From contig JADQBT010000014.1 of assembly GCA_016278485.1 (NCBI GenBank), positions 1-64,000 of the forward strand: DNA of 64,000 bases. The letters are read 5' to 3'. Position numbers and translations under genes: made by a program. How positions within the stretch are numbered: position 1 is the first letter of the stretch; every line of letters starts with the position of its first letter. Shown piece by piece: positions 1 to 64,000 of this stretch. The stretch comes from Halanaerobiales bacterium. Its GTDB lineage: Bacteria > Bacillota > Halanaerobiia > Halanaerobiales > Halanaerobiaceae. Under the pieces are notes generated by a model. The model ran no database searches. It saw only the letters and a program-made list of their open reading frames with translations, and had not been told where the DNA came from.

Positions 1-333
1 CAACAAAATTTTCCTATAGTATATCACATATTTGTATCTACTTCACTAATGACCAGGAATTAATTTAGGAAAACTAGTAATACCTATCTATTATTAAAAT
101 ATTCCACACTAGAAATGATATACAGGAAGAGGCGGCCAAAAGTCAGCGAAGGGTATCATTTTCGGCCATTCCAGAAAGGCCATGTCCCGTCCTCAGCATC
201 ACATTTGTGTCTTAAGAACCAGATGATGTTAGATTGCATTGAATACCAAAATTAAGATTCATATTTTGGGTCTCCTTTTGTAAAACATCTTTTTAGAGAT
301 AAAATATTTCTAAAAAAGATCATCTATAACAAT
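1..333. other. Intergenic region at left edge
   Basis: No convincing coding sequence is seen on either strand here. The stretch is AT-rich and lies downstream of the minus-strand LysM gene. Around 161-208 it contains a degenerate copy of the stem-loop element that recurs at 1130-1173, 4566-4607 and 13809-13855. What precedes position 1 is unknown. Confidence 0.5.
161..208. repeat. Dispersed stem-loop element, copy A (degenerate)
   Basis: Shares the core GTCCCGTCCTCAGCA with copy B at 1130-1173, and both copies are followed within about 35 bases by ACCAGAT. The GGCC...GGCC arms at 163-183 can pair. It lies downstream of the minus-strand LysM gene. It is the least well-formed of four copies, with no clean T-run after it. 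Confidence 0.4.
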
Positions 334-1026
334 TTACAACTTCAATTTAACTTCATCTTGCCTACTACCATCTCTTGCACTAATAGAATATACACTCAAA
401 TAATGGGCTCTTTCTGGAATACCAACAATCTTAATATCATATCTCCCCCATTCTGGAGCCCCCATTAATATTGTAGTAAATCCTTCTTTTATAACATTAC
501 CTGCTTTAGTTTCTAGTGCATAACTTAAAGTTGCTTCAAAAACTCTAGCTACACCTGATACATAAATTACCCCATATTTTTTTTCAAATTCCATGATTTT
601 TATATTCCTACTCTTTGCAATGATTTCTGGTAAAAATATAGCTTCTCCAGGAATTAAATAAGTAGGGTTTTCAATTCTATTGTATGCTATAATATCATTT
701 AATAAATAATTTCTTGCCTTGCTAATCCCCCAGAGAGTATTACCAGGTTTGATAACATAATAATCTAAAGCTTTATTTATGCTAACAAAAACTTGGTCAC
801 CAACCCTTAATGCAGTGGGATTTAAATTGTAATTTAAACCCATTAATTGTTTCAGATCAGTTTTAAATATACGTGAAATACTATAGAACGTATCACCTAG
901 CTTAATTATATATCTAAAATAATTATTATTAGTACCAATATATGTTCTTCCTGGAACAACTGCCTGAGTAGAAACAGAAAATAAAATTAAAACTAAAATT
1001 AACAATATACTAATCTTAAAATTCAT
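334..1026 (-). CDS. Secreted LysM-LysM-Gmad2 protein
   Basis: The 230-residue product has an N-terminal hydrophobic signal segment (about residues 4-22). Two LysM repeats follow, at about 40-85 and 88-133, each with the G-(D/N)-T-(F/L)-x-x-I-S pattern of peptidoglycan-binding modules. The C-terminal 70 residues resemble the Gmad2 immunoglobulin-like domain, seen in APEWGRYDIKI and SARDGSR. Such proteins bind the cell wall outside the membrane, and Gmad2 is often linked to sporulation or germination proteins. The start follows an AGGAGGG ribosome site. It appears monocistronic, and no catalytic domain is visible, so the role is probably structural or adhesive. Confidence 0.85.
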   Translation of the reverse strand: MNFKISILLILVLILFSVSTQAVVPGRTYIGTNNNYFRYIIKLGDTFYSISRIFKTDLKQLMGLNYNLNPTALRVGDQVFVSINKALDYYVIKPGNTLWGISKARNYLLNDIIAYNRIENPTYLIPGEAIFLPEIIAKSRNIKIMEFEKKYGVIYVSGVARVFEATLSYALETKAGNVIKEGFTTILMGAPEWGRYDIKIVGIPERAHYLSVYSISARDGSRQDEVKLKL

Positions 1027-1109
1027 TTTTACCCTCCTATTAAATTGATAATTTTAGTTTTTACCTAAAAACAATATCTCATTCAAATTGTTTTCAGTTC
1101 ACGAAGCAT

Positions 1110-1173
1110 TAAGAATTATCAAAATTCTTGTGATCACGAGTGTGGTCGTGTCCCACCCTCAGCACCATTTTTT
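1110..1173. repeat. Dispersed stem-loop element, copy B
   Basis: The core at 1130-1173 reads GAGTGTGGTCGTGTCCCACC on the plus strand, then CTCAGCACCATTTTTT. It resembles copies C and D in loop sequence and in the flanking GAG/CTC arms. A separate small inverted repeat (AAGAATT/AATTCTT, 1110-1128) lies just before it. It sits between two minus-strand genes, downstream of the Gate-domain gene. The T-run favours termination on the plus strand, so its role for the minus genes is unclear. Confidence 0.45.
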
Positions 1174-1227
1174 ATCTGCATTATTATATGGCACCAGATC
1201 TTACATAATAGTAAATATATCATTATG

Positions 1228-2169
1228 CTAAAAAATGATTAAATGTATTATTCCTCTAAATAAAATACCGATAATCGCTGCTTTAATAGCTGGCTTAACA
1301 ACAGATCTTACTCTTGATCCTGCAGATAATAATAAAGCTACACCCACAGGGTCAAAAGGATTAATAGTAAATCCTGCTATTCTATTTAACTCTAGGACTG
1401 TCATACTTCCCTCTTTCACTAAATCTAAAGTGATGGCCATCATGGCTGTGCCTCCAGCAAGATATTTAGTAGCTATAGGTAAAACTGCTACCCCCGATAT
1501 ACCTACTTTAGTTAATATTGGGGCCAACAGGGTCTCCAGAAGATCTATAGCTCCCACCTCTCTTAAGACATTTACCATAAGTATTGATAAGATTAATGGT
1601 GCTATTGCTTTCTTAACAATTTCTAAACCTTCCTCACCACCTTTAAATAATAAGGGTAGAAACTTTTCCTTCTTTTTCATTGCTTTATCTTTTAAATTAA
1701 TATTTTTCTGCACCTGATCTGCATTTTGGTCATTACCAGTGAATCTATAGGCAAGATAACCTGATAACAATGCCCCCAGTAAAGAAGTTAATATAATAAT
1801 TGGTAAATTTAATCCCACAACTGCTAGTGGAAAAATTGCATTCCCTTGAGATATTACAAAAACAGCACCTAAGGTAGCAGCTATTCTACTATTGGATATC
1901 CCCTGATTATGTTCCATAATTTTCAAAGTAGATATGGGTGCAGCAAAACTTATGAACAAAATTTGTATGATTGCAAATACCCCTAAGCCAGGTAATCCAA
2001 AAATAACTAATATAGGTGACAGTTTCATTGCTATTGAGCCTAATATCCCTCTATTTTCTAACACCCGCATAATTGCCATCATAACGACCATGACAGGCAG
2101 TAATAAATATAATGCTAGCTCAACTGCTGTTTCTCCTGAATTTAAAATAAGTTCAACGACTGTTTGCAA
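1228..2169 (-). CDS. Gate-domain (nucleoside-recognition-type) membrane protein
   Basis: The 313-residue polytopic membrane protein has about seven to eight hydrophobic segments and two halves that resemble Gate domains, also called nucleoside-recognition domains, found in SpmA/SpmB-type and transporter proteins. The segment AGGTAMMAITLDLVKEG in the second half and the loop with NPFDPVGVALL are typical of that group. The translation start is TTG at 2169, placed 5 bases after GGAGGG. A charged cytoplasmic linker (about residues 150-175) separates the halves. The substrate, if it is a transporter, cannot be told from sequence. It is transcribed alone, with the stem-loop copy B downstream. Confidence 0.65.
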   Translation of the reverse strand: MQTVVELILNSGETAVELALYLLLPVMVVMMAIMRVLENRGILGSIAMKLSPILVIFGLPGLGVFAIIQILFISFAAPISTLKIMEHNQGISNSRIAATLGAVFVISQGNAIFPLAVVGLNLPIIILTSLLGALLSGYLAYRFTGNDQNADQVQKNINLKDKAMKKKEKFLPLLFKGGEEGLEIVKKAIAPLILSILMVNVLREVGAIDLLETLLAPILTKVGISGVAVLPIATKYLAGGTAMMAITLDLVKEGSMTVLELNRIAGFTINPFDPVGVALLLSAGSRVRSVVKPAIKAAIIGILFRGIIHLIIF

Positions 2170-2281
2170 ATTATTCCCTCCTTCTTCTAAAATTGTATAA
2201 TATCATATAGATATTATTTTAACAAATAATTACCTTTTAACGTATGATAACATAAGAAAATGTTTTGAAGGAGTTGATATA

Positions 2282-2857
2282 ATGGGAGATTATCAAAATG
2301 TCGATAGGCATATTCATGAATATAGAGGCAGAACAACTGTAGAAGACAATCACTTACACTATTACAGTGGTAGAACCAGCAGAGCAATTGAATATGGTGA
2401 CAGTCATTATCATGAATATCGAGGAACCACCACTACTAATGATGGTCATAGACATTACTATCAAGGTAGAACAGGTCCAGCAATTAGGACCTATCGAGGT
2501 CATATTCATCTTATGGATGGGCGTACAAGTATAGATGATAGACACAGGCATTATTATGAAAATGAAACAAGCGGTCCACTTCGCCCAGGTCGCGACAGAG
2601 ACAGGGGTCGTGACAGAGACTGGGACCGTGACAGAGACTGGGATCGTGATAGAGACTGGGATCGTGACAGAGACTGGGATCGTGACAGAGACTGGGACCG
2701 TGACAGAGACTGGGACCGTGACAGAGATTGGGACCGTGATAGAGACAGGGATCGTGACAGAGATTGGGACCGTGATAGAGACAGAGATCGTGACAGAGAT
2801 TGGGACCGTGATAGAGACAGAGATCGTGACAGATACAGGGATAGCGATAAAGAATGA
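2282..2857 (+). CDS. YmaF-like His-rich repeat protein with R/D/W tandem-repeat tail
   Basis: The first 100 residues hold six copies of a roughly 17-20 residue unit built on H-x-H-x(3)-G-x-T, for example [19 protein letters not shown] and [10 protein letters not shown], as in the YmaF family. The paired histidines suggest metal binding. The last 85 residues are almost pure Arg-Asp with periodic Trp, encoded by an 18-bp tandem repeat. The protein has no signal peptide. The start follows GAAGGAG. The extreme mixed-charge tail is unusual, is likely disordered, and may vary in length between strains. Molecular function is unknown. Confidence 0.8.
2591..2842 (+). repeat. 18-bp in-frame tandem repeat, about 14 units
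   Basis: Fourteen consecutive 18-bp units with starts at 2591, 2609, 2627 and so on to 2825 encode R-D-R-D-(W/R)-D. The typical unit is CGTGACAGAGACTGGGAC. Units differ by synonymous C/T changes and by TGG versus AGA/AGG (Trp to Arg) exchanges. Unit length is a multiple of three, so gain or loss of units keeps the reading frame. This repeat also makes two other frames spuriously open. Confidence 0.95.
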
Positions 2858-2896
2858 GATGAGAAAAAGACACCGATAATTTAGCTTAAATTAAAG

Positions 2897-2950
2897 AAAG
2901 GATTATGCTAGATTGGTTGACCTGAACTGGCATAGTCTTTTCTTTTCTTA
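2897..2950 (+). terminator. Rho-independent terminator after the YmaF-like gene
   Basis: Positions 2897-2911 pair with 2927-2941 over 15 base pairs, including G-U pairs, around a 15-base loop. A T-rich run follows. It fits as the terminator of the YmaF-like gene. Confidence 0.7.
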
Positions 2951-3151
2951 AAACATTAAATTCAAGCTTTGCATATGTTAAACAAAAAATAGCAACAAGA
3001 AAAACTGCTACCTTATATCTAATTATTATCTCCCTAAAACCAACTATACAAAATATAATCACATTAATTTTTAATATATCGGAAATAATAAGAAGAAGTA
3101 TTTTTAATAATTTTTTAAAGAGTCTTTAAAATCACAAATGGAGGAATATAA

Positions 3152-4486
3152 ATGTCATTTATGTCTAATATGATGAGAAACGGTATGGCGGAAATGATGC
3201 AGGATATGTGGGAAAGAATGGTTAGTGATAATTATACTAGAAGTGATTTTGCTATGTATCCATTATTACAGAAAATAGGTATTAGAGCTTTAATCGAATC
3301 AAATTTACGTGCTTCTGATGGTGAAGTACTAGACCGACCCTTGGGAAGTCCAATAGTCCTATCTGAATGGGAAAAATTATTATTAAACCCTGTATTCTTA
3401 AATAAATTTCCTGTAGATGATAAAGAAGATATAGATACCTCTACCACTATTGGACCACAGGCTGAAAATCCATTAAATTTAGATATTCCTATAATTATTA
3501 CTGGTATGTCCTGGGGTACAGCCTTGAGTTTAAAAATGAAAAGAACATTAGCTAGGGCTGCTTCAAAGACAGGAACAGCAACTAATACTGGGGAATCTCC
3601 TTAACTTAAAGAAGAACGGGAAGATGCAGATTTGTTAATTGGACAGTATTCCCGGGGAAAATTAATTAAAAAACCTGAAGATTTAAAACAGTTAGATGCA
3701 ATTGAAATTCAATTGGGTCAGGGGGCACAGGCTGCTGCTCCGGTTTTCCAACCACCAGAATATATTGGAGAAGATCTACGCAAAAAAGCTAATATAAAAG
3801 AAGGGAAACCAGCAAAAGCACCTACCCGAATAAAAGGAGTAAATTCAATAGAAGAATTTAATAATCTAGTCACTGATTTAAAACAATATGGTGTCCCAGT
3901 AGGAGTAAAATTTGCTGCTACTGATTATATGGAAAAAGAACTTAAGATTATGGTAGATGCAGGTATTGATTATGTGGTAGTAGACGGGGCAGAAGCCGGT
4001 ACTCATGGTGGCCCTGCTATTTTGCAGGATGACATGGGATTGCCTACTTTAATAGCATTAGCCAGAACATCTAATTATCTAGAGGATCTGGATGTAAGGG
4101 ACAGGGTTAGTATTATCGTCGGAGGTGGTCTTACTACACCTGGTCATTTTTTGAAAGCAAAAGCACTGGGAGCTGATGCCATCTATATTGGAACAATCGC
4201 CCTAATGGCTTTACTCCAGACCCAGATGACAAAAACCTTACCATTTGAACCCCCGATGCAGATAGCATTATATACAGGTGAATTTAAAGAAGAATTAGAT
4301 ATTGACAAAGGAACCGAAAACCTTGCTAACTTTATTGATTCCTGTATTAAGGAAATGAAAATGGCCTGTTATTCGATGGGGAAAAAGTCTATTTATTCAG
4401 TAAATCGTTCTGACCTTTGTTCTGTTGATAAAGATCTAGCATCACTCTGTCGCATTAGATGGGCTTATCAGAGTGGAATTAAATAG
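3152..4486 (+). pseudogene. FMN-dependent glutamate-synthase-like protein, interrupted by one in-frame TAA
   Basis: Read through one stop, this is a 444-codon gene similar to GltS-type FMN-binding domains (glutamate synthase domain 2). The N-terminal part ends TATNTGESP, then TAA at 3602-3604, then LKEEREDADLLIGQYSRG continues in the same frame. Family features after the stop include EIQLGQGAQ, DGAEAGTHGGP, GGGLTTPGHFLKAKALGADA and the Cys-containing tail. Intact relatives carry an aromatic or similar residue where the TAA stands, so one base change explains it. SD GGAGG precedes ATG 3152. Either a recent nonsense mutation, a sequencing error or readthrough could apply. Everything else looks intact, which points to a recent event. 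Confidence 0.8.
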
Positions 4487-4565
4487 GACAAAACTAAATC
4501 AACTTATTCTCAGTCCTGACAAGCCTACAAAAAGAAGTAGCGAAGAAGATGCCTCTAACGACTTA

Positions 4566-4607
4566 GTCTGCCGAATGTGGCTGTTTCCTGCCCTCGGCAG
4601 CATTTTT
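4566..4607 (+). terminator. Dispersed stem-loop element, copy C (terminator-like)
   Basis: CTGCCGA (4568-4574) pairs perfectly with TCGGCAG (4594-4600). The loop is ATGTGGCTGTTTCCTGCCC, and CATTTTTATT follows. It lies about 80 bases past the glutamate-synthase-like pseudogene and can serve as its terminator. Loop sequence matches copy D at 13809-13855, while the stem bases differ in a paired manner. Confidence 0.65.
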
Positions 4608-4719
4608 ATTATTTACAAAATTTGTTGTTTAATTCATCTACAACTTCTTCTGCATTATCACTACCTCCAAAAAAAATAATCTCTATTAAACTTACTTGAC
4701 TATACTGTCACTTTTTTAT

Positions 4720-5655
4720 TCAACTATTTTTACCATTAATAAAATTAAGTGATTTATCAAGATATTCGGCAAGATTATCAGGAAACCAATGGCCTAATCC
4801 TTTTTTCACAATCAAATCTACTGGAAAATTCAACTCTTTAAATTGGCTAATCATTTTCTGCTGATCTGCATATTGTGGATCCTGATCACCGGTTATGATT
4901 ACACCCTGACAGCCTGCCTGCAAACCATTCAGGATAGACTTTTCTCCAAACTCCCTAGGCATAGGAGGACACAATGAAACAAACCCTTTTAATGGTATAC
5001 TTTGTGCCAAGATCATATCTATAGACAGGGCAGCTCCCTGAGAAAAACCTCCCATAATTACTTTGTCAGAATTAATATTATACTCCTCTTTAATCCTGGC
5101 AAAAATATTCTTTATTTCCTTAATTGCAAGTGTTTGATCATTCCAGCAGAAATTTTTGCTGCCAATTATCTGAGATGACTGAGGTAATAATAAAAAATAA
5201 TTTTTAGCTATATTTTTTGATTTCCAGTATTGACTGAACATCTCAATATTTTCTCCCCAGCCGTGTAATGCAATAAAAAGAGGATATTCTTTTGTCAGGT
5301 CATAATTATCTGGTTTATATAAAAGATACTCTGCTTCAGTATCTTTTTCTGCTTCATCCCTGAGATTTTTCCATTTAGATGCTATTTCTGCAAATTCTTT
5401 ATTTTCGAAAATAGGCTGAATAAAAACTTCAGGAAACCAGTAACCCCTATCAAGAGCTTCTCCAAATAACTTTTTTGCCTTAATATGATTACCTAATTCT
5501 AAATTTAATACCGCTAAATCCAGATAAGTTGTATATTCTTCCTCAGGAAACCGTTCAGCAGCAAGTTCTACTAAATCCTGAGCTTCTTTTTTCTTGCCCT
5601 GCTGCCATAAGTTGTTATATCTCTTTTCTAAATCTTTAAAATTCTGTTTATGCAA
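4720..5655 (-). CDS. TPR-like/alpha-beta hydrolase fusion (carboxylesterase family)
   Basis: The 311-residue protein has an N-terminal helical region of about 90 residues that resembles tetratricopeptide repeats, and a C-terminal phospholipase/carboxylesterase-type alpha/beta hydrolase. The nucleophile elbow is GGFSQGAA (Ser about 205), with a likely catalytic Asp in GDQDPQ and His in GLGHWFP. HGWGEN is the oxyanion region. No signal peptide is seen, so it should be cytoplasmic. The start is TTG at 5655 behind GAGGAG. The substrate is unknown; short acyl esters are typical of the family. It is transcribed alone. Confidence 0.8.
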   Translation of the reverse strand: MHKQNFKDLEKRYNNLWQQGKKKEAQDLVELAAERFPEEEYTTYLDLAVLNLELGNHIKAKKLFGEALDRGYWFPEVFIQPIFENKEFAEIASKWKNLRDEAEKDTEAEYLLYKPDNYDLTKEYPLFIALHGWGENIEMFSQYWKSKNIAKNYFLLLPQSSQIIGSKNFCWNDQTLAIKEIKNIFARIKEEYNINSDKVIMGGFSQGAALSIDMILAQSIPLKGFVSLCPPMPREFGEKSILNGLQAGCQGVIITGDQDPQYADQQKMISQFKELNFPVDLIVKKGLGHWFPDNLAEYLDKSLNFINGKNS

Positions 5656-5729
5656 TTAAATCATCTCCTCATATAATATTTAATAATTCTACATAAAAAT
5701 CTATTCACCTCCATATAAACTACCAACTT

Positions 5730-6275
5730 ATGAAATTAGAAATGAAAAAAACATTAATATTGGTTTTTATTGCTTTAATTGTAATCTCGGGTATAGTTGT
5801 AGCTAGTGATAATGATCTAAATTCAGAAATAGCATCATATAAAAAAATACTTACTTCATCTGCATGGAGGGTACATCAATATACTGCGTTTCCTTACCAT
5901 GACTTATATGGAAATGGTGTTGCCCATCATAATTTAATTAGTGAACATGATCAAGAAGTGCTTGATGATGAGTGGGTTTTTAATGAAGATGGAACATATT
6001 TTATAGACCAAGTAAATCTTAAACATGAAGATTTAAAACATCAGATATATGTTAAAGGGGAATGGGATTTAATAGATAACGGAACCGTGCTTGAAATGAA
6101 AGGATTAGAATGGAATGGACAGCCAATAGAACACATAGAAAAATTTTATATTCTTGAATTAGGTCCCCATAGTATAAAATATTTTAACGAAGTAAATCGT
6201 ATGGGATTAAATCTTAATATATTTATGGAGCTAATTCCCGCTGATGCAATTACTCAAAAAGTTCTAAATAAATAA
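5730..6275 (+). CDS. Secreted protein of unknown function
   Basis: The 181-residue product starts with a signal peptide (hydrophobic residues about 7-24 after MKK). The remainder has a lipocalin-like pattern: alternating strands with W-x-V near the start of the mature part, GTYFIDQ, GEWDLIDNGTVLEMKG, and a closing strand. I do not recognise a family with certainty. No strong ribosome site is seen before either ATG 5730 or ATG 5742; the second gives the standard MKK signal peptide start. It converges with the broken CPBP gene across a 12-bp stem-loop. Confidence 0.6.
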   Translation: MKLEMKKTLILVFIALIVISGIVVASDNDLNSEIASYKKILTSSAWRVHQYTAFPYHDLYGNGVAHHNLISEHDQEVLDDEWVFNEDGTYFIDQVNLKHEDLKHQIYVKGEWDLIDNGTVLEMKGLEWNGQPIEHIEKFYILELGPHSIKYFNEVNRMGLNLNIFMELIPADAITQKVLNK

Positions 6276-6291
6276 GTTATGGCATAAAAAA

Positions 6292-6345
6292 ATACCTCAA
6301 AGTAGATAGCCTATTTTAATTAATTAGACTGTCTACTTTGGAAGT
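6292..6345. terminator. Stem-loop between convergent genes
   Basis: CAAAGTAGATAG (6298-6309) pairs with CTGTCTACTTTG (6329-6340) over 12 bp, with one G-U pair. On the minus strand the stem is followed by GAGGTATTTTTTTA, so it best serves as a terminator for minus-strand transcription, and may act in both directions. Confidence 0.6.
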
Positions 6346-7150
6346 ATCATATCATTCTGGACGGCGAGTCGACTACTATAATTATTTAATAAATAATATC
6401 CAATAAATATTATCAAGATTACATATGTTGAATAAGTTAATATTTCATTTCTCGGGGAAGTTAAACCTATTCTGCCAGTTGCATTTAAAGAAGCATGAAA
6501 TAGAATACATAAAAAGATACTTTCAGTTTTTATATATAAGAAAGTCAAGAAAAAACTTACACCAATAGCAGAGAGTATATATAGAAAAATGAATTACCAA
6601 AAAATCCTGTACCTGGAAGATAAAAATAAGGAAGATGCCATATTCCCCATACTGCCCCTATAATGATAGTAGATATTATATTATTAAATTTTTTCTGCAA
6701 TTCGGGTAATAAGATCCCTCGCCAACCTAATTCTTCAATACCACCAAAAATAATCGAACTAAAAAGTCCTGGTATGTACAAATAAAAAGATCTAATAGGG
6801 TTTTCAAGTAAAAATTGATTATTATATAGATATGCAATAAAAACTCCTATAACTCCCAATATAACAGGTATTACAAGAGAAAATAAATACCATTTTTAAC
6901 TAACTCTAAACTTAAATAAACGCAAATTAAATTTTTCTATACTTTCAACTTCTTCTGTTAATAAAATAGTAACATATGCACCAACAGTTGGTGCACTGCC
7001 ACCAAGAAAAAATAGCAACTGACTTAATGGCTGATTTATTCCAAATAGACCGCTCTGAACTAAATATACTAAAACCCAGTGTGCTCCCCAGGTCAAAGTG
7101 AAAGTAAAACCCAAAAATATAATATACCTTTTTAATTTCACATATACCAA
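6333..7150 (-). pseudogene. CPBP-family intramembrane metalloprotease, broken
   Basis: Three consecutive reading segments together make one CPBP protease. Segment one (7150-6896) ends at TAA in KFRVS-stop, and the same frame continues as KWYLFSLVIPV. Segment two carries the catalytic GGIEELGWRG and the WGIWHLPYF motif. A frameshift near 6550-6560 then moves the end, with LCILFHASLNATGR, into another frame. Hydrophobic segments typical of the family are present throughout. One nonsense and one frameshift mutation make a functional product unlikely. An intact relative lies at 13052-13741. Confidence 0.85.
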
Positions 7151-7518
7151 CCTTTCCTTATATTTAATTAAGTTTTACTTTTTTCAATAACAAACAAGAG
7201 CATTATTAAGCATAAATATGAGTAGCTTAAGTATTTTTTAAATGAATTACAGAAATAAATAATCTTACTCCTTCTATTTAAATAAAATATGAAGATAATC
7301 GAAAATTCACTATATATAATTAGACAGAAATAGTTATTTCCCTCTTATAACTGTCTAAAAATATTTATTCAAAAAGGTATGCGATGAAGAAAGGTTATTG
7401 GCTTATCTGGGAAAATGTTGACATAAAGAATGGAAAAGTTCATGCAAAGGAAATGCGCTGAACAATAATAGGCAACAAAGCATAACATGAAATATATATA
7501 GATGAAAGGAGGATTAAT
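7151..7518. other. Intergenic region with stem-loop and possible 25-residue ORF
   Basis: This 368-base AT-rich gap separates divergent genes and should hold the promoter of the PAP2-like gene. A stem-loop at 7320-7357 has outer arms TTAGAC/GTCTAA and inner arms AGTTAT/ATAACT. A short open frame at 7384-7461 (MKKGYWLIWENVDIKNGKVH...) follows AAAGGT and could be a real small peptide or a gene remnant. There is no further support for it. Confidence 0.4.
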
Positions 7519-8439
7519 TTGAACAGAAAATATCATAATATTCTGGGAAAATGGTCAGAAATACCCTATGCTGGAGAAAAGGGTCTTCCTTCTCCTGAAG
7601 AACCAAAAGCTGGTTCCTGGCCCACCTACTTTTTGAGACGTGATAAAAGAGGTAATTTCCTTAATCCTGAAGGGAAACCCATTAATTTTAAAATTCATTA
7701 TCCTGATAAATCAATAGACTTTGCCGGAAAACAACTTGATACTGTTAAAAAAACCCTTAACAACACTACTAAAGAAAAAATCGCCATTGCTGAATACTGG
7801 GGGACCGGACCTCCTACCAAACAGTGGACTCCAATTATTGATAAATTAATAGATGTATATAATATTTCCACTCCCAGAGCTGGTAGAATATTAGAAGCCA
7901 TACAGGGCGGGTTAAATGATGCTTTAATAATATCTTGGTATTTTAAATTCATGTGGGAAATACCGCGGCCCAATCAGCTAGATCAAAAACTTGCCACCGT
8001 TATTTGCACTCCGAAACATCCCAGTTATCCTTCCGGTCATGCTGTAGTTGCCGGCTGTGCTCAGATATTATTAAGTTATTTTTTCCCAACAAAAAAAGAA
8101 CTTATGCGAAAGTTTGCTGAAGAATGTGCCAACTCACGCCTATATGGAGGGGTTCATTTTCCAGTAGATAATGAGGAAGGACTGCGTTTAGGACGACAGA
8201 TCGGCAAAATAATTGCTACTTATTTAAAGAAACAAAAGAATAGCAGTCACAACCGTATTGATAATTTTATCAAAGATGATATAGAAGTAAAATTACCCCC
8301 TCCACCATATGAGCAAGTGCTTCCATATCTAGGGGAAAGCAAATGTAATTCACTTACCATAGGCAAAAAAACTTCAGAAGAAAAATCTCCATTATTATTT
8401 TTGCTTTTACTTGTGTTATTATTAATCACAAAACAATAG
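7519..8439 (+). CDS. PAP2 / vanadium-haloperoxidase-like phosphatase with hydrophobic tail
   Basis: The 306-residue protein carries the acid phosphatase/haloperoxidase signature in order: K-x(3)-E-x-P-R-P (KFMWEIPRPNQ), PSYPSGHAVVAG and SRLYGGVHFPVDN, which supply the phosphate- or vanadate-binding Arg, Ser-Gly-His and His. No signal peptide is visible. The last 16 residues (PLLFLLLLVLLLITKQ) form a hydrophobic tail that could anchor it to a membrane. TTG start at 7519, seven bases after AAAGGAGG. Phosphatase versus haloperoxidase activity cannot be decided from sequence. It is followed by a strong terminator. Confidence 0.8.
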   Translation: MNRKYHNILGKWSEIPYAGEKGLPSPEEPKAGSWPTYFLRRDKRGNFLNPEGKPINFKIHYPDKSIDFAGKQLDTVKKTLNNTTKEKIAIAEYWGTGPPTKQWTPIIDKLIDVYNISTPRAGRILEAIQGGLNDALIISWYFKFMWEIPRPNQLDQKLATVICTPKHPSYPSGHAVVAGCAQILLSYFFPTKKELMRKFAEECANSRLYGGVHFPVDNEEGLRLGRQIGKIIATYLKKQKNSSHNRIDNFIKDDIEVKLPPPPYEQVLPYLGESKCNSLTIGKKTSEEKSPLLFLLLLVLLLITKQ

Positions 8440-8560
8440 TGGATCAAAGAAAGAGCTAAAGCAATTATTATAAATACATACTAAATTTAATATATTACTG
8501 AAAAATTAAGTTGATACACAAGTATGCCTTACTAAATTTGATCCTTAAAACTAAATAATT

Positions 8561-8588
8561 AACCGGAAGTGCGAGCTTCCGGTTTTGT
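8561..8588 (+). terminator. Rho-independent terminator of the PAP2-like gene
   Basis: AACCGGAAG pairs with CTTCCGGTT around the loop TGCGAG, followed by TTTTGTT. It is placed about 120 bases after the PAP2-like gene. Confidence 0.85.
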
Positions 8589-8662
8589 TATTCAATATCA
8601 TATTTTTCGAAATGCTATCTGGAATTTTGCTAAATTTGTCTTTACATAATAATTCCTAATAA

Positions 8663-9025
8663 TTAGAAGTGCATGGTTTTTTAATGTTTGATTAAGCGGC
8701 TGAAATGTATCCTGACGCAAAGCCAATATTTCATAGCGACAGATGGTTTTAATATACTGGAAATGTCTTTAAAAGCAAGATTGAAGAAGCTGAAATGACT
8801 CAAAGTATGTCTCGTGTTGGTAAATGTATTGATAATGGTCCTATGGAAGGGTTCTTCGGTATACTAAAGTCTGAAATGTTTTATGGAAAGAAGTATAAAT
8901 CTCTTGATGAATTAGCAGAAAAAATAGTTGAGTATATTGAATTTTATAATTAAGAAAGATTTCAAAAAAAATTAGGATGTATGGCTCCGATAGAATATCG
9001 CAACCATACATCCAGATGTGCATAA
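8663..9025 (+). pseudogene. IS3-family transposase (OrfB) 3' remnant
   Basis: Read through its stops, this encodes the C-terminal integrase part of an IS3-group transposase: AEMYPDAKPIFHSDRWF, then YTGNVF, MTQSMSRVGKCIDNGPMEGF, FGILKSEMFYGKKYKS and ERFQKKLGCMAPIEYRN. In-frame TAA codons occur at 8693, before YTG and after EFYN. The N-terminal half and OrfA are missing, and no inverted terminal repeats are evident. It is an old inactive relic. A shorter relic of a similar element lies at 11480-11557. Confidence 0.88.
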
Positions 9026-9203
9026 TATTTTAATTAATTAAATAGAAATTTTTTTGCAAATTATACTTGCATAATCAATTAAATTACTATATAATTTAAT
9101 ATTGATACAAATAACCCATTATATGATATATTACCTAACACTATATCATACTTAGTTATCTTTGTCAAATAATTATGCAAAATATTTGAGGGGGGTCAAG
9201 GAT

Positions 9204-9668
9204 ATGAACATACCCGAAATTTTTAACACCAAAAAATCTTATTTCAATAATATTATGGAAACAAACAACCAGTCACAAAGTTATGGGCTTGTTCTTAAAG
9301 AAAAAGATGTGATGGAAATATTAAATGAAAGGGAATCTGTACTTCAGGACCAAGGCAGAGTAGAATTAGAAATTGGAATTACTGTTAAGATAATAGAATT
9401 TCTCTGTTCTTCCCCTTATGTAGATAAAATCCATTATACCGAGGAGATTATTGAACTACAGGAAATATATTATTATCTAAAAACTGAAACAAATGATAAA
9501 ATTCCTGATAATAAATTATTAAAAATTATTTTTAACCTTTACAATAATCCTTGCAATGGCTCACTTGAGCTCTTAAAGGGTCGAGAAGCTGATAGGATTA
9601 TCAATGCTGTCAGATGTAATGAGTCCTTACCTGAAACAAAAGGGGGTTCTAATCAAGGTGAATTCTAA
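9204..9668 (+). CDS. Conserved unknown protein, DUF6323-like
   Basis: The 154-residue protein from ATG 9204 follows the strong site GAGGGGGG; an upstream in-frame ATG at 9162 has none. It lacks membrane segments and signal. The pattern YGLVLKEKDV, GRVELEIGITVKIIEF, SPYVDK and QEIYYYLKTETNDKIPDNKL matches what I recall of DUF6323. In many Bacillota this is followed by a DUF6179 gene, as here with an 11-base overlap. Function is unknown. The pair lies between two IS3 relics, so it may have arrived, or been bounded, by transposition. Confidence 0.7.
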   Translation: MNIPEIFNTKKSYFNNIMETNNQSQSYGLVLKEKDVMEILNERESVLQDQGRVELEIGITVKIIEFLCSSPYVDKIHYTEEIIELQEIYYYLKTETNDKIPDNKLLKIIFNLYNNPCNGSLELLKGREADRIINAVRCNESLPETKGGSNQGEF

Positions 9669-11073
9669 TAAAATAGATTTGTCAAGTTCCATAATAAATA
9701 ACGGTTCAAAAATAAAGAAAGAAAATCTAAATAAATATCACTACACCCTCTCTCTTCTTCAGAAAGCAAGAAGAAATAACCTTCTAGATGAGGGAATGAT
9801 AAAAAGCATACAACAGGAAATATTTATACTACTTAAAGAATTAATACAAAAGTATACTAAAGGTAAAAGCAGTTCTGTAAAAGTAGAAACAGCTGAGTTC
9901 CTCCAGTCTTCTATCCTTTACTCTATAGATATTAAACTATCCAGTGTTTCCAGTCCTGAAGATAGTTTGAATATAATTCAGGAAAAAAATATGAAAGAGA
10001 TTTATGAACAGGGTATTAATATAGTAGAGAGCCTTTTTGATGAAACTAAAAAACTATATGACCAGATAAAAGAAAACAGACTTAAAATACCTCTGGAAGT
10101 CTATAATTCATCAATTGACCAGGCTCTACCTGACTTTTTTTCAAATTATAATATAAAATACAATGCCAGTAATACTGTGACTATGATAGATTACCCGTTA
10201 ATCTTTGACGATATGAAGGTCCAGGGTGTGTTATATATCAAGAATTACCTGGAGACACTCAAACTGGAAACTACCTTCTGTAATTATTTTAATATCAAGG
10301 ATATAAGAGATCTTTTAAAAAAATATGGCCAGATATATAAAGTTGATTATAGAGAAATTCCAATTAACTTGTTTGAATTAGTATTGAACAATTCTATCTT
10401 CTCTACAATATTAGATGATAATATACTTAATCTAGAAATATCAATCTCTAAATACAGAATACTCCATGATTTATTGACAGAAATATCAGCTGAAAAAATT
10501 AAATCCCTGGTAAATAGAGCTGTCGGAAAGATTAATAAAGAATTATCTATTCAGGACCATAAATTAATCAACTATATAAAACAATATATACCGCTCTTTA
10601 TGGGGAGATTACTCAATTCTATAGAGAATGACTGTCTTTATAATATTACTCTGACAGATATTCAAACAGAAGAAAAAGATAAAATTGTTTTTTCATCAAG
10701 AAATTCTATGAATGATAATATTTTTCGCAGTATAGTAGAAAAAATAAGCAACTGTGCAAAAACAGATAATAAAATTAAAATAATAAATACCAAAATAAAA
10801 TCTATGGATGATTTTCTTGATATTTTATCTGCTGATTGTTTATATAATGATGAATTTTTTGCTCTTTTCCAGAATATTAGTGACATGGAATTAGCTGTAC
10901 TAGCTAAAATAATTTTCACTGAAGAAATAAGAGTAGACGAATTTGACCTATCCAGTCTAGAATCTAAAAATATTGAAGAAGAATGGCAACTCTATTATAT
11001 AAAATTTATTAAAAAATTGAACAAAAATCATCAAAAACAAATAATAAAGTTAATAAATAAGATTGAATTTTAA
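9658..11073 (+). CDS. Conserved unknown protein, DUF6179-like
   Basis: The 471-residue protein from GTG 9658 overlaps the upstream gene by 11 bases and lies 11 bases past AAAGGGGG. It is soluble and mostly helical, rich in Lys/Ile/Asn. The region TKGKSSSVKVETAEFLQSSI, the IDYPLIFDDMKVQGVLYI region and the repeated central helices resemble the DUF6179 family as I remember it. Translational coupling with the DUF6323-like gene suggests the two products act together. No enzymatic motif is seen. The long frame without frameshifts, in a decayed neighbourhood, argues that the pair is under selection. Confidence 0.7.
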   Translation: MNSNKIDLSSSIINNGSKIKKENLNKYHYTLSLLQKARRNNLLDEGMIKSIQQEIFILLKELIQKYTKGKSSSVKVETAEFLQSSILYSIDIKLSSVSSPEDSLNIIQEKNMKEIYEQGINIVESLFDETKKLYDQIKENRLKIPLEVYNSSIDQALPDFFSNYNIKYNASNTVTMIDYPLIFDDMKVQGVLYIKNYLETLKLETTFCNYFNIKDIRDLLKKYGQIYKVDYREIPINLFELVLNNSIFSTILDDNILNLEISISKYRILHDLLTEISAEKIKSLVNRAVGKINKELSIQDHKLINYIKQYIPLFMGRLLNSIENDCLYNITLTDIQTEEKDKIVFSSRNSMNDNIFRSIVEKISNCAKTDNKIKIINTKIKSMDDFLDILSADCLYNDEFFALFQNISDMELAVLAKIIFTEEIRVDEFDLSSLESKNIEEEWQLYYIKFIKKLNKNHQKQIIKLINKIEF

Positions 11074-11095
11074 TAAGAAATTCAAACAATTTTTT

Positions 11096-11277
11096 CTAGC
11101 CTAGAGCCCAAACATTTCCGCAAGGTCACCCACTGCTAACGTTCCCCAGAGAATAGCAAGACCCAAGATGATTCTTACTACAAATGGAATTGAGAAACCA
11201 AACCTTTTCTTGAGAATGATATTTACCGGAGAAAAATAGACAAAAGATAGAAGAAGGTAAAAAATTCACGGAACTTA
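11096..11277 (-). pseudogene. Truncated copy of the 13860-14129 membrane protein gene
   Basis: The stretch matches the 3' two thirds of the intact gene at 13860-14129 almost base for base, including the shared ending GDLAEMFGL. The frame is broken by TGA at 11266-11268, where the intact copy has Gly (in HPVPGIF), and the 5' third is unrelated. The similarity also extends a few bases past the stop (ttttttctagcc). It is a partial duplicate that has lost its start. Confidence 0.88.
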
Positions 11278-11479
11278 GACATAAGAAAAGCATTATATTC
11301 TAAACAATCAAGAGCAATAGCAGGTGCAGTCCATGCTTTATGCAAAACTGGATTATTACCTGAAATATAAAAATTATGACTCACCTTTACATTCAAACAA
11401 TTCTTCTTCATCATGATTCCAGATATTTGCTCCACCTCATATTAACTAAACTTATCAGAATCAATCTACCTTTTGAAGA

Positions 11480-11557
11480 ATTGATACTGCAGGTATGATT
11501 CAAAGCATGTCTAGAGTTGGAAGATGTAAAGATAAATGGTCCAATGAGAGGATTTTT
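11480..11557 (+). pseudogene. IS3-family transposase fragment
   Basis: About 75 bases match the MTQSMSRVGKCIDNGPMEGF segment of the relic at 8663-9025, here as MIQSMSRVGRCKD, then a one-base insertion (GATAAATGG for GATAATGG), then a fragment of the following Pro-Met-Gly-Phe-like region. It is too short to function. It and the larger relic, in the same orientation, bracket the DUF6323/DUF6179-like pair. Confidence 0.75.
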
Positions 11558-11569
11558 ATGCATTAATTT

Positions 11570-11595
11570 AGGGATAGCTTAAGCTATCCCTTTTT
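11570..11595 (+). terminator. Stem-loop terminator
   Basis: GGGATAGCTTAAGCTATCCC is a perfect palindrome followed by TTTTTC on the plus strand. It abuts the stop codon of the convergent YcaQ-like gene. The sequence AATTTAGGGATAGC is repeated at 17252-17265. Confidence 0.75.
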
Positions 11596-12846
11596 CTAAA
11601 CTTTTTCTGTTAAACCTCCGTGTGCTTCCTCATGAGTTATTCCCTCTAACACTTTTCCACTATAACATATTGAATCTAAATTTAAATATTCTTGAAATTT
11701 ATTCATACACTTAGAAAGTGCCTCTTTCATTTCATCTGTTACAACTACTCCATCTTCCCACCACCACTTCTTAATTACTAATTCACTTTTTTTATTATTA
11801 CAGATCGGCTCACAGCGGGCTATAAGTTTATCACGGTAAAGAACTGGTAAAACATAATAACCATATTCTCTTTCTTGTACAGGTTTATAAACTTCCCAAA
11901 CATACTCAAAGTCGAATAATTCCTTTATTAATTTTCTATCCCATAATAAATTATCGAGAGGAGCTATTAAGGCTGCTTGATCACTTACCTGTATTTTATT
12001 ATCAATTGCCTTTTTTAATAATAATTTCTCTTCAGCAGGTATATATAAAGGATGTTTTATTTCCTCTACGTTTAATGCTAAAATTTCATTTCTTTTCAGT
12101 AATCTATCAATTGTATCCATTAATAATTTTTTCTTTAGTCCCATGATCCCCAACCAGGCAGTACTCCCCGATAATGGCCATATCATCCCTATACTACAAA
12201 TCCTTCTTTTTACATGCCAGTCATAGTATCTATCATCAGTCTCATTAGGATCTCCTAACGATATTATTTTATTTGGTATATGTTTTTTACTAAAGTCATA
12301 TACCTTTCTTGTACCAATTCTCTCGTGTACTATTAATTCTCCCCAAGAATACATACTATCTAATGCAGCCCTAGCAACCCTTGTTGGTGCCCAGGACCAG
12401 TCAACTATTTCATCAAAATCTAAATCCAGGGAAGATATAGGTCCTTTTTTATGTAGTAAATCTCTTACAGCAGGCAAAACCTCCTTAACACCCTTTTTAT
12501 TGGAATATCGCTGAAAAGCCCTCTTACGATATTTACTGAAAAAAGGCCAGTCCTCTACAGAATATATAGACTGGTTTTTATCCCAGCCATCCAATAATTT
12601 TCGTTCATCATATAACAATTCTTCAAGCATCTGTTTTCTATAATTTTTTATCCGAGATTGCAATACCAGATGAGGATTTTCCCCCACTTTGTTTAAAGGA
12701 TCAAATTGAATACATCCTACCTTTTTAATATAATTTAAAATTCCTTTTTTGCCGTTTAGCTTCCTAACTGGAAGTAATCCTTGATATGCTAATATAAATT
12801 GTCTCGCCTGTTTCTTAGTCAAATATATTGAACTAATTTCACACAT
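11596..12846 (-). CDS. YcaQ/AlkX-like winged-helix protein (HTH_42 family)
   Basis: The 416-residue protein matches the HTH_42 family that includes the interstrand-crosslink DNA glycosylase YcaQ/AlkX. Seen features are the N-terminal ARQFILAYQGL, CIQFDPLNKVGENPHLVLQS, the LLDGWDKNQSIY-DWPFF segment, and the C-terminal APLDNLLWDRKL and WEVYKPVQEREYGYYVLPVL. A role in repair of crosslinked or alkylated DNA is inferred from the family. ATG 12846 lies immediately after AAAGGAG, an unusually short spacing, so the exact start is uncertain. No operon partner. Confidence 0.78.
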   Translation of the reverse strand: MCEISSIYLTKKQARQFILAYQGLLPVRKLNGKKGILNYIKKVGCIQFDPLNKVGENPHLVLQSRIKNYRKQMLEELLYDERKLLDGWDKNQSIYSVEDWPFFSKYRKRAFQRYSNKKGVKEVLPAVRDLLHKKGPISSLDLDFDEIVDWSWAPTRVARAALDSMYSWGELIVHERIGTRKVYDFSKKHIPNKIISLGDPNETDDRYYDWHVKRRICSIGMIWPLSGSTAWLGIMGLKKKLLMDTIDRLLKRNEILALNVEEIKHPLYIPAEEKLLLKKAIDNKIQVSDQAALIAPLDNLLWDRKLIKELFDFEYVWEVYKPVQEREYGYYVLPVLYRDKLIARCEPICNNKKSELVIKKWWWEDGVVVTDEMKEALSKCMNKFQEYLNLDSICYSGKVLEGITHEEAHGGLTEKV

Positions 12847-12991
12847 CTCCTTTCATCCCTATTTTGCTCAGGGAAATTATCTAATACCTTCTCTAATGTA
12901 TTAAAAATCTTCTCATTCTCATAAGCTGAGGAAAGGCTCTATTTTCATTTTACCATCTAACTCTATTTGTCTATTATCCTAATTATTCTAT

Positions 12992-13022
12992 AAAAAAACA
13001 AAAGACCCTTTTAAGGGTCTTT
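12992..13022 (-). terminator. Terminator of the CPBP gene
   Basis: AAAGACCCTTTTAAGGGTCTTT forms a GACCC/GGGTC-based hairpin. On the minus strand it is followed by TGTTTTTTTA. It is about 30 bases after the CPBP stop codon. Confidence 0.85.
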
Positions 13023-13051
13023 ATATGATCCAGTTTGTTTACTTATATTTT

Positions 13052-13741
13052 TTAAGCCAAAGTAGGTAAAACTATAAGCATTAAAAAATTTATCGTCCAA
13101 TGCATTATTATACATCCAATTAAATTTCTTTTGTAAAGATAAAAACTTATCAAAGAAATAGTAAAAACGAACTGTGGTATAGCACCAGCTAACCCCCAGG
13201 CAGGAAAATGAATTGCAAGAAAAATTAAACCTGTAATAAATCCAGCCAGTAGAAAACTATCAGATATTCCACCTAATCTTTCCAAGGAATAGCCCCGGTA
13301 AAATAGTTCTTCTGTAATTGCAGCGGTAGTAATGGTTAGTAATTTTATTGCTAAAGGTAATTCTCCAACTAATGAAAGCATATTAGGTTGTTTCAAACCC
13401 AATAAACTATATAATATTCCCAGGAATAATATTCCTACCACCACAGAAATAACCCCAAAAACAATAGCCAAAATCACTGTTTTTGTATCAGTTTTTTTAA
13501 TTCCAATTGATCGAAGAGGTCGTTTTTCCCACGATATTACAATTATTATAATGATTGCAGCTAGAAACCATTTCTTTAAATCACTAACTAAAATTTGACC
13601 CAAAAACGAGTTTGCAGATATATTAAATAACTTAAATAACTCTCCAATCAAATTAATACCAAATAAAGCTAAAAAAAGCCCCACAAATTTAGGTAAATTG
13701 ATTTTCCCATTAAATAATAGTCTCCGCTCTAATTTAGTCAT
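13052..13741 (-). CDS. CPBP family intramembrane metalloprotease
   Basis: The 229-residue membrane protein has about seven hydrophobic segments and the CPBP (Abi) motifs: AAITEELFYRGYSLERL with the paired Glu and Arg, FLAIHFPAWG, and IIMHWTINF, whose His residues would complete a metal site. Such proteases cut substrates within the membrane; some act in peptide processing or self-immunity. ATG 13741 follows AGGGGG. The gene is intact, unlike its relative at 6333-7150. No bacteriocin-like partner is visible next to it. Confidence 0.85.
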   Translation of the reverse strand: MTKLERRLLFNGKINLPKFVGLFLALFGINLIGELFKLFNISANSFLGQILVSDLKKWFLAAIIIIIVISWEKRPLRSIGIKKTDTKTVILAIVFGVISVVVGILFLGILYSLLGLKQPNMLSLVGELPLAIKLLTITTAAITEELFYRGYSLERLGGISDSFLLAGFITGLIFLAIHFPAWGLAGAIPQFVFTISLISFYLYKRNLIGCIIMHWTINFLMLIVLPTLA

Positions 13742-13808
13742 AAAAACCCCCTTATTGGACCAGCAAAATTGTACCTTATAGGAAAGAACTGTTGTTCAAC
13801 AAAATCAA

Positions 13809-13855
13809 AATGGTACCGAACGTGGCTTTTTCCCGTATTCGATACCATTTTTTTC
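13809..13855. terminator. Dispersed stem-loop element, copy D (terminator-like)
   Basis: ATGGTACCGAA (13810-13820) pairs with TTCGATACCAT (13838-13848) with one mismatch. The loop CGTGGCTTTTTCCCGTA resembles that of copy C. TTTTTTT follows on the plus strand and TTTTGATTTTG on the minus strand, so it can end transcription of the minus gene at 13860-14129. Confidence 0.7.
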
Positions 13856-13859
13856 TAGC

Positions 13860-14129
13860 CTAAAGCCCAAACATTTCCGCAAGGTCACCCACAGCTAACG
13901 TTCCCCAGAGAATAGCAAGACCCAAGATGATTCTTACTACAATTGGAATCGAGAAACCAAACCTTTTCTTGAGAAAAGTATTTGCTGGAGAAAAATAAAG
14001 AAAAGAAAGAAGAAGGTAAAAAATACCAGGAACGGGGTGCACCAAAAACAGATTCAATACACCGATCACAATGAAAGCTACGCCAAATATCCAATTGATT
14101 ATCTTACAAACATTAGATTTATTATTCAT
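13860..14129 (-). CDS. Small membrane protein of unknown function
   Basis: The 89-residue product has three hydrophobic segments (about residues 10-28, 31-47 and 62-80) and a basic loop (LKKRFGF). ATG 14129 follows AAAGGAG. It lies 17 bases behind the PadR-linked permease-like gene and is probably the third gene of that operon. A truncated copy at 11096-11277 shows that this gene was duplicated locally. I do not recognise the family. Confidence 0.75.
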   Translation of the reverse strand: MNNKSNVCKIINWIFGVAFIVIGVLNLFLVHPVPGIFYLLLSFLYFSPANTFLKKRFGFSIPIVVRIILGLAILWGTLAVGDLAEMFGL

Positions 14130-14146
14130 AATGATTTCTCCTTTTT

Positions 14147-15490
14147 TTAATTAAACCTAAAAACTACCGGAAATACAAACACAACTATAGCCATCCAGAT
14201 TGCATAAACTGTCAAATAATCGGTTTGCCATATTTCAATTTTTTCAAATTCTATCTTTTTCAAAAAATAGCGAATATATAACCATAGAAGTGCAGCAAGG
14301 TTAACTAATAACAGAACATTTTCACCCAGAGCAGCTAGCTTATTTGGACTAATTCCGTACTCTGACAATCTAAATAATATTCCAGATAAGGCAACACCAT
14401 CTACGACTATTGCTACAACGATTAAAGCTGTATTCAAATAATCAAATATATTAATTTTATCATAAATATTTCTGGCAGAAATTGTATATAAAACCATACC
14501 CAAGACTAACACTAACATTAAATCAAAACCAATCAAAAAATCTCTTTCAACAAAAGGACTATTTCCCGTAAAAATAATAGCCATTAAGAAAGTTAGCATG
14601 ACAATTAAAAATAACGGACTAAATATTTTGGCCAAAATCGGAGCAAAATTTTCTACTATACTCTTTTTTGTTTCAACTAAATAAACAGTAATTATAGCAG
14701 CAGCAGTTCCAGCATAGTAAATAAAATAATTCTCAAAAAAGCCTTCTGCATCAATTGCTATCGATTCAAAAATAGCAAAAATAAACATCATCAAAACCAT
14801 TAATCCCAACATAATCAAACTACCATAGATTACACTTTCACCTGTAAAACGTATAAAATTCATTCTTCCCTTTTTAGTCCTCCACTTGTCACCTAGATAG
14901 GCCACTCCCGTGACTAACCATAACATAATAGGAAGATGTATTCCTGTTAACATTGCTGTATGATTGGGGTCATATGAAGGGTACAAATTTATAATTACCC
15001 CCGTTAAAACAAATATTGTTGTAATATACCCTATCAGCTTCTTACTAACATGATGCTTTATAATGAAAAACAATGCAATGAATGGTAATATATAAAAACT
15101 TAAATTTCTAAAATAAACAACACTATCCATATTCAGACCAAAAAAAGTAGGTATTTTGGCAACTGTACCTGCTAATAAAGAAAATAAAACAACTAATAAG
15201 ATATCACGCCGGCTTTTTTTCTTTGCATCTGGATCAACTGGATCAATTAACAATTGTTTCCACAAAGTATCAGTATTTACTTTAGAATACTCCTCTGATA
15301 TCAGATTAACATTTCCTAATCTCTTGACACTAATTAAAAAGGCTTCATCTTCACTGAGTCCATTCTCTGTTAATTCATCAATTTGTTCTCGTAGATGATT
15401 TTCTAGTTCTATAACATCAGATTCATCCAATTTACCACTAGAACGCAAATAATCAGACCAGGAAGTTATATTTAATTCTAAATCAAACAT
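14147..15490 (-). CDS. Permease-prefix-domain multi-pass membrane protein
   Basis: The 447-residue protein begins with a soluble domain of about 80 residues that matches the permease prefix domain 1 pattern (ELENHLREQIDELTENGLSEDEAF, shown here in two parts: ELENHLREQIDEL and GLSEDEAFLISVKRLG). About ten transmembrane segments follow. ATG 15490 is chosen because GGAGG lies seven bases before it; upstream ATGs lack a site. The gene directly follows padR, a common pairing in which the regulator controls the membrane protein. Its function is unknown; related PadR-linked proteins are often involved in stress or drug response. Confidence 0.8.
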   Translation of the reverse strand: MFDLELNITSWSDYLRSSGKLDESDVIELENHLREQIDELTENGLSEDEAFLISVKRLGNVNLISEEYSKVNTDTLWKQLLIDPVDPDAKKKSRRDILLVVLFSLLAGTVAKIPTFFGLNMDSVVYFRNLSFYILPFIALFFIIKHHVSKKLIGYITTIFVLTGVIINLYPSYDPNHTAMLTGIHLPIMLWLVTGVAYLGDKWRTKKGRMNFIRFTGESVIYGSLIMLGLMVLMMFIFAIFESIAIDAEGFFENYFIYYAGTAAAIITVYLVETKKSIVENFAPILAKIFSPLFLIVMLTFLMAIIFTGNSPFVERDFLIGFDLMLVLVLGMVLYTISARNIYDKINIFDYLNTALIVVAIVVDGVALSGILFRLSEYGISPNKLAALGENVLLLVNLAALLWLYIRYFLKKIEFEKIEIWQTDYLTVYAIWMAIVVFVFPVVFRFN

Positions 15491-15503
15491 TGTTTTCCTC
15501 CTT

Positions 15504-15839
15504 TTATTCATCATCATCATAAATTTCTGCAGACAAAGTAGAATGAACTACTTCCCATTGCTTTTTATAATTTTCCAATTCTAATAGCCCCTCTTCTTTC
15601 AAATAATAAAATTTACATCTACGCCCTGTTTCAGATTTTCCCCAGTAAGATTTAATAAAATTGTTTTTTTCTAGTCTATGCAATACCGGATACAACATTC
15701 CTTCTGTCCAAACGATCTCATCATTAGAAGCTTTTTTTATCTTTTTAATTATTTCATATCCATAACTATCTTGTTTCTTTAAAATAGCAAGAATGAGTGG
15801 TGTGGCCGAGGCAGCAATTAAATCCTTTGATATATCCAT
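15504..15839 (-). CDS. PadR family transcriptional regulator
   Basis: The 111-residue protein has the PadR winged-helix pattern: LILAILKKQDSYGYEIIKKI, EGMLYPVLHRLEKN, SYWGKSETGRRCKFYYL. ATG 15839 lies five bases after GGAGG. PadR proteins usually repress their own operon and dissociate on ligand binding. The two direct repeats immediately upstream (15851-15901) are the likely binding sites. The next gene begins 13 bases after its stop, so padR, the permease-prefix gene and the small membrane gene form one operon. Confidence 0.9.
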   Translation of the reverse strand: MDISKDLIAASATPLILAILKKQDSYGYEIIKKIKKASNDEIVWTEGMLYPVLHRLEKNNFIKSYWGKSETGRRCKFYYLKEEGLLELENYKKQWEVVHSTLSAEIYDDDE

Positions 15840-15850
15840 AGGGACCTCCA

Positions 15851-15901
15851 ATACCTAGAAATTCTATGTAATAATATTATTATACCTAGAACTTCAATGT
15901 A
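15851..15901. promoter_or_regulatory. Direct-repeat operator candidate upstream of padR
   Basis: ATACCTAGAAATTCTATGTA (15851-15870) is repeated as ATACCTAGAACTTCAATGTA (15882-15901), 31 bases start to start, about three helical turns. It covers the padR leader and ribosome site. Autoregulation by PadR is inferred. Confidence 0.65.
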
Positions 15902-15954
15902 TGTCAAGTTAATTATTAGATAATACTAAATTGCAATAAATAATAGTAGGTATA

Positions 15955-15986
15955 AAAATAACCGGAAGCATTAGCTCCCGGTTTTA
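15955..15986 (-). terminator. Terminator of the SHOCT/DUF2089 operon
   Basis: ACCGGAAGC (15961-15969) pairs with GCTCCCGGT (15974-15982). On the minus strand TATTTTTATA follows, on the plus strand TTTTATC. It lies after the gene at 16006-16395. Confidence 0.75.
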
Positions 15987-16005
15987 TCATTCTAACTTAT
16001 TTTAC

Positions 16006-16395
16006 CTACTCAACATAAACTTCAACTGTTGTATTACTTTCTTCATCATAAACATCAACTATTTTTCCTTCGGCACCGTCCTTGATTGCTTTAATAATCT
16101 CTTCAAAGTCAATGTCTTTTAACTCATCAGCATTTAATTCCGGTGTATAGGCTTTAGCAATTTTAAAACCCACATCAACTAATGAAATTGGAATATTAAC
16201 ATTCACCTTTGCTTTGTCATCTTCTGTTCTTACTTTAACCTTCAACCATTTTGCAGAACTAGAACTACCTGGTTTAATCAGTTTCTCTTCATCCCTATTT
16301 TCAATAGCCTCAAGCAACTCTAAACCTTCTTTTGAATTGATCTTTCCTTCTTCAATCATCTTTAAAATTTGCATTCTTTCTTCATTATTAGTCAT
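16006..16395 (-). CDS. SHOCT-like domain protein
   Basis: The 129-residue soluble acidic protein starts with a SHOCT-like helical module (QILKMIEEGKINSKEGLELL). A beta-rich segment (KWLKVKVRTEDDKAKVNVNI) follows, then an acidic C-terminal half ending in DVYDEESNTTVEVYVE. Similar proteins occur next to DUF2089 regulators, as here. GGAGG precedes ATG. It is the last gene of a three-gene operon. The beta segment has the same outline as the 88-residue protein two genes upstream, which suggests a related fold. Function unknown. Confidence 0.75.
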   Translation of the reverse strand: MTNNEERMQILKMIEEGKINSKEGLELLEAIENRDEEKLIKPGSSSSAKWLKVKVRTEDDKAKVNVNIPISLVDVGFKIAKAYTPELNADELKDIDFEEIIKAIKDGAEGKIVDVYDEESNTTVEVYVE

Positions 16396-16415
16396 TATTT
16401 TTCCTCCTCTTATTT

Positions 16416-16778
16416 TTATTCAGTTAAAAGTGTCAACGCCTTTTCTTTGGTTATTTCTCCCTGGCTCAATTTATTTAATATTTCTTTTTTATTTACTTTA
16501 GGTTTTTCGTCTTCCAGGAAACCTAAAGATTTCCTCACCTCTTCCAGTTTGTTTTTAACGGTGGGATAAGATACACCAAGTTCTTTTTCCATTTCTTTAA
16601 TACTTCCACGGTTTTTTAAAAACATTTCGATAAAATACCGCTGTTCTTCGTCAAGTTTACAAAACTTACATAACTCAAACTGTCCACTGATCACTGTTTT
16701 ACAATGATTACAACTAAGTTCTGTTACTTTAAGTTCATGTTCACAGATAGGACAGCGTCCTATTGCTCTTTTCGCCAT
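16416..16778 (-). CDS. DUF2089 family zinc-ribbon / helix-turn-helix regulator
   Basis: The 120-residue protein has an N-terminal zinc ribbon with two Cys pairs (CPICEHEL, CNHC) and a further C-x2-C (CKFC). An HTH region (SIKEMEKELGVSYPTVKNKL) follows, then a C-terminal SHOCT-like helix pair (EILNKLSQGEITKEKALTLL). This order is typical of DUF2089. It probably binds DNA and controls its own operon. GGAGGG precedes ATG. Its C-terminal helices resemble the N-terminus of the next gene, which suggests the two products interact through matched modules. Confidence 0.82.
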   Translation of the reverse strand: MAKRAIGRCPICEHELKVTELSCNHCKTVISGQFELCKFCKLDEEQRYFIEMFLKNRGSIKEMEKELGVSYPTVKNKLEEVRKSLGFLEDEKPKVNKKEILNKLSQGEITKEKALTLLTE

Positions 16779-16790
16779 TTTTTTACCCTC

Positions 16791-17057
16791 CTAACGAGTA
16801 TAGATTCTCACAAATACTTTATCATCACCATCATCAACATCTATATTAACAATTTCAAAAGGATCCTCATTTTTTAATACAGCAAAAATCCTGTTTATTT
16901 CCTCAATCTCAATTTTAAAACCAACTTCATTCTCTATATGTTTTCCAACTAGTTTATAAGAAAACTTAACTAAACTTTCAATAAATCCAACTGGGAGAGC
17001 TGGAATAGGTAGATAGAATTTGTTAATTTTTATTTTTATCTTTATTTTTTTTGCCAT
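16791..17057 (-). CDS. Small acidic beta-rich protein of the DUF2089 operon
   Basis: The 88-residue protein begins with a lysine-rich strand (KKIKIKIKINKFYLPIPA), continues with a Phe-rich helix (GFIESLVKFSYKLV), and ends in a strand rich in Asp (NIDVDDGDDKVFVRIYTR). The layout parallels the C-terminal two thirds of the SHOCT-like protein at 16006-16395. ATG follows GAGGAG. It is the first gene of the operon. I do not recognise a named family. Confidence 0.65.
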   Translation of the reverse strand: MAKKIKIKIKINKFYLPIPALPVGFIESLVKFSYKLVGKHIENEVGFKIEIEEINRIFAVLKNEDPFEIVNIDVDDGDDKVFVRIYTR

Positions 17058-17385
17058 CAGTTTCTCTCCTCAACAAATAGTAATAATTAACTTTATTTAT
17101 ATATTACTATAAAATTTTAATTATGTCAACATTATTATTGATTTTTTTAATATTTTTATTAATTTAATTTATTTTATTAATAATTAAATGGATATCATCA
17201 ATATTATTATTAAATATATTCATTTATTCAATGCTTTTTATTGATTTTCATAAATTTAGGGATAGCCCCAGCTATCCCATTAGATAGTTTATTTAATTTG
17301 CTTTATATATATAGTCAAATAACATATAATCATAATAGTGTTTAAAATATATTATTAAAATATAAGATTGAAAGAGGTAATCTAT
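17058..17385. other. Divergent intergenic region, very AT-rich, with a hairpin
   Basis: This 328-base region between divergent operons must hold promoters for both. It is extremely AT-rich. The only structured feature is a GC-rich hairpin at 17259-17278 (GGGATAGC/GCTATCCC, loop CCCA) that lacks a T-run. Its left flank AATTTAGGGATAGC is the same as that of the terminator at 11570-11595. No coding sequence is seen. Confidence 0.6.
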
Positions 17386-18615
17386 ATGAATGCAAATGTT
17401 ATTATTATTGGGGGAGGGCCTGCAGGTCTATTTACTGCTATCCAATCTAGTAAAAAAAATAAAAAGGTCATTATTTTAGAAAAAAACTCTACTCCCGGCA
17501 AAAAACTACTAATAACTGGTTCAGGCCAGTGTAATCTTACACAAGCAGGCAACATAAAACAATTTTTTAACCATTATGGTGAAAATGATAAATTTATAAG
17601 ATCTTCTCTCTACGGATTTAACAATAAAGATCTTATAAATTTCTTTAAAAAAAGAGGAGTAGATTTTTCTACCACCGATCAAGGCAAAATTTTCCCTGCA
17701 TCTTATCAGGCTAAAGATATTTTGAATGTCCTCTTGCAAGCATGTAGCGAAAAAAATATAATAATTAAATATAGTGAGCCGGTTCAACAGATTAAATTTT
17801 CTCAAGATAGTAAAAACTTCATAAGTAAAACAAATAAAAATGAATATGTATCTGAATATCTTGTTTTAGCTACAGGTGGACAATCATATACTGTGACTGG
17901 TTCATCTGGAGATGGTTATCAATTTGCTAAATCTTTAGGTCATACTATTAATCAACCTAAACCTTCATTAACTCCTCTTTATATAGAGAACTATCAATTC
18001 TCTGATCTAGCTGGAATTTCTCTGTCAGAAGTAGGAATATCTCTCTGGCGTAAAGGAAGTCTGCTAAAAAGATGGTCTGGAGATCTACTCTTTACTCACA
18101 AAGGACTATCAGGTCCTGGTATCCTAAATTATTCTAGATATATCGATGCAGGAGATACTATTAAACTTAAGTTAATCGATGCAAAAAATGAAGCTATCTT
18201 AGATAATGATTTAGCAAATAAGATAGAATTAAATGGCAAACTGTTATTTAAAAATCTACTGAAAGAATTACCTCTCCCCTACAGACTAACCTCTAAAATT
18301 ATAGAAACAGCGAGTATAGAAAATGACAAAATTTCTGCGCAAGTCACAAAAGCTGAACGAAAAAAGGTTGCAAAGTTACTTTTTGCCTTACCACTAACTG
18401 TTGAACGATTAGGTGGTTTTAATGTAGCTATGGTAACTAAAGGTGGAATAAGTTTAAAAGAAATTGACCCTAAAACCATGGAATCAAGTATATTAGCAAA
18501 TTTCTTTGCTGTAGGAGAAGTTCTAGATCTTGATGGAGATACAGGTGGATATAACCTTCAAGCAGCATTTTCTACAGGATATATGGCCGGACAAGCAATT
18601 AAAGCTAGAATTTAG
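17386..18615 (+). CDS. BaiN/RdsA-family FAD-dependent oxidoreductase (HI0933-like)
   Basis: The 409-residue flavoprotein has an N-terminal FAD motif (VIIIGGGPAGLFTA), TGSGQCNLT near residue 50, LATGGQSYTVTGSSGDGY near 165, and the C-terminal GEVLDLDGDTGGYNLQAAFS that closes the FAD site. These are hallmarks of the HI0933/BaiN group, whose substrates are mostly unknown. ATG 17386 is preferred because AGAGGT precedes it by eight bases; an upstream TTG lacks a site. Its end overlaps the convergent gene by 11 bases. Confidence 0.88.
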   Translation: MNANVIIIGGGPAGLFTAIQSSKKNKKVIILEKNSTPGKKLLITGSGQCNLTQAGNIKQFFNHYGENDKFIRSSLYGFNNKDLINFFKKRGVDFSTTDQGKIFPASYQAKDILNVLLQACSEKNIIIKYSEPVQQIKFSQDSKNFISKTNKNEYVSEYLVLATGGQSYTVTGSSGDGYQFAKSLGHTINQPKPSLTPLYIENYQFSDLAGISLSEVGISLWRKGSLLKRWSGDLLFTHKGLSGPGILNYSRYIDAGDTIKLKLIDAKNEAILDNDLANKIELNGKLLFKNLLKELPLPYRLTSKIIETASIENDKISAQVTKAERKKVAKLLFALPLTVERLGGFNVAMVTKGGISLKEIDPKTMESSILANFFAVGEVLDLDGDTGGYNLQAAFSTGYMAGQAIKARI

Positions 18616-19306
18616 AAAAAATGAATTTTTTTGTAATTAGATAAATTAAAGATAAAAATAGCAAAAAGATTATTCCTGTAATTAAATATGTTGATATTCT
18701 CTTTTCTACAAACATTCTAACTCGCCACCAGATACCAGGCATCTTTGCTAAATCTTTTATACCCCATTTTTCTAGTTTCCCTATTGACAGAACATACTTA
18801 TCTGCATTATTGCTAATAGTAAATACTGTTATATAATAAGTTCCAGCAACAGGTGCTACCACTTCTAACTCTTGTTTTTTCCAATAACTTGTCTGGGTAA
18901 ATGGCTCAAAGAATGATTCATCTTTATTGTCGTTTTTCTTAATTATAAAGCCCTCACCCTTATCTATTACCAATAAATTTTTAATTGTTTCCTCTTTTAT
19001 ATCATCCGTTTCTTTACCTAATCCAGGACCAATTACTGCAATAACTGGATCAAAACTCTTTAATCTCTCGATTTTAGGGACCAACATTGAAGCAAATATA
19101 CTTTCTCCTTTTTTTACTGAAGTTAGTCTATAATAATCCACATCATTAACATTTGTTAACTTATTGTATGCCGCCCAGGATATTTTATGGTCTTCTATTA
19201 CTATAGGATCCTCCCTTGTCGCAGCATTAGAAGTATCTATCGGCCTATGGGCATAGGCATTTAACGGTAAAACAAATAATAGAAAAACTACCAGAAAAAA
19301 CTTCAT
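18605..19306 (-). CDS. Secreted, C-terminally anchored protein of unknown function
   Basis: The 233-residue product has a signal peptide ending at AYA-HRP and a C-terminal transmembrane helix (about 207-225) with a short basic cytoplasmic end. The exported part resembles bacterial pre-peptidase-type beta domains (NDVDYYRLTSVKKGE, VAPVAGTYYITVFT, KYVLSIGK). ATG follows GAGGTGG. It is convergent with the flavoprotein gene. No partner gene suggests a role. Confidence 0.7.
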   Translation of the reverse strand: MKFFLVVFLLFVLPLNAYAHRPIDTSNAATREDPIVIEDHKISWAAYNKLTNVNDVDYYRLTSVKKGESIFASMLVPKIERLKSFDPVIAVIGPGLGKETDDIKEETIKNLLVIDKGEGFIIKKNDNKDESFFEPFTQTSYWKKQELEVVAPVAGTYYITVFTISNNADKYVLSIGKLEKWGIKDLAKMPGIWWRVRMFVEKRISTYLITGIIFLLFLSLIYLITKKFIFSKF

Positions 19307-19498
19307 AGCTAAACCACCTCTCTTATTAATTGCTAGTCCACCAATTTTCCTTTTCCTTTATTAATAATAAAATACTAACTTTAATTAAAAATATATTCTA
19401 TTATATTATGTTTATTAAAAAATAATATATCAATCCATAATTAAATTTAACTATTATGGAAATAACTAATTAATAGAAATGAAAAAGGAGGTGATCTT

Positions 19499-19741
19499 AT
19501 GACTATCGGAAAGAAACTTCATCAAACATTAGCTTCCTTACGTAGTGCAAAAGCAGACATGGAAACTTTTTCTCTTTCAACTGAGGATAAAAATGCTCAA
19601 AAAATGTATTCCGATTTTGAAAATCAACTAGATTCTATGATTAATAGCTTTGCCGGAAGAGTAAATTATGTTGAACAACAGGAACCACAGTATAATGTAA
19701 AAAAACAAATACAACAACAAAGCGATAACCAGCAATCATAG
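19499..19741 (+). CDS. DUF1657 family protein
   Basis: The 80-residue soluble helical protein matches DUF1657 (SLRSAKADMETFSLSTED, AQKMYSD, RVNYVEQQEPQY) and has a Gln/Asn-rich tail. AAAGGAGGTGATC precedes ATG. It is a paralogue of the gene at 21123-21326. In spore formers DUF1657 genes occur with DUF421 and spoVA genes, so a link to spore-membrane proteins is possible, but no spoVA genes are present here. Function unknown. Confidence 0.85.
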   Translation: MTIGKKLHQTLASLRSAKADMETFSLSTEDKNAQKMYSDFENQLDSMINSFAGRVNYVEQQEPQYNVKKQIQQQSDNQQS

Positions 19742-19752
19742 TAGTAATACTT

Positions 19753-19800
19753 TAAGGGTCAGACTATATTTCTTAAGTCTGGCCCTGATTAATATTTTAT
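19753..19800 (+). terminator. Terminator of the first DUF1657 gene
   Basis: AGGGTCAGACT (19755-19765) pairs fully with AGTCTGGCCCT (19776-19786), followed by the T-rich GATTAATATTTTATATTTT. Confidence 0.75.
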
Positions 19801-19837
19801 ATTTTCTATATGTTTTATATGTTTTACTATCCGAGAT

Positions 19838-20620
19838 TTAACCTAATACATTATCTAAAAACATCATTATTACAAACCCTATTAATAATGCATGTGTTGC
19901 AAATTTACCACGAATATTACTTTGTTGGCTTTCAGGAATTATTTCGTTACTTATTACAAATAACATAGCTCCGGCTGCAAATGCAAGACAAAAAGGTAGT
20001 ATTGATCTAGAAATATTAACTAAACCTACTCCCAATAAGCCACCTAAAGGTTCAACTAGCCCAGTCATTACCGCAATTAAAAATGCTTTCCATTTATTAA
20101 TCCCTTCTTGCACAAATGGTAATGCTACAGCCAAACCTTCCGGAATATTTTGCAGACCAATAGCTGTTGCAATACTTAATCCATTTAAAATATCTCCATT
20201 TCCAAATCCCACCCCAACTGCAAGACCTTCAGGAAAATTATGCAATGTTATTGCTAAAGCAAATAACCAGACTTTACGAAGATTAGAATCTTTAGAAATA
20301 GAATTAGAAAGTAAGTTTGTATCGGGAAAAAATTTGTCAATGCAATCAAGAAAAATTCCACCTATTAAAATTCCTACTAAAGCAATCCCAGCTCCTTTAA
20401 CTCCTCCTCCACCATATTGAATTGCTGGTATGATGAGGCTAAATGAAGTTGCTGCTAACATTATACCTGCTGCAAAACCTAAAATAGTATTTAAAAATTT
20501 TTTGCTAATATTTTTTGTGAATAATATAGGAATCGCCCCTACACCTGTTGCTAATCCTGCTGTTAAACTTGTCAGTAAACCTACCCAAATTAGATTATAT
20601 GACTGTAAATATGTCTCCAT
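19838..20620 (-). CDS. ZIP family divalent metal transporter
   Basis: The 260-residue membrane protein has eight predicted transmembrane segments. The ZIP signature appears in segment IV as HNFPEGLAVGVGFGNGD and in segment V as GLQNIPEGLAVALP, which supply the His, Asn, Pro-Glu metal ligands. It should import Zn, Fe or Mn. ATG 20620 follows AAAGGATG by five bases; an in-frame ATG at 20641 is less well placed. There is no adjacent regulator. Confidence 0.88.
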   Translation of the reverse strand: METYLQSYNLIWVGLLTSLTAGLATGVGAIPILFTKNISKKFLNTILGFAAGIMLAATSFSLIIPAIQYGGGGVKGAGIALVGILIGGIFLDCIDKFFPDTNLLSNSISKDSNLRKVWLFALAITLHNFPEGLAVGVGFGNGDILNGLSIATAIGLQNIPEGLAVALPFVQEGINKWKAFLIAVMTGLVEPLGGLLGVGLVNISRSILPFCLAFAAGAMLFVISNEIIPESQQSNIRGKFATHALLIGFVIMMFLDNVLG

Positions 20621-20825
20621 AGTTTCATCCTTTCTGATCATTTTACACTTTTTTGAAATAGCCCAGTTATGATTATCCTATGTACTTATGCTCAAATTGT
20701 GTAAAATAAAAGTTTTTAAGTTTAACCATTACAAAACGCATTGTAACAAAATTACTATAGACCTCATATAATTTTATATAACCTATAATCTATTTATAGG
20801 AAATTTTGTAAAGGAGGTATATTTC

Positions 20826-20927
20826 ATGGGTGATTATGGTAAAGGTTATGGAGATGGTCCTTTTCTTATTTTCTTAATCTTAATCCTTCTCGTTCTTGGT
20901 GGAGGATTTGGTGGATATAGTAAGTAA
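20826..20927 (+). CDS. YjcZ-like 33-residue membrane micro-protein
   Basis: A 33-residue product, MGDYGKGYGDGPFLIFLILI and then a Leu/Val run with a Gly-rich end (GGGFGGYSK), follows the strong site AAAGGAGG by eight bases and is followed by a good terminator. Composition and length match the YjcZ-type small sporulation proteins: Gly/Tyr-rich start, one transmembrane helix, Gly-rich end. It is too short for many gene finders. Confidence 0.82.
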   Translation: MGDYGKGYGDGPFLIFLILILLVLGGGFGGYSK

Positions 20928-20940
20928 TTAAAATAATTGA

Positions 20941-20969
20941 GCCAGCGGAGTAAATCCGTTGGCTTTTTT
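20941..20969 (+). terminator. Terminator of the YjcZ-like gene
   Basis: GCCAGCGGA pairs with TCCGTTGGC (one G-U pair), followed by TTTTTTA. Confidence 0.88.
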
Positions 20970-21018
20970 AGACTAATAATGAGAATTTGGACAAGTAACT
21001 ATAGTTGATAACAAAAAA

Positions 21019-21050
21019 AATACATACTACACTAAAGCATAGTATGTATT
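21019..21050. repeat. Perfect 11-bp inverted repeat upstream of the second DUF1657 gene
   Basis: AATACATACTA and TAGTATGTATT are perfect inverted arms around a 10-base spacer. On the minus strand eight T follow, so it resembles a terminator for antisense transcription; no minus gene feeds it. As duplex DNA it could be an operator for the DUF1657-DUF421 operon. Confidence 0.6.
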
Positions 21051-21122
21051 GTAAATGTTTCCATAATTATTTAAATTATAATGGGTAAACTATAATTAAA
21101 TATTGTCAGAAAGGAAATTGAT

Positions 21123-21326
21123 ATGACAGTAAAGAGCAACTTAGAGAAAACAATTGCGAATGCAGAATCTGTCTATGCAGACCTAAAGACTTACTCACTT
21201 GAAACTGATGATCAAAAAGCTCAACAAATGTTTAGAAAGCTTAGCTCTTCTCAACAGGGTATAGTGGAAACTTTAAATTCAAGACTAGAATATATTAAAC
21301 GTGAAGAACCCCAATATGATCAATGA
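21123..21326 (+). CDS. DUF1657 family protein (operon copy)
   Basis: The 67-residue helical protein shares the DUF1657 pattern with the gene at 19499 (ESVYADLKTYSLETDDQKAQ, RLEYIKREEPQYDQ). AGAAAGGAA precedes ATG. The next gene begins nine bases after its stop, and together with DUF421 they form a three-gene operon. The arrangement is known next to mobile spoVA operons in Bacillus spores; the role of DUF1657 itself is unknown. Confidence 0.88.
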   Translation: MTVKSNLEKTIANAESVYADLKTYSLETDDQKAQQMFRKLSSSQQGIVETLNSRLEYIKREEPQYDQ

Positions 21327-21335
21327 GGTGGTATA

Positions 21336-21704
21336 TTGCAAAATAAATATATTGACTTGACTTTAGTTATTTTAATTATAATTATATTTACTCTATATTT
21401 TTCAGTCTTTAATCAAGTATATTCTGAAAAGATAATGAACATAATTAATCAAATTGAGCAGAATGCAAGAGATGAAAATTGGCAGAAAGCAGATTTAGCT
21501 AACGATAAACTAAAAGAGAAATGGCAAAATGCAAAAAAAATTTTACTATTTAATTTTGGTGCTGAAGAATATTTAACCCTCTCAAATACAATCAATAAAC
21601 TTGCAGCTGGAATTAAAGCTGAAGACCAGGGTATGATTTTATCAGATATATTAATATTAGAAAATATCTGGAGCAATTATATTAAAATTGTGCCTGAACC
21701 CTGA
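21336..21704 (+). CDS. DUF4363 family membrane-anchored protein
   Basis: The 122-residue protein has an N-terminal membrane anchor (about residues 6-27) and an extracytoplasmic helical part with the DUF4363 pattern (ARDENWQKADLANDKLKEKW, LLFNFGAEEYLTLSNTI, GIKAEDQGMILSDILILENIW). The start is TTG 21336, four bases after GAGGTGG. Placement between DUF1657 and DUF421 is the usual one. It may partner with the DUF421 membrane protein. Confidence 0.82.
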   Translation: MQNKYIDLTLVILIIIIFTLYFSVFNQVYSEKIMNIINQIEQNARDENWQKADLANDKLKEKWQNAKKILLFNFGAEEYLTLSNTINKLAAGIKAEDQGMILSDILILENIWSNYIKIVPEP

Positions 21705-21720
21705 TATGGAGGTAATGTAG

Positions 21721-22407
21721 ATCATTTTTTATATTATAAGATGTATTGTCATGTTTCTTGTAAGCTGGACTGGCATTAGAATAATTGGTAAAAAATCAAT
21801 TGTAGAAATGACTTCATATGATCTTGCAGCCATCTTGATTTTAGCCAACATCGCAGCAGAACCTTTAGTCTATAAGATAACATCTAAAGCTACTATTGGG
21901 ATATTTACTATCGTATTGACAACTATTTTAATTGGCTATCTTTCTTTAAATAAATATTTCTATAATTTAGATACTAAACCAGTTCTTTTGGTAGCACAAG
22001 GTAATATATTAGAAAAAAATCTTAAAAAAGTAAGAATGAATATTCCGTTATTAAAATCAGAATTAAGGACAAAAGGTTATCAAAATATAGCAGATATTCA
22101 ATTTGTAATAATTGAACCAAGTGGAAAGATCTCTATCATACCTAAATCTGAAGCAAGACCTGTGCAGCCAAAAGAACTTGGCATAACAAGCAGACCAGAA
22201 AATATTAATTTTCCAATTATTATTGATGGCCAGATAATAGAAGATAATTGGAAAAGAATTGATAAAAGTCCAGGCTGGTTAAATAATCAACTTAATGCAT
22301 TTGGTTTAGAAAATATTGAAGAAGTTTTATTGGCTGAAATGGATACAACCGGACAATTGCAGGTTTTTGCTAAAAATACAAATATTAATTTTCCAGATAT
22401 TATTTAA
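21721..22407 (+). CDS. DUF421 (YetF-like) membrane protein with probable non-canonical start
   Basis: The product has three N-terminal transmembrane segments with the DUF421 core (GIRIIGKKSIVEMTSYDLAA), followed by a cytoplasmic domain (PVLLVAQGNILEKNLKK, MNIPLLKSELRTKGYQNIAD). The first ATG in frame (21751) would remove part of the first helix and has no ribosome site. GGAGG at 21708-21712 points to ATC 21721 or ATT 21724, and the added residues IIFYIIRCIV complete the helix as in relatives. The ATG at 21715 is followed at once by TAG. I give 21721 as the likely extent. In spores DUF421 proteins affect membrane properties. Confidence 0.78.
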   Translation: MIFYIIRCIVMFLVSWTGIRIIGKKSIVEMTSYDLAAILILANIAAEPLVYKITSKATIGIFTIVLTTILIGYLSLNKYFYNLDTKPVLLVAQGNILEKNLKKVRMNIPLLKSELRTKGYQNIADIQFVIIEPSGKISIIPKSEARPVQPKELGITSRPENINFPIIIDGQIIEDNWKRIDKSPGWLNNQLNAFGLENIEEVLLAEMDTTGQLQVFAKNTNINFPDII

Positions 22408-22439
22408 ATTTAGCCAATATTTCAATGATAAGTTAAGAA

Positions 22440-22472
22440 AGTTACAGGAGAAGCTTCCCCTGTAACTTTTAT
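22440..22472. terminator. Bidirectional terminator
   Basis: AGTTACAGG and CCTGTAACT form the stem with GAGAAGCTTCC between, followed by TTTTATT. It separates the convergent DUF421 and cupin genes. Confidence 0.85.
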
Positions 22473-22484
22473 TCTAATCATATT

Positions 22485-22835
22485 TTATAGATCAGCGTCA
22501 ACACTATATCTTTCTGCAGGTGGCAGAGGAGAAATGTTTACATATAATACTAATGTTTTGTTTCCTGTATTATCAACAGACATTTTCTCCGAACCATCAA
22601 TCTCTATTAGGTCGTTTTCTTGCATAGCTACCGGCTTACCATCTACATTAACTTGAGCTGTTCCACTCATAGCCTGTAAGAGTACTGTACACTCAAAATG
22701 AGTATGGTTGGGTAGTGATTCTCCCGGCGCAATATTCAAAACAAAAGCTAGAACATTGTCATCATTATAAATTACCCGTTTAGCAACCTTCTCTTCTGGT
22801 TCAACCAGATAGTCATTTAATGAAAACTTTTTCAT
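22485..22835 (-). CDS. Small cupin-domain protein
   Basis: The 116-residue single-domain cupin carries the first motif G-x5-H-x-H-x-E-like (GESLPNHTHFECTVLLQAMSG). The second motif is weaker (MQENDLIEIDGSEKMSVDN), with Asp/Asn where many cupins have His. The metal site may therefore be incomplete. It is likely a cytoplasmic sensor or small-molecule-binding protein. AAGGAGTG precedes ATG. There are no informative neighbours. Confidence 0.82.
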   Translation of the reverse strand: MKKFSLNDYLVEPEEKVAKRVIYNDDNVLAFVLNIAPGESLPNHTHFECTVLLQAMSGTAQVNVDGKPVAMQENDLIEIDGSEKMSVDNTGNKTLVLYVNISPLPPAERYSVDADL

Positions 22836-22978
22836 TAAACATCACTCCTTATATTTTCTTAGTTAATATTAATATGCCTTAATCTGTTGCATACTATGTT
22901 CAATAAAAAGAGTGATTTCCCTTCCTTATTCTTTTTCGCTAAAAAAATCAAAGTAATTAAGTCCTATATATTATTAAA

Positions 22979-23006
22979 CCCTCCTACAAACTTGCAGGAG
23001 GGTTTT
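22979..23006 (-). terminator. Terminator of the 23011-23250 gene
   Basis: CCCTCCT (22979-22985) pairs with AGGAGGG (22996-23002); the arms extend inward with CAAAC/TTG. T-runs lie on both sides (TTTTG on plus, TTTAATAATA on minus). Confidence 0.75.
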
Positions 23007-23010
23007 GTCT

Positions 23011-23250
23011 TCATTTCTTTCCTAAATTAACACCAATGTTTAAATCTTTAGCATCAATTGGTTCCGAAGAAATTATTTCATAATGTTTTTTGAACTTTTT
23101 TCTTACTTTTCCACTTTTCCGACCTCTACTTTTCTTTCTGTGTTTATCTGCTAGATTATCATTATGTAATTTAAAATACTTACTGAAGATAACAAGCAAG
23201 AAAAATATTATTAAGATTGTACTTCCGGACTTATCTCCCACAAACATCAT
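23011..23250 (-). CDS. Small membrane protein with basic tail
   Basis: The 79-residue product has one hydrophobic helix (about residues 11-26) followed by a strongly basic stretch (HRKKSRGRKSGKVRKKFKKH) and ends in SSEPIDAKDLNIGVNLGKK. AAAGGA lies right before two consecutive ATG codons (23250, 23247), so the exact start is uncertain. It follows another small gene on the same strand and both may be co-regulated. No family recognised. Confidence 0.6.
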   Translation of the reverse strand: MMFVGDKSGSTILIIFFLLVIFSKYFKLHNDNLADKHRKKSRGRKSGKVRKKFKKHYEIISSEPIDAKDLNIGVNLGKK

Positions 23251-23273
23251 TCCTTTCCTAATTTTTAAGTGAA

Positions 23274-23297
23274 GGGTATGGGGTTAACCCCATACCC
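23274..23297. terminator. Perfect 24-bp palindrome between small genes
   Basis: Positions 23274-23297 form a perfect self-complementary palindrome, with arms GGGTATGGGGTT and AACCCCATACCC and no loop. It lies after the 23315-23500 gene. No good T-run follows on either strand, so a role as terminator is uncertain. Confidence 0.5.
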
Positions 23298-23314
23298 GTT
23301 ATTGCCTAATTTTT

Positions 23315-23500
23315 TTAAGCAAGTTCTTCTAAATCATCTAATCCATCAACATCATCGATATCTATTGGAATAATCTCAATAGAATCTTCATCGATAACAG
23401 CATCTACTTCAAATAATACTTCAAATTCCACAAATAATAACTGTCTGCAACAAGATTTTCCTTTAGGCTTTTTGTGGTGTTGCCCTTCGTTAAAACCCAT
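23315..23500 (-). CDS. Small acidic protein of unknown function
   Basis: The 61-residue product has a basic N-terminus with a Cys pair (KGKSCCRQLL) and a very acidic C-terminal half (DIDDVDGLDDLEEL). AAAGGGG precedes ATG by seven bases, which supports translation. It resembles small spore- or envelope-linked proteins only in composition. No family recognised. Confidence 0.55.
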   Translation of the reverse strand: MGFNEGQHHKKPKGKSCCRQLLFVEFEVLFEVDAVIDEDSIEIIPIDIDDVDGLDDLEELA

Positions 23501-23562
23501 ATCTTTACCCCTTTCTCATACTTTATTTTATAATATGTATTAAGGGATAAAGAAGTTACAAA

Positions 23563-24393
23563 TTATTTTTGAGTATTAAAATATCTTATGATTCCTTCAT
23601 AAATTGCCTGGGCTGCTTTTTGTTTTGTAACAGTTTTGTTTAACAATTTAGCTTCAGATTGATTAGAAAGATAGCCTAGTTCCAATAAAAGTGCATTCCG
23701 ATCTGTTAACTGCCTAATTACCTGAAAGTTACCAACTAATATACCTCGATCAACAAATCCTAGACTAGCTGTTAATGATCTTTGAATATGATCAGCTAAC
23801 GCCCAGGTTGATTGGGAAGCGTTATGATGAACATAAGTCTCAATACCGTGTTTTTCTCCGATTACGTCAGAATTGTGATGGATACTTAAAAAAACATCAG
23901 CTTTTTTATGCCGGGCCAGCTGAGTTCTATTAGAAAGAGTAATAAATTTATCTGTACTTCTAGTTAAAAATAATTTCGCATCAGTACGCAACTGCAAAAT
24001 ATCATATAACATCAGAGCAACATCTAAATTTAAATCCTTTTCTTTTATGCCCGCACTCCCAACCGCTCCAGGATCATAACCTCCATGTCCGGGATCAATG
24101 ACTATCACTTTTCCTGCTAAATTACCAGTAAGTTGTCTATCTCTAGATTGATAAGGTGACGAAGGAGAAGACGGCGCCTGAGGGGCGGATGGTTGAGATG
24201 ACGGTGACTGCTCATCATCATCAAAAATTACTCCTCCTAATTTGGCGATGACAAATAAGGCAAGCGCATATTTAGCCGAACTAATAAGAGCTTGCCTATC
24301 TTGATTATCTGCATAAACCGTTGTATTAGCAATCGGGCTGATGACTATACATAAGAACATAACTATCAAAATCCAACAAATTTTATTTTTCAT
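23563..24393 (-). CDS. N-acetylmuramoyl-L-alanine amidase (Amidase_3)
   Basis: The 276-residue secreted amidase has a signal peptide (residues about 5-28), a Ser/Pro/Gln-rich linker (70-85), then the zinc amidase domain. Zinc ligands are His in IDPGHGGYDPGA (about 101), Glu in GIKEKDLNL and His in LSIHHNSD, with the catalytic Glu in LLELGYLSN. It cuts the bond between MurNAc and the stem peptide in peptidoglycan. It starts 13 bases after the upstream deacetylase gene, so both form a cell-wall operon. Spore-cortex or division use is possible. Confidence 0.92.
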   Translation of the reverse strand: MKNKICWILIVMFLCIVISPIANTTVYADNQDRQALISSAKYALALFVIAKLGGVIFDDDEQSPSSQPSAPQAPSSPSSPYQSRDRQLTGNLAGKVIVIDPGHGGYDPGAVGSAGIKEKDLNLDVALMLYDILQLRTDAKLFLTRSTDKFITLSNRTQLARHKKADVFLSIHHNSDVIGEKHGIETYVHHNASQSTWALADHIQRSLTASLGFVDRGILVGNFQVIRQLTDRNALLLELGYLSNQSEAKLLNKTVTKQKAAQAIYEGIIRYFNTQK

Positions 24394-24406
24394 TTATAAT
24401 TCCCAC

Positions 24407-25393
24407 CTAAGCATCTGCTGCCAAAAATTCATCCAAATTAACAAAAGAATAACCTTCCATTCTCAAAGTATCTATTAATTCTGGAAGCACCTTTACAGTA
24501 TTTGCAAGTTTTTCGTTTTTCCCACCAGCTGAATGAAATAATATAATTGACCCTTTTTTTATATTTGTTAATGTATTAATTAAAATTTGATCAACATCCT
24601 GGACAAGCCAATCCTGTGAATCTACTGACCAGTGAATCATTTCATAATTCATTTCTCTGGCTTTTAAAAGGATTTCTTCTGAAATAGCACCATAAGGAGC
24701 GCGTATTAATGATTGTTCAGTAGGCGCAAATTTATTAATTAAGTTATCTGTCTTAGCTATTTCTTCTTCCACATCTTTTATTGATATTTTTGTTAAATTA
24801 GTGTGAGACCAGGTATGATTACCTATTAGATGACCTTCATCTATAATTCTTGTGACTACCTCATTATATTTATCCATTCTATTACCAACTAAAAAGAAAG
24901 TAGCTGGGACATCATAATCTTTTAGTACATCTAAGATCGCAGGTGTATATTCATTATCGGGACCATCATCAAAAGTTAATACTACTTTATAATCATCTGT
25001 CTTACCCTGCAAATGAAATATATCTGAAAATTCTTTGTGATAATCTGGCCCATTATATATCTTTTTTTCTTCAGGTATGCTCTCTTCAGGTATACTCTGA
25101 TCAGGCATAATTTCATCAGGTACACTTTCACTAGGAGAACTTGTATCAGGTATACTCTCATCAGGCATAATTACATCAGGTATAATTAATACCTGTTTTA
25201 CATAGATTTTATCTGGAGTATGAAGCGGATTAATTGAGATTATCTCTTCCATGTTGACTCCATAAGCTAAGGCAATAGAGAAGAGTGTTTCACCATTTTC
25301 AACCCTATGCACAGTTTCTGCAGAAGTAATTCCACTGACTAAAAAGATGAGTACAAAAGAAACAACAACTAGGTATCGTAGAGTTGAAAACAT
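24407..25393 (-). CDS. LysM-polysaccharide deacetylase (NodB family)
   Basis: The 328-residue secreted protein has a signal peptide, one LysM (VENGETLFSIALAYGVNMEE, about 28-70), a degenerate I-P-D-E-S repeat linker (about 75-110), then a NodB domain. Motifs are TFDDGPDNEYT, HLIGNHTWSHTNL with the metal-binding His pair, RAPYGA, and LFHSAGG. It should remove acetyl groups from peptidoglycan or related polymers at the cell wall. ATG 25393 follows AGGAGGA by seven bases. The amidase gene comes next in the same operon. Confidence 0.92.
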   Translation of the reverse strand: MFSTLRYLVVVSFVLIFLVSGITSAETVHRVENGETLFSIALAYGVNMEEIISINPLHTPDKIYVKQVLIIPDVIMPDESIPDTSSPSESVPDEIMPDQSIPEESIPEEKKIYNGPDYHKEFSDIFHLQGKTDDYKVVLTFDDGPDNEYTPAILDVLKDYDVPATFFLVGNRMDKYNEVVTRIIDEGHLIGNHTWSHTNLTKISIKDVEEEIAKTDNLINKFAPTEQSLIRAPYGAISEEILLKAREMNYEMIHWSVDSQDWLVQDVDQILINTLTNIKKGSIILFHSAGGKNEKLANTVKVLPELIDTLRMEGYSFVNLDEFLAADA

Positions 25394-25442
25394 TAACAAT
25401 TCCTCCTTCTATTACAATTAATTATACACAGTCGATAATAGC

Positions 25443-25559
25443 CTAACAATAGTAATTTATGCCAAGAACTAAGCCTGGAACTCCATCTTCCTCTCCACAT
25501 TTTGGACAATCAAATTTATACCACTCTTCTTTTTATTCGGGGGGCTGTCTTTTTTTCAT
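25443..25559 (-). pseudogene. Truncated zinc-ribbon gene (copy of 34822-35031)
   Basis: The first 30 or so codons match the small zinc-ribbon gene at 34822-35031: MKKRQPPE, then TAA in place of a sense codon, then KEEWYKFDCPKCGEEDGVPG. After that the similarity ends and the frame stops at 25443. Only the first Cys pair remains. It is a decayed partial duplicate. Confidence 0.85.
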
Positions 25560-25638
25560 ATTCTCAGTCACTTTTTTAGCTAAATAATTTTCTTTAAACT
25601 CGAGCCAATGAGCTCTTAGTATATTTTTGATTTTGATT
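25560..25638 (-). mobile_element. IS91-type transposase N-terminal remnant
   Basis: The frame immediately upstream of the zinc-ribbon relic reads KIKNILRAHWLEFKENY, then LAKKVTENM. This has the appearance of the N-terminus of IS91-type transposases (I-L-x-x-H-W-x-x-F-x-x-x-Y). A different part of such a transposase lies upstream of the intact zinc-ribbon gene at 35069-35314, in the same orientation. The match is short. Confidence 0.5.
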
Positions 25639-25723
25639 TAATTTTTTCTTTCTTATTTATTCATAATAGTTTTTATCTTTCTACAAAGTTATCCCCATTC
25701 CTTCAAATGCAATTTCCTATACA

Positions 25724-25752
25724 ACAAAAAAAAACCACCCCTAAGGGTGGTG
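25724..25752 (-). terminator. Terminator of the beta-glucoside operon
   Basis: ACCACCCCTAAGGGTGGT forms the stem; on the minus strand TTTTTTTTTG follows. It is placed just after the GH1 gene, the last of the operon. Confidence 0.9.
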
Positions 25753-25781
25753 TAAACTTGCGAAAAATTTTTGTGCATTAA

Positions 25782-27131
25782 TTATCCTTTCAAACCATTT
25801 CTTTCAATTACTTCTCTATACCATAATGAACTATCTTTAAGTATCCTTTGCTGCGTCTCATAATCAATATAGATTAACCCAAACCTTTTACTATAACCCA
25901 GTGCCCATTCAAAATTATCCATTAGAGACCAGACATAATATCCCTTTAGAGGTACTCCTTCTTTAATTAATCTGTGGGCAGTTTTAAAATGATCTCTCAA
26001 ATAGTCTATCCTTATATTATCATGAACTTTACAATCATCATCTATCTTATCATTTAAAGCAGCACCATTTTCAGTAATATATAGTGGGATTGAGGTATAC
26101 TCCTTATGTACCCGTGTTAATAGCTGGTATAAGCCCTCTGAATATACTTCCCAATTCATAGCAGTGTATTCTTTACCTTTAGGTTTTACTTCTTTATAAC
26201 CAAAAATATTATTCTTTCCATCAGCTTTGACTACCGCTCGTGTATAGTAATTAATACCAAGAAAATCTATCTTATTACCAATAATTTCCAGATCACTTTC
26301 GTTCTTCTGGAATCCCCCAACCTTATCCTGATATAATTCCACCATATCTTCTGGATAGCTACCTTTAAAAATTGGGTCAAGGAACCAGCGGTTAACATAA
26401 CCATCAAATCTTTCTGCTGCCTTAATATCAGCTTGATTATCTGTCCAGGGATAAGCTGGAGTCAAATTCAATGTTATGCCAATCTGACTGTTTAGCCCCA
26501 TTTCTCTGAACCTATCAACTGCTAAACCGTGAGATAACAATAAGTGATGTGAAGCCTGAATTGCGGTCTGATAATCACTAATTCCCGGGGCATGCTCTTC
26601 TGTAGCATAACCTGCCATGGCTGCAACCCAGGGTTCATTATGAGTTATCCATCGTGTAACCTTGTCACCTAATTCAGCAAAAATTAGTTGTGCATATTCT
26701 GCAAAGTATTTGGCTGTGTCCCTGTTAGCCCAGCCACCTCTCTCCTGTAATTCTTGTGGTAAGTCCCAGTGATAAAGAGTAACAGCCGGGTTAATTTCAG
26801 CCTGGAGCAGTTCATCTATCAATCGTTTATAAAAATCCATTCCTTTTTCATTAACCTTACCTTTACCATCGGGAAGCACACGAGACCAGGCAATCGAAAA
26901 TCGGTAAGAATCAAGCCCAATTTCTTTCATTAAGGCAACATCCTCCTGATAGAGGTGGTAGTGATCACAGGCTATATCTCCAGTATCCCCGTTGAGTATT
27001 TTACCCGGTATATGACTAAATCTATCCCAGATTGACTCCCCTTTCCCATCTTCATTGTAGGCTCCTTCAATCTGATATGAAGCAGTTGCTGACCCCCAGG
27101 TGAAATCCTCAGGAAAAACATAATCTCCCAA
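25782..27131 (-). CDS. GH1 family beta-glucosidase
   Basis: The 449-residue protein is a full-length GH1 enzyme. The acid/base Glu is in THNEPW (about 165) and the nucleophile in YITENGAA (about 352). The N-terminal FTWGSATASYQIEGA and the C-terminal WSLMDNFEWALGYSKRFG are classical subsite motifs. It lacks a signal peptide and acts in the cytoplasm on imported beta-glucosides, such as cellobiose or laminaribiose. It is the last gene of the LacI-controlled operon and complements the GH94 phosphorylase upstream. Confidence 0.95.
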   Translation of the reverse strand: MGDYVFPEDFTWGSATASYQIEGAYNEDGKGESIWDRFSHIPGKILNGDTGDIACDHYHLYQEDVALMKEIGLDSYRFSIAWSRVLPDGKGKVNEKGMDFYKRLIDELLQAEINPAVTLYHWDLPQELQERGGWANRDTAKYFAEYAQLIFAELGDKVTRWITHNEPWVAAMAGYATEEHAPGISDYQTAIQASHHLLLSHGLAVDRFREMGLNSQIGITLNLTPAYPWTDNQADIKAAERFDGYVNRWFLDPIFKGSYPEDMVELYQDKVGGFQKNESDLEIIGNKIDFLGINYYTRAVVKADGKNNIFGYKEVKPKGKEYTAMNWEVYSEGLYQLLTRVHKEYTSIPLYITENGAALNDKIDDDCKVHDNIRIDYLRDHFKTAHRLIKEGVPLKGYYVWSLMDNFEWALGYSKRFGLIYIDYETQQRILKDSSLWYREVIERNGLKG

Positions 27132-27220
27132 TTTTGTACCCCCTATTTACTGATTATTCAAATCCTTTTTTTATTCATCATAAAAATATATCATTTGTCA
27201 TCGTCTCATATGTTGCTATT

Positions 27221-29605
27221 TTACCCCATCACTACCTTAACTTCATGTTCCTGATTATCTCTTTGTTCAGGTAGAATATTACCTGATAGCTCTTTTCCAT
27301 CAAGATAAATCTCTTTAATACCGCTGTTAACATGTGCTCTATTATCAACCTTAATATGGTATATTGCATCTCTGAACTTGCGCTTTATTTCAAATCCATC
27401 CCAATCTGCAGGAATATGAGGATCTATAATCAATCCCTCATAATCAGGCCTGATACCCAGAATCCACTGGGTAGCAATCCTTTGTAACCACTGTGAAGAA
27501 CCTGTATACCAGGTCCAGCTACCTCGTCCATAGTTTGGTGATTGAGGGCCATCTGTGTTTCCAGGAACTACATATGGTTCCCCTTTATAATCTTCTATCT
27601 CTTTAGACCGATTAGGGGGACAGATTTTCTGATAAATTTCAAAAGCCTCTTCTGTTCTATTCTGCATTATATAGGCAACAATTGCCCAGGTAGCTGCATG
27701 TGTGTAAACTCCACCATTTTCTCTCAAACCAGAAGCATATCTTGTAATATAACCGATGTCCTCCCTGGCTTTACTATAGGCGGGATAGAGAAGTAATGTA
27801 CCATAATCCCTGTGTAGGTATTCCTCTACCGCATCAAGACAGGACAGTGCCCGCTGCTCATCTGCAACACCACTGATTATAGCCCAGGACTGTGGATTAA
27901 GATAGATCCAGCCCTCCTCATTACTACTGCTACCAAGCTCTCTACCATCATCTGTTGTTGCCTGTAGATACCAGTTCCCATCCCAGCCGTATTTATTTAG
28001 TGTCTCCTGCAAAAGTGCCTGTACATCTTTACATTTATCAGCAAAAACATTATCATTAATCCCGTTTGCAATATATGCAAATTCAGTCAGGATTTTATAA
28101 AGGAATTCTCCTACCCAGATACTCTCACCTTTCCACTCCCAGCCAACAGCACTTAAACCGTCATTCCAGTCATTCTCGCCAATAAGGGGTATTCCCCTGG
28201 GGCTGAAACGTTTAAAGGTTCTGTCAATCGATCTCTGGCAGTGTTCATAAAGTGTTGCTTCTCCTCCATCCAGAAAAGGAACAACCTCATCAAGTATAGT
28301 AAAATCATTTGTTTCTTTAATATAATTGGCAGTAATAAAGGGCAACCATAATAAATCATCAGAGCATTTAGTTTCTGGACCCTCACCGGAGATAGTTAAC
28401 CACCAGTGCAGCACCGTACCGTCCTTTTTCTGTTTTGCGGCATGCATGAGAATCTGTTTTTTTGTCAATTCAGGTTTACTTGACAGGAAAATCTGGCTGT
28501 CCTGTAGTTGATCCCTGTAACCATAACCTCCACTTACCTGATAATAAGCGGCTTTCCCCCAGATACGGCAGGAAATCGCCTGGTATTTAAGCCAGGTATT
28601 TGTCATAAGATTCATGGCCTGGTCAGGTGTTTTAATCTGTTCATCAGTTATAAACGGCTGCCAGAATTTCTTTACCCCAGCCAGCGCCTTTTCTGCTTGC
28701 TGTACATTGCTGTACTTGACCGCCAATTCCCTTGCCTGTTCTGTAGTATCAGCAGCTCCCAGAGTATATACAATTGTCCTGCTCTCCCCAGGCTGTAATC
28801 TTATTTCATTCTGAAGAGAAGCAATTGCATCTCCAAAACGACCGGTATTCCCGGCCAGTTTTTTTCTATCAAGCGCCTGAGGATGCTGCTGTGTTCTATA
28901 CATTCCTATAAATGATTCCTTATCCCCATCAAATGCGACCGGCTCTTCACTTGCAGAATGGAAGGCTGTATATTCCCAGCTTCGATTATTTTCCTGACCT
29001 TTCTCATTCTTTAATCCCCAGTTGGTTTTGGTTGCCAGTAGACCATTAATATCAGGTTCATAATTATTATCTATAAATATTTTATTAAACTCCCGGTGTG
29101 TATCAGGTCCTACTCCCAGGTTCCATTCAAAGTAAGTAAATATATTTAATATCCGTTCTCTATCACTCTCATTTACCACTTCTAACTGCCAGATTTCAAC
29201 AGGGTTATCAGGAACAACAAACATTTTCAAGCTGCTACTTATTTCATTAACCTTCTGTTTCAGGATTGAATAACCAATACCATGACGTGTTTCAAAGAAC
29301 TGAGGTTCCCTGTTGACCGGTTTCCAGCCAGCTGACCAGAAATCCCCCTCTTCTTCATCTCTTATGTAAATGTATTTCCCCCAGTTATCTTTGATTAAAT
29401 CCTGAAAGCTCCTGGTTATCCTGTTCTCCTGGGCATTTCCCCTCCAGGAATAGCCACCACCTGTCTGTGATACCATGAAGGCATAATCACCATTACTGAT
29501 CACATTTATCCAGGGACGGGGAGTTCTGGGATCTGTTATTACATACTCACTGCCATCAGCAGTAAAATAACCATATTTATTAGTAAATAGTTTTTCTTCT
29601 GACAT
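27221..29605 (-). CDS. GH94 family disaccharide phosphorylase
   Basis: The 794-residue protein resembles cellobiose-type phosphorylases of family GH94 along its whole length: beta-sandwich N-terminal half (YVITDPRTPRPWINVISN, GGGYSWRGNA), an (alpha/alpha)6 domain with YGYRDQLQDSQIF, the catalytic Asp in GENDWNDGLSAVG (about 478), and RGSWTWYTGSSQW. It would split a beta-linked glucose disaccharide with phosphate to give glucose 1-phosphate and glucose, saving ATP. Whether cellobiose, laminaribiose or another linkage is used cannot be read from these motifs. It acts in the cytoplasm with the GH1 enzyme. Confidence 0.9.
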   Translation of the reverse strand: MSEEKLFTNKYGYFTADGSEYVITDPRTPRPWINVISNGDYAFMVSQTGGGYSWRGNAQENRITRSFQDLIKDNWGKYIYIRDEEEGDFWSAGWKPVNREPQFFETRHGIGYSILKQKVNEISSSLKMFVVPDNPVEIWQLEVVNESDRERILNIFTYFEWNLGVGPDTHREFNKIFIDNNYEPDINGLLATKTNWGLKNEKGQENNRSWEYTAFHSASEEPVAFDGDKESFIGMYRTQQHPQALDRKKLAGNTGRFGDAIASLQNEIRLQPGESRTIVYTLGAADTTEQARELAVKYSNVQQAEKALAGVKKFWQPFITDEQIKTPDQAMNLMTNTWLKYQAISCRIWGKAAYYQVSGGYGYRDQLQDSQIFLSSKPELTKKQILMHAAKQKKDGTVLHWWLTISGEGPETKCSDDLLWLPFITANYIKETNDFTILDEVVPFLDGGEATLYEHCQRSIDRTFKRFSPRGIPLIGENDWNDGLSAVGWEWKGESIWVGEFLYKILTEFAYIANGINDNVFADKCKDVQALLQETLNKYGWDGNWYLQATTDDGRELGSSSNEEGWIYLNPQSWAIISGVADEQRALSCLDAVEEYLHRDYGTLLLYPAYSKAREDIGYITRYASGLRENGGVYTHAATWAIVAYIMQNRTEEAFEIYQKICPPNRSKEIEDYKGEPYVVPGNTDGPQSPNYGRGSWTWYTGSSQWLQRIATQWILGIRPDYEGLIIDPHIPADWDGFEIKRKFRDAIYHIKVDNRAHVNSGIKEIYLDGKELSGNILPEQRDNQEHEVKVVMG

Positions 29606-29630
29606 ATATCTAACACCTTCCTCCTGTTCA

Positions 29631-30167
29631 CTATATATTATTTGTTTTCAGTTTTCCCAGTTTATCCTCAGCCTGTTTAGCTAACTCCTGCTTACGACTG
29701 AATGCCTGGCGGACAAGATCATATGCTTTCCTGGCTTTATCAATATTTCCTTCTTTTAGATGTAGATCCCCTACCCGCAATAATATCTGTGGTAGATATT
29801 TGTTATCAAGACGGAAATACTGATGAAAGGCATTTTCCCCCATCTCAATATCAATTTTTTTATTTATTATTAAATCTATCTTCTTTTTTGCTTCAGCATA
29901 TAGGCCAGGCCTGGGAAATGCATACTTACTGCTCCAGATAGTCTCAACCTGTTGAAAACCACCTTTAAAAACATAGCCAGATCTGTCTTCCTTTAATACC
30001 CTTTCCCCTTTTATAGCCGTGATATATCGCCCTTTATGGAAATTTTCCAGTGCATTCTGATAATATAATTTTGTCCTTTGATATGATTCCAACCAGACCC
30101 AGCTATATGATATTAATATGACCAATAAGATAATAATAGGTTTCTTAAGCTTCTGCTTCTTTACCAT
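29631..30167 (-). CDS. Membrane-anchored TPR-like protein of sugar ABC operon
   Basis: The 178-residue product has an N-terminal transmembrane anchor after MVKKQKLKKP and an extracytoplasmic helical part that resembles tetratricopeptide repeats (AKKKIDLIINKKID, ILLRVGDLHLKEGNIDKARK). ATG 30167 lies eight bases after GGAGG; a longer frame that starts at 30221 overlaps the permease gene and lacks a site. Its position within a sugar ABC operon suggests an accessory role in transport or in organising the complex, but the function is unknown. Confidence 0.7.
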   Translation of the reverse strand: MVKKQKLKKPIIILLVILISYSWVWLESYQRTKLYYQNALENFHKGRYITAIKGERVLKEDRSGYVFKGGFQQVETIWSSKYAFPRPGLYAEAKKKIDLIINKKIDIEMGENAFHQYFRLDNKYLPQILLRVGDLHLKEGNIDKARKAYDLVRQAFSRKQELAKQAEDKLGKLKTNNI

Positions 30168-30186
30168 TTTAATTTCCTCCCACCAA

Positions 30187-31068
30187 TTACTTGAGACTGA
30201 TCCCGGTAAAAGCCTTAACAAAGTTTTTCTGTAATAAGAGGTAGATTATTACTACCGGAATTGCAATCATGGTTGTAGCAGCCCATATCTGTTCCAGGTT
30301 CTGCCCGGGAACCGCTTCTTTAAATTGAAACAGGGCCAGTTGGAGGGTCATTAGAGACTCATCCCTGATGTATAATAATGGTCGCAGGAAATCATTCCAA
30401 CTCCCCATAAATGTCAGAATAGCAACAGTAGATAAAGCAGGTTTTGACATGGGAATAGCTATTTTCCAGAAGATCTGCCACTCATTAGCTCCATCTATGC
30501 GAGCCGCTTCCAGAAAGGAATCTTCCAGTTGTCTCATAAACTGCATTAACAGAAATACATTGTAGGCACTGATTGCTACTGGAATAATCAGTACCCGATA
30601 AGTATTGATCCACTCCCATGTATACATCATCATATACCTTGGTACCAGTAATATAACTTCAGGAATCATTAATGAGCCCAATATTATCCTGAATAAAATC
30701 TTTTTCCCCGGTATATCAGTTTTTATAATTCCATAAGCCACCATAGCAGAAAATATAGTACTCATAATAGTTACACTGGTAGCTACAAAAGTAGTATTTA
30801 AAAATAATCTAAAAACATTTAGTGACTGAAAAACACCTATATAACCCCGCAGGCTAATTTCATCTGGAAGGCTATTGGGGTGGTGCATAATCTCAGGGCC
30901 AGTCTTAAAAGAATTCATAACCATAAAGATAAAGGGATACATGACAAAAAAAGCACCAACAATTAATAAACCATAAACGAGTATCTGTTTTACCCTTCTT
31001 CTTTTCTTCATTCTTACATTCAGTGTGTTAATCTCCTGTTTTTTATTTGCCATATTTATTCCTGCCAT
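30187..31068 (-). CDS. Sugar ABC transporter permease (MalG type)
   Basis: The 293-residue inner-membrane permease has six transmembrane segments and the EAA loop EAARIDGANEWQIFWKIAIP that docks the ATPase. The start ATG 31068 shares bases with the stop of the upstream permease (TAATG), which implies coupled translation; ATG 31053 is a possible alternative. It forms the pore with the MalF-type protein. No ATPase gene lies in this operon, so a shared MsmK-like ATPase elsewhere is expected. Confidence 0.92.
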   Translation of the reverse strand: MAGINMANKKQEINTLNVRMKKRRRVKQILVYGLLIVGAFFVMYPFIFMVMNSFKTGPEIMHHPNSLPDEISLRGYIGVFQSLNVFRLFLNTTFVATSVTIMSTIFSAMVAYGIIKTDIPGKKILFRIILGSLMIPEVILLVPRYMMMYTWEWINTYRVLIIPVAISAYNVFLLMQFMRQLEDSFLEAARIDGANEWQIFWKIAIPMSKPALSTVAILTFMGSWNDFLRPLLYIRDESLMTLQLALFQFKEAVPGQNLEQIWAATTMIAIPVVIIYLLLQKNFVKAFTGISLK

Positions 31069-31970
31069 TATACCCCATCCTCTGCATTACTATTAAATAA
31101 CTTTAATTCTATCATAGTTAATATATATATGATTGCTGCCAGAAATACACCAATAGTTGCTGCATCCCCCATCATCATCTTATCAAAACCCTTAGCATAT
31201 AAATACATAACCGGGGTCAAACCAGCATGGTGTGGACCACCATAGAGGTCAAAGTTCATATAGACCTCTGTAAACATTTTAAGTCCATTAATAATATTAA
31301 TTGTTATTACAAAAACAATCTGTGGTTTTAACAAAGGGATAGTTATTGAGAATAATTTTTTAAACCACCCTGCCCCATCAACATCTGCAGCCTCATAGAG
31401 TCTGGGGTTGATCGAATTAAGTCCGCCAAGAAAGATTATAGTTTGAACCCCAAACCATTTCCAGCTATTAAAGACTGCCAGAATGGGCATCGGCAACCAT
31501 TTACTGAATCGCCAGAATATACCCTTATCAAGTATACCCAGATTTATTAGCAGAGATTGAACCGGACCCTGTGGACCAGATAAAAAATCAAATATTATCA
31601 TGGCAACAGTTATTGAAGTAATTACAGGCAAGAAATAGATAGTTCTAAAAACAGCACCTCCACTTTTGACCTCATTTAATAACAGAGCAAAAGATAGCCC
31701 AATAATAAAACTGATTATAATAAATATTAACTGATTATAGATAATATTAAACATGGACCGCCAGAAAAGAAAATCTCCAGCAATCTCTAGCCAGTTACCA
31801 AATCCAACAAAACTGGCGTTGGCTGGATTAAGCAGGTTGATATCAAGAAAACTGTTTTTAAAAGAAAGCAATATTGGATAAAGTAGAAATACTGAAAAAT
31901 ATATTATCCAGGGAAATACAAATAAGTAACCCCATTTTTGCCTCGCTGACAGGTTTTTAATAAATTTCAT
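31068..31970 (-). CDS. Sugar ABC transporter permease (MalF/UgpA type)
   Basis: The 300-residue permease has six transmembrane segments and the EAA-type loop YEAADVDGAGWFKKLFSITI. ATG 31970 is preferred, three bases after GAGGGGATT; the longer frame has no site. It pairs with the MalG-type permease directly downstream. Carbohydrate uptake type 1 family membership is clear. The beta-glucoside substrate is inferred from the GH1 and GH94 genes in the operon. Confidence 0.92.
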   Translation of the reverse strand: MKFIKNLSARQKWGYLFVFPWIIYFSVFLLYPILLSFKNSFLDINLLNPANASFVGFGNWLEIAGDFLFWRSMFNIIYNQLIFIIISFIIGLSFALLLNEVKSGGAVFRTIYFLPVITSITVAMIIFDFLSGPQGPVQSLLINLGILDKGIFWRFSKWLPMPILAVFNSWKWFGVQTIIFLGGLNSINPRLYEAADVDGAGWFKKLFSITIPLLKPQIVFVITINIINGLKMFTEVYMNFDLYGGPHHAGLTPVMYLYAKGFDKMMMGDAATIGVFLAAIIYILTMIELKLFNSNAEDGV

Positions 31971-32043
31971 AATCCCCTCACTTTCTATAAAAATTGCTGC
32001 CTGCAGTTGAACTACAGACAGCAATTAGCTAAACCAGTCAACT

Positions 32044-33321
32044 CTACTTGAGTACTTTTTCCCTAACTTCTCTGGCCGCTTTTGCTACAGCCTCTTCAGG
32101 TGTAATACTCTTATCAATTACTGTTTCAACATATACTTTCTGCAAAATATTAGCTACATCATCGAGTTCAGCATAAGGTTCATTAGGCAGAGTGCTTTTC
32201 AACTGTTCAACAAAAGGCTTTGTTTCTGGTCTCTGGAAATAAGGATGATTTTGTAGAGATTTTAATGTTGGTAATTGACCGAGTTTTTTACAGGCTGCCA
32301 AATTATGTTTTTCTCTCATCATAAATTTTACCAGTTCCCAGGCGATTTTTTCCTGTTCCGGATTACTTCTGAAAATCATTAAAGCCCTACCATCAAGTGT
32401 AGAGTAAGGGGTATCTCCTTTTTTGGCAACAGGAATAGGCGCTACTCCTACATCTTCACCAATCTTCATCGGTTTACCCTCGGCTTCATCTAAATTAGCC
32501 TTCCAGCCATAACCAAACTGTAGCCACATACCAATATCACGGGAGAAAAAGTTTTTCTCCATATTTGGTGGTGCATATTCCTGTGCTTTTCTTACAAAAC
32601 TAAAGAACTCATCCATTCTGGCTTCACTTTTATCAAAAACAATGTCAGTACCATAGTCATTAAACAATTGATACTGACCCTGGTTTAAATTATAATAAGT
32701 CGGGGCAAGCATTGTCCAGTACCAACCACCCCAGGCCAGGGCTTCATTCCAGAATACAGTACCATATATTTTAGAGCCATCTTCCCTATCCGGTAATGAG
32801 TCAATTTTTTTAGCTGCTGTTAAAAATTCATCCAGTGTTTCAGGTGGATCTTCTGGATCCAGACCAGCCTTTTTAAATAGCTCTTTATTATAAATCATAA
32901 GCTGGGTTGTCGCATTCCAGGGAACATAATATAGTTTATTAAAATTCTTTGTTATGTAATTATCGGCAATATTAGCAAAGATCTGTTTATGATCCGCAAA
33001 CTGCTCATAATTGACGATTTTCCCCATTTTAGCATATTTTGCAGGCTGATATCCAAAAACACCGGCATAAACATCAGGTGGATCACCAGCAGCAATACGT
33101 GTATCAATCTTTTCACCATTTGATAAAGTTACTTCCATATTGGGATATTCTTCTTCAAATTTTGGCAGCAAATAATCTTTCATAAAGTCTACATAATCAC
33201 CCTTGGGTAACATTAATTCAATCTTTCCATTGTAATCTTCTGCAGTTTTGTCAGCCAATACATCAGGTCCAACTAACACTACAACAACTAACATTAACAA
33301 AATAGCTACTATTTTTCTCAT
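32044..33321 (-). CDS. Sugar ABC transporter substrate-binding protein
   Basis: The 425-residue exported protein has a signal peptide (residues about 4-22, ending in VLA-DKT) without a lipobox Cys, which is unusual for monoderm Bacillota but common in diderms where binding proteins are periplasmic. Family 1 solute-binding features include YYVPWNATTQLMIYNKELF and the Trp-rich region near residue 215 (ALAWGGWYWTML), which would stack on sugar rings. ATG 33321 follows GAGGAGGG. It begins the transport part of the operon behind lacI. Confidence 0.9.
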   Translation of the reverse strand: MRKIVAILLMLVVVVLVGPDVLADKTAEDYNGKIELMLPKGDYVDFMKDYLLPKFEEEYPNMEVTLSNGEKIDTRIAAGDPPDVYAGVFGYQPAKYAKMGKIVNYEQFADHKQIFANIADNYITKNFNKLYYVPWNATTQLMIYNKELFKKAGLDPEDPPETLDEFLTAAKKIDSLPDREDGSKIYGTVFWNEALAWGGWYWTMLAPTYYNLNQGQYQLFNDYGTDIVFDKSEARMDEFFSFVRKAQEYAPPNMEKNFFSRDIGMWLQFGYGWKANLDEAEGKPMKIGEDVGVAPIPVAKKGDTPYSTLDGRALMIFRSNPEQEKIAWELVKFMMREKHNLAACKKLGQLPTLKSLQNHPYFQRPETKPFVEQLKSTLPNEPYAELDDVANILQKVYVETVIDKSITPEEAVAKAAREVREKVLK

Positions 33322-33386
33322 TTTTACCCTCCTCAATAATTTAGTTCATTAATTCAACAAACCTAATTTATCCCTGAACCCCCCCT

Positions 33387-34364
33387 TTAACTCGACTCCC
33401 TATTTATTAACTGTGTTGGCAAGACAATAGATTCGGTTGCAGCACCCTGCAATATTTGAAATATCATATGAGTTGCAAATGTACCCATCTCGTATTTAGG
33501 GTGACGGACAGTAGTTAATGGTGGATTAATATATGAAGATAATCTAATATCATCAAAACCAACTACTGCAATATCATTAGGAATTTGATAATTATTTTCC
33601 TTTATTGCTTGAATTGCCCCTATAGCCATCTCATCATTGGCGGCAAATAGTGCATCAATACTAATGTCATTTTTTAGAAATTTCGATATAACCTTATACC
33701 CTTCTTCCTCGGTAAAATCACCTTTAAATAATAAGTTTTCATCAAAAAGAAAATTATTATCATTTAAAGCCCTGCTAAAACCCTCATATCTTTCCTTATT
33801 ATCATATGATTCCTCCGGGCCACTAAGAAATCCTATATTTTTATAACCTCTGTTTATAAGATGAGTAACAGCCTGGTATGATCCATTGACATTATCAATT
33901 AAAACATATTTTATATAATCAGATTCCAATTTTCTGTCAAGCACTACTACAGGTAGTTGTGTTCTGGCAACCTGGTAGATTTCCTTATCAGTAATTTTGG
34001 GAGCCAGAATTACTGCACCATCAACTCTTCTTTCCTGTAAAAATTTATAGGCTGTACTATCTGTCCCACCGGAAGCACTGCAAACTACCAGATCATATTC
34101 ATTATCTGATACTACCTTCTGTACCCCTCTTATTATTTCACTATAATAAGGTCCTGCCAGATCATTTAAAAAAAGGCCAATTGTTTCTGTCTTCTGTTTT
34201 TTTAAATTCCTTGCCGTACCATTGGGACGGTAATCTAATTCATTGGCCGCGGTGAGGACCATATTCCTGGTAGTTTCACTTATTTTCGGATTATTATTTA
34301 AGGCATAAGATGCAGTAGAAACAGCCACACCTGCCTTTTTTGCCACATCTTTTAAAGTAACCAT
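33387..34364 (-). CDS. LacI family transcriptional regulator of the beta-glucoside operon
   Basis: The 325-residue protein has the LacI HTH (VTLKDVAKKAGVAVSTASYA) with a hinge helix (NGTARNLKKQKT), and a periplasmic-binding-protein-like effector domain ending in PPLTTVRHPKYEMG. ATG 34364 gives the standard M-V-T-L-K-D-V start; GTG 34373 is possible. Two identical operator-like palindromes lie just upstream of it. It likely represses the operon until a sugar such as a beta-glucoside is present. Confidence 0.92.
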   Translation of the reverse strand: MVTLKDVAKKAGVAVSTASYALNNNPKISETTRNMVLTAANELDYRPNGTARNLKKQKTETIGLFLNDLAGPYYSEIIRGVQKVVSDNEYDLVVCSASGGTDSTAYKFLQERRVDGAVILAPKITDKEIYQVARTQLPVVVLDRKLESDYIKYVLIDNVNGSYQAVTHLINRGYKNIGFLSGPEESYDNKERYEGFSRALNDNNFLFDENLLFKGDFTEEEGYKVISKFLKNDISIDALFAANDEMAIGAIQAIKENNYQIPNDIAVVGFDDIRLSSYINPPLTTVRHPKYEMGTFATHMIFQILQGAATESIVLPTQLINRESS

Positions 34365-34389
34365 AGTTTCCACATCCTTATGAAATCAT

Positions 34390-34401
34390 TGAAACGTTTC
34401 A
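34390..34401. promoter_or_regulatory. LacI-type operator O2
   Basis: TGAAACGTTTCA is a perfect 12-bp palindrome with the central CG of LacI/GalR-family operators. It lies about 25 bases upstream of lacI and repeats the site at 34506-34517, which would allow repression by looping. Confidence 0.85.
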
Positions 34402-34505
34402 CTTATGAAAAAAATAAAAGCCCCTCCACTGGGTAACATTTCTTTATTACATTTAAAAATTTATCCGAAAACAACCCCTTATAGGGTTAATCCTCAAAAA
34501 TTTAT

Positions 34506-34517
34506 TGAAACGTTTCA
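34506..34517. promoter_or_regulatory. LacI-type operator O1
   Basis: TGAAACGTTTCA, identical to O2, lies 15-26 bases downstream of the -10 box of the promoter at 34532-34560, so it covers the first transcribed bases. The two sites are 116 bases apart, close to 11 helical turns. Confidence 0.88.
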
Positions 34518-34531
34518 CTATATTTATTTAA

Positions 34532-34560
34532 ATTATACCTGATATTTATTTATTTTTCAA
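34532..34560 (-). promoter_or_regulatory. Sigma-A promoter of the lacI/beta-glucoside operon
   Basis: On the minus strand TTGAAA (34560-34555) is followed by a 17-base spacer and a perfect TATAAT (34537-34532). Transcription would start near 34525, just upstream of operator O1. Confidence 0.85.
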
Positions 34561-34654
34561 GTATTACTTTATAATAATTCTAATAATTCTTACATCAACT
34601 TAAAATGTTTACTAACTATCTTGGTATCTCCTGTCATTAATGGACAGGTTCAAA

Positions 34655-34801
34655 ATCAAAAAGAGTACTTTGCTAAAATGACAAAACCTCACGATGATGC
34701 CCTAGATTAGGCTTTCCGGGTTGTACCAGCACTCCCTAACTGTATTACAAAAGTTCGACTACCCGACGCCTAACAAAATGGCCTACGGCCACCCCTACTA
34801 T
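34655..34801 (-). ncRNA. Structured RNA, raiA-motif-like
   Basis: On the minus strand this region forms a GC-richer island with clear structure. TGGCC-GTA-GGCCA is a tight hairpin. GTTAGGC (34775-34769) pairs with GCCTAAT (34713-34707), and inside it TCGGGT pairs with ACCCGG. The single-stranded parts GTCGAAC and GTGCTGGTACAACCC look like the highly conserved segments I recall for the raiA motif RNA of Bacillota and Actinomycetota. The end at TCTTTTTGATTTTG may be the terminator. No protein frame fits. The assignment rests on memory of the motif; the fold itself is seen directly. Confidence 0.6.
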
Positions 34802-34821
34802 AGATGATAATTATTATTTCC

Positions 34822-35031
34822 TTAGTAGGGATTATCTTCAAATGTATATTTAAATTTCATTTTAGCATTGCAATCAGGACACGCTACACCTGGCAGCTCT
34901 CCAGGTTTAAGATTTTTCCCCATTGCAAACTCGTCTATTACAAAACCTGGAACTTCATCTTCCTCTCCACATTTTGGACACTCAAACTTATACCACTCTT
35001 CTTTTTCGTCGGGGGGCTGTCTTTTATTCAT
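34822..35031 (-). CDS. Small zinc-ribbon protein
   Basis: The 69-residue protein has two Cys pairs, FECPKCGEED and VACPDCNAKM, 33 residues apart, as in a zinc ribbon, and an acidic, aromatic C-terminus. It has a weak ribosome site (GGAAG). A truncated copy lies at 25443-25559. Both copies have IS91-type transposase remnants directly upstream in the same orientation, so the gene may be a passenger of such elements. Function is unknown. Confidence 0.7.
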   Translation of the reverse strand: MNKRQPPDEKEEWYKFECPKCGEEDEVPGFVIDEFAMGKNLKPGELPGVACPDCNAKMKFKYTFEDNPY

Positions 35032-35068
35032 ATACTTCCAGAGCGATATTATTTTTTTTACTCTTTTG

Positions 35069-35314
35069 TTATATCCTCTTTTGAATTAATTCTGCTACTT
35101 TATCACTTAGATTTTTTATTAGTTCTCTTTTCCAGAAAATATATTCTCTTAATTCTTCTGGTATCGTAAAAACCATATGTCTATGACTTACATCTAAAAT
35201 CATTTCAACTTGCTTTTCTACCCATTTATCTACATAGACTTTACCACATCTTGAGCAAAATCTACTTTTACAACTGAAACTAACAACATACTCTTCTCCA
35301 CAATCTAAACATTC
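35069..35314 (-). mobile_element. IS91-type transposase remnant
   Basis: An 81-codon frame without start reads ECLDCGEEYVVSFSCKSRFC, SRCGKVYVDKWVEKQVE, HRHMVFTIPEELREY and stops at 35069. This is the zinc-binding N-terminal domain plus the following H-R-H-x-V-F-T-I-P motif of IS91/ISCR-type transposases. The N-terminus and the whole Y-motif catalytic part are absent. The upstream end abuts the cooS terminator. Confidence 0.88.
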
Positions 35315-35323
35315 CTAGACATT

Positions 35324-35360
35324 AAAAAAATGGCCAGCAACTTTCCCTGACCATTTTAAG
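35324..35360 (-). terminator. Terminator of cooS
   Basis: On the minus strand CTTAAAATGGTCAG pairs with CTGGCCATTTTTTT around the loop GGAAAGTTG, with one G-U pair. It lies about 13 bases after the cooS stop codon. Confidence 0.9.
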
Positions 35361-35372
35361 ATGATATTTTTT

Positions 35373-37295
35373 TTATATACCCAATTTTTTTCTTTTGGAT
35401 ATTATATGTCGATCCATCTCTTCAGCTACTTGTACAGGATCATCACCTAAGGCCACCTTACCCCCAGTCAGTCCCTCAATATCTGATGTTAATAACTGGA
35501 CAAGTTCTTTACCACCAGTAATCGGTGGAGTTGGTGATAAATGAGTGTATAAACCATAAGCTAATGTAAAAACACCATCTATCGTGGCCTTTTGTTCAAG
35601 ATACTGTGGTGCTGTTACTGCAACAGGCAAATCACTGGTATCAACATCCAACAGATCAGCTAAGGCTGTAACTACCATCTGAATTCTACCAGTATCAGTA
35701 CATGTTCCAAAAGGTAGTACCGGTGGAATCTTTAATTGTTTACATAAACCTTTTAGATTCTCACCAGCCAGATCAGCAGCCTCAAGACTTGCTAAGCCAG
35801 CTACTTCTAACCCATGACAGCCACAACCTCCTGTAAGAACCAAGATATCTCTCTTAATTAATTCTTTCGTTAAATTAACTGTCATATAATCATGTGGTCC
35901 ATTGGCAAGAGTCGTACAGTTAACCAGAGCTACAACTCCCTTTATACTACCAGTTTTAATGGCATCAATCAAAGGATCTAGTTTTCCTTCGAATAAATTT
36001 AACAAAGCCCCTGGGGAGAAACCAGCCATTGCTTTTTGCACCTTCTGGGGTACATAAGGTTCAATTCCTTTTCTTTTTCTTTCTTTGAAATTTTCAAGTC
36101 CCAATCTGATTAATTCATCAGCTGTATGAGCTACTTCTGTTGGCTTATAATCAAAGTTAAGATCAACACCAGGTATTCTAACCAGATCATTAACTGATAC
36201 TAAAGTTGCCTGATATTTTTCTTCATAAGGTTTTAAATTTGGTGGTGAGCAATTTTCATCCATAGCAAAAACATCGATTGTACCTGTAGCTAGAGCTGGT
36301 TCAATAGCTAACCAGTTACCAATTAGGCCGCCAAATACCCCATCATTCATATCAAATCTCTGTGCTAACTCCTGTCCGGTCTCAATACAACCAATTACTC
36401 TTATTCCTTTAGCACCTATATCTTTCGCCTGTTGTTGAACCTGCGGATTTCTAGCAGCATAAATTGTAGCTACACCTGTCCAGGGCTCATGTCCATTAAA
36501 AACTATATTTACATAATCAGGATCCAATATCCCTAAGTCAGTATCTACTTCATGTGGTAAAGGTGTTCCAAACAGAATATCTTGTACCATTTCTAAACCA
36601 ATCTGAGCTCCATAAATTGTGGCAATACCTGTTCTCAATGCTTTTTTTGCAAGTGAAACATGGTCACCATCAACATTAGTTAGACAACTAGCTGTTGAAT
36701 CTTTTATTTCATGTAAAACTCCAGCTGGGTAGAGAGCTATCTCTTTCCACTTTTGTTTACGATATTTCGGTGCAAACGCTTCTACCATTATTGGTGGATC
36801 ATCATAACTTGAAGCTAATTGATCTATTAAAAAATCGGCAAATCTAATGGCCACTTCTTCTTTACTTCCGGTATTGTCAATACCCACCCTTTCTGCCATA
36901 TCTCTTAATTTTGTTTCATCTGTAATACCAAAAGGAGTTTTACCTTCAGCAGTAGACTTAAGAGTTCTGAAAGCATTATAAGCGTGGTGTGTATAAGTAC
37001 TTGTTCCCATTACATTTCTGAGTAACATATCTCGCATGGCCATTGCATTAGGGTCTATACCACAAGAACCAAGTGTCACTCCTGCTTTCTCAGAAATTCT
37101 ACAGGGACCACCTGTACATAACTGACAACTTACCCCATCCAAACAGAAATTACAGCGAATTGTTTCCTGGGCATCAAAACGATCAAAGACATTACTCATA
37201 CCATCCTTACTAAGCCTGTTTTCATACATATCCTGAACCGAATCATGAATACTAACCTTTCCATTAAGTACAGCTCGATATTCTCTATCTTTAAT
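35373..37295 (-). CDS. cooS: Ni-dependent carbon monoxide dehydrogenase, catalytic subunit
   Basis: The protein keeps all C-cluster ligands: His in FNGHEPW and Cys in VIGCIETGQE, DENCSPPNL, LVNCTTL, TGGCGCHG and FGTCTDTGR. B-cluster Cys lie in VSCQLCTGGPC and GSCG; the likely D-cluster pair is C-x2-C (RCNFC). It oxidises CO to CO2 or does the reverse in the cytoplasm. The first ATG (37229) has no ribosome site, but GGGAGG at 37309-37304 and in-frame codons reading DREYRAVLNGKVSIHDSV suggest a start at ATT 37295. No cooF, cooC or acetyl-CoA synthase gene is near; it follows an APC permease by about 35 bases. Confidence 0.9.
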   Translation of the reverse strand: MKDREYRAVLNGKVSIHDSVQDMYENRLSKDGMSNVFDRFDAQETIRCNFCLDGVSCQLCTGGPCRISEKAGVTLGSCGIDPNAMAMRDMLLRNVMGTSTYTHHAYNAFRTLKSTAEGKTPFGITDETKLRDMAERVGIDNTGSKEEVAIRFADFLIDQLASSYDDPPIMVEAFAPKYRKQKWKEIALYPAGVLHEIKDSTASCLTNVDGDHVSLAKKALRTGIATIYGAQIGLEMVQDILFGTPLPHEVDTDLGILDPDYVNIVFNGHEPWTGVATIYAARNPQVQQQAKDIGAKGIRVIGCIETGQELAQRFDMNDGVFGGLIGNWLAIEPALATGTIDVFAMDENCSPPNLKPYEEKYQATLVSVNDLVRIPGVDLNFDYKPTEVAHTADELIRLGLENFKERKRKGIEPYVPQKVQKAMAGFSPGALLNLFEGKLDPLIDAIKTGSIKGVVALVNCTTLANGPHDYMTVNLTKELIKRDILVLTGGCGCHGLEVAGLASLEAADLAGENLKGLCKQLKIPPVLPFGTCTDTGRIQMVVTALADLLDVDTSDLPVAVTAPQYLEQKATIDGVFTLAYGLYTHLSPTPPITGGKELVQLLTSDIEGLTGGKVALGDDPVQVAEEMDRHIISKRKKLGI

Positions 37296-37332
37296 AATAA
37301 CAACCTCCCAATCAATATATTAAATCTATTTT

Positions 37333-38760
37333 TTACCTATCATTGTTATTTAATTCATCACTTACTTCCATTTCTGAAACATATTTTGCATAATTAAATA
37401 GATAATGCTTTTTTGATTGGTTAAGTGAACGTGCACCTGAGGCCAAACGTTTTTTTAAGAAATATGCTAACAGCGTAATCCCTACCAAGAATAAGCCAGC
37501 AAATAAGCCAGCTCCCTGGCCAGGTACTAATGGCATGGTTATCATAATCACAACTAAAAATAGCATCGTAAATATTGAGGTATAAGGATAACCAGGTAAT
37601 CTACACCTACCTGCTGGACATCCTTCTTTACGCCGATAAATATAATGGGTATAAACTATTAATAGATAAGTGAAAAGAAAAGCAAAACCACCCGAACTGA
37701 CTAGAAAAATATATATTTCTTCTGGTAATAGGTAAGCCAGAAGAATACCAGATAACATTCCAGCGCCAGAAAAAATAATTCCTCTCCTCGGTACTCCACC
37801 ATTAACATTTCTCAACCAACTAGGTGCCTGGCCTTCGCTTGCAAGTGAACTTATCATTCTGCCTAATGCAAACATTGCTGCCAACATAGTTGAAATAGTG
37901 GCTGTAATTAAAACTAAATTTATTATTGATCCAGCCCAGTCCAAGCCTCTGGCCACAAGCCCAGCCACCCAGGGACTAACTTCTTCAGTTAAGACTGCAG
38001 TTGGTAACAAAGGCATTAACATTATTAGCGAAAGAGTATATAAACTAACTAGTGAAATAACAGTCCAATTTATTGCTCGTGGAATTGTCTGATCTGGATT
38101 TATAGCTTCTGAAGCTGCAAAACCAATAGTTTCAAATCCCGCATATGTGAAAATGACGATTAACATACTTCCCGCAAATGCTGCTAATCCATTCGGAAAG
38201 ATTTGTTCTTCTGGCAAAACACCTAAGCCAACTGCTTCACGATCTGGAACTAGGCCCATAATTAACATAAAGGCTAACACTACAAAACCGACAACAGCCA
38301 AAACTTTTACAATAGCTAGACCACTCTCAATATTAATAAATAAATGAGAGCCAAGTAGATTAAATAATGTAACCGTTAACACAACTAGTGCTGCTAAAAG
38401 TGGTAACGGTATCTCAAACCAAGCACGTAAAAATAAGGAAACAGCCACTGCCTCACTTGACATTGCCAAAACTAATCCTGTCCAATAAACCCAGCCGACT
38501 ACAAATCCGGCCATTGGACCCAGATAATCTTCACAATAAACTCTAAAAGCTCCAGAGGTAGGGTTTGCAACTGCCATTTCTGAAAAAGCAGTTAATATTA
38601 AATATACTAATAATCCACCTAACAAAAAAGCAAGGATTACTGATGGTCCAGCTTGATTAATAGCAATTGAAGTTCCGAGAAAAAATGAACCACCTATCAC
38701 TGTACCTAGAGCAAGTAAAGTTAACTGCCAGACTCTCAAGCCCTGCTTAGTTTCATGCAA
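37333..38760 (-). CDS. APC family amino-acid permease
   Basis: The 475-residue permease has twelve transmembrane segments and the APC N-terminal pattern (ALGTVIGGSFFLGTSIAINQ) with the conserved unwound Gly stretch, then FAGSMLIVIFTYAGFETIGF. A cytoplasmic C-terminus of about 40 residues follows the last helix. TTG 38760 lies eight bases after GGAGG. It probably exchanges or imports an amino acid or polyamine; the substrate is not evident. cooS follows on the same strand without a visible terminator, so the two may be cotranscribed. Confidence 0.88.
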   Translation of the reverse strand: MHETKQGLRVWQLTLLALGTVIGGSFFLGTSIAINQAGPSVILAFLLGGLLVYLILTAFSEMAVANPTSGAFRVYCEDYLGPMAGFVVGWVYWTGLVLAMSSEAVAVSLFLRAWFEIPLPLLAALVVLTVTLFNLLGSHLFINIESGLAIVKVLAVVGFVVLAFMLIMGLVPDREAVGLGVLPEEQIFPNGLAAFAGSMLIVIFTYAGFETIGFAASEAINPDQTIPRAINWTVISLVSLYTLSLIMLMPLLPTAVLTEEVSPWVAGLVARGLDWAGSIINLVLITATISTMLAAMFALGRMISSLASEGQAPSWLRNVNGGVPRRGIIFSGAGMLSGILLAYLLPEEIYIFLVSSGGFAFLFTYLLIVYTHYIYRRKEGCPAGRCRLPGYPYTSIFTMLFLVVIMITMPLVPGQGAGLFAGLFLVGITLLAYFLKKRLASGARSLNQSKKHYLFNYAKYVSEMEVSDELNNNDR

Positions 38761-38809
38761 TATGATAACCTCCTTGCTTCTATTTTTCTCAAATTACAAA
38801 TATTTAAAC

Positions 38810-38836
38810 AAAAAAAAGACCAGCCTCTGCTGGTCA
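38810..38836 (-). terminator. Terminator of the murein-salvage operon
   Basis: GACCAGC (38818-38824) pairs with GCTGGTC (38829-38835); on the minus strand TTTTTTTTG follows. It lies at the end of the yyaL-like gene and overlaps its last codons. Confidence 0.9.
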
Positions 38837-40786
38837 GTTTAAATTATTAAATATTTCATCTAAATTTTTTGTTGGTTTACCACAGCTGAAATCCTGACAG
38901 AGAGAAACTTTAGTTTCTTTAGCCTGATCTTCAGCAAAGCTTAAAATACAGTCTGGCAGGTAGCTGCTTCTTAGTCTTTCCAATAAATCAAAGGCTAATG
39001 GGTCATCTATTTGGCCACTAATCGTTATTTCATATAGCGGATTAAATAGATGCTTAACTGCCAGTAATAAAAATACATGCGATACAGGGGATTCAGTTAA
39101 TTGAACTGCAAAAAATTCTAGCATTTTTTCTGCTTTTTCTTGATAAGACAATTTATCAGTCAGATGTGCTAATTTAATTAAATTAAAAGCAGCTACTGAA
39201 TTACCAGAGGGAATCGCACCATCATAAGCATTTTTTTGTCTTAAAAACAACTCATCATTATCAGCTGAAGTAAAATAGAAACCACCGCTATTCTCATCCC
39301 AAAACTCGGCTAGCATGGTATCAGCTATTTCTTCAGCTTTATAAAGATAATCATTATTTAAAGTTGCCTGGTGGAGTTCAATTAATCCCCAGAGAAAAAA
39401 ACTATAATCATTTAAATTATCTACTGAACTAGTCTTGCCATTGCGATAACTATGTGCTAATCTTCCCTGACTATTTTTAAGATTATCATAGATAAAGGCT
39501 ACTGCTTTTTTAGCCAAATTAATATATTTTTGCTGATTTAGTACAAAACCAGCTTTAGCCAGAGCTGCAATCAATAGTCCATTCCAGTCAGTCAATATTT
39601 TATCATCTTTGCCTGGCCGGATTCTTTCTTCCCGGGCCAGAAACAACTTTTCTTTAAGAGCCGGAATTTTTTGATAGTCATTAACATTTTTTAATGTTAA
39701 ATTTATCTCCTTAGTTTTTTTAAGATTAAATACTTGCTGGAAAGATTGCATTTCTGCTTCATCTAATAATTCTTGCAGTTCACTTTTATCCCATAGATAA
39801 AACTTACCCTCTATGCCTTCACTATCCGCATCTTCAGCTGCAAAAAAACAGCCTGTATCAGAAAGCATTTCCCTTTCTAAATAGCTAATAATCTCTTCAC
39901 TCACATCAGCATATAGTTTATTGTCGGTTGCCTGATATGCTTCAAGATAAGTATAAATTAGTAATGCCTGGTCATATAACATCTTTTCAAAATGTGGCAT
40001 TTCCCACTTTTGATCTGTTGAATACCTATGGAAACCTCCGCCTAGCTGATCATACATACCACCAGCCCGCATCTGTAGCAGGGTCTTTTCTACCATTTCT
40101 AAATAAACTTGATCACCACTATCTTTCCAGTAGGAAAGCAAAAATAAGAGATAGTGTGGCATCGGAAATTTTGGAGCATTACCAAACCCTGCAAACTCCT
40201 CATCATAGCTTCTTTCTAACGTCACTGCCGCCTTAGCCAATATTTGCAAATCTATTTCTGCTTGCTTAGTATTATCTCCACCTGAATTTTCTAAGTGGGC
40301 AATAATACCAGCAGCTGATTTTTCTATGTCTTCACGTCTTTTTGTCCATAATTTGTGTATTTCAGGTAAAAGTTCAAGTAGACCATCACGACCATATTTA
40401 CTCCGCTTAGGAATATAAGTTGCTGCATAAAAAGGTTTTTTAGCAGGCGTCATAAATATAGTTAACGGCCAGCCACCACTTCCAGTCATCGCTTGACAAA
40501 CATCCATATAGAGACTATCTATATCAGGACGTTCTTCCCGATCAACTTTGATCGGCACAAAATATTGATTGATTAAAGCTGCTACTTCATCGTCAGCAAA
40601 AGATTCCTCTGCCATTACATGACACCAGTGGCAGGTTGAATAACCTATCGATAAAAAGATCGGAAGATCTGCCTGAGCAGCTTTTCTGAATGCTTCTTCA
40701 CCCCAAGGATACCAATCTACCGGATTAGTAGCATGTTGCTGCAAATAAGGGCTTTCTTCTTCACGTAATCTATTGTAGGAATGCAA
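38834..40786 (-). CDS. YyaL-type thioredoxin-domain protein (DUF255)
   Basis: The 650-residue protein has an N-terminal thioredoxin-like DUF255 domain with [14 protein letters not shown] (about 54), followed by an (alpha/alpha) barrel similar to sugar-processing enzymes ([48 protein letters not shown]). Relatives are YyaL and mammalian SPATA20; their reaction is unknown. TTG 40786 lies nine bases after AGAGGAG; a TTG at 40795 directly touches the site. It follows the AsmA-like gene at 45 bases without terminator and seems to be the last gene of the salvage operon. Confidence 0.85.
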
Positions 40787-40830
40787 ATTTTCCAACTCCT
40801 CTTAATGTTAAGGACTAAGATTTAGTATTC

Positions 40831-42150
40831 CTATTTGAAATTAAGATTATGCAAACTTCCCCAGGCTTCAATTATAATATTACCTTCTGCATCGCGCTGA
40901 AGTTTTCTACCAGTTAATAATTCCAGCATCATAATAAACCTATTTGTACCTTCTCCTAGACCAGAGATCACTAACTTACTATTAGAAATATAGATTGGAT
41001 CTTGATCATAACTGATTCCCATTGCAAGCTCAGCTCCAAAAGCAGGTGTTAAAATTTCAGAGTTAACCTCTGCTTGCGGTCGATCATAATTTAAAGCAAC
41101 TAACCAGCTATCAATCTTGAGCCCAGTATTTTCGTCAATATTGATAAGACCATAAGTAGTCTGGCTTAACTGTTCCCTTATATTATTTGCTGGCAAGATA
41201 ACTACTTGATCTAAAAACAAATCAAGCTGATAATCATTTACTACTAACTCCGCTTTTTCCTTTTCACCTGACAATAAATCAAAATCAGCCTGCATTGTAA
41301 TCTGCTGAAAGCTATAATCCTCTGTATATTCAGTTGGGCCAAACTTTAATTGGCTCCCATCTACCATAAAATCATAATTTCCATGCAGATTTACCACTTC
41401 TATTACTTCTGCCTGTTTGGCTTGCGAACCTGCCTGATTAGTCTGCAATTCTGCTTGATGGGCCTGAAGCCCTGCCTGAATGGCACCAGTTAATTCTAAT
41501 ATCTCATTTTGAAGTTTAATATCTTCAATTTTTAAAGCTTGCTCTGTGGCTTGATAATTTGCATTAACTGTTAAATCAGAAAAACTGCTGATTTTTCGCC
41601 AACTTTGATCAGTAAAACCAAAATTTTTATAATAAAGATAATTGTATTGAGCTTCTTCTGCCGTCAGACTAAGTTGTTGATTATTGTTAAGTAAAGCAGC
41701 TGATTTATTAATTAACATCTCTTTTGTCAATTCACCCTTAAAATCAAGCACTGCATTAAATAAAATAAAATCTTGATTTCTGATTAAATCAGCATAGTCA
41801 ATGTGATCTACTTTAGCTGTAAAACCATTAATTAGATCAAATTGGCTATTCTTAATATAATATAACATCTGTTGCCAACTAACTTTTAGATTACTGTTAT
41901 TTAATTCAACCTCAAAACTATCTAAATCTGTGACAACGACCTCTTCAAACTGAAAACTGCGTAAGAGGGGGTTAACTTCTATTTCCCCCAGTCTTAATTG
42001 ATAATTGTTCTCTTTAGCTGTTTGCTTAAGAGAACTCAGTAAATTAGTTTCAATTTGATTTCCATAATGGACATTTAAAGTAAAGATTAATCCAGCAAGC
42101 AAAATTGGAATCACCAAAAAGAATAAAGTTTTTCGTTTAATTACAATCAC
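40831..42150 (-). CDS. AsmA-like envelope protein of unknown function
   Basis: The 439-residue protein has an N-terminal transmembrane anchor (about residues 8-25) and a long beta-rich extracytoplasmic part with repeated strand patterns, as in AsmA/DUF748-type proteins. A Q-A-rich insert near residue 230 (LQAHQAELQTNQAGSQAKQ) looks like a small internal repeat. AsmA-like proteins are mainly known from diderms, where they link the two membranes. The nominal start is GTG 42150, touching AGAAG; ATT 42141 is better spaced. It lies 61 bases after anmK on the same strand. Confidence 0.65.
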   Translation of the reverse strand: MIVIKRKTLFFLVIPILLAGLIFTLNVHYGNQIETNLLSSLKQTAKENNYQLRLGEIEVNPLLRSFQFEEVVVTDLDSFEVELNNSNLKVSWQQMLYYIKNSQFDLINGFTAKVDHIDYADLIRNQDFILFNAVLDFKGELTKEMLINKSAALLNNNQQLSLTAEEAQYNYLYYKNFGFTDQSWRKISSFSDLTVNANYQATEQALKIEDIKLQNEILELTGAIQAGLQAHQAELQTNQAGSQAKQAEVIEVVNLHGNYDFMVDGSQLKFGPTEYTEDYSFQQITMQADFDLLSGEKEKAELVVNDYQLDLFLDQVVILPANNIREQLSQTTYGLINIDENTGLKIDSWLVALNYDRPQAEVNSEILTPAFGAELAMGISYDQDPIYISNSKLVISGLGEGTNRFIMMLELLTGRKLQRDAEGNIIIEAWGSLHNLNFK

Positions 42151-42211
42151 CTTCTACTTGATAGTTATATTTATATTTCTATAATATTATTGTGATTCCT
42201 GCTCTAAACTA

Positions 42212-43399
42212 CTACCAATTTAAATACTGGTAAAAATCCTGGCCCGGAATTATGTCACCCAGAACGACAGGATAACTAGCCCCGGTAGCACCTGGTACAT
42301 TATTGGCTCTGCCCTGCATAGTCTGATATGCTAAGACAGCAAAGGCTACTGCTTCTTTTGCTTCACTAGAAAAACCTATCTCTTCTTGCGTTAAAACAGT
42401 TATTTGCTCACTTAAATTTGCCTGACAATAATCTTTTATTAACTTAACTAGTTCTAAATTGTAACTACCACCACCGCCAATTATTATTTCATCAATCGGA
42501 CCGTTGATAGCTCTTTGGTAACTATCAATAATTGACCAGGCAGTAAGGGCAGTTACTGTTTTAACAAGATCATTTTTCTCCAAATTATATTTATTAGCTA
42601 ACTGCATAATCTGAGCAAGATATTCTTTGCCAAAAACTTCACGTCCAGTCGATTTAGGAAATGGCAACTCAAAAAAGGGATGTTCTTTTAGCTCTGCTAA
42701 TAATTCCTGATTAATCTGACCCGCAGCAGCCATTTTACCATCCTCATCAAAGCTTTTTTTACCAGAAGTAATTTTTTCAACCACCGCATCAATCAACATA
42801 TTACCCGGGCCAGAATCACTACCCCTAGTATCAGCCAGCTCACCACCAGCAGGCAGATATGTAAAGTTGCCAATACCACCGATATTTTGCAAAACTCTAT
42901 TTTTATCAGGCTGACTGTAAATCAAATAATCTACATAAGGAACCAGTGGAGCACCTTCTCCGCCAGCGGCAATATCCCTCATGCGAAAATTAGCAACAGT
43001 AGTAATCCCTGTCCTTTCAGCAATTATTGCACCTGAACCTATCTGTAAACTAGCTGGATGGGCCCGGTCATTTACCTCATGATAAATAGTCTGACCATGT
43101 GAACCAATTAAGTCAACCTCAGCTGCCTCCATGCCCGCCTTTTCTAATAAAGCAAAAACCAGCTCAGCAAATTTTTCTGCAAGTCTAACATTTAAACGAC
43201 AGACTTGGTTAACCCGTCCAGTCTTCTCATTTACGAGCTCTAAAAGTCTTTCCTTCTCTGTTTTAGTATAAGGTTGACTAATAAAATCTACTAAGTTAAT
43301 TTCTAATTTATCCTCTTCACTTATTTCAACTATGGCAGCATCCATCCCATCAAGTGATGTTCCTGACATCAAACCTATTACATAACGTTTTTTTTGCAT
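42212..43399 (-). CDS. anmK: Anhydro-N-acetylmuramic acid kinase
   Basis: The 395-residue protein is a full-length AnmK: GLMSGTSLDGMDAAIVE (ATP site), SHGQTIYHE, IGGIGNFTYLPAG, TRGSDSGPGNMLIDAVV with the catalytic Asp, and EIIIGGGGSYN. It hydrolyses and phosphorylates 1,6-anhydro-MurNAc, the product of lytic transglycosylases, to MurNAc 6-phosphate, which MurQ then converts to GlcNAc 6-phosphate. It acts in the cytoplasm. The start overlaps the preceding kinase stop (TAATG). Its presence implies that 1,6-anhydro-muropeptides reach the cytoplasm. Confidence 0.96.
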   Translation of the reverse strand: MQKKRYVIGLMSGTSLDGMDAAIVEISEEDKLEINLVDFISQPYTKTEKERLLELVNEKTGRVNQVCRLNVRLAEKFAELVFALLEKAGMEAAEVDLIGSHGQTIYHEVNDRAHPASLQIGSGAIIAERTGITTVANFRMRDIAAGGEGAPLVPYVDYLIYSQPDKNRVLQNIGGIGNFTYLPAGGELADTRGSDSGPGNMLIDAVVEKITSGKKSFDEDGKMAAAGQINQELLAELKEHPFFELPFPKSTGREVFGKEYLAQIMQLANKYNLEKNDLVKTVTALTAWSIIDSYQRAINGPIDEIIIGGGGSYNLELVKLIKDYCQANLSEQITVLTQEEIGFSSEAKEAVAFAVLAYQTMQGRANNVPGATGASYPVVLGDIIPGQDFYQYLNW

Positions 43400-44349
43400 T
43401 ACAAATCATCCTTTAACTCTAAATTTATGCCGAAATGATTAGTGACAAAAAACGCCGCTCCCAGATCAGCTGGATAAAGAGGCTGTCTAATTTTTACAGC
43501 CACTTTCTTTTTTATCTTATTAGAAAATTTAGCATGATAATATTTATTTTTAAAAAGACCACCACTAAGTGTAAGTAAAATCTCTTCATAAAAATTGTTT
43601 TGTTTCAAGCTAATCTGGCTCATAGTCTGGTAAAGACTCTCCACCTGTCTGCCAAGCCAGCCAAGACCAGCATCTAAAATTTTTTCAGAGACTAAATCCC
43701 CATTAGCAGCAGATTTTATCACAGCAGGAGCCAAGGCTGCAATCTCTTTTCGCGGTAATCTTTGCTGATAAATATAAGGTATAACCTCCTCTAGATTATG
43801 AAAAGAAAAATACTTTTTAACTAGCTCAAGCAAATCTGTCCTAACTATAACTTTTTCCTGAGCTCTAATGGCTGACTTAATAGCTTCTAAGCCAAGATAA
43901 AAACCACTTCCTTCATCACCAACTAAGGGTCCCCAACCACCACGGCGCCTTATCTTTCTCTCTGCATCAATTGCATAGACAATAGAACCTGTCCCGGCAA
44001 TAACATTAATTCCGCATTTACCCGCTAATGCCCCAAAAAGTCCAATTATCCCATCATCAGTTATCACCATGTTTTCAACCAGAGGAAAAGGTTGCAGATG
44101 AAATTTCATATTTTTCTGATCAGCCGCACGCCCAGCTCCTGCCAAACCGATCCCTAGATAATCTATTTTGCTGCAATTTGCCAGTGCAGCTGCTTTTTTA
44201 ACAGCTTTTTTTATTTGTCTGGCTGCTTCTTTAAAACCTGCTAATTGGGGATTGGCTGGTCCAGCCGTGGTTCTGGCCAATATTTTTCCCTGATTGTTTA
44301 ACAGTACACATTTAACTGCCGTTCCACCCGCATCTACTCCTGCAATCAT
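43399..44349 (-). CDS. BadF/BadG-family amino-sugar kinase (MurK/NagK-like)
   Basis: The 316-residue kinase has the ASKHA phosphate motifs GVDAGGTAVKCVL, NVIAGTGSIVYA and LTLSGGLFKNKY, with GGWGPLVGDEGSGFYLG typical of GlcNAc/MurNAc kinases. In Clostridium acetobutylicum the related MurK phosphorylates both MurNAc and GlcNAc at O6. Here it would trap both sugars released by NagZ and NamZ and supply MurQ. Start and stop overlap both neighbours by a few bases, so translation is coupled with the AmiE-like gene and anmK. Confidence 0.88.
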   Translation of the reverse strand: MIAGVDAGGTAVKCVLLNNQGKILARTTAGPANPQLAGFKEAARQIKKAVKKAAALANCSKIDYLGIGLAGAGRAADQKNMKFHLQPFPLVENMVITDDGIIGLFGALAGKCGINVIAGTGSIVYAIDAERKIRRRGGWGPLVGDEGSGFYLGLEAIKSAIRAQEKVIVRTDLLELVKKYFSFHNLEEVIPYIYQQRLPRKEIAALAPAVIKSAANGDLVSEKILDAGLGWLGRQVESLYQTMSQISLKQNNFYEEILLTLSGGLFKNKYYHAKFSNKIKKKVAVKIRQPLYPADLGAAFFVTNHFGINLELKDDL

Positions 44350-45434
44350 CAGCTAATAACTCCGTTTTTTTCGAGTAAACTAGCTGCTAAATTGTGAAAT
44401 CTGGGTCGCAAAGTAATGATCTTATTATTTTCTCTAGTCGGGTGAACCCGGTTTGAAAGCAGAACATATCCTATTTCATGAACAGGATCAATCCAGAGTG
44501 AAGTCCCAGTAAAACCAGTATGTCCAAAAGATCCATCTGCCAGCAATAAGCCTCCCGAAGAACGAAAATTATTAATTAAATCCCAACCAAGTCCCCGTGA
44601 CTCGTTTAAATTTTTTGTCCAGTCCTGCTGCAACTTATCCATTATTTGTCGGGAAAGAATCGTATCACCATTTAGCTTTCCTTTATTTAAGATCATCTGT
44701 AGAAAAATCAGGAGATCTTCTAAATTTGAAAATAAGCCGGCATGTCCACTGACTCCGTCAAAATAATAAGCATTTTCATCATGAACCTCACCTTGCATCA
44801 ATTTTTTCCTTAAATCACATTTTTCTGTCGGAGCAACTTTTTCTTTGTTGATGCCAGCTAGTTCTGTTAAAGGATTAAATGTTGTATTATTCATAGCGAG
44901 AGGTGTAAAAATATTTTCTTGAGCATATTCATCAAGTCGTTTCCCTGTTACCAGGCGAACAATTTCACCCAGTAATATAAAGTTGGGGTCACTATAATTG
45001 ACAGTTTTCCCAACTTCAGCTTTTAATTCCAGATTTAAAATATAGTCAAATTTTTCGGAAAAGCTCAGATCTTTTTTCCAGAGTTCAACTATGGCCTGAA
45101 AGCCTGAACTATGTGTCAAAAGATGATTAATTGTAATTTCTTCTTTCTCAGCGGGAAGGTCTGAAAAAAATTGACCTAAATAATCATAGTGATTGAGCCT
45201 CCCCCGTTCGATTAACTGTAAGATTGAAGTTGTTGTAGCAATTACTTTTGTTAAAGAAGCTAAATCATAGATTGTTTCATTACTGACAATTGGCGAATCT
45301 TTTTCATATTGCAAATGGCCATAACTATTACTATAATAGATCTCAGTTGGCCCCACAATTCCGACTGCACATCCGGGAAAAACTTTAGCTTTAATTGCAT
45401 CTTCCAGGAACTGATCTAATTTTTTAAAAGTCAA
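44349..45434 (-). CDS. AmiE-like serine hydrolase (class C beta-lactamase fold)
   Basis: The protein of about 361 residues has the penicillin-binding fold: S-x-x-K in DLASLTKVIAT (about 66), Y-S-D in VNYSDPNFILLGE, and H-T-G in GHTGFTGTSLW. In B. subtilis the neighbour of NagZ and NamZ with this fold is AmiE, which removes the peptide from MurNAc; the same role is inferred. No signal peptide is present. TTG 45434 lies eight bases after GAGGTGG and does not overlap the GNAT gene; GTG 45446 is an alternative. It sits between the GNAT and MurK-like genes. Confidence 0.85.
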   Translation of the reverse strand: MTFKKLDQFLEDAIKAKVFPGCAVGIVGPTEIYYSNSYGHLQYEKDSPIVSNETIYDLASLTKVIATTTSILQLIERGRLNHYDYLGQFFSDLPAEKEEITINHLLTHSSGFQAIVELWKKDLSFSEKFDYILNLELKAEVGKTVNYSDPNFILLGEIVRLVTGKRLDEYAQENIFTPLAMNNTTFNPLTELAGINKEKVAPTEKCDLRKKLMQGEVHDENAYYFDGVSGHAGLFSNLEDLLIFLQMILNKGKLNGDTILSRQIMDKLQQDWTKNLNESRGLGWDLINNFRSSGGLLLADGSFGHTGFTGTSLWIDPVHEIGYVLLSNRVHPTRENNKIITLRPRFHNLAASLLEKNGVIS

Positions 45435-45436
45435 TT

Positions 45437-46399
45437 TTACTGCCACCTCACTTCTTTTCGGTATATTTCATATTCTGCAAAAGGTTCAAAACCCAATTTC
45501 TGATAGTAATCAACTAAGTCAGTCCAATCAATAACCATCTGGGTAAGCTTTTTTTGCTGAAAATCTTTGATGATTTCTGTCATTAGTAACAGGCCATAAC
45601 CATTATTGCGCTCTTTATTACTTACGCCAATTGGGCCTAAGCCACAGTAGTCATCACCAAAGCGGGGTCCCCAGTTTAAGTTAGTTCCCTGATAGGCTGA
45701 ATTAATATGATTAGACCTGGCAAAAGCAACTGCTCTATTATTTTTATAAAGAAGCCAATAGTCAGCAAGACCACCTGGTATTCTTCTAATATTTTCTGCC
45801 TCATAAGACCAGCGTCCGGGAAAATGTTCCTGGAGAAAATTAAGTAGCTCATCTTCTTCAGTTAGATCAACTCTTTTTGCTTGCAGTTGATCATTATTCA
45901 TTAAAAACTTTAGTTTATCCGGTATTTTAAAACTAGAAATATCTCGATAAAGATCATATTCTATGCTCTCTTTTGCATAACCAGTCTGTAAAATTCTCTC
46001 TTTAATTATTCCATCACTATCAACTGGTAAACCTGGCAAAAATGCTTGAGGATCTCCACCAATACGAACATTTTTAATTCCACGAGCTGCAAGTATCATC
46101 TCTGCTTCAGCTAATAGTGATTCTAAATATTTATCAGCCACAGCCGTAATTAAAGAGATCCAACCTTGTTTTTTATCTAAATTATTATCTACATTTTCGG
46201 TTAAATGTTTAATTAAAACAAAACCTGTCATTTTTTTAGCTTGAAAAGTTCCAATTGCAATATTTAAAAGACCACTATATGGTGCATAAATATCCTGAGC
46301 AATAAGTTCTGGCCTAATCTGATAATTCGGGTTTTTCAAATTCCATAGATCAATACCAGCCTGAACTTCTTCTTTTTTAGTTAATATCTTAATTTCCAT
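45437..46399 (-). CDS. GNAT-type acetyltransferase of the salvage operon
   Basis: The 320-residue protein contains two GNAT-like parts. The C-terminal one has the acetyl-CoA loop pattern in GLGPIGVSNKERNNGYGLLL and an end with DLVDYYQKLGFEPFAEYEIY. The N-terminal part is more diverged. The B. subtilis mur operon region also holds a GNAT gene (ybbJ), so a role in amino-sugar or muropeptide chemistry is likely, but the acceptor is unknown. It overlaps nagZ by 11 bases. Confidence 0.82.
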   Translation of the reverse strand: MEIKILTKKEEVQAGIDLWNLKNPNYQIRPELIAQDIYAPYSGLLNIAIGTFQAKKMTGFVLIKHLTENVDNNLDKKQGWISLITAVADKYLESLLAEAEMILAARGIKNVRIGGDPQAFLPGLPVDSDGIIKERILQTGYAKESIEYDLYRDISSFKIPDKLKFLMNNDQLQAKRVDLTEEDELLNFLQEHFPGRWSYEAENIRRIPGGLADYWLLYKNNRAVAFARSNHINSAYQGTNLNWGPRFGDDYCGLGPIGVSNKERNNGYGLLLMTEIIKDFQQKKLTQMVIDWTDLVDYYQKLGFEPFAEYEIYRKEVRWQ

Positions 46400-47978
46400 G
46401 ATAACTACCTACTCCAAATTGAACTGGCAATTTACCCTTTGCTTTTATTTTACCTCTGAGAAAATCAGCTAATCCTGCCAAGCTAGAGGCACTATCATCA
46501 TAAATTACTACTCCTGTTTTTAGATCTTTGAAATATTTAAAATCATAAGGATTACGTATAGAAACAATAATATGTGGATAACCTTCAGCAATTATTTGAT
46601 TAATAATTTTTTGCTGATAATCACTATTTGTAGCATTATAAGCTAGCACAATGACCTTATCATAATCCTTTAAATCAGGTAAATTAGCACTTTCTTGCTC
46701 AAGCATAATTTCTTTTAGTTGAAACCCTTTTTCTCTTAATTTTCTACTCAGCAAATTATCACCTTTTTTATCATCTTCTGCCAGGCTTGCTTTATCAGTA
46801 ACAAATTTCAATCGAACAATTTTATCCTCTTTATTTAAAGGTAAATGACCAGCTGCATCTTTTATTAAAGTTACCGATTTTCTACCTAACTCTAAGGCTA
46901 CTTTTTGATTCTTTTTTAGATCAAGCTTGGCAAAGGAAATCTGAGGACACTTGCTAAGACCAACCCTTTTCTCTTTTAATTTTAAAATTCTTTCGACTGA
47001 TGCATCTATCCGTTTTTCACTAATTCTGCCTGACTTAACTGCCTCTTTAACTTTTTCGATAGCCGCTATTTGTTTCTGATATGTATGTGAGATTAACACT
47101 ATATCAGTGCCAGCCTCAATTGTCATAACAGCGCCTTCAACAGTTCCAAAATTATCAACTATCGCTTTCATTTCCATACAATCAGTAATAATTACACCAT
47201 TAAAACCAAGTTCTTCCCTTAATAGATCGGTTAACACACTTGCTGATAGTGTAGCTGGAATCCCAGCCCTTTTTTCGATAGTAGGAAAATAGATGTGAGC
47301 AGCCATAATAGCATCAATGCCAGCTTTTATTGCCTGGACAAAAGGGTATAACTCAACTTTATCTAAACGACTGCGGGCATGTTTAATCACAGGTAGATCT
47401 AGATGTGAATCAGTACTTGTATCTCCATGACCAGGAAAATGCTTAGCAGTAGCAACAACGCCTACTTGCTGCATTGCCTGCATAAAGGCAGTGCCGTGTT
47501 TTGCAACTAATGCTGGATCAGATCCGTAAGACCTGACTCCGATCACAGGATTAGCTGGATTATTATTTACATCCAGGACAGGCGCCAGATCCATATTAAT
47601 ACCAACCGCAGCTAACTCTTCGGCTAGTAAACAGCCTATTTGAGAAGTTAGTTCTTTATCATCAACTGCCCCAAGAGCCATATTACCTGGAAAATGGGTG
47701 CCTCCCTTAAGTCTGGTAACAACTCCACCCTCCTGATCAGCAGATATTAAAAGTGGGAAATTACCACTCTCAATTGCGGTTTTTTGTAATGTCTCTGAAA
47801 GTTCAGCTACCTGGGCAAGTGATGCAATATTTCTTCTAAAATAGATAATACCACCCACATGGTAGTTAGAAATTAATTTTTTAACTTCATCTGTTGCCTT
47901 TTCTGTAGGAAAACCGACCTGAAACATCTGCCCAATCTTTTCAGAAAGAGTCATCTTTGCAATTCTTTCTTTTAGCAT
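46389..47978 (-). CDS. nagZ: GH3 beta-N-acetylglucosaminidase NagZ
   Basis: The 529-residue enzyme has the NagZ-specific loop KHFPGHGDTSTDSHLDLP with the His-Asp general acid pair, and the nucleophile Asp in ITDCMEMKAI. The N-terminal barrel (ISADQEGGVVTRLKGGTHFP) is followed by a C-terminal domain of about 170 residues as in the B. subtilis enzyme. It removes GlcNAc from the non-reducing end of muropeptides. In contrast to B. subtilis NagZ, no signal peptide is present, so action in the cytoplasm on imported fragments is inferred. ATG follows GAGGTGAG. Confidence 0.95.
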   Translation of the reverse strand: MLKERIAKMTLSEKIGQMFQVGFPTEKATDEVKKLISNYHVGGIIYFRRNIASLAQVAELSETLQKTAIESGNFPLLISADQEGGVVTRLKGGTHFPGNMALGAVDDKELTSQIGCLLAEELAAVGINMDLAPVLDVNNNPANPVIGVRSYGSDPALVAKHGTAFMQAMQQVGVVATAKHFPGHGDTSTDSHLDLPVIKHARSRLDKVELYPFVQAIKAGIDAIMAAHIYFPTIEKRAGIPATLSASVLTDLLREELGFNGVIITDCMEMKAIVDNFGTVEGAVMTIEAGTDIVLISHTYQKQIAAIEKVKEAVKSGRISEKRIDASVERILKLKEKRVGLSKCPQISFAKLDLKKNQKVALELGRKSVTLIKDAAGHLPLNKEDKIVRLKFVTDKASLAEDDKKGDNLLSRKLREKGFQLKEIMLEQESANLPDLKDYDKVIVLAYNATNSDYQQKIINQIIAEGYPHIIVSIRNPYDFKYFKDLKTGVVIYDDSASSLAGLADFLRGKIKAKGKLPVQFGVGSYHGN

Positions 47979-47992
47979 TAGCTCACCTCATT

Positions 47993-49141
47993 TTAGTATA
48001 ATAAATACTTTTCTCTAATTAACTTAAACTCTTCTCTTTCTTTCTGCCAACCAGTTGTAATCTCAGTCACTGACTGGCCAGCCTCCATTTTTTTGCGGAC
48101 CTGGTCTGTGCCCATCAATAAATCAAAGAAATATCTTCCCTTCTCTGGCTCAAGCCAGGCAGTTTCTTCCGGATAGAGAGCAAAAATACTCTCTAAAATT
48201 TCCAGACCAGTCTCTATACTTTTAATTTTGTTGCGATCATTAATAAATACTTGTACTCCACCACATTCTTTTCCTGCATGTTTTGAACTGTGAGGAGAAA
48301 AATAAACAGGTCTAAAGATTACAGCAGGCAGTTCTTTTTGCTTTAAATTGTCTATTAAATAATGCGGCTTAATCCAGGGTGCACCGATCATAGCAAACGG
48401 GTTGGCAGTTCCCCTTCCTTCAGAAAGATTAGTACCTTCAAACAAGCAGGTGACAGGATATATCAATGCTGTTTTAAAAGAAGGAATATTGGGTGATGGA
48501 GGAATCCAAGGTAAATCAAATAGATCAAAATATTCACCCTGCCAGTTTTCAACTTTAACCACCTTTATGTCGGCTGCTAGTTTAAACTCTTCGTTAGCCC
48601 AATTGGCCAGCTCGCCAACAGTCATACCATGACGCTGGGGAATTGGATATAGCCCAACAAAAGAACGGAAAGATTCTCCGACCATATTTCCTTCCATTCT
48701 TCTACCAAGCGGGTTTAAGCGATCTAAAATAACTAATGGTAGATTATTTTCACCACAACTTTCAATCAGGTAAAATAATGTACTGAGATAAGTATAAAAG
48801 CGAAGACCAATATCTTGGATATCAAAAATTATAAGATCAAGATCAGCTAACATCTGGGGAGTAGGTTTTTTAATATCACCGTAAAGACTAATAATTGGTA
48901 TTCCTGTTAGAAGATCAATCATATCATCTATTTTCTTTTCAGCAGCTTGCTGACCGCGGACACCATGTTCTGGACCAAATAATTTTACTAAATTAACGGC
49001 TGGATGATTAAATAAAAGGTCTATATTGCTCTGCAAATCTCTGGTTAAACCACTCTGATTTGTAACCAGTCCTATCCGCTTACCTGTAACGAGATCAATT
49101 TTTTCCTCTATTAATACCTCCAGACCACTTTTATAGACCAT
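47993..49141 (-). CDS. namZ: Exo-beta-N-acetylmuramidase NamZ (DUF1343)
   Basis: The 382-residue protein is a full-length DUF1343 member: RIGLVTNQSGLTRD, LFGPEHGVRGQQAAE, IIFDIQDIGLRFYTY, GRRMEGNMVGESFRSFVG and FEGTNLSEGRGTANPF. The B. subtilis family member YbbC/NamZ removes MurNAc from the non-reducing end. With NagZ, which removes GlcNAc, it can shorten a glycan chain from the end by turns. No signal peptide is present, unlike the secreted B. subtilis enzyme. ATG overlaps the murQ stop (TAATG). Confidence 0.93.
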   Translation of the reverse strand: MVYKSGLEVLIEEKIDLVTGKRIGLVTNQSGLTRDLQSNIDLLFNHPAVNLVKLFGPEHGVRGQQAAEKKIDDMIDLLTGIPIISLYGDIKKPTPQMLADLDLIIFDIQDIGLRFYTYLSTLFYLIESCGENNLPLVILDRLNPLGRRMEGNMVGESFRSFVGLYPIPQRHGMTVGELANWANEEFKLAADIKVVKVENWQGEYFDLFDLPWIPPSPNIPSFKTALIYPVTCLFEGTNLSEGRGTANPFAMIGAPWIKPHYLIDNLKQKELPAVIFRPVYFSPHSSKHAGKECGGVQVFINDRNKIKSIETGLEILESIFALYPEETAWLEPEKGRYFFDLLMGTDQVRKKMEAGQSVTEITTGWQKEREEFKLIREKYLLY

Positions 49142-50040
49142 TATTCAATTACTCTTCGTAAAAATTCATCATTTTCTTTTAGTAATTCTTCGGCACGCTC
49201 CAGAGTACAACCCTTTGCAAACATGACAATAGCTTCTTTCACACTATAATCAGCCCGCCCTAAATAATCAGCTGCTATCTGCTGATCAGCACCAGTTACC
49301 GTCATGAAAATTCTTTCAGAACGTTCCCGCAATTTCTGATTTGATGCTTTTAGATCAACCATTAAATTCGAATAAACTTTACCTAATTTTATCATAACTG
49401 TAGTTGAAATCATATTTAAGACCATCTTCTGAGCAGTCCCAGCCTTCATGCGAGTTGAGCCAGTAACAACTTCTGGACCAACTATCGGTGTAATCGCCCA
49501 ACTAACGCTTTTTTCAAGTGGAGAGTCTTTTGTACAGGCCAGGCCAATCACCAATGCACCTATCTCATGTGCTGTGGTAACTGCCCCCAGGACATAGGGA
49601 GTTTTACCACTGGCAGCAATACCTAATACAGTATCTTTGGCTTTTAAATCATATGCCATTAAATCCTTACTTCCCTGTTCTTTACTATCTTCGATATTTT
49701 CCTGGGCAGCAAAAATAGCATCTCTCCCACCAGCCAGAATACCAATTACTCTGTCCGGAGCAACACTAAAAGTTGGTACACACTCGACTGCATCCAGAAT
49801 ACCTAGCCGCCCACTAGTACCTGCCCCAATATAAAATAAACGACCACCTTTTTTCATTCTATTAACTATTTTATCAACAACAATCTCAATAGTCGGCATA
49901 ACTTCAGCCACAGCAGTAGTGATCCCAGCGTCTTCTTCATTAATTACTTGCAAAATTTGACCTGTATCCAGTTGATCTAATTCCATTGTTGCTGGATTTC
50001 TTTTTTCTGTAATACGTGTTACCCAATCTTGGCTCATCAT
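49141..50040 (-). CDS. murQ: N-acetylmuramic acid 6-phosphate etherase
   Basis: The 299-residue SIS-domain enzyme has the MurQ hallmarks TEKRNPATMELDQLDTGQI, YIGAGTSGRLGILDAVE, the CVPTFSV stretch and GSTRMKAGTAQKMVLN. It cuts the lactyl ether of MurNAc 6-phosphate to give GlcNAc 6-phosphate and lactate. Two adjacent ATG codons (50040, 50037) follow GGAGG at five and eight bases. It joins the AnmK and MurK-like branches. The downstream enzymes NagA and NagB are not in the window. Confidence 0.97.
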   Translation of the reverse strand: MMSQDWVTRITEKRNPATMELDQLDTGQILQVINEEDAGITTAVAEVMPTIEIVVDKIVNRMKKGGRLFYIGAGTSGRLGILDAVECVPTFSVAPDRVIGILAGGRDAIFAAQENIEDSKEQGSKDLMAYDLKAKDTVLGIAASGKTPYVLGAVTTAHEIGALVIGLACTKDSPLEKSVSWAITPIVGPEVVTGSTRMKAGTAQKMVLNMISTTVMIKLGKVYSNLMVDLKASNQKLRERSERIFMTVTGADQQIAADYLGRADYSVKEAIVMFAKGCTLERAEELLKENDEFLRRVIE

Positions 50041-50073
50041 CTTAACCTCCATCATATCAAAATCTGATTAATC

Positions 50074-50949
50074 TCAAACTTTACTTTTTTGCATAACTAA
50101 TCTTGTTTTCTTTAAAGCGGCAAATGTTGATTCATATTTTGCAGTAGCTACTCCTAAAAACAAGAGATCAATTACTGCCAATTGAGCCATTCTGGAAGCT
50201 ATGGCGCTACCTCTAAAAGGAGTTTCTCTTGAAGATGTTAACAATACTGTATCCGTTAATTGCGCAATGGGTGAACCTGCACTGGAAGTAATAATCGCCA
50301 ACTTGACCCCTGTTTCTTTAGCAATAGTAAGTGATGTCATCAGTTCTTTTGTTTTACCAGAATCAGAAATACCTATTATCAAGTCATCTTTGTTCAGTAA
50401 AGGTGCAATTGTATTCTGGGTATGATTATCAACTATAGCTTCAACTTGATAGCCAATTCGTTTGAATTTCAATTCTGCATCCTGGGCCACAATACCAGAC
50501 GCACCATAGCCAAAGAAAAAAATCTTTTTAGATTCTAAAATCATCTTTACTGACTTTTCTATCGCTTCAATCGAGAGGATCTTTTGCGTATCAGCAAATG
50601 ACTGTTGATAAATTTGAAAAGTTTTATTGATAATTACTGAAAGATCATCTTCAGCTGTAATTGGACCATAGATACTTTCACTCTGCTGCGAAGTTCCGTT
50701 ATTGCGTTGAGCAAGCAATATCTTAAGCTCTTGATAACCTGAATATCCAATCCTCTGACAAAACTTAACAACTGTTGCTTCACTAACGCCCACTTCATTT
50801 GCCAGATGAGTGATAGAAAAATGAATGACATCATCTGCATTCTGCAAAATATATTTAGCAACTTTTTTTTCGGCAGGTTTTAACATTTCCAGATAACTTT
50901 TGATCTGTAAATTTACATGTGATAAATTAGCATGCATTAATTTCTTCAT
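50074..50949 (-). CDS. RpiR-family regulator, MurR-like
   Basis: The 291-residue protein has an N-terminal RpiR HTH (MLKPAEKKVAKYILQNADDV, HLANEVGVSEATVVKFCQRI) and a C-terminal SIS domain (IFFFGYGASGIVAQDAELKF, IGISDSGKTKELM) for a phosphosugar. Its place next to murQ matches MurR, which senses MurNAc 6-phosphate. ATG 50949 is used, as upstream in-frame codons have no site. It is inside the operon, so it probably controls the promoter in front of the binding-protein gene at 56.5 kb. Confidence 0.88.
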   Translation of the reverse strand: MKKLMHANLSHVNLQIKSYLEMLKPAEKKVAKYILQNADDVIHFSITHLANEVGVSEATVVKFCQRIGYSGYQELKILLAQRNNGTSQQSESIYGPITAEDDLSVIINKTFQIYQQSFADTQKILSIEAIEKSVKMILESKKIFFFGYGASGIVAQDAELKFKRIGYQVEAIVDNHTQNTIAPLLNKDDLIIGISDSGKTKELMTSLTIAKETGVKLAIITSSAGSPIAQLTDTVLLTSSRETPFRGSAIASRMAQLAVIDLLFLGVATAKYESTFAALKKTRLVMQKSKV

Positions 50950-50986
50950 TTTCTCACTTCTTCCTTTTGGACTATTAAACAAGTTA

Positions 50987-51955
50987 TTAGACTTTTAAAC
51001 AACGCACTTGATGGCCTGGCTTAATCTCTCTCAGTTCGGGTATGAGCTCCTTGCATTCAGCATCTGCCTGAGGGCATCTGGTATGGAAACGACAGCCAGT
51101 AGGAGGATTTACCAGACTAGGTATATCACCTTTTGCTGTCAACTCACTTTCTTGAAAACCTTTTTCTGGCTGTGGTGCAGCAGATCTTAATAGTTTTGTA
51201 TAAGGATGGTATGCTTTTTGAATTACTTCTTCTGCTGGCCCAATTTCCATCATCATGCCAGCATACATAACGGCAATTCTATCTGCAATATAACGGGCAC
51301 CAGCCAGATTATGGGTAATATACAGATAAGAAATTCCCTCTTCATCCCTGAATTTTTTAATCATATTCATAATTATCATTCGGATAGAAACATCTAACAT
51401 TGAAGTTGGTTCATCGGCTAACAGTAGGATCGGATCAACAGAAATTGCTCTTGCAATATTAACCCGCTGTAGTTGTCCCCCAGATAATTCGTGGGGAAAC
51501 TTATCGATAAACTGTTCTGGTGGTTCAAGCCCTACCTGAACCAATACTTCTTTAATCTTTGCCTCAACCTGCTCCCGACTAGCTAATTTATGAATTAAAA
51601 ATGGTCTTTCCAAAATCGATCTAATCGTATGTGTCGGATTCAAGGCTCCAAATGGATCTTGAAAAATCATCTGTACATTTTTACGATAACCAAGATCTCT
51701 CTTATTTGTTTTACGTTGATATATATTTTCACCATTGAAAATTATTTCTCCTGAGGTCGGTTGATGTAACTTTGCAATCACTTTAGCAGTAGTTGTTTTT
51801 CCACTACCCGACTCTCCAACTAGGGCCAGAATCTCTCCTCTTTGCAGAGAAAAACTAACCTGATCCATCGCATGTACCACCTGTTTACTCCTACCAAAAC
51901 CGCTTACTGGAAAGTGCATAGCAACATCTTTTAGCTCTAAAATAGGATCTGACAT
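50987..51955 (-). CDS. Oligopeptide-type ABC transporter ATPase (OppF type)
   Basis: The 322-residue ATPase has Walker A (GESGSGKTT), signature (LSGGQLQRV), Walker B (LLLADEPTSML) and the C-terminal Opp/Dpp extension with Cys residues (GCRFHTRCPQADAECKEL), which in relatives binds an iron-sulfur cluster. It forms a heterodimer with the OppD-type ATPase. It starts within the stop of that gene (TAATG). Linked to murein-salvage genes, it is inferred to energise muropeptide import. Confidence 0.92.
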   Translation of the reverse strand: MSDPILELKDVAMHFPVSGFGRSKQVVHAMDQVSFSLQRGEILALVGESGSGKTTTAKVIAKLHQPTSGEIIFNGENIYQRKTNKRDLGYRKNVQMIFQDPFGALNPTHTIRSILERPFLIHKLASREQVEAKIKEVLVQVGLEPPEQFIDKFPHELSGGQLQRVNIARAISVDPILLLADEPTSMLDVSIRMIIMNMIKKFRDEEGISYLYITHNLAGARYIADRIAVMYAGMMMEIGPAEEVIQKAYHPYTKLLRSAAPQPEKGFQESELTAKGDIPSLVNPPTGCRFHTRCPQADAECKELIPELREIKPGHQVRCLKV

Positions 51956-52929
51956 TATTTATGACCTCCCTGATAGAGATAGCAAGCTGTCTGCCGTTCT
52001 TGCCCTGTATTAATTAAGTCCGGCATTTTCTGATGACAGATATCCATTCTTTTTTCACATCTTGGATAAAATCTACAACCAGCAGGTGGTTTTAATAAGT
52101 CTGGTGGCTTTCCAGGAATACCACCAAATTCTTCTAAATCACCTAATAAGGGTGGGAATGAATTCATCAGGCCTTTGGTATAAGGATGTTCGGGTTGTTC
52201 ATATATTCGCTGTGCCTGCCCAAATTCTATAATTTTGCCAGCATACATAATCGCCAGTCGATCAGAAATTTCTACTAATAAGGAAAGATCATGGGTAATA
52301 AAAATCACTGAGAAATCAAATTTTATCCTTAATTCTTCAATTTTTTTTATAATATTACGCTGGACTACCACATCTAAAGCAGTAGTAGGTTCATCCATAA
52401 TGATTAAATCGGGATTTAAGATCATTGCCATTGCAATCATTACTCGCTGTTTCATACCACCAGATAACTGATGTGGATATGCATCAAGTCGATCAACAGG
52501 AATATCAACCAGTTCCAGCATTTCAGCAGCTTTCTGTCTGGCCTTTTTAACACTTATTCCCTTCTGATGGGCCTGCATAACATCAACCAACTGATCACTT
52601 ATTTTCAAAACCGGATTCAAGGCATTCATAGCTGATTGAAAAACCATTGACATCTGATCCCAACGCATCTTTTTTAGATCAGCTTTTTTGAGACCAACCA
52701 GATTCTTGCCTTTGAAATTTATCTCACCAGAAAAAATCATGCCATTATCTTCTAAAAGACTCATGATTGCATAAGCTAAAGTTGATTTTCCACAGCCAGA
52801 TTCTCCTGCTATTCCTATAAACTCACCTTTAGCAAGAGAAAAACTTAGATCATCGACTGCAAGTAATGAGCCAAGTCTAGTTTCATAACCAGCAACTAGA
52901 TGCTTTATTTCAAGTATATTTTCAGCCAT
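51955..52929 (-). CDS. Oligopeptide-type ABC transporter ATPase (OppD type)
   Basis: The 324-residue ATPase has Walker A (GESGCGKST), signature (LSGGMKQRV), Walker B (LIIMDEPTTAL) and the Cys-containing C-terminal tail (GCRFYPRCEKRMDICHQKMP). It is the OppD-type partner of the gene downstream. Only five bases separate it from the OppC-type gene. The transported substrate is inferred from the operon. Confidence 0.92.
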   Translation of the reverse strand: MAENILEIKHLVAGYETRLGSLLAVDDLSFSLAKGEFIGIAGESGCGKSTLAYAIMSLLEDNGMIFSGEINFKGKNLVGLKKADLKKMRWDQMSMVFQSAMNALNPVLKISDQLVDVMQAHQKGISVKKARQKAAEMLELVDIPVDRLDAYPHQLSGGMKQRVMIAMAMILNPDLIIMDEPTTALDVVVQRNIIKKIEELRIKFDFSVIFITHDLSLLVEISDRLAIMYAGKIIEFGQAQRIYEQPEHPYTKGLMNSFPPLLGDLEEFGGIPGKPPDLLKPPAGCRFYPRCEKRMDICHQKMPDLINTGQERQTACYLYQGGHK

Positions 52930-52934
52930 CTTAT

Positions 52935-53792
52935 CTACCTCTTCCTAATCTTCGGATTCGATATTTCATCTATTGCAAAATTCATTAAAGCAAAAGAAGT
53001 TCCTAATAAGCCAATAAATAGTCCAGGTGGTAAGAACCACCACCAGGCATTATATAATAAAGCAGCATTGTTCTGTGCCCAGTAAAGCATCGTTCCCCAG
53101 GTAACTGCAGATACATTACCCAATCCAATAAACTCTAAAGTTGCTTCCCCAATGATTGCAGCCAGAGTTGAGGTGAAAAAAGTAGCCATAACAAGAGAAA
53201 TAATATTTGGCAATATTTCTCTAAAAACAATTATAAAAGGGTTTTCACCTAATACTTCAGCTACTTTGACAAACTCTCTTTCGCTAACAGATAATACCTG
53301 TGAGCGAATTACTCTTGCTCCCCAGGCCCAGCCTGTTAATGATAAGACCAGGATAATTGGTAAAACTCCTTTGATAGTAATATAAGAAGCAACTACAATT
53401 ATCAGCGGCAAACTAGGGATAACCAGAAATATACTATTTACAAATGAAATTACATCATCTACCCTACCTTTAAAGTAACCACTGATTAAACCCAGCGCTA
53501 AGGCAACAAAGGTTGTAATTATGCCTGTTACCATACCCACAAGTAAAGTTAGACGGGTTCCATAAATTAATCTTGATAAAATGTCATAACCTGCATGAGT
53601 AGTTCCCAGAAGATGTTTGGAAGTTGGTTCTGAACGTAAAGGAAATTCCCCCGCTGCATCTTCTCGCTGTTTTGGTTCAAATGGAGCAATTAGTGGGGCA
53701 AAAACTGCTACAATAATAAACATCGATAGAATAATTAAACCCAGCATTGCTTTTTTATTTTCTATAAATAGTTTTAGCATGTCTTTAATCAT
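52935..53792 (-). CDS. Oligopeptide-type ABC transporter permease (OppC type)
   Basis: The 285-residue permease has an OppC-type N-terminal helix, five more transmembrane segments and the EAA-type loop in REFVKVAEVLGENPFIIVFR. Its ATG overlaps the stop of the OppB-type gene (TAATG), so stoichiometry is set by coupled translation. It forms the pore with OppB type. Confidence 0.92.
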   Translation of the reverse strand: MIKDMLKLFIENKKAMLGLIILSMFIIVAVFAPLIAPFEPKQREDAAGEFPLRSEPTSKHLLGTTHAGYDILSRLIYGTRLTLLVGMVTGIITTFVALALGLISGYFKGRVDDVISFVNSIFLVIPSLPLIIVVASYITIKGVLPIILVLSLTGWAWGARVIRSQVLSVSEREFVKVAEVLGENPFIIVFREILPNIISLVMATFFTSTLAAIIGEATLEFIGLGNVSAVTWGTMLYWAQNNAALLYNAWWWFLPPGLFIGLLGTSFALMNFAIDEISNPKIRKR

Positions 53793-54775
53793 TATTTAGC
53801 ACCATCCCTTATTCTGGGATCTAATAACATAATTAATATATCTGCTATAAAATTTGAAATTAATACTCCTACAGTTATAAATAAAAATATTGCTTGCAAC
53901 AAGGGATAATCCTGTTGCTGGACTGCTTGGAATAACATAAAACCAACTCCTGGATATGAAAAAACCATCTCTGTAACTAAACTACCACCAATTACAAAAC
54001 CAAAAGCCATCGCAAAACCAGAGATTGATGGTAAAATTGCATTTCTGGCTGCATAGGTATTTTTGATCCTATTTATAGAAAGACCCTTTGCCTTGGCCAC
54101 AGTAATATAATCTTCTGCTAATACATTAATCATATTATTTCTAATCGTCAACATCCAATAACCCAGTGAGCTAATAGTAATTACTGCTCCTGGTAAAAGA
54201 CCGTGATAGATAATTGATTTAATATAAGCCCATCCATCTGCTGTTGTCACTGAGATGCTATGGGCGCCTCCTAATGGAAACCAGGGATTTTTAAAAGCAA
54301 AAAAGTAAACTAAAATTAATCCAAACCAAAAATAAGGAAATGAACGTATAAATAAAAATAATCCAAGTATTGCATCTGACACTTTACTTTTTCGTTTCCA
54401 GGCAATTGCAATGCCCAACATTGTACCAAAAATAAAGCTTAAAACAGTAGCAATCCCCATTAAACCAATTGTCCAGGGAAGTGCTTTTGCCAATACATCC
54501 CAAACTTTAGCAGGATAATGACTAATTGAAACACCTAAATCTCCTTGACTAATGTTAACAAGATAATCCCAATATTGCACAAAAATAGATTTATCTGTTT
54601 CTAGTCCAAAGGCTGCTCTGATTGAATCAATCGCTTGTGGCTGTAAACCATCCAACTGATTAATGATAATCATGGCCGGATCACCCGGCATCAACCTAGG
54701 TAGTATAAAATTAATTGTTAAAGCTACAAAAATAGCAAATATAAGCCACATTGTTCTTCTCAAAAAATAGCGCAT
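53792..54775 (-). CDS. Oligopeptide-type ABC transporter permease (OppB type)
   Basis: The 327-residue permease has six transmembrane segments, the typical N-terminus with PRLMPGDPAM, and the loop DYITVAKAKGLSINRIKNTY. GAGGAGG precedes ATG. It lies about 80 bases after the binding-protein gene, with a small stem-loop between, which is common where the binding protein must be made in excess. Confidence 0.92.
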   Translation of the reverse strand: MRYFLRRTMWLIFAIFVALTINFILPRLMPGDPAMIIINQLDGLQPQAIDSIRAAFGLETDKSIFVQYWDYLVNISQGDLGVSISHYPAKVWDVLAKALPWTIGLMGIATVLSFIFGTMLGIAIAWKRKSKVSDAILGLFLFIRSFPYFWFGLILVYFFAFKNPWFPLGGAHSISVTTADGWAYIKSIIYHGLLPGAVITISSLGYWMLTIRNNMINVLAEDYITVAKAKGLSINRIKNTYAARNAILPSISGFAMAFGFVIGGSLVTEMVFSYPGVGFMLFQAVQQQDYPLLQAIFLFITVGVLISNFIADILIMLLDPRIRDGAK

Positions 54776-54816
54776 CTGCTTCCTCCTCTAAGCTAATCTC
54801 TAACTTGATGCAAGCA

Positions 54817-54843
54817 TGAAGGCCCCCAACTAAGAGGGCCTCA
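54817..54843 (-). other. Intercistronic stem-loop between binding protein and permease genes
   Basis: On the minus strand AGGCCC pairs with GGGCCT around a 10-base loop, with weak T-content after it. It can act as a partial terminator or protect the upstream mRNA from decay, which would raise binding protein over permease. Confidence 0.6.
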
Positions 54844-54855
54844 TTATAATTTTAT

Positions 54856-56523
54856 TTATTCAACTGGTTGTAGATTTAAGAAGACAGGCATTTTTGCCAT
54901 ACCAGCTGTGTGTGGTGCGGTATATGGATTATCTTCATTTGGCCAACCAGTAAAGTTTCTGGTACTATATTCAAACCAGATTGGATTAAAGAATAATGGT
55001 ACCATCGGCATATCTCTTGTAAAATGAGTGATAACTTCTTCCATTAATTTATCTTTTACTCTATCACTTTCTGTTCTTGAATAACCAGCTAAGGCTTCAT
55101 CAACTTCTTCATTCATATATCTTAGCTGTGAATGACCAGTTGCTGCTTCTCCTACAGGTGCTGAAAGTCTTGAAGGTAGGATATTATTAAACTGGAAGTA
55201 TGGTGAGAAACCTGAAGTTGCATAGTCAATAGACATATTGTAGTCACCATTTGTAATATTATCTAAAAATGGTGATGGCCAGGCAACCTGTTTAACACTT
55301 GCTTGCACACCAACTTCTAGTAGCTGAGTATGAATTGCCTCTACAGCAGTCACCCAATCTGTCCAGCCAGTTGGCACATAAAGACTGAAGGAAAGTTCTT
55401 GACCATCTTTTTCCATAATACCATCACTATTAAGTGTATATCCGGCTTCATTTAATAGTTCTTTGGCTTGAGCTGGATCATAAGGCCAGTCATATTTTTC
55501 TTTTACAGCGTCAGGTACTAAGTCAAGATAACCTTTTTTAACTCCAAAATTGGCTGCAGGTACTGCACCAGATCCCATAATTGTAGTAATTTCTTGCTGA
55601 TCAATTGCCATCGCCATCGCTCTTCTGACAGTTCTGTTAGAGAATGGTTCTTGACCATTGTTTAAGTTTAAATATACAATATTACCTTCTGGTAACCAGT
55701 AATGATTATGCTCTGGATCTCTGTTGACAAAAGTCTTTTCAATGTTTGCTAAAAAGTAAGTTCCCCAATCAACTTCACCAGAAATAATTTTCATTGCTGC
55801 TTGCGAGTTTCCTGTTGCACTAATATACTGAACACCATCAATATATGGTAATGGTTTGCCATCAGCACCCATCTGCCAGTAATTAGGGTTACGCTCTAGA
55901 CGGAATGATTGAGCTGTGAAACTACCTTCTTCAAATAAGAATGGTCCAGTTCCCACAGGATTTTCGTTACCAGTCCACTTAGAGGGGTCATCTACCTTAG
56001 ACCAGATATGCTCTGGTACAATATAGATGCTTCCAATCTGAGGTAAGATAGTTGTGTTAACTCTATCAAAAGTAAAGTCAACTGTATAATCGTCAACTTT
56101 TTTTACTGCAACAAGTCCTTGATCCCAAATCGCGGCTTGATCTAATGCCTTATCTTCTTTTGCTAAATTTAAAGTAAAGACGACATCATCTGCATTAAAT
56201 GATTCACCGTCATTCCACTTAACATTTTCTCTTAAATGAAAGGTTAATGTTTTTAGATCGTCTGACCAGCTATACTCTTTTGCTAACCATGGTTCAATTT
56301 CTCCTTGATATGAGTTAGCAAATACTAAGGTTTCATACATGGGGCCAAAAGTAGCATGCAGAGCATTTGGTGAAAAAGGATTAAAATTCTTAATCAAAAC
56401 ACCCTGTTTACTTGCAGTCACCCTGACAGTTCCACCTCTATTTACCTCTTCTGCCAATACACTGAACCCAAATAAACTGATAAATAATAATAAAACAAGA
56501 CCTACCACAAAATATTTTTTCAT
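54856..56523 (-). CDS. Oligopeptide-type ABC substrate-binding protein
   Basis: The 555-residue exported protein (family 5 extracellular solute-binding) has a signal peptide from MKKYFVVGLVLLLF to SVLA-EEV, with no lipobox Cys. ATG 56523 lies seven bases after GAGGAGG; the longer frame has no site. Family features include LRENVKWNDGESFNADDVVF, GTGPFLFEEGSF and the C-terminal DMPMVPLFFNP. It is the first gene of the salvage operon and should capture murein fragments. The lack of a lipid anchor suggests a periplasm, as does the sugar-binding protein at 32-33 kb. Confidence 0.9.
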   Translation of the reverse strand: MKKYFVVGLVLLLFISLFGFSVLAEEVNRGGTVRVTASKQGVLIKNFNPFSPNALHATFGPMYETLVFANSYQGEIEPWLAKEYSWSDDLKTLTFHLRENVKWNDGESFNADDVVFTLNLAKEDKALDQAAIWDQGLVAVKKVDDYTVDFTFDRVNTTILPQIGSIYIVPEHIWSKVDDPSKWTGNENPVGTGPFLFEEGSFTAQSFRLERNPNYWQMGADGKPLPYIDGVQYISATGNSQAAMKIISGEVDWGTYFLANIEKTFVNRDPEHNHYWLPEGNIVYLNLNNGQEPFSNRTVRRAMAMAIDQQEITTIMGSGAVPAANFGVKKGYLDLVPDAVKEKYDWPYDPAQAKELLNEAGYTLNSDGIMEKDGQELSFSLYVPTGWTDWVTAVEAIHTQLLEVGVQASVKQVAWPSPFLDNITNGDYNMSIDYATSGFSPYFQFNNILPSRLSAPVGEAATGHSQLRYMNEEVDEALAGYSRTESDRVKDKLMEEVITHFTRDMPMVPLFFNPIWFEYSTRNFTGWPNEDNPYTAPHTAGMAKMPVFLNLQPVE

Positions 56524-56606
56524 TTTTTTCCTCCTCGAAAGATTAGAATTGTTTGAACTATCTGCCTTTATTAACTTATTCGACACAATAATAAAATATC
56601 CTTTTT

Positions 56607-56637
56607 ATTATACATTATTTAATAAAATAATTTTATT
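56607..56637 (-). promoter_or_regulatory. Candidate promoter and operator of the salvage operon
   Basis: On the minus strand a perfect TATAAT lies at 56612-56607, about 84 bases before the binding-protein start. A 17-base palindrome of arms AATAAAAT/ATTTTATT lies at 56621-56637, where the -35 box should be. No good -35 hexamer is seen. The palindrome may bind the MurR-like regulator, but such AT-rich symmetry can arise by chance. Confidence 0.4.
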
Positions 56638-56695
56638 AACTTATATTTTTTAGCATTCTAGTTATAATAATATTAAAATTAAAGGAAGTGATTTT

Positions 56696-57418
56696 TTGAA
56701 AAAAAATAAAATTCGCCTGGCTCTTTCCCTATTCATGGTCTTTTTATTGATATTTACTTTAGCTGGTTGTGGCGCTGAAGATAATGCTACTGATAATGAT
56801 AATGACAATACTATTAATGGTGATAATGGTGCAGCAAATAAAGATGAAAATAATACTACAGAAAATAATGCTGCAACTGAAAATGATGTATATATTACTG
56901 AATATCGATCGGAAAGAACAGATGAGGACTATAAAACCGCACTTAAAGAACTTGTTGATGCAGACGAAGCAGGTGAAATAACTTATCCTGAAAATACGCT
57001 AATTAGATATCCTTTTGTACCTTTGCGAAAAGACGGAGAATTAATTGGCCACGGAACCTGGGTAAGACAGATTATTTACCAACATGCTGAAGATATGTTA
57101 GCTGTTGTTGCACCTGATGGTTCAATTCTAAAATGGTATCCTATTGATGCAAATGATCATCACCCAGAATTAAAGGAAGAAGAATATCTTAAAAAATATT
57201 ATGGTATGACCCAGGAAACTACTTTTAATCCTGAAACAGACGTAATTTCTGGGTCCACTATTTCTTCAAATACTTTCTTTTTCGAGCTTAGAAATATTTT
57301 ATTAACCTATGAGCAGTATGGCCCGGGTAAACCAGCAGAAGAAGAGGAAGAGGCTGAGGCTGATGCAGAAGAGGAAGAAGCAGCAGCGGCAGAGGAAGAA
57401 GCAGAAGGAGACGCTTAA
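56696..57418 (+). CDS. Lipoprotein with FMN-bind-like motif and acidic tail
   Basis: The 240-residue product has a lipoprotein signal (FLLIFTLAGCGAED, Cys about 25), an Asn/Asp-rich linker of about 45 residues, a folded part, and an extremely acidic Glu/Ala tail (last 26 residues). The segment DVISGSTISSNTFFFELRNI (about 181-200) resembles the S-G-A-T-x-T/S motif of FMN-bind domains, where ApbE attaches FMN to the Thr. TTG 56696 follows AAAGGAAGTG. A redox role outside the membrane is possible. It is divergent from the salvage operon. Confidence 0.7.
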   Translation: MKKNKIRLALSLFMVFLLIFTLAGCGAEDNATDNDNDNTINGDNGAANKDENNTTENNAATENDVYITEYRSERTDEDYKTALKELVDADEAGEITYPENTLIRYPFVPLRKDGELIGHGTWVRQIIYQHAEDMLAVVAPDGSILKWYPIDANDHHPELKEEEYLKKYYGMTQETTFNPETDVISGSTISSNTFFFELRNILLTYEQYGPGKPAEEEEEAEADAEEEEAAAAEEEAEGDA

Positions 57419-57467
57419 TCCATTTAAGTTAAAAAATAGTATATAAGTTAAATAATAACGATAAAAG

Positions 57468-57502
57468 AGATAGCCTGTAAGTTTGGCTGTCCCTTTTTAG
57501 TT
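57468..57502 (+). terminator. Terminator of the lipoprotein gene
   Basis: GAGATAGCC pairs imperfectly with GGCTGTCCC, followed by TTTTTAG. The stem contains a mismatch, but position and T-run fit. Confidence 0.65.
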
Positions 57503-57522
57503 GCAACATTAAATTATTTATT

Positions 57523-59562
57523 TTAAATTTCATCTAATATAGAAGCATCTTTTTTTATTCTCAATTGTGTTTTGGATAATTTCTCAACTTTAGTCAGATC
57601 TAATTTTTCCTTAGGAAGTTCATATAAGAATCTGGAGGGAATAACCTGTTTAAGTTGTTCACTAAAATTTTGTTTTTTTGTTTTGGCGAAACTAATAAAT
57701 AATATTTTCTCTGCTCTAGTCATAGCCACATAGAAAAGTCGCCGTTCTTCTTCTACAGCAAACTGATTTTGGCCACTTAATTGTTCTTCCAAACTTTTTT
57801 GATGGGGAAAGACATCTTCTTCTGCAGCTACAATAAATACTACCGGAAATTCGAGTCCCTTGGCTGCATGAGCAGTCATCACTTTCACTTGATCTTTTTT
57901 ATCTTTTTCAAGTAAATCCTGTCCACCAATTAATTTATTAACAAGTAAGTAATCATATAAAGAATTAGTTGGGTTATATTTTTGATAATTTTCTAAATCT
58001 TCAAAAAAGAAATTTACATACTCAACTCTTTCTTGTGGATCTTCTAAATTAGCTAGCACATTATTCTCGAAATCAATTGCTTCATAAAGTTCTTTCACCT
58101 TATGATAAATAGACATTTTGCGATTTCTTAATTCATAGATCTTATCAAGTACTCTTCTTTTAAATTCAACAACATTAGCTCCCTTTTTCTTGCCTATTCC
58201 CCGAACAGCTGTAGGGTTTTCAAATACATCTGTTAATTCCATTTTATTTTGGCGGGCATATTTATTTATTTCACTTAAAAGAACATCTCCAACCCCATCA
58301 ACTTCAATTGTAAATAGTCTTTTTAAAGCCAATTGATCTTCTGGATTAACGATTAATTTTAAATAATTAATTAAATATCTAATTTCCTGTCTATCAAAAA
58401 AACTAACTCCACCGATTACTTGGTAAGGAATTCTCTTTTTAGGAAATAATCTTTGAATATAATAGGATTGGTAGTGCGTTCTACATAATACTGCGATATC
58501 ATTATAGCTATATCCATAATTGTTCACCAAGTTAATAATTCTTTTCGCTATATAATTAGCTTCAATATAAGGATCAGCTGCTTCAGCTATAAAAATTGGT
58601 GCTCCATTATCCTGATCGGTCCAGGCTAACTTAGCTTTATTCTGTTTGTTATTTTTTATTAACTCATTTGAGACTGTTATAATATTATTTGAACTGCGAT
58701 AATTCCGTTCTAGTTTTATGATTTTGGCTTCTGGATAATCTCTTTCAAATTCAAGTATATTACTAATATCTGCCCCGCGAAAAGCATAAATTCCCTGCCA
58801 ATCATCACCAACTACAAAGATATTATTTTCTGGTTGGGCCAGTAAGTTTGTAATTTGATATTGAGAGTGGTTGACATCTTGATATTCATCAACCTGAACA
58901 TATTTAAATTTATTCTGATACTTTTTTAAGATTTCAGGATTATTAGTAAATAATTCTATAGTTTTTTTAATAAGATCATTAAAATCAAAAGAATTATTAT
59001 TAGCTAGCACTCGCTCATATTCTCTAAAAATCTTTTCCACAACTTGATAATAATTGCGAGAACGCTGATCATTTTTTGCAAATTTTGCTGTTAAGCTTTC
59101 GGGATTAACCAACTCCATCTTGGCTTTTTGAATTATATTAAAAACTAACCTTGGATCATAATCCTCTTCTTTAAGTTTAAACTCAAAAATTATATCTTCT
59201 ATAATATCATGTGAATCCTGTGTATCATAAATTAGACAACCTTCACTCCGGTTCAATTTATGGATATGTTTTCGTAAAATTCTTAGACAGATACTATGAA
59301 AGGTACCAATCCACATCTCTTTTGTTTTTTCTTTAGCAAGTAACTTGTCCATCTTATCTTGCATATCATTTGCTGCTTTATTTGTAAAAGTTACAGTTAA
59401 AATATTAGCTGGATTTACACCCTGTCTAACTAAATTAGCTGTTCTATATGTTAAGGTTCTTGTTTTACCACTTCCTGCTCCGGCCAGGACCAGAACAGGA
59501 CCAGTTAAAATCTCTGCTGCTTTTTGTTGGTTCTGGTTCAAATGCTGCATTAAATAATTCAT
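57523..59562 (-). CDS. UvrD/PcrA-type superfamily 1 DNA helicase
   Basis: The 679-residue helicase shows the SF1A motifs in order: QQKAAEILTGPVLVLAGAGS with the Walker A GSGKT (about 30), TFTNKAANDMQDK (Ia), VDEYQDVNHSQYQI (II), VGDDWQGIYAFRGAD (III), LERNYRSS (IV), VMTAHAAKGLEFPVVFIV (V) and RRLFYVAMTRAE (VI). It translocates on single-stranded DNA and takes part in repair or replication restart. It is a little shorter than PcrA and lacks its long C-terminal tail. AAGGAG precedes ATG. Confidence 0.95.
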   Translation of the reverse strand: MNYLMQHLNQNQQKAAEILTGPVLVLAGAGSGKTRTLTYRTANLVRQGVNPANILTVTFTNKAANDMQDKMDKLLAKEKTKEMWIGTFHSICLRILRKHIHKLNRSEGCLIYDTQDSHDIIEDIIFEFKLKEEDYDPRLVFNIIQKAKMELVNPESLTAKFAKNDQRSRNYYQVVEKIFREYERVLANNNSFDFNDLIKKTIELFTNNPEILKKYQNKFKYVQVDEYQDVNHSQYQITNLLAQPENNIFVVGDDWQGIYAFRGADISNILEFERDYPEAKIIKLERNYRSSNNIITVSNELIKNNKQNKAKLAWTDQDNGAPIFIAEAADPYIEANYIAKRIINLVNNYGYSYNDIAVLCRTHYQSYYIQRLFPKKRIPYQVIGGVSFFDRQEIRYLINYLKLIVNPEDQLALKRLFTIEVDGVGDVLLSEINKYARQNKMELTDVFENPTAVRGIGKKKGANVVEFKRRVLDKIYELRNRKMSIYHKVKELYEAIDFENNVLANLEDPQERVEYVNFFFEDLENYQKYNPTNSLYDYLLVNKLIGGQDLLEKDKKDQVKVMTAHAAKGLEFPVVFIVAAEEDVFPHQKSLEEQLSGQNQFAVEEERRLFYVAMTRAEKILFISFAKTKKQNFSEQLKQVIPSRFLYELPKEKLDLTKVEKLSKTQLRIKKDASILDEI

Positions 59563-59633
59563 CTAAAAACTCCTTCATCAATTTTTCACACAAAATCTAT
59601 TATATCTTTCGGAGAGGAGCTTTACAAGAAAAA

Positions 59634-59660
59634 ATCCAGAGAAATTAATCTCTGGATGAT
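59634..59660 (-). terminator. Terminator overlapping the end of the upstream membrane gene
   Basis: On the minus strand ATCCAGAGA pairs with TCTCTGGAT around TTAATT, followed by TTTTTC. The 5' arm holds the last codons (Ser-Arg-Asp) and the stop lies in the loop of the 59645-60586 gene. Confidence 0.9.
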
Positions 59661-60586
59661 GAATGATCTTTATGTAATACCCAAAAAAGAATAATCCCAA
59701 AAATAAAAGTCGAAATAGCAGTCTCAATAAAATGAGCCCTACTTACTTCTGCTGGCATAAAAGCATTAGGTAAAATATGTTGAATGTTCATTGGTATGCT
59801 AACCATTAATGCAGTAGCAAAAGTACCAGTTAGTTTGTTACTTTTAGTCATATGAATCACCGGTAGAGCAAAGCCTGCCCAGGCAAGGGCTCTAAATAGC
59901 TGAACCAAAACTAAGAGTGGAGTCTGCGTAAAAACATATTTTAACTGTAAGAAAAAACTACCTGGGTCTGTTCCCTGATAAAATTCTAAAACAGCTGGGT
60001 TTTGCCAAGCTACATAATATCCAAAACCAAAATAGAGCAACTCATAACTAATAACTATAATTATTGATTTCCAGATCCATTGTTTATTTGCCAATGTCGC
60101 TTTTAAATATTGTTTAAAACCTGCCGAACTATTCTTTTTGTTTTTTCCGAACATAATCACCGCTAGCGGAACGACTGTCATGGCAAGCACAAGACCTATC
60201 ACAAACTGTCCTCCTATAATCTCTAACGGTATATCAATTACTGGAATAGTCCCCGCTCCAAATAATACGGCTAGATCAGTTAAAAAAAAGACCGCCTCAA
60301 TCTGAGCCATAAATGTTAATACTCCAAAAAATGATATTGCCAGACCGACCATTAAAGGCCTACCTTGCCAACTTGACTGTTTGATAACAAAAATGATGAT
60401 TGAAATGTTGACTAAATTGACGATAAAAAGTAAAACCAAAATCTTAGCACCGTCTGCTTGAGTTGTTTCTGTTGCTGCAGATTGCATTAAAAAACTACTG
60501 AGTATTATGAAAATAACAGTCATCAGTACGGCAAGTAAAATAATCTTGCCAGAAAAATAAATAGTATTTTTTATTTTAATTTCCAA
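59645..60586 (-). CDS. Multi-pass membrane protein of unknown function
   Basis: The 313-residue protein has about eight transmembrane segments. No CPBP, transporter or other signature was found with confidence. The N-terminal half forms four helices, a basic loop (FGKNKKNSSAGFKQYLKATL) divides the protein, and the second half contains four more with LVQLFRALAWAGFALPVIH. The nominal start is TTG 60586, two bases after AAAGGGGG; ATT 60580 is at a better distance. It is not clearly linked to neighbours. Confidence 0.65.
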   Translation of the reverse strand: MEIKIKNTIYFSGKIILLAVLMTVIFIILSSFLMQSAATETTQADGAKILVLLFIVNLVNISIIIFVIKQSSWQGRPLMVGLAISFFGVLTFMAQIEAVFFLTDLAVLFGAGTIPVIDIPLEIIGGQFVIGLVLAMTVVPLAVIMFGKNKKNSSAGFKQYLKATLANKQWIWKSIIIVISYELLYFGFGYYVAWQNPAVLEFYQGTDPGSFFLQLKYVFTQTPLLVLVQLFRALAWAGFALPVIHMTKSNKLTGTFATALMVSIPMNIQHILPNAFMPAEVSRAHFIETAISTFIFGIILFWVLHKDHSSSRD

Positions 60587-60622
60587 GTCCCCCTTTTATA
60601 GACTAATCTAATATCTACCATA

Positions 60623-61630
60623 TTATATACTATAAATTAGTTTTTCTGCAATCTGAATTGCATTTAGGGCTGCACCTTTACGCAGATTATTAGCGACAAT
60701 CCACATATTAAAGGTATTATCTTGTGAGTTATCCCGTCTAATTCTACCAACCATTACCTCATCTAATTCTTCAGCCATAATCGCCAGTGGATATTGATTA
60801 TCAACTATTTTATCAATAACTTTGACACCTTCCATCTGATTAATCTCTTCTTTCAATTCTTCAACAGAAAAAGCTTTAACAGTCTCAACATTAACAGATT
60901 CAGAATGACCGTAAAAAACTGGAATCCTTACAGCAGTAGAAGTAATCGCAAGATCATCATCATTTAAAATTTTACGCGGTTCTCTAATCAATTTTAATTC
61001 TTCATTTGTGTATCCATCAGCAGCAAACACGTCAATATGTGGCAATGCATTAAACGCAATTTGATGTGGATAAACTTTGCTTTTTATTATCTTTTTTTCA
61101 TTAAAATCTTTAATCTGCTCTTCAAGCTCATTGATGGCTGCTTTTCCAGTCCCAGAGACTGCCTGATAAGTACTAATCACAATTCTCTTAATACCAAATT
61201 TATCATAAATGGGTTTTAGAGCTAAGACTAGTTGGATAGTTGAACAGTTAGGATTAGCAATAATTCCCTGATGATTCTTGAGTTGATCACCATTAATTTC
61301 TGGTACAACCAATGGCACACCCTCATCCATCCGAAAAGCATTACTATTATCAATTACCACTGCCCCTTCTTTGACAGCTTGAGGCACAATTTTTTTGCTT
61401 GGCAGACTACCGATACTGAATAAAGCAATATCTACCTCTGAAAAAACGCCAGGTTTTACCGGCTCTACAAAATATTCATTATTATTAAACAATATTTTTT
61501 TACCAGCTGATTTTTCAGATGCAATCACTTGCAAATTATTAATCGGAAAGTTTCTCTCTGCAAGTATTTTTAACATTTCACTACCTACAACACCAGTTGC
61601 TCCTACAACTGCAACATTATATTCTTTCAT
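60623..61630 (-). CDS. asd: Aspartate-semialdehyde dehydrogenase
   Basis: The 335-residue enzyme has the N-terminal NADP motif VAVVGATGVVGSEML, the catalytic Cys in NPNCSTIQLV (about 130), the TYQAVSGTGKAA segment and the C-terminal GHSESVNVET. It converts aspartyl phosphate to aspartate semialdehyde in synthesis of lysine, diaminopimelate, threonine and methionine. ATG 61630 is behind GGAGTGG. Upstream, a 29-codon frame coding for the start of aspartokinase remains (61649-61738), so the gene once followed lysC in an operon. Confidence 0.95.
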   Translation of the reverse strand: MKEYNVAVVGATGVVGSEMLKILAERNFPINNLQVIASEKSAGKKILFNNNEYFVEPVKPGVFSEVDIALFSIGSLPSKKIVPQAVKEGAVVIDNSNAFRMDEGVPLVVPEINGDQLKNHQGIIANPNCSTIQLVLALKPIYDKFGIKRIVISTYQAVSGTGKAAINELEEQIKDFNEKKIIKSKVYPHQIAFNALPHIDVFAADGYTNEELKLIREPRKILNDDDLAITSTAVRIPVFYGHSESVNVETVKAFSVEELKEEINQMEGVKVIDKIVDNQYPLAIMAEELDEVMVGRIRRDNSQDNTFNMWIVANNLRKGAALNAIQIAEKLIYSI

Positions 61631-61648
61631 CAAAAAACCCACTCCGTT

Positions 61649-61738
61649 TTAGTCTTTAATTACCCTGTCAGCCACTCTCTTTATTCTACTACTATCTGCT
61701 AAAGAAGTACCTCCGTATTTTTGTAATACTATATTCAC
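61649..61738 (-). pseudogene. Aspartokinase N-terminal remnant upstream of asd
   Basis: The 29-residue frame from GTG 61738 reads [20 protein letters not shown], then RVADRVIKD and TAA. The K-Y-G-G-T-S signature followed by S-R-I-K-R-V-A is the substrate- and ATP-binding start of aspartate kinases. The rest of the 400-residue enzyme is missing, and asd starts 18 bases later. It is a deletion relic of a lysC-asd operon; translation as a short leader peptide is possible because AGGA precedes the GTG. Confidence 0.85.
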
Positions 61739-61807
61739 AATCTGATCATCCTATCTATTTCATCAAATTCAGCTGGTTATTACTATTTACTATATCAGAT
61801 TATTTTA

Positions 61808-62476
61808 CTATTTTAAAGTCTTAAATTCAACTTCAGATCTTTCTTTAATACCTTTTAACATTTGTCTTTGTTGGATGCCAACTCCACCCGGTTCAATGAT
61901 CAATAGATTAGCTAATTTTAAGCCAATATTATTTCCCAGATTACTCCGCCAGCGGACTAAAACCCGTGTTTGCGTATCGTTTATTTTATTTAATTTAAAG
62001 ACCCAACTAACAATATTCTTACCCTTATCCTCTACTGTCAATAAAAAAGTATCATTTTCTTTAAGTTCAGTTACAATAAGTGCAAGAGCAGGATTTAAAT
62101 ATATTTTTTCACCCAACTGCAAATTTTGCAACTCAGGTATGATACGTTCTGCTGACTTATCTCCTTCATAAAAATAATCATCTGCGGAAAGACGGTTTAT
62201 GAAGTCCCAATTATACCAACCTGCTCTTTGATAACCAACCTGCACAAGATATTTCCAGACGATTTCTGCTGGTGCATTGATAGTTATAGCTTGAGTATAA
62301 TTAAGTCCAGGCTTAGCAATTAATTTATCACTTCTTAATACCTTCTCTACTTCACTCTCAGTTGCCCCTGCCCTTAAAACCCAAGGTCTGATAAATATGA
62401 AGTATAGCAATAACAGCACCAACCCCATTATCAATAAAGTAACCAGAATCTGCTTTAATCTTAACCATAAATCCAT
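61808..62476 (-). CDS. SRPBCC-type membrane-anchored protein
   Basis: The 222-residue protein has an N-terminal transmembrane helix (about residues 9-28), and a soluble domain with the START/SRPBCC (polyketide cyclase-like) pattern: AITINAPAEIVWKYLVQVGY, RAGWYNWDFINRL, LQLGEKIYLNPALALIV, TRVLVRWRS. Such domains bind hydrophobic ligands. It starts six bases after the TetR gene stop and is probably its target gene. Confidence 0.85.
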   Translation of the reverse strand: MDLWLRLKQILVTLLIMGLVLLLLYFIFIRPWVLRAGATESEVEKVLRSDKLIAKPGLNYTQAITINAPAEIVWKYLVQVGYQRAGWYNWDFINRLSADDYFYEGDKSAERIIPELQNLQLGEKIYLNPALALIVTELKENDTFLLTVEDKGKNIVSWVFKLNKINDTQTRVLVRWRSNLGNNIGLKLANLLIIEPGGVGIQQRQMLKGIKERSEVEFKTLK

Positions 62477-62482
62477 TTAAAC

Positions 62483-63082
62483 TTATTCTCCCCTCTCATT
62501 ACATAATAAATTATTAAGCAAAATATCCATTAGTCTTTCCCTCTGCTTAGCGTCAAAAAAATCAAAACCAGTCTGTTCTTTAAAGACCTCTGACCTCAAA
62601 AACATTACCTGAACGGTGGCTAATTGCTGATGTGCCATCATTTTTAATGTTATTTCTTCTTTGCTATCTCCAAAGATTTCTTTTAAAATAGCATAAATTG
62701 AGTTAAATACCTGATAGCTATTATCATCAATGCTCCCCTTAGTAAGATTATTCAAGATAGATACTCTAGCTATGCCAGGATTGTTAACTATAAATTCTAC
62801 TGCCTGTTTTAAATGGTTCTCCAGTTTAATTATTGGATCATCGGAAGTCTCTTTGGCTTTATCAGCGGCACCTCTCACAACTGAACTGATAATAGCCTGA
62901 ACTGCTTTATTAATTAGATTTTCTTTTGTTTGAAAATGATAATTAATGACACTGACAGCCAGGTCGGCCCTTTTAGCGATTTCCCGCATTGTTATCTTTT
63001 TTACATCTTTTTCTTCACGTATAAGTTGTATGGTTACACTTATTATCTTTTCTTTGGTTGATTTACTTGCTTGATCAGTCAT
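62483..63082 (-). CDS. TetR/AcrR family regulator
   Basis: The 199-residue protein has the TetR N-terminal HTH (KITMREIAKRADLAVSVINY, HFQTKENLINKAVQA) and a helical ligand domain. AAAGGAGG precedes ATG. A 15-bp palindrome lies at its promoter, consistent with autorepression. The downstream SRPBCC gene is in the same operon, and the regulator may sense the hydrophobic ligand handled by that protein; this is inference. Confidence 0.92.
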   Translation of the reverse strand: MTDQASKSTKEKIISVTIQLIREEKDVKKITMREIAKRADLAVSVINYHFQTKENLINKAVQAIISSVVRGAADKAKETSDDPIIKLENHLKQAVEFIVNNPGIARVSILNNLTKGSIDDNSYQVFNSIYAILKEIFGDSKEEITLKMMAHQQLATVQVMFLRSEVFKEQTGFDFFDAKQRERLMDILLNNLLCNERGE

Positions 63083-63107
63083 ATTTTCCTCCTTTTATTA
63101 AATTTTA

Positions 63108-63122
63108 TAGTACATTGTACTA
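63108..63122. promoter_or_regulatory. TetR operator candidate
   Basis: TAGTACATTGTACTA is symmetric except for the centre base. It begins 12 bases after the -10 box of the promoter at 63134-63162 and so covers the expected start of transcription. Confidence 0.85.
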
Positions 63123-63133
63123 AACGCAGTTCG

Positions 63134-63162
63134 ATTATATATTTTAAAAATAATGTTGTCAA
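63134..63162 (-). promoter_or_regulatory. Consensus sigma-A promoter of the TetR/SRPBCC operon
   Basis: On the minus strand a perfect TTGACA (63162-63157) and perfect TATAAT (63139-63134) are separated by 17 bases. Confidence 0.92.
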
Positions 63163-63262
63163 GGAATTATGTAAAATTTTTTTGAAATTTTTTTTAATTA
63201 TTTTAAAAAGCAAGCAAAAAAATGACCCTCCCCTAAGTTAATCTAGAGAAAGATCATTTATT

Positions 63263-64000
63263 TTACTTATTATTTGTTATTTTAAAAGCAATTTGCCCTG
63301 TGATTTTTTCGGCCGGTTCTAATTCAATCATCCCAGAATCTGCAATACCCTGGTCTGCCAAATTAAAACTATTATTTGCATTTGTAACAGGTTCAATGGC
63401 AAAAAAATCATTTCTATCTTCTGGTCGATAAATTACAATATGATTAAATATATTATCTTTTTCCATTGTTAACTTCAAGCCAGTTCCCGGCCATTCCAGT
63501 TGAATATCCCCATTTTTAGCCCGGAAACAACGATCCAAAAATTCTGTTGTGAAAATCCTTTTTTCATTGAAATTCAATCTTTCCGGTAAATCTATCCAAC
63601 CACTCTCAGGCATAACACTATCACCTGGATAATAACCTTTTAAAGGAATATGGACCCAAATTGTTTCATCCTGTTCAGTAATTTTTCTTTTAAAATAGGG
63701 ATGGACTCCCATGCCAGCAGGCATTTTTTCTAAACCTATATTTTCTAAAGATAATCCTATCAATAATTTATTAGCTACTAACTGATAAGTTACTTCTGCT
63801 TTAAAAGGAAATGGCCATTGCAAATCTGTAAATTTTTCACTAAAAAATGATAACTTAATCTTAAGCGGGCTCTGTTCTTCAATAGTCCAGGGGCGAAAAT
63901 ATGTTTCACCGTGTAACGCATGCCCATCATTTTCAGGCCTATCAATTGGCAGATGATAACTAATTCCCTGATATTTAAACTCTCCATTTTTCAAACGATT
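63263..64000 (-). CDS. Aldose 1-epimerase family protein (5' end outside window)
   Basis: The visible 245 codons belong to a GalM-type mutarotase: N-R-L-K-N-G-x-F at the edge, HALHGETYFRPW with the catalytic His, GMGVHPYFKR with the second His, and FAIEPVTNANNSFN with the catalytic Glu. It interconverts alpha and beta anomers of aldoses. The frame is open to position 64000 and about 60-70 N-terminal residues should lie beyond; ATG near 63994 is not the true start. No transcription partner is visible. Confidence 0.9.
   Translation of the reverse strand, partial: NRLKNGEFKYQGISYHLPIDRPENDGHALHGETYFRPWTIEEQSPLKIKLSFFSEKFTDLQWPFPFKAEVTYQLVANKLLIGLSLENIGLEKMPAGMGVHPYFKRKITEQDETIWVHIPLKGYYPGDSVMPESGWIDLPERLNFNEKRIFTTEFLDRCFRAKNGDIQLEWPGTGLKLTMEKDNIFNHIVIYRPEDRNDFFAIEPVTNANNSFNLADQGIADSGMIELEPAEKITGQIAFKITNNK

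Follow-up and report, generated by a model that had tools for sequence, protein, structure and literature searches.

The locus at positions 8663-11557 of the window, by which we mean the whole 64,000-nucleotide stretch of Halanaerobiales DNA analysed here, raises the question of what purpose is served by two conserved proteins, DUF6323 and DUF6179, for which Pfam records no function. The main clue to this purpose is a pair of opposed sigma-A promoters upstream of their operon. By analogy with a published rifampicin alarm, we lean on balance towards reading the pair as a two-protein complex that is induced by RNA polymerase inhibitors and would protect the polymerase or neutralise the drug, and we place more confidence in the promoter architecture, as read from the DNA, than in this reading as a whole. 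The features of the locus are as follows.

8705-9001, plus strand: relic of an IS3 transposase (C-terminal 99 codons, two in-frame stops), outside the unit of the pair
9067-9095, plus strand: candidate sense promoter, TTGCAT-17-TATAAT, facing the antisense promoter
9168-9140, minus strand: antisense sigma-A promoter, TTGACA (9168-9163), 17 nt, TATAGT (9145-9140), with extended TG
9204-9668, plus strand: DUF6323 gene, 154 aa, PF19848 with E 1.2e-41, SD GAGGGGGG at 9188-9195
9658-11073, plus strand: DUF6179 gene, 471 aa from GTG 9658, PF19677 with E 1.3e-83
11453-11563, plus strand: second, shorter IS3 relic, 37 codons, outside the unit of the pair

Both genes of the operon are undamaged in the window. 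The first-pass annotation had described an intact, overlapping DUF6323/DUF6179-like pair of conserved unknowns, and the HMM search bore this out, matching both Pfam families far over their curated cut-offs: the first product reached 141.8 bits against PF19848 (cut-off 30.6; residues 16-140 covered) and the second 280.8 bits against PF19677 in a full-length match (cut-off 25). According to a genome-wide profile search, the host carries one copy of each. The DUF6179 frame is already open from ATG 9604, and AAGGGGG at 9640-9646 precedes GTG 9658, which from the sequence appears the likelier start of the two. With this start DUF6179 overlaps DUF6323 (stop codon at 9666-9668) by 11 nt, which confirms both the overlap and the translational coupling proposed in the first pass.

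The strict pairing that had also been claimed holds. Whenever neither gene nor contig is truncated, DUF6323 and DUF6179 are direct neighbours on the same strand in every set examined, and they were not found separated. Among 299 genomes evenly drawn from the host's phylum, DUF6323 was matched in 15 and DUF6179 in 16, with both present at adjacent coordinates in 14; the unpaired cases are a DUF6323 broken by two stops (G195) and a 46-residue fragment (G228), together with one genome in which DUF6179 begins at the contig end (G134). DUF6179 was found in 4 of 59 genomes of the host's class, adjoined by DUF6323 in all four. A sequence search gave 56 named loci, and at 53 of them DUF6323 lies directly upstream of DUF6179 on the same strand, the three exceptions being two loci that begin at or near a contig edge inside the gene (L093, L108) and one fragment (L112). 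Two further classes added 28 new loci, and DUF6179 was downstream in all 27 with room for it. The gaps between the genes range from -41 to +61 nt, a range that excludes L042, where DUF6179 is frameshifted, and a natural fusion in Clostridium oryzae DSM 28571, where both domains lie in one ORF (L074 5560-7386). In addition, the DUF6323 and DUF6179 distance matrices are correlated (r 0.76 over 51 loci; maximum 0.18 in 200 permutations), a value to which shared descent contributes. One genome (G351) has two DUF6323 copies on different contigs (L122, L129), each with DUF6179 and an antisense promoter.

The surroundings of the pair are far less constant. The neighbour analysis returned no family that recurs across genera except common kinase and ABC types, and no defence-island neighbours; HtpG and MerR neighbours, which had stood out early on, were traced to a single family. 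Searched against 50,697 phage records, the window DUF6179 matched none, and the viral contigs searched gave no relative. Against 72,556 plasmid records the same query matched one from Acetoanaerobium and five megaplasmids of Enterococcus raffinosus. In L053, L082, L085 and L111, which are one Halanaerobiales record and three Clostridioides records, a gene upstream of the pair codes for a conserved unknown protein (cluster c9, e.g. L111).

The first pass had further suggested a two-component machine. Pairing, translational coupling and above all the fusion in C. oryzae support a physical machine of this kind; the complex itself is predicted and likely. AlphaFold models of the window DUF6179 (pLDDT 90.9, pTM 0.70) and of the C. 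oryzae fusion (pLDDT 92.5, pTM 0.73) are confident and all helical. Foldseek found no match at E 0.001 for DUF6179 or the fusion among PDB folds, nor for the fusion among viral models. Hits obtained with VIA-align, for residues 348-471 of DUF6179 (Z 5.2; ArpC5, a spliceosome chain and FliG) and for DUF6323 (Z 6.8, on designed helical repeats), were at the level of common arrangements and were set aside, as were PDB sequence-profile matches, which were short and fell on repeat proteins or on unrelated ones. No weak relative recurred when 54 members of DUF6179 and 16 of DUF6323 were scanned against Pfam. Neither protein matched NCBIfam, whose families include that of HelD (NF041464), at E up to 1; five proteins compared with the PADLOC anti-phage models (library of 2023) matched no family at the same limit, and PHROGs offered nothing better than E 0.03. 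No fold or sequence link to HelD or to a drug-modifying enzyme was found for DUF6323 or DUF6179, and no paper in the literature searched names either family.

The upstream region, whose opposed promoters the first pass had not noticed, was more informative. A k-mer scan of the regions upstream of the pair yielded, as enriched words, those of a sigma-A promoter in reverse complement. We therefore report promoter calls for 74 non-redundant loci (more than 10% DUF6323 DNA difference; chosen from 98 that have 200 nt or more of upstream sequence), counting as antisense a promoter with a reverse-strand score of at least 11 within 130 nt of the DUF6323 start codon. A near-consensus antisense promoter, TTGACA-17-TGnTATAnT, was present at 64 of the 74 loci, compared with 12 of 242 background regions, taken from upstream of the other genes at these loci (tandem neighbour, 2 of 126; divergent neighbour, 10 of 116), and with 1.2% of dinucleotide shuffles on average (maximum 4.1%). 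Across 47 aligned loci its boxes hardly change (TT 100%, G 97%, A 100%, C 95%; extended TG 97%), whereas the DNA outside them varies. In a locus set fetched after the discovery, the first scoring detected the reverse promoter at 21 of 27; without nine near-duplicates of earlier loci the count was 14 of 18. The ten loci where it is absent at threshold are L045, L051, L052, L064, L067, L068, L080, L106, L132 and L139; three of these (L051, L064, L106) carry a copy further out, 184-205 nt upstream, and L067 has one whose -10 box, judged by eye, is poor.

A sense promoter faces the antisense one at 51 of the 74 loci and in 1 of the 242 background regions, and slightly laxer rules recover a convergent pair at 55 of 74 and 3 of 242, respectively. 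In 54 such pairs the gap between the two -10 boxes is 20-35 or 37-47 nt, so that two polymerases would run into each other or overlap where they start, and the consensus score, which is a score and not a strength, is higher for the antisense promoter in 45, with six ties. Furthermore, a terminator in the antisense direction is predicted within 180 nt at 43 of 64 loci, as against 141 of 1210 matched background draws. The same holds for loci with a divergent neighbour (14 of 18; matched background 63 of 580 draws), and since the neighbouring gene is divergent there, these 14 terminators would not be the upstream gene's own. Drawn as it is from comparison of sequences, the cis-regulatory evidence is statistically very strong. 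Other regulatory signals were less conspicuous: upstream motifs for sporulation, LexA, CtsR, HrcA, CodY, Fur, Rex, sigma-54 and sigma-B showed no clear enrichment, no relevant Rfam or RNA family was found at these regions, and raised counts of sigma-E and sigma-K motifs are attributed to the AT-rich opposed promoters. An invertible promoter was considered and dropped, no recombinase being conserved nearby.

In the window, the antisense promoter is the best promoter within 8640-11600 (11 of 12 matches) and the one occurrence of the family pattern in the 64 kb (expected 0.02). The candidate sense promoter has a weak -35 box (3 of 6), lies under the scan threshold and was seen by laxer rules; the gap between the two -10 boxes is 44 nt, which equals the spacing of one family class. 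No antisense-direction terminator was found in the window. The family pattern occurs 13 times genome-wide in the host, and at 10 of the 12 other copies an ORF of 80 aa or longer follows within 350 nt, read in the promoter's direction, so that the pattern is one which this organism genuinely uses as a promoter. Another copy (L181; G000:C9:160052-160080) is followed by no ORF of that length in its own direction; it precedes, by 142 nt, a gene of 453 codons or more that runs the opposite way and may be a second gene with an antisense promoter.

Two departures from the common layout deserve mention. The sense promoter is the gene-proximal one, back to back with the antisense promoter and sharing its -35 region, in L124 (by score) and in L043 and L126 (by eye); L037, L128 and L131 fit this arrangement more loosely. 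In Enterococcus (L120) the antisense promoter is kept (TTGAAA-17-TATTAT with TG) and is followed by a strong hairpin terminator, and no sense promoter was recognised in the upstream region. Behind this promoter and its hairpin, the Enterococcus raffinosus plasmid encodes a 48-aa hydrophobic ORF on the minus strand (L120 5090-5236; WP_010743530.1).

The convergent layout matches the dual-promoter rifampicin alarm of helD and pps in Bacillus subtilis, as described in the main text of Sudzinova et al. 2026 (PMC12802891), and it is this match that leads us to propose a protective function induced by polymerase inhibitors. In the published system, the antisense promoter, which has an extended -10, is the stronger of the two; it keeps a slow sense promoter silent and gives rise to a terminated antisense RNA of about 90 nt; sub-inhibitory rifampicin leaves polymerase arrested on the antisense promoter, and the sense promoter is thereby freed (PMC12802891). 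For the pair studied here we infer silencing, induction by polymerase inhibitors and a protective role along the same lines. DUF6323 and DUF6179 would be two subunits of one helical complex, encoded by a self-contained operon that would be governed by the two opposed sigma-A promoters. The strong antisense promoter directly before the gene would normally silence the weaker sense promoter, and its short RNA would stop at the terminator. A rifamycin-type inhibitor would arrest polymerase on the busy antisense promoter, the sense promoter would be freed and the pair would be made; its product would then most likely shield RNA polymerase, or else neutralise the inhibitor. A more specific version, which we offer as tentative, is that the pair is a new two-subunit helical guardian of RNA polymerase, unrelated to HelD, which would sense polymerase-targeting antibiotics or phage inhibitors through the polymerase at the opposed promoters and then protect or rescue the enzyme, in anaerobic Bacillota that include cryptic lineages of Clostridioides and on an Enterococcus megaplasmid. 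Counted against an alarm of the helD/pps type are the ten of 74 loci without an antisense promoter at threshold, the unrecognised sense promoter in Enterococcus, -10 gaps that mostly fall short of the published motif, the missing link of the pair to HelD or a drug-modifying enzyme by fold or sequence, its distribution across genomes independent of HelD and, in the window itself, the weak sense -35 box and the lack of a detected antisense terminator. The back-to-back lineage also misfits the published model, because an arrested polymerase would there block the operon instead of freeing it, and mutual exclusion itself may thus be what is selected.

This lineage keeps alive a different explanation, namely that the opposed promoters are a general device for tight silencing or a bistable switch, and that the pair has a costly or toxic stress function unrelated to antibiotics, for instance one related to phage or starvation, expressed in few cells or when the sigma-A polymerase is disturbed. 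We regard this as conceivable and rather unlikely. The back-to-back variant would retain mutual exclusion and lose the published release mechanism, and the sporadic presence of the pair (both genes in 14 of 299 genomes) and its relics in G195 and G228 would be in keeping with such a function; however, the pair has no PADLOC match, no significant PHROG match, no phage record and no defence-island neighbours, and its layout fits an antibiotic alarm that has been published (PMC12802891). Lower still do we rate the idea that the antisense promoter is there for a small RNA with an action of its own, whether in trans or through pairing to the operon mRNA at its 5' end. A terminator close behind the antisense promoter at 43 of 64 loci and the overlap of the first nucleotides of the two RNAs would agree with it, but no sequence beyond the promoters is conserved across the family and no Rfam match was obtained; we consider it improbable.

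The flanks of the pair bear on its origin. The first pass had noticed two similar IS3 relics in the same orientation on either side, which is correct: the upstream relic aligns to positions 271-369 of the IS3 profile (E 4.8e-32), the downstream one to positions 287-323, weakly when taken alone (E 0.067), and their mutual similarity is above chance (alignment score 90 versus a maximum of 65 in 100 shuffles). These relics, together with the absence of the pair from close relatives of the host, could suggest that an old IS3 composite transposon once carried the two genes as cargo, as the first pass had also proposed. Such an element needs two complete copies or matching ends, yet there are only fragments of 99 and 37 codons and the two flanks share no repeat of 10 nt or longer, so that the composite reading finds no support; moreover, the nearest relative of the window pair in the tree comes from the host's own order (L052, 54% identity). 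We consider this origin very improbable. Separately, a 188-bp direct duplication (91% identical) links 11087-11274 with 13846-14033: part of the small gene 13860-14129 (minus strand) recurs directly behind DUF6179, which indicates that the downstream flank has been rearranged. Elsewhere in the window, the neighbouring ORFs 3152-3604 and 3632-4486 correspond to separate parts of a 467-aa protein that is intact in L036 (cluster c15), and the gene at 3152-4486 looks split by a frameshift or stop.

Induction by polymerase inhibitors is the reading that we carry forward, and it turns a pair of DUFs for which no literature was found into a concrete, testable hypothesis of a polymerase-inhibitor response in anaerobic Bacillota. 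If it is true, an unrelated effector would be added to the rifampicin-alarm principle, and the principle would be ancient and strongly selected, its boxes staying near consensus while the surrounding DNA changes. The pair would also be a determinant of tolerance that has gone unrecognised, with Clostridioides and Enterococcus among its carriers. In their main text, the authors of PMC12802891 consider that uncharacterised proteins encoded behind promoters of this type may represent novel mechanisms of rifampicin resistance, and they suggest trying other polymerase inhibitors on the alarm, and the pair would allow both questions to be tested. The helD/pps alarm is already published (PMC12802891); the opposed promoters upstream of DUF6323/DUF6179 are new here. 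The main text of that paper contains no mention of 'DUF', and DUF6323 may stand in its supplementary tables, which lie outside this search.

Compared with helD/pps as described there (PMC12802891), the DUF6323 gene likewise has, at 51 of 74 loci, two convergent sigma-A promoters before it, within 300 bp upstream, and its antisense promoter is likewise the one nearest the gene, with an extended -10. A greater strength of the antisense promoter is suggested here by consensus score, and a short terminated antisense RNA would be expected from the terminators predicted at 43 of 64 DUF6323 loci. The products differ, as does the antisense spacer (17 nt versus 19 nt in helD/pps); helD and pps respond to rifampicin, a response that is proposed for the pair. 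The -10 gaps of the pair, 20-47 nt, are mostly below the 45-55 of the B. subtilis motif; the authors' cross-genome filter of 45-100 bp, for which the main text does not state how the distance is counted, could thus miss many DUF6323 loci (PMC12802891). When the same scan was applied to helD loci (30 fetched, 6 skipped for want of an in-frame start codon), the convergent layout appeared in 3 of 24 (G022, G219 and G101, with gaps of 40, 48 and 49), which is a positive control for this kind of arrangement. Co-occurrence with HelD or exclusion of it gave no signal, HelD being present in 2 of 14 genomes with the pair and in 46 of 285 others. Unlike HelD (NF041464), to which neither protein has a sequence match, the pair consists of two proteins of about 154 and 471 aa; like HelD, it has a proposed role in polymerase protection, and it shares with those three helD loci the same promoter layout.
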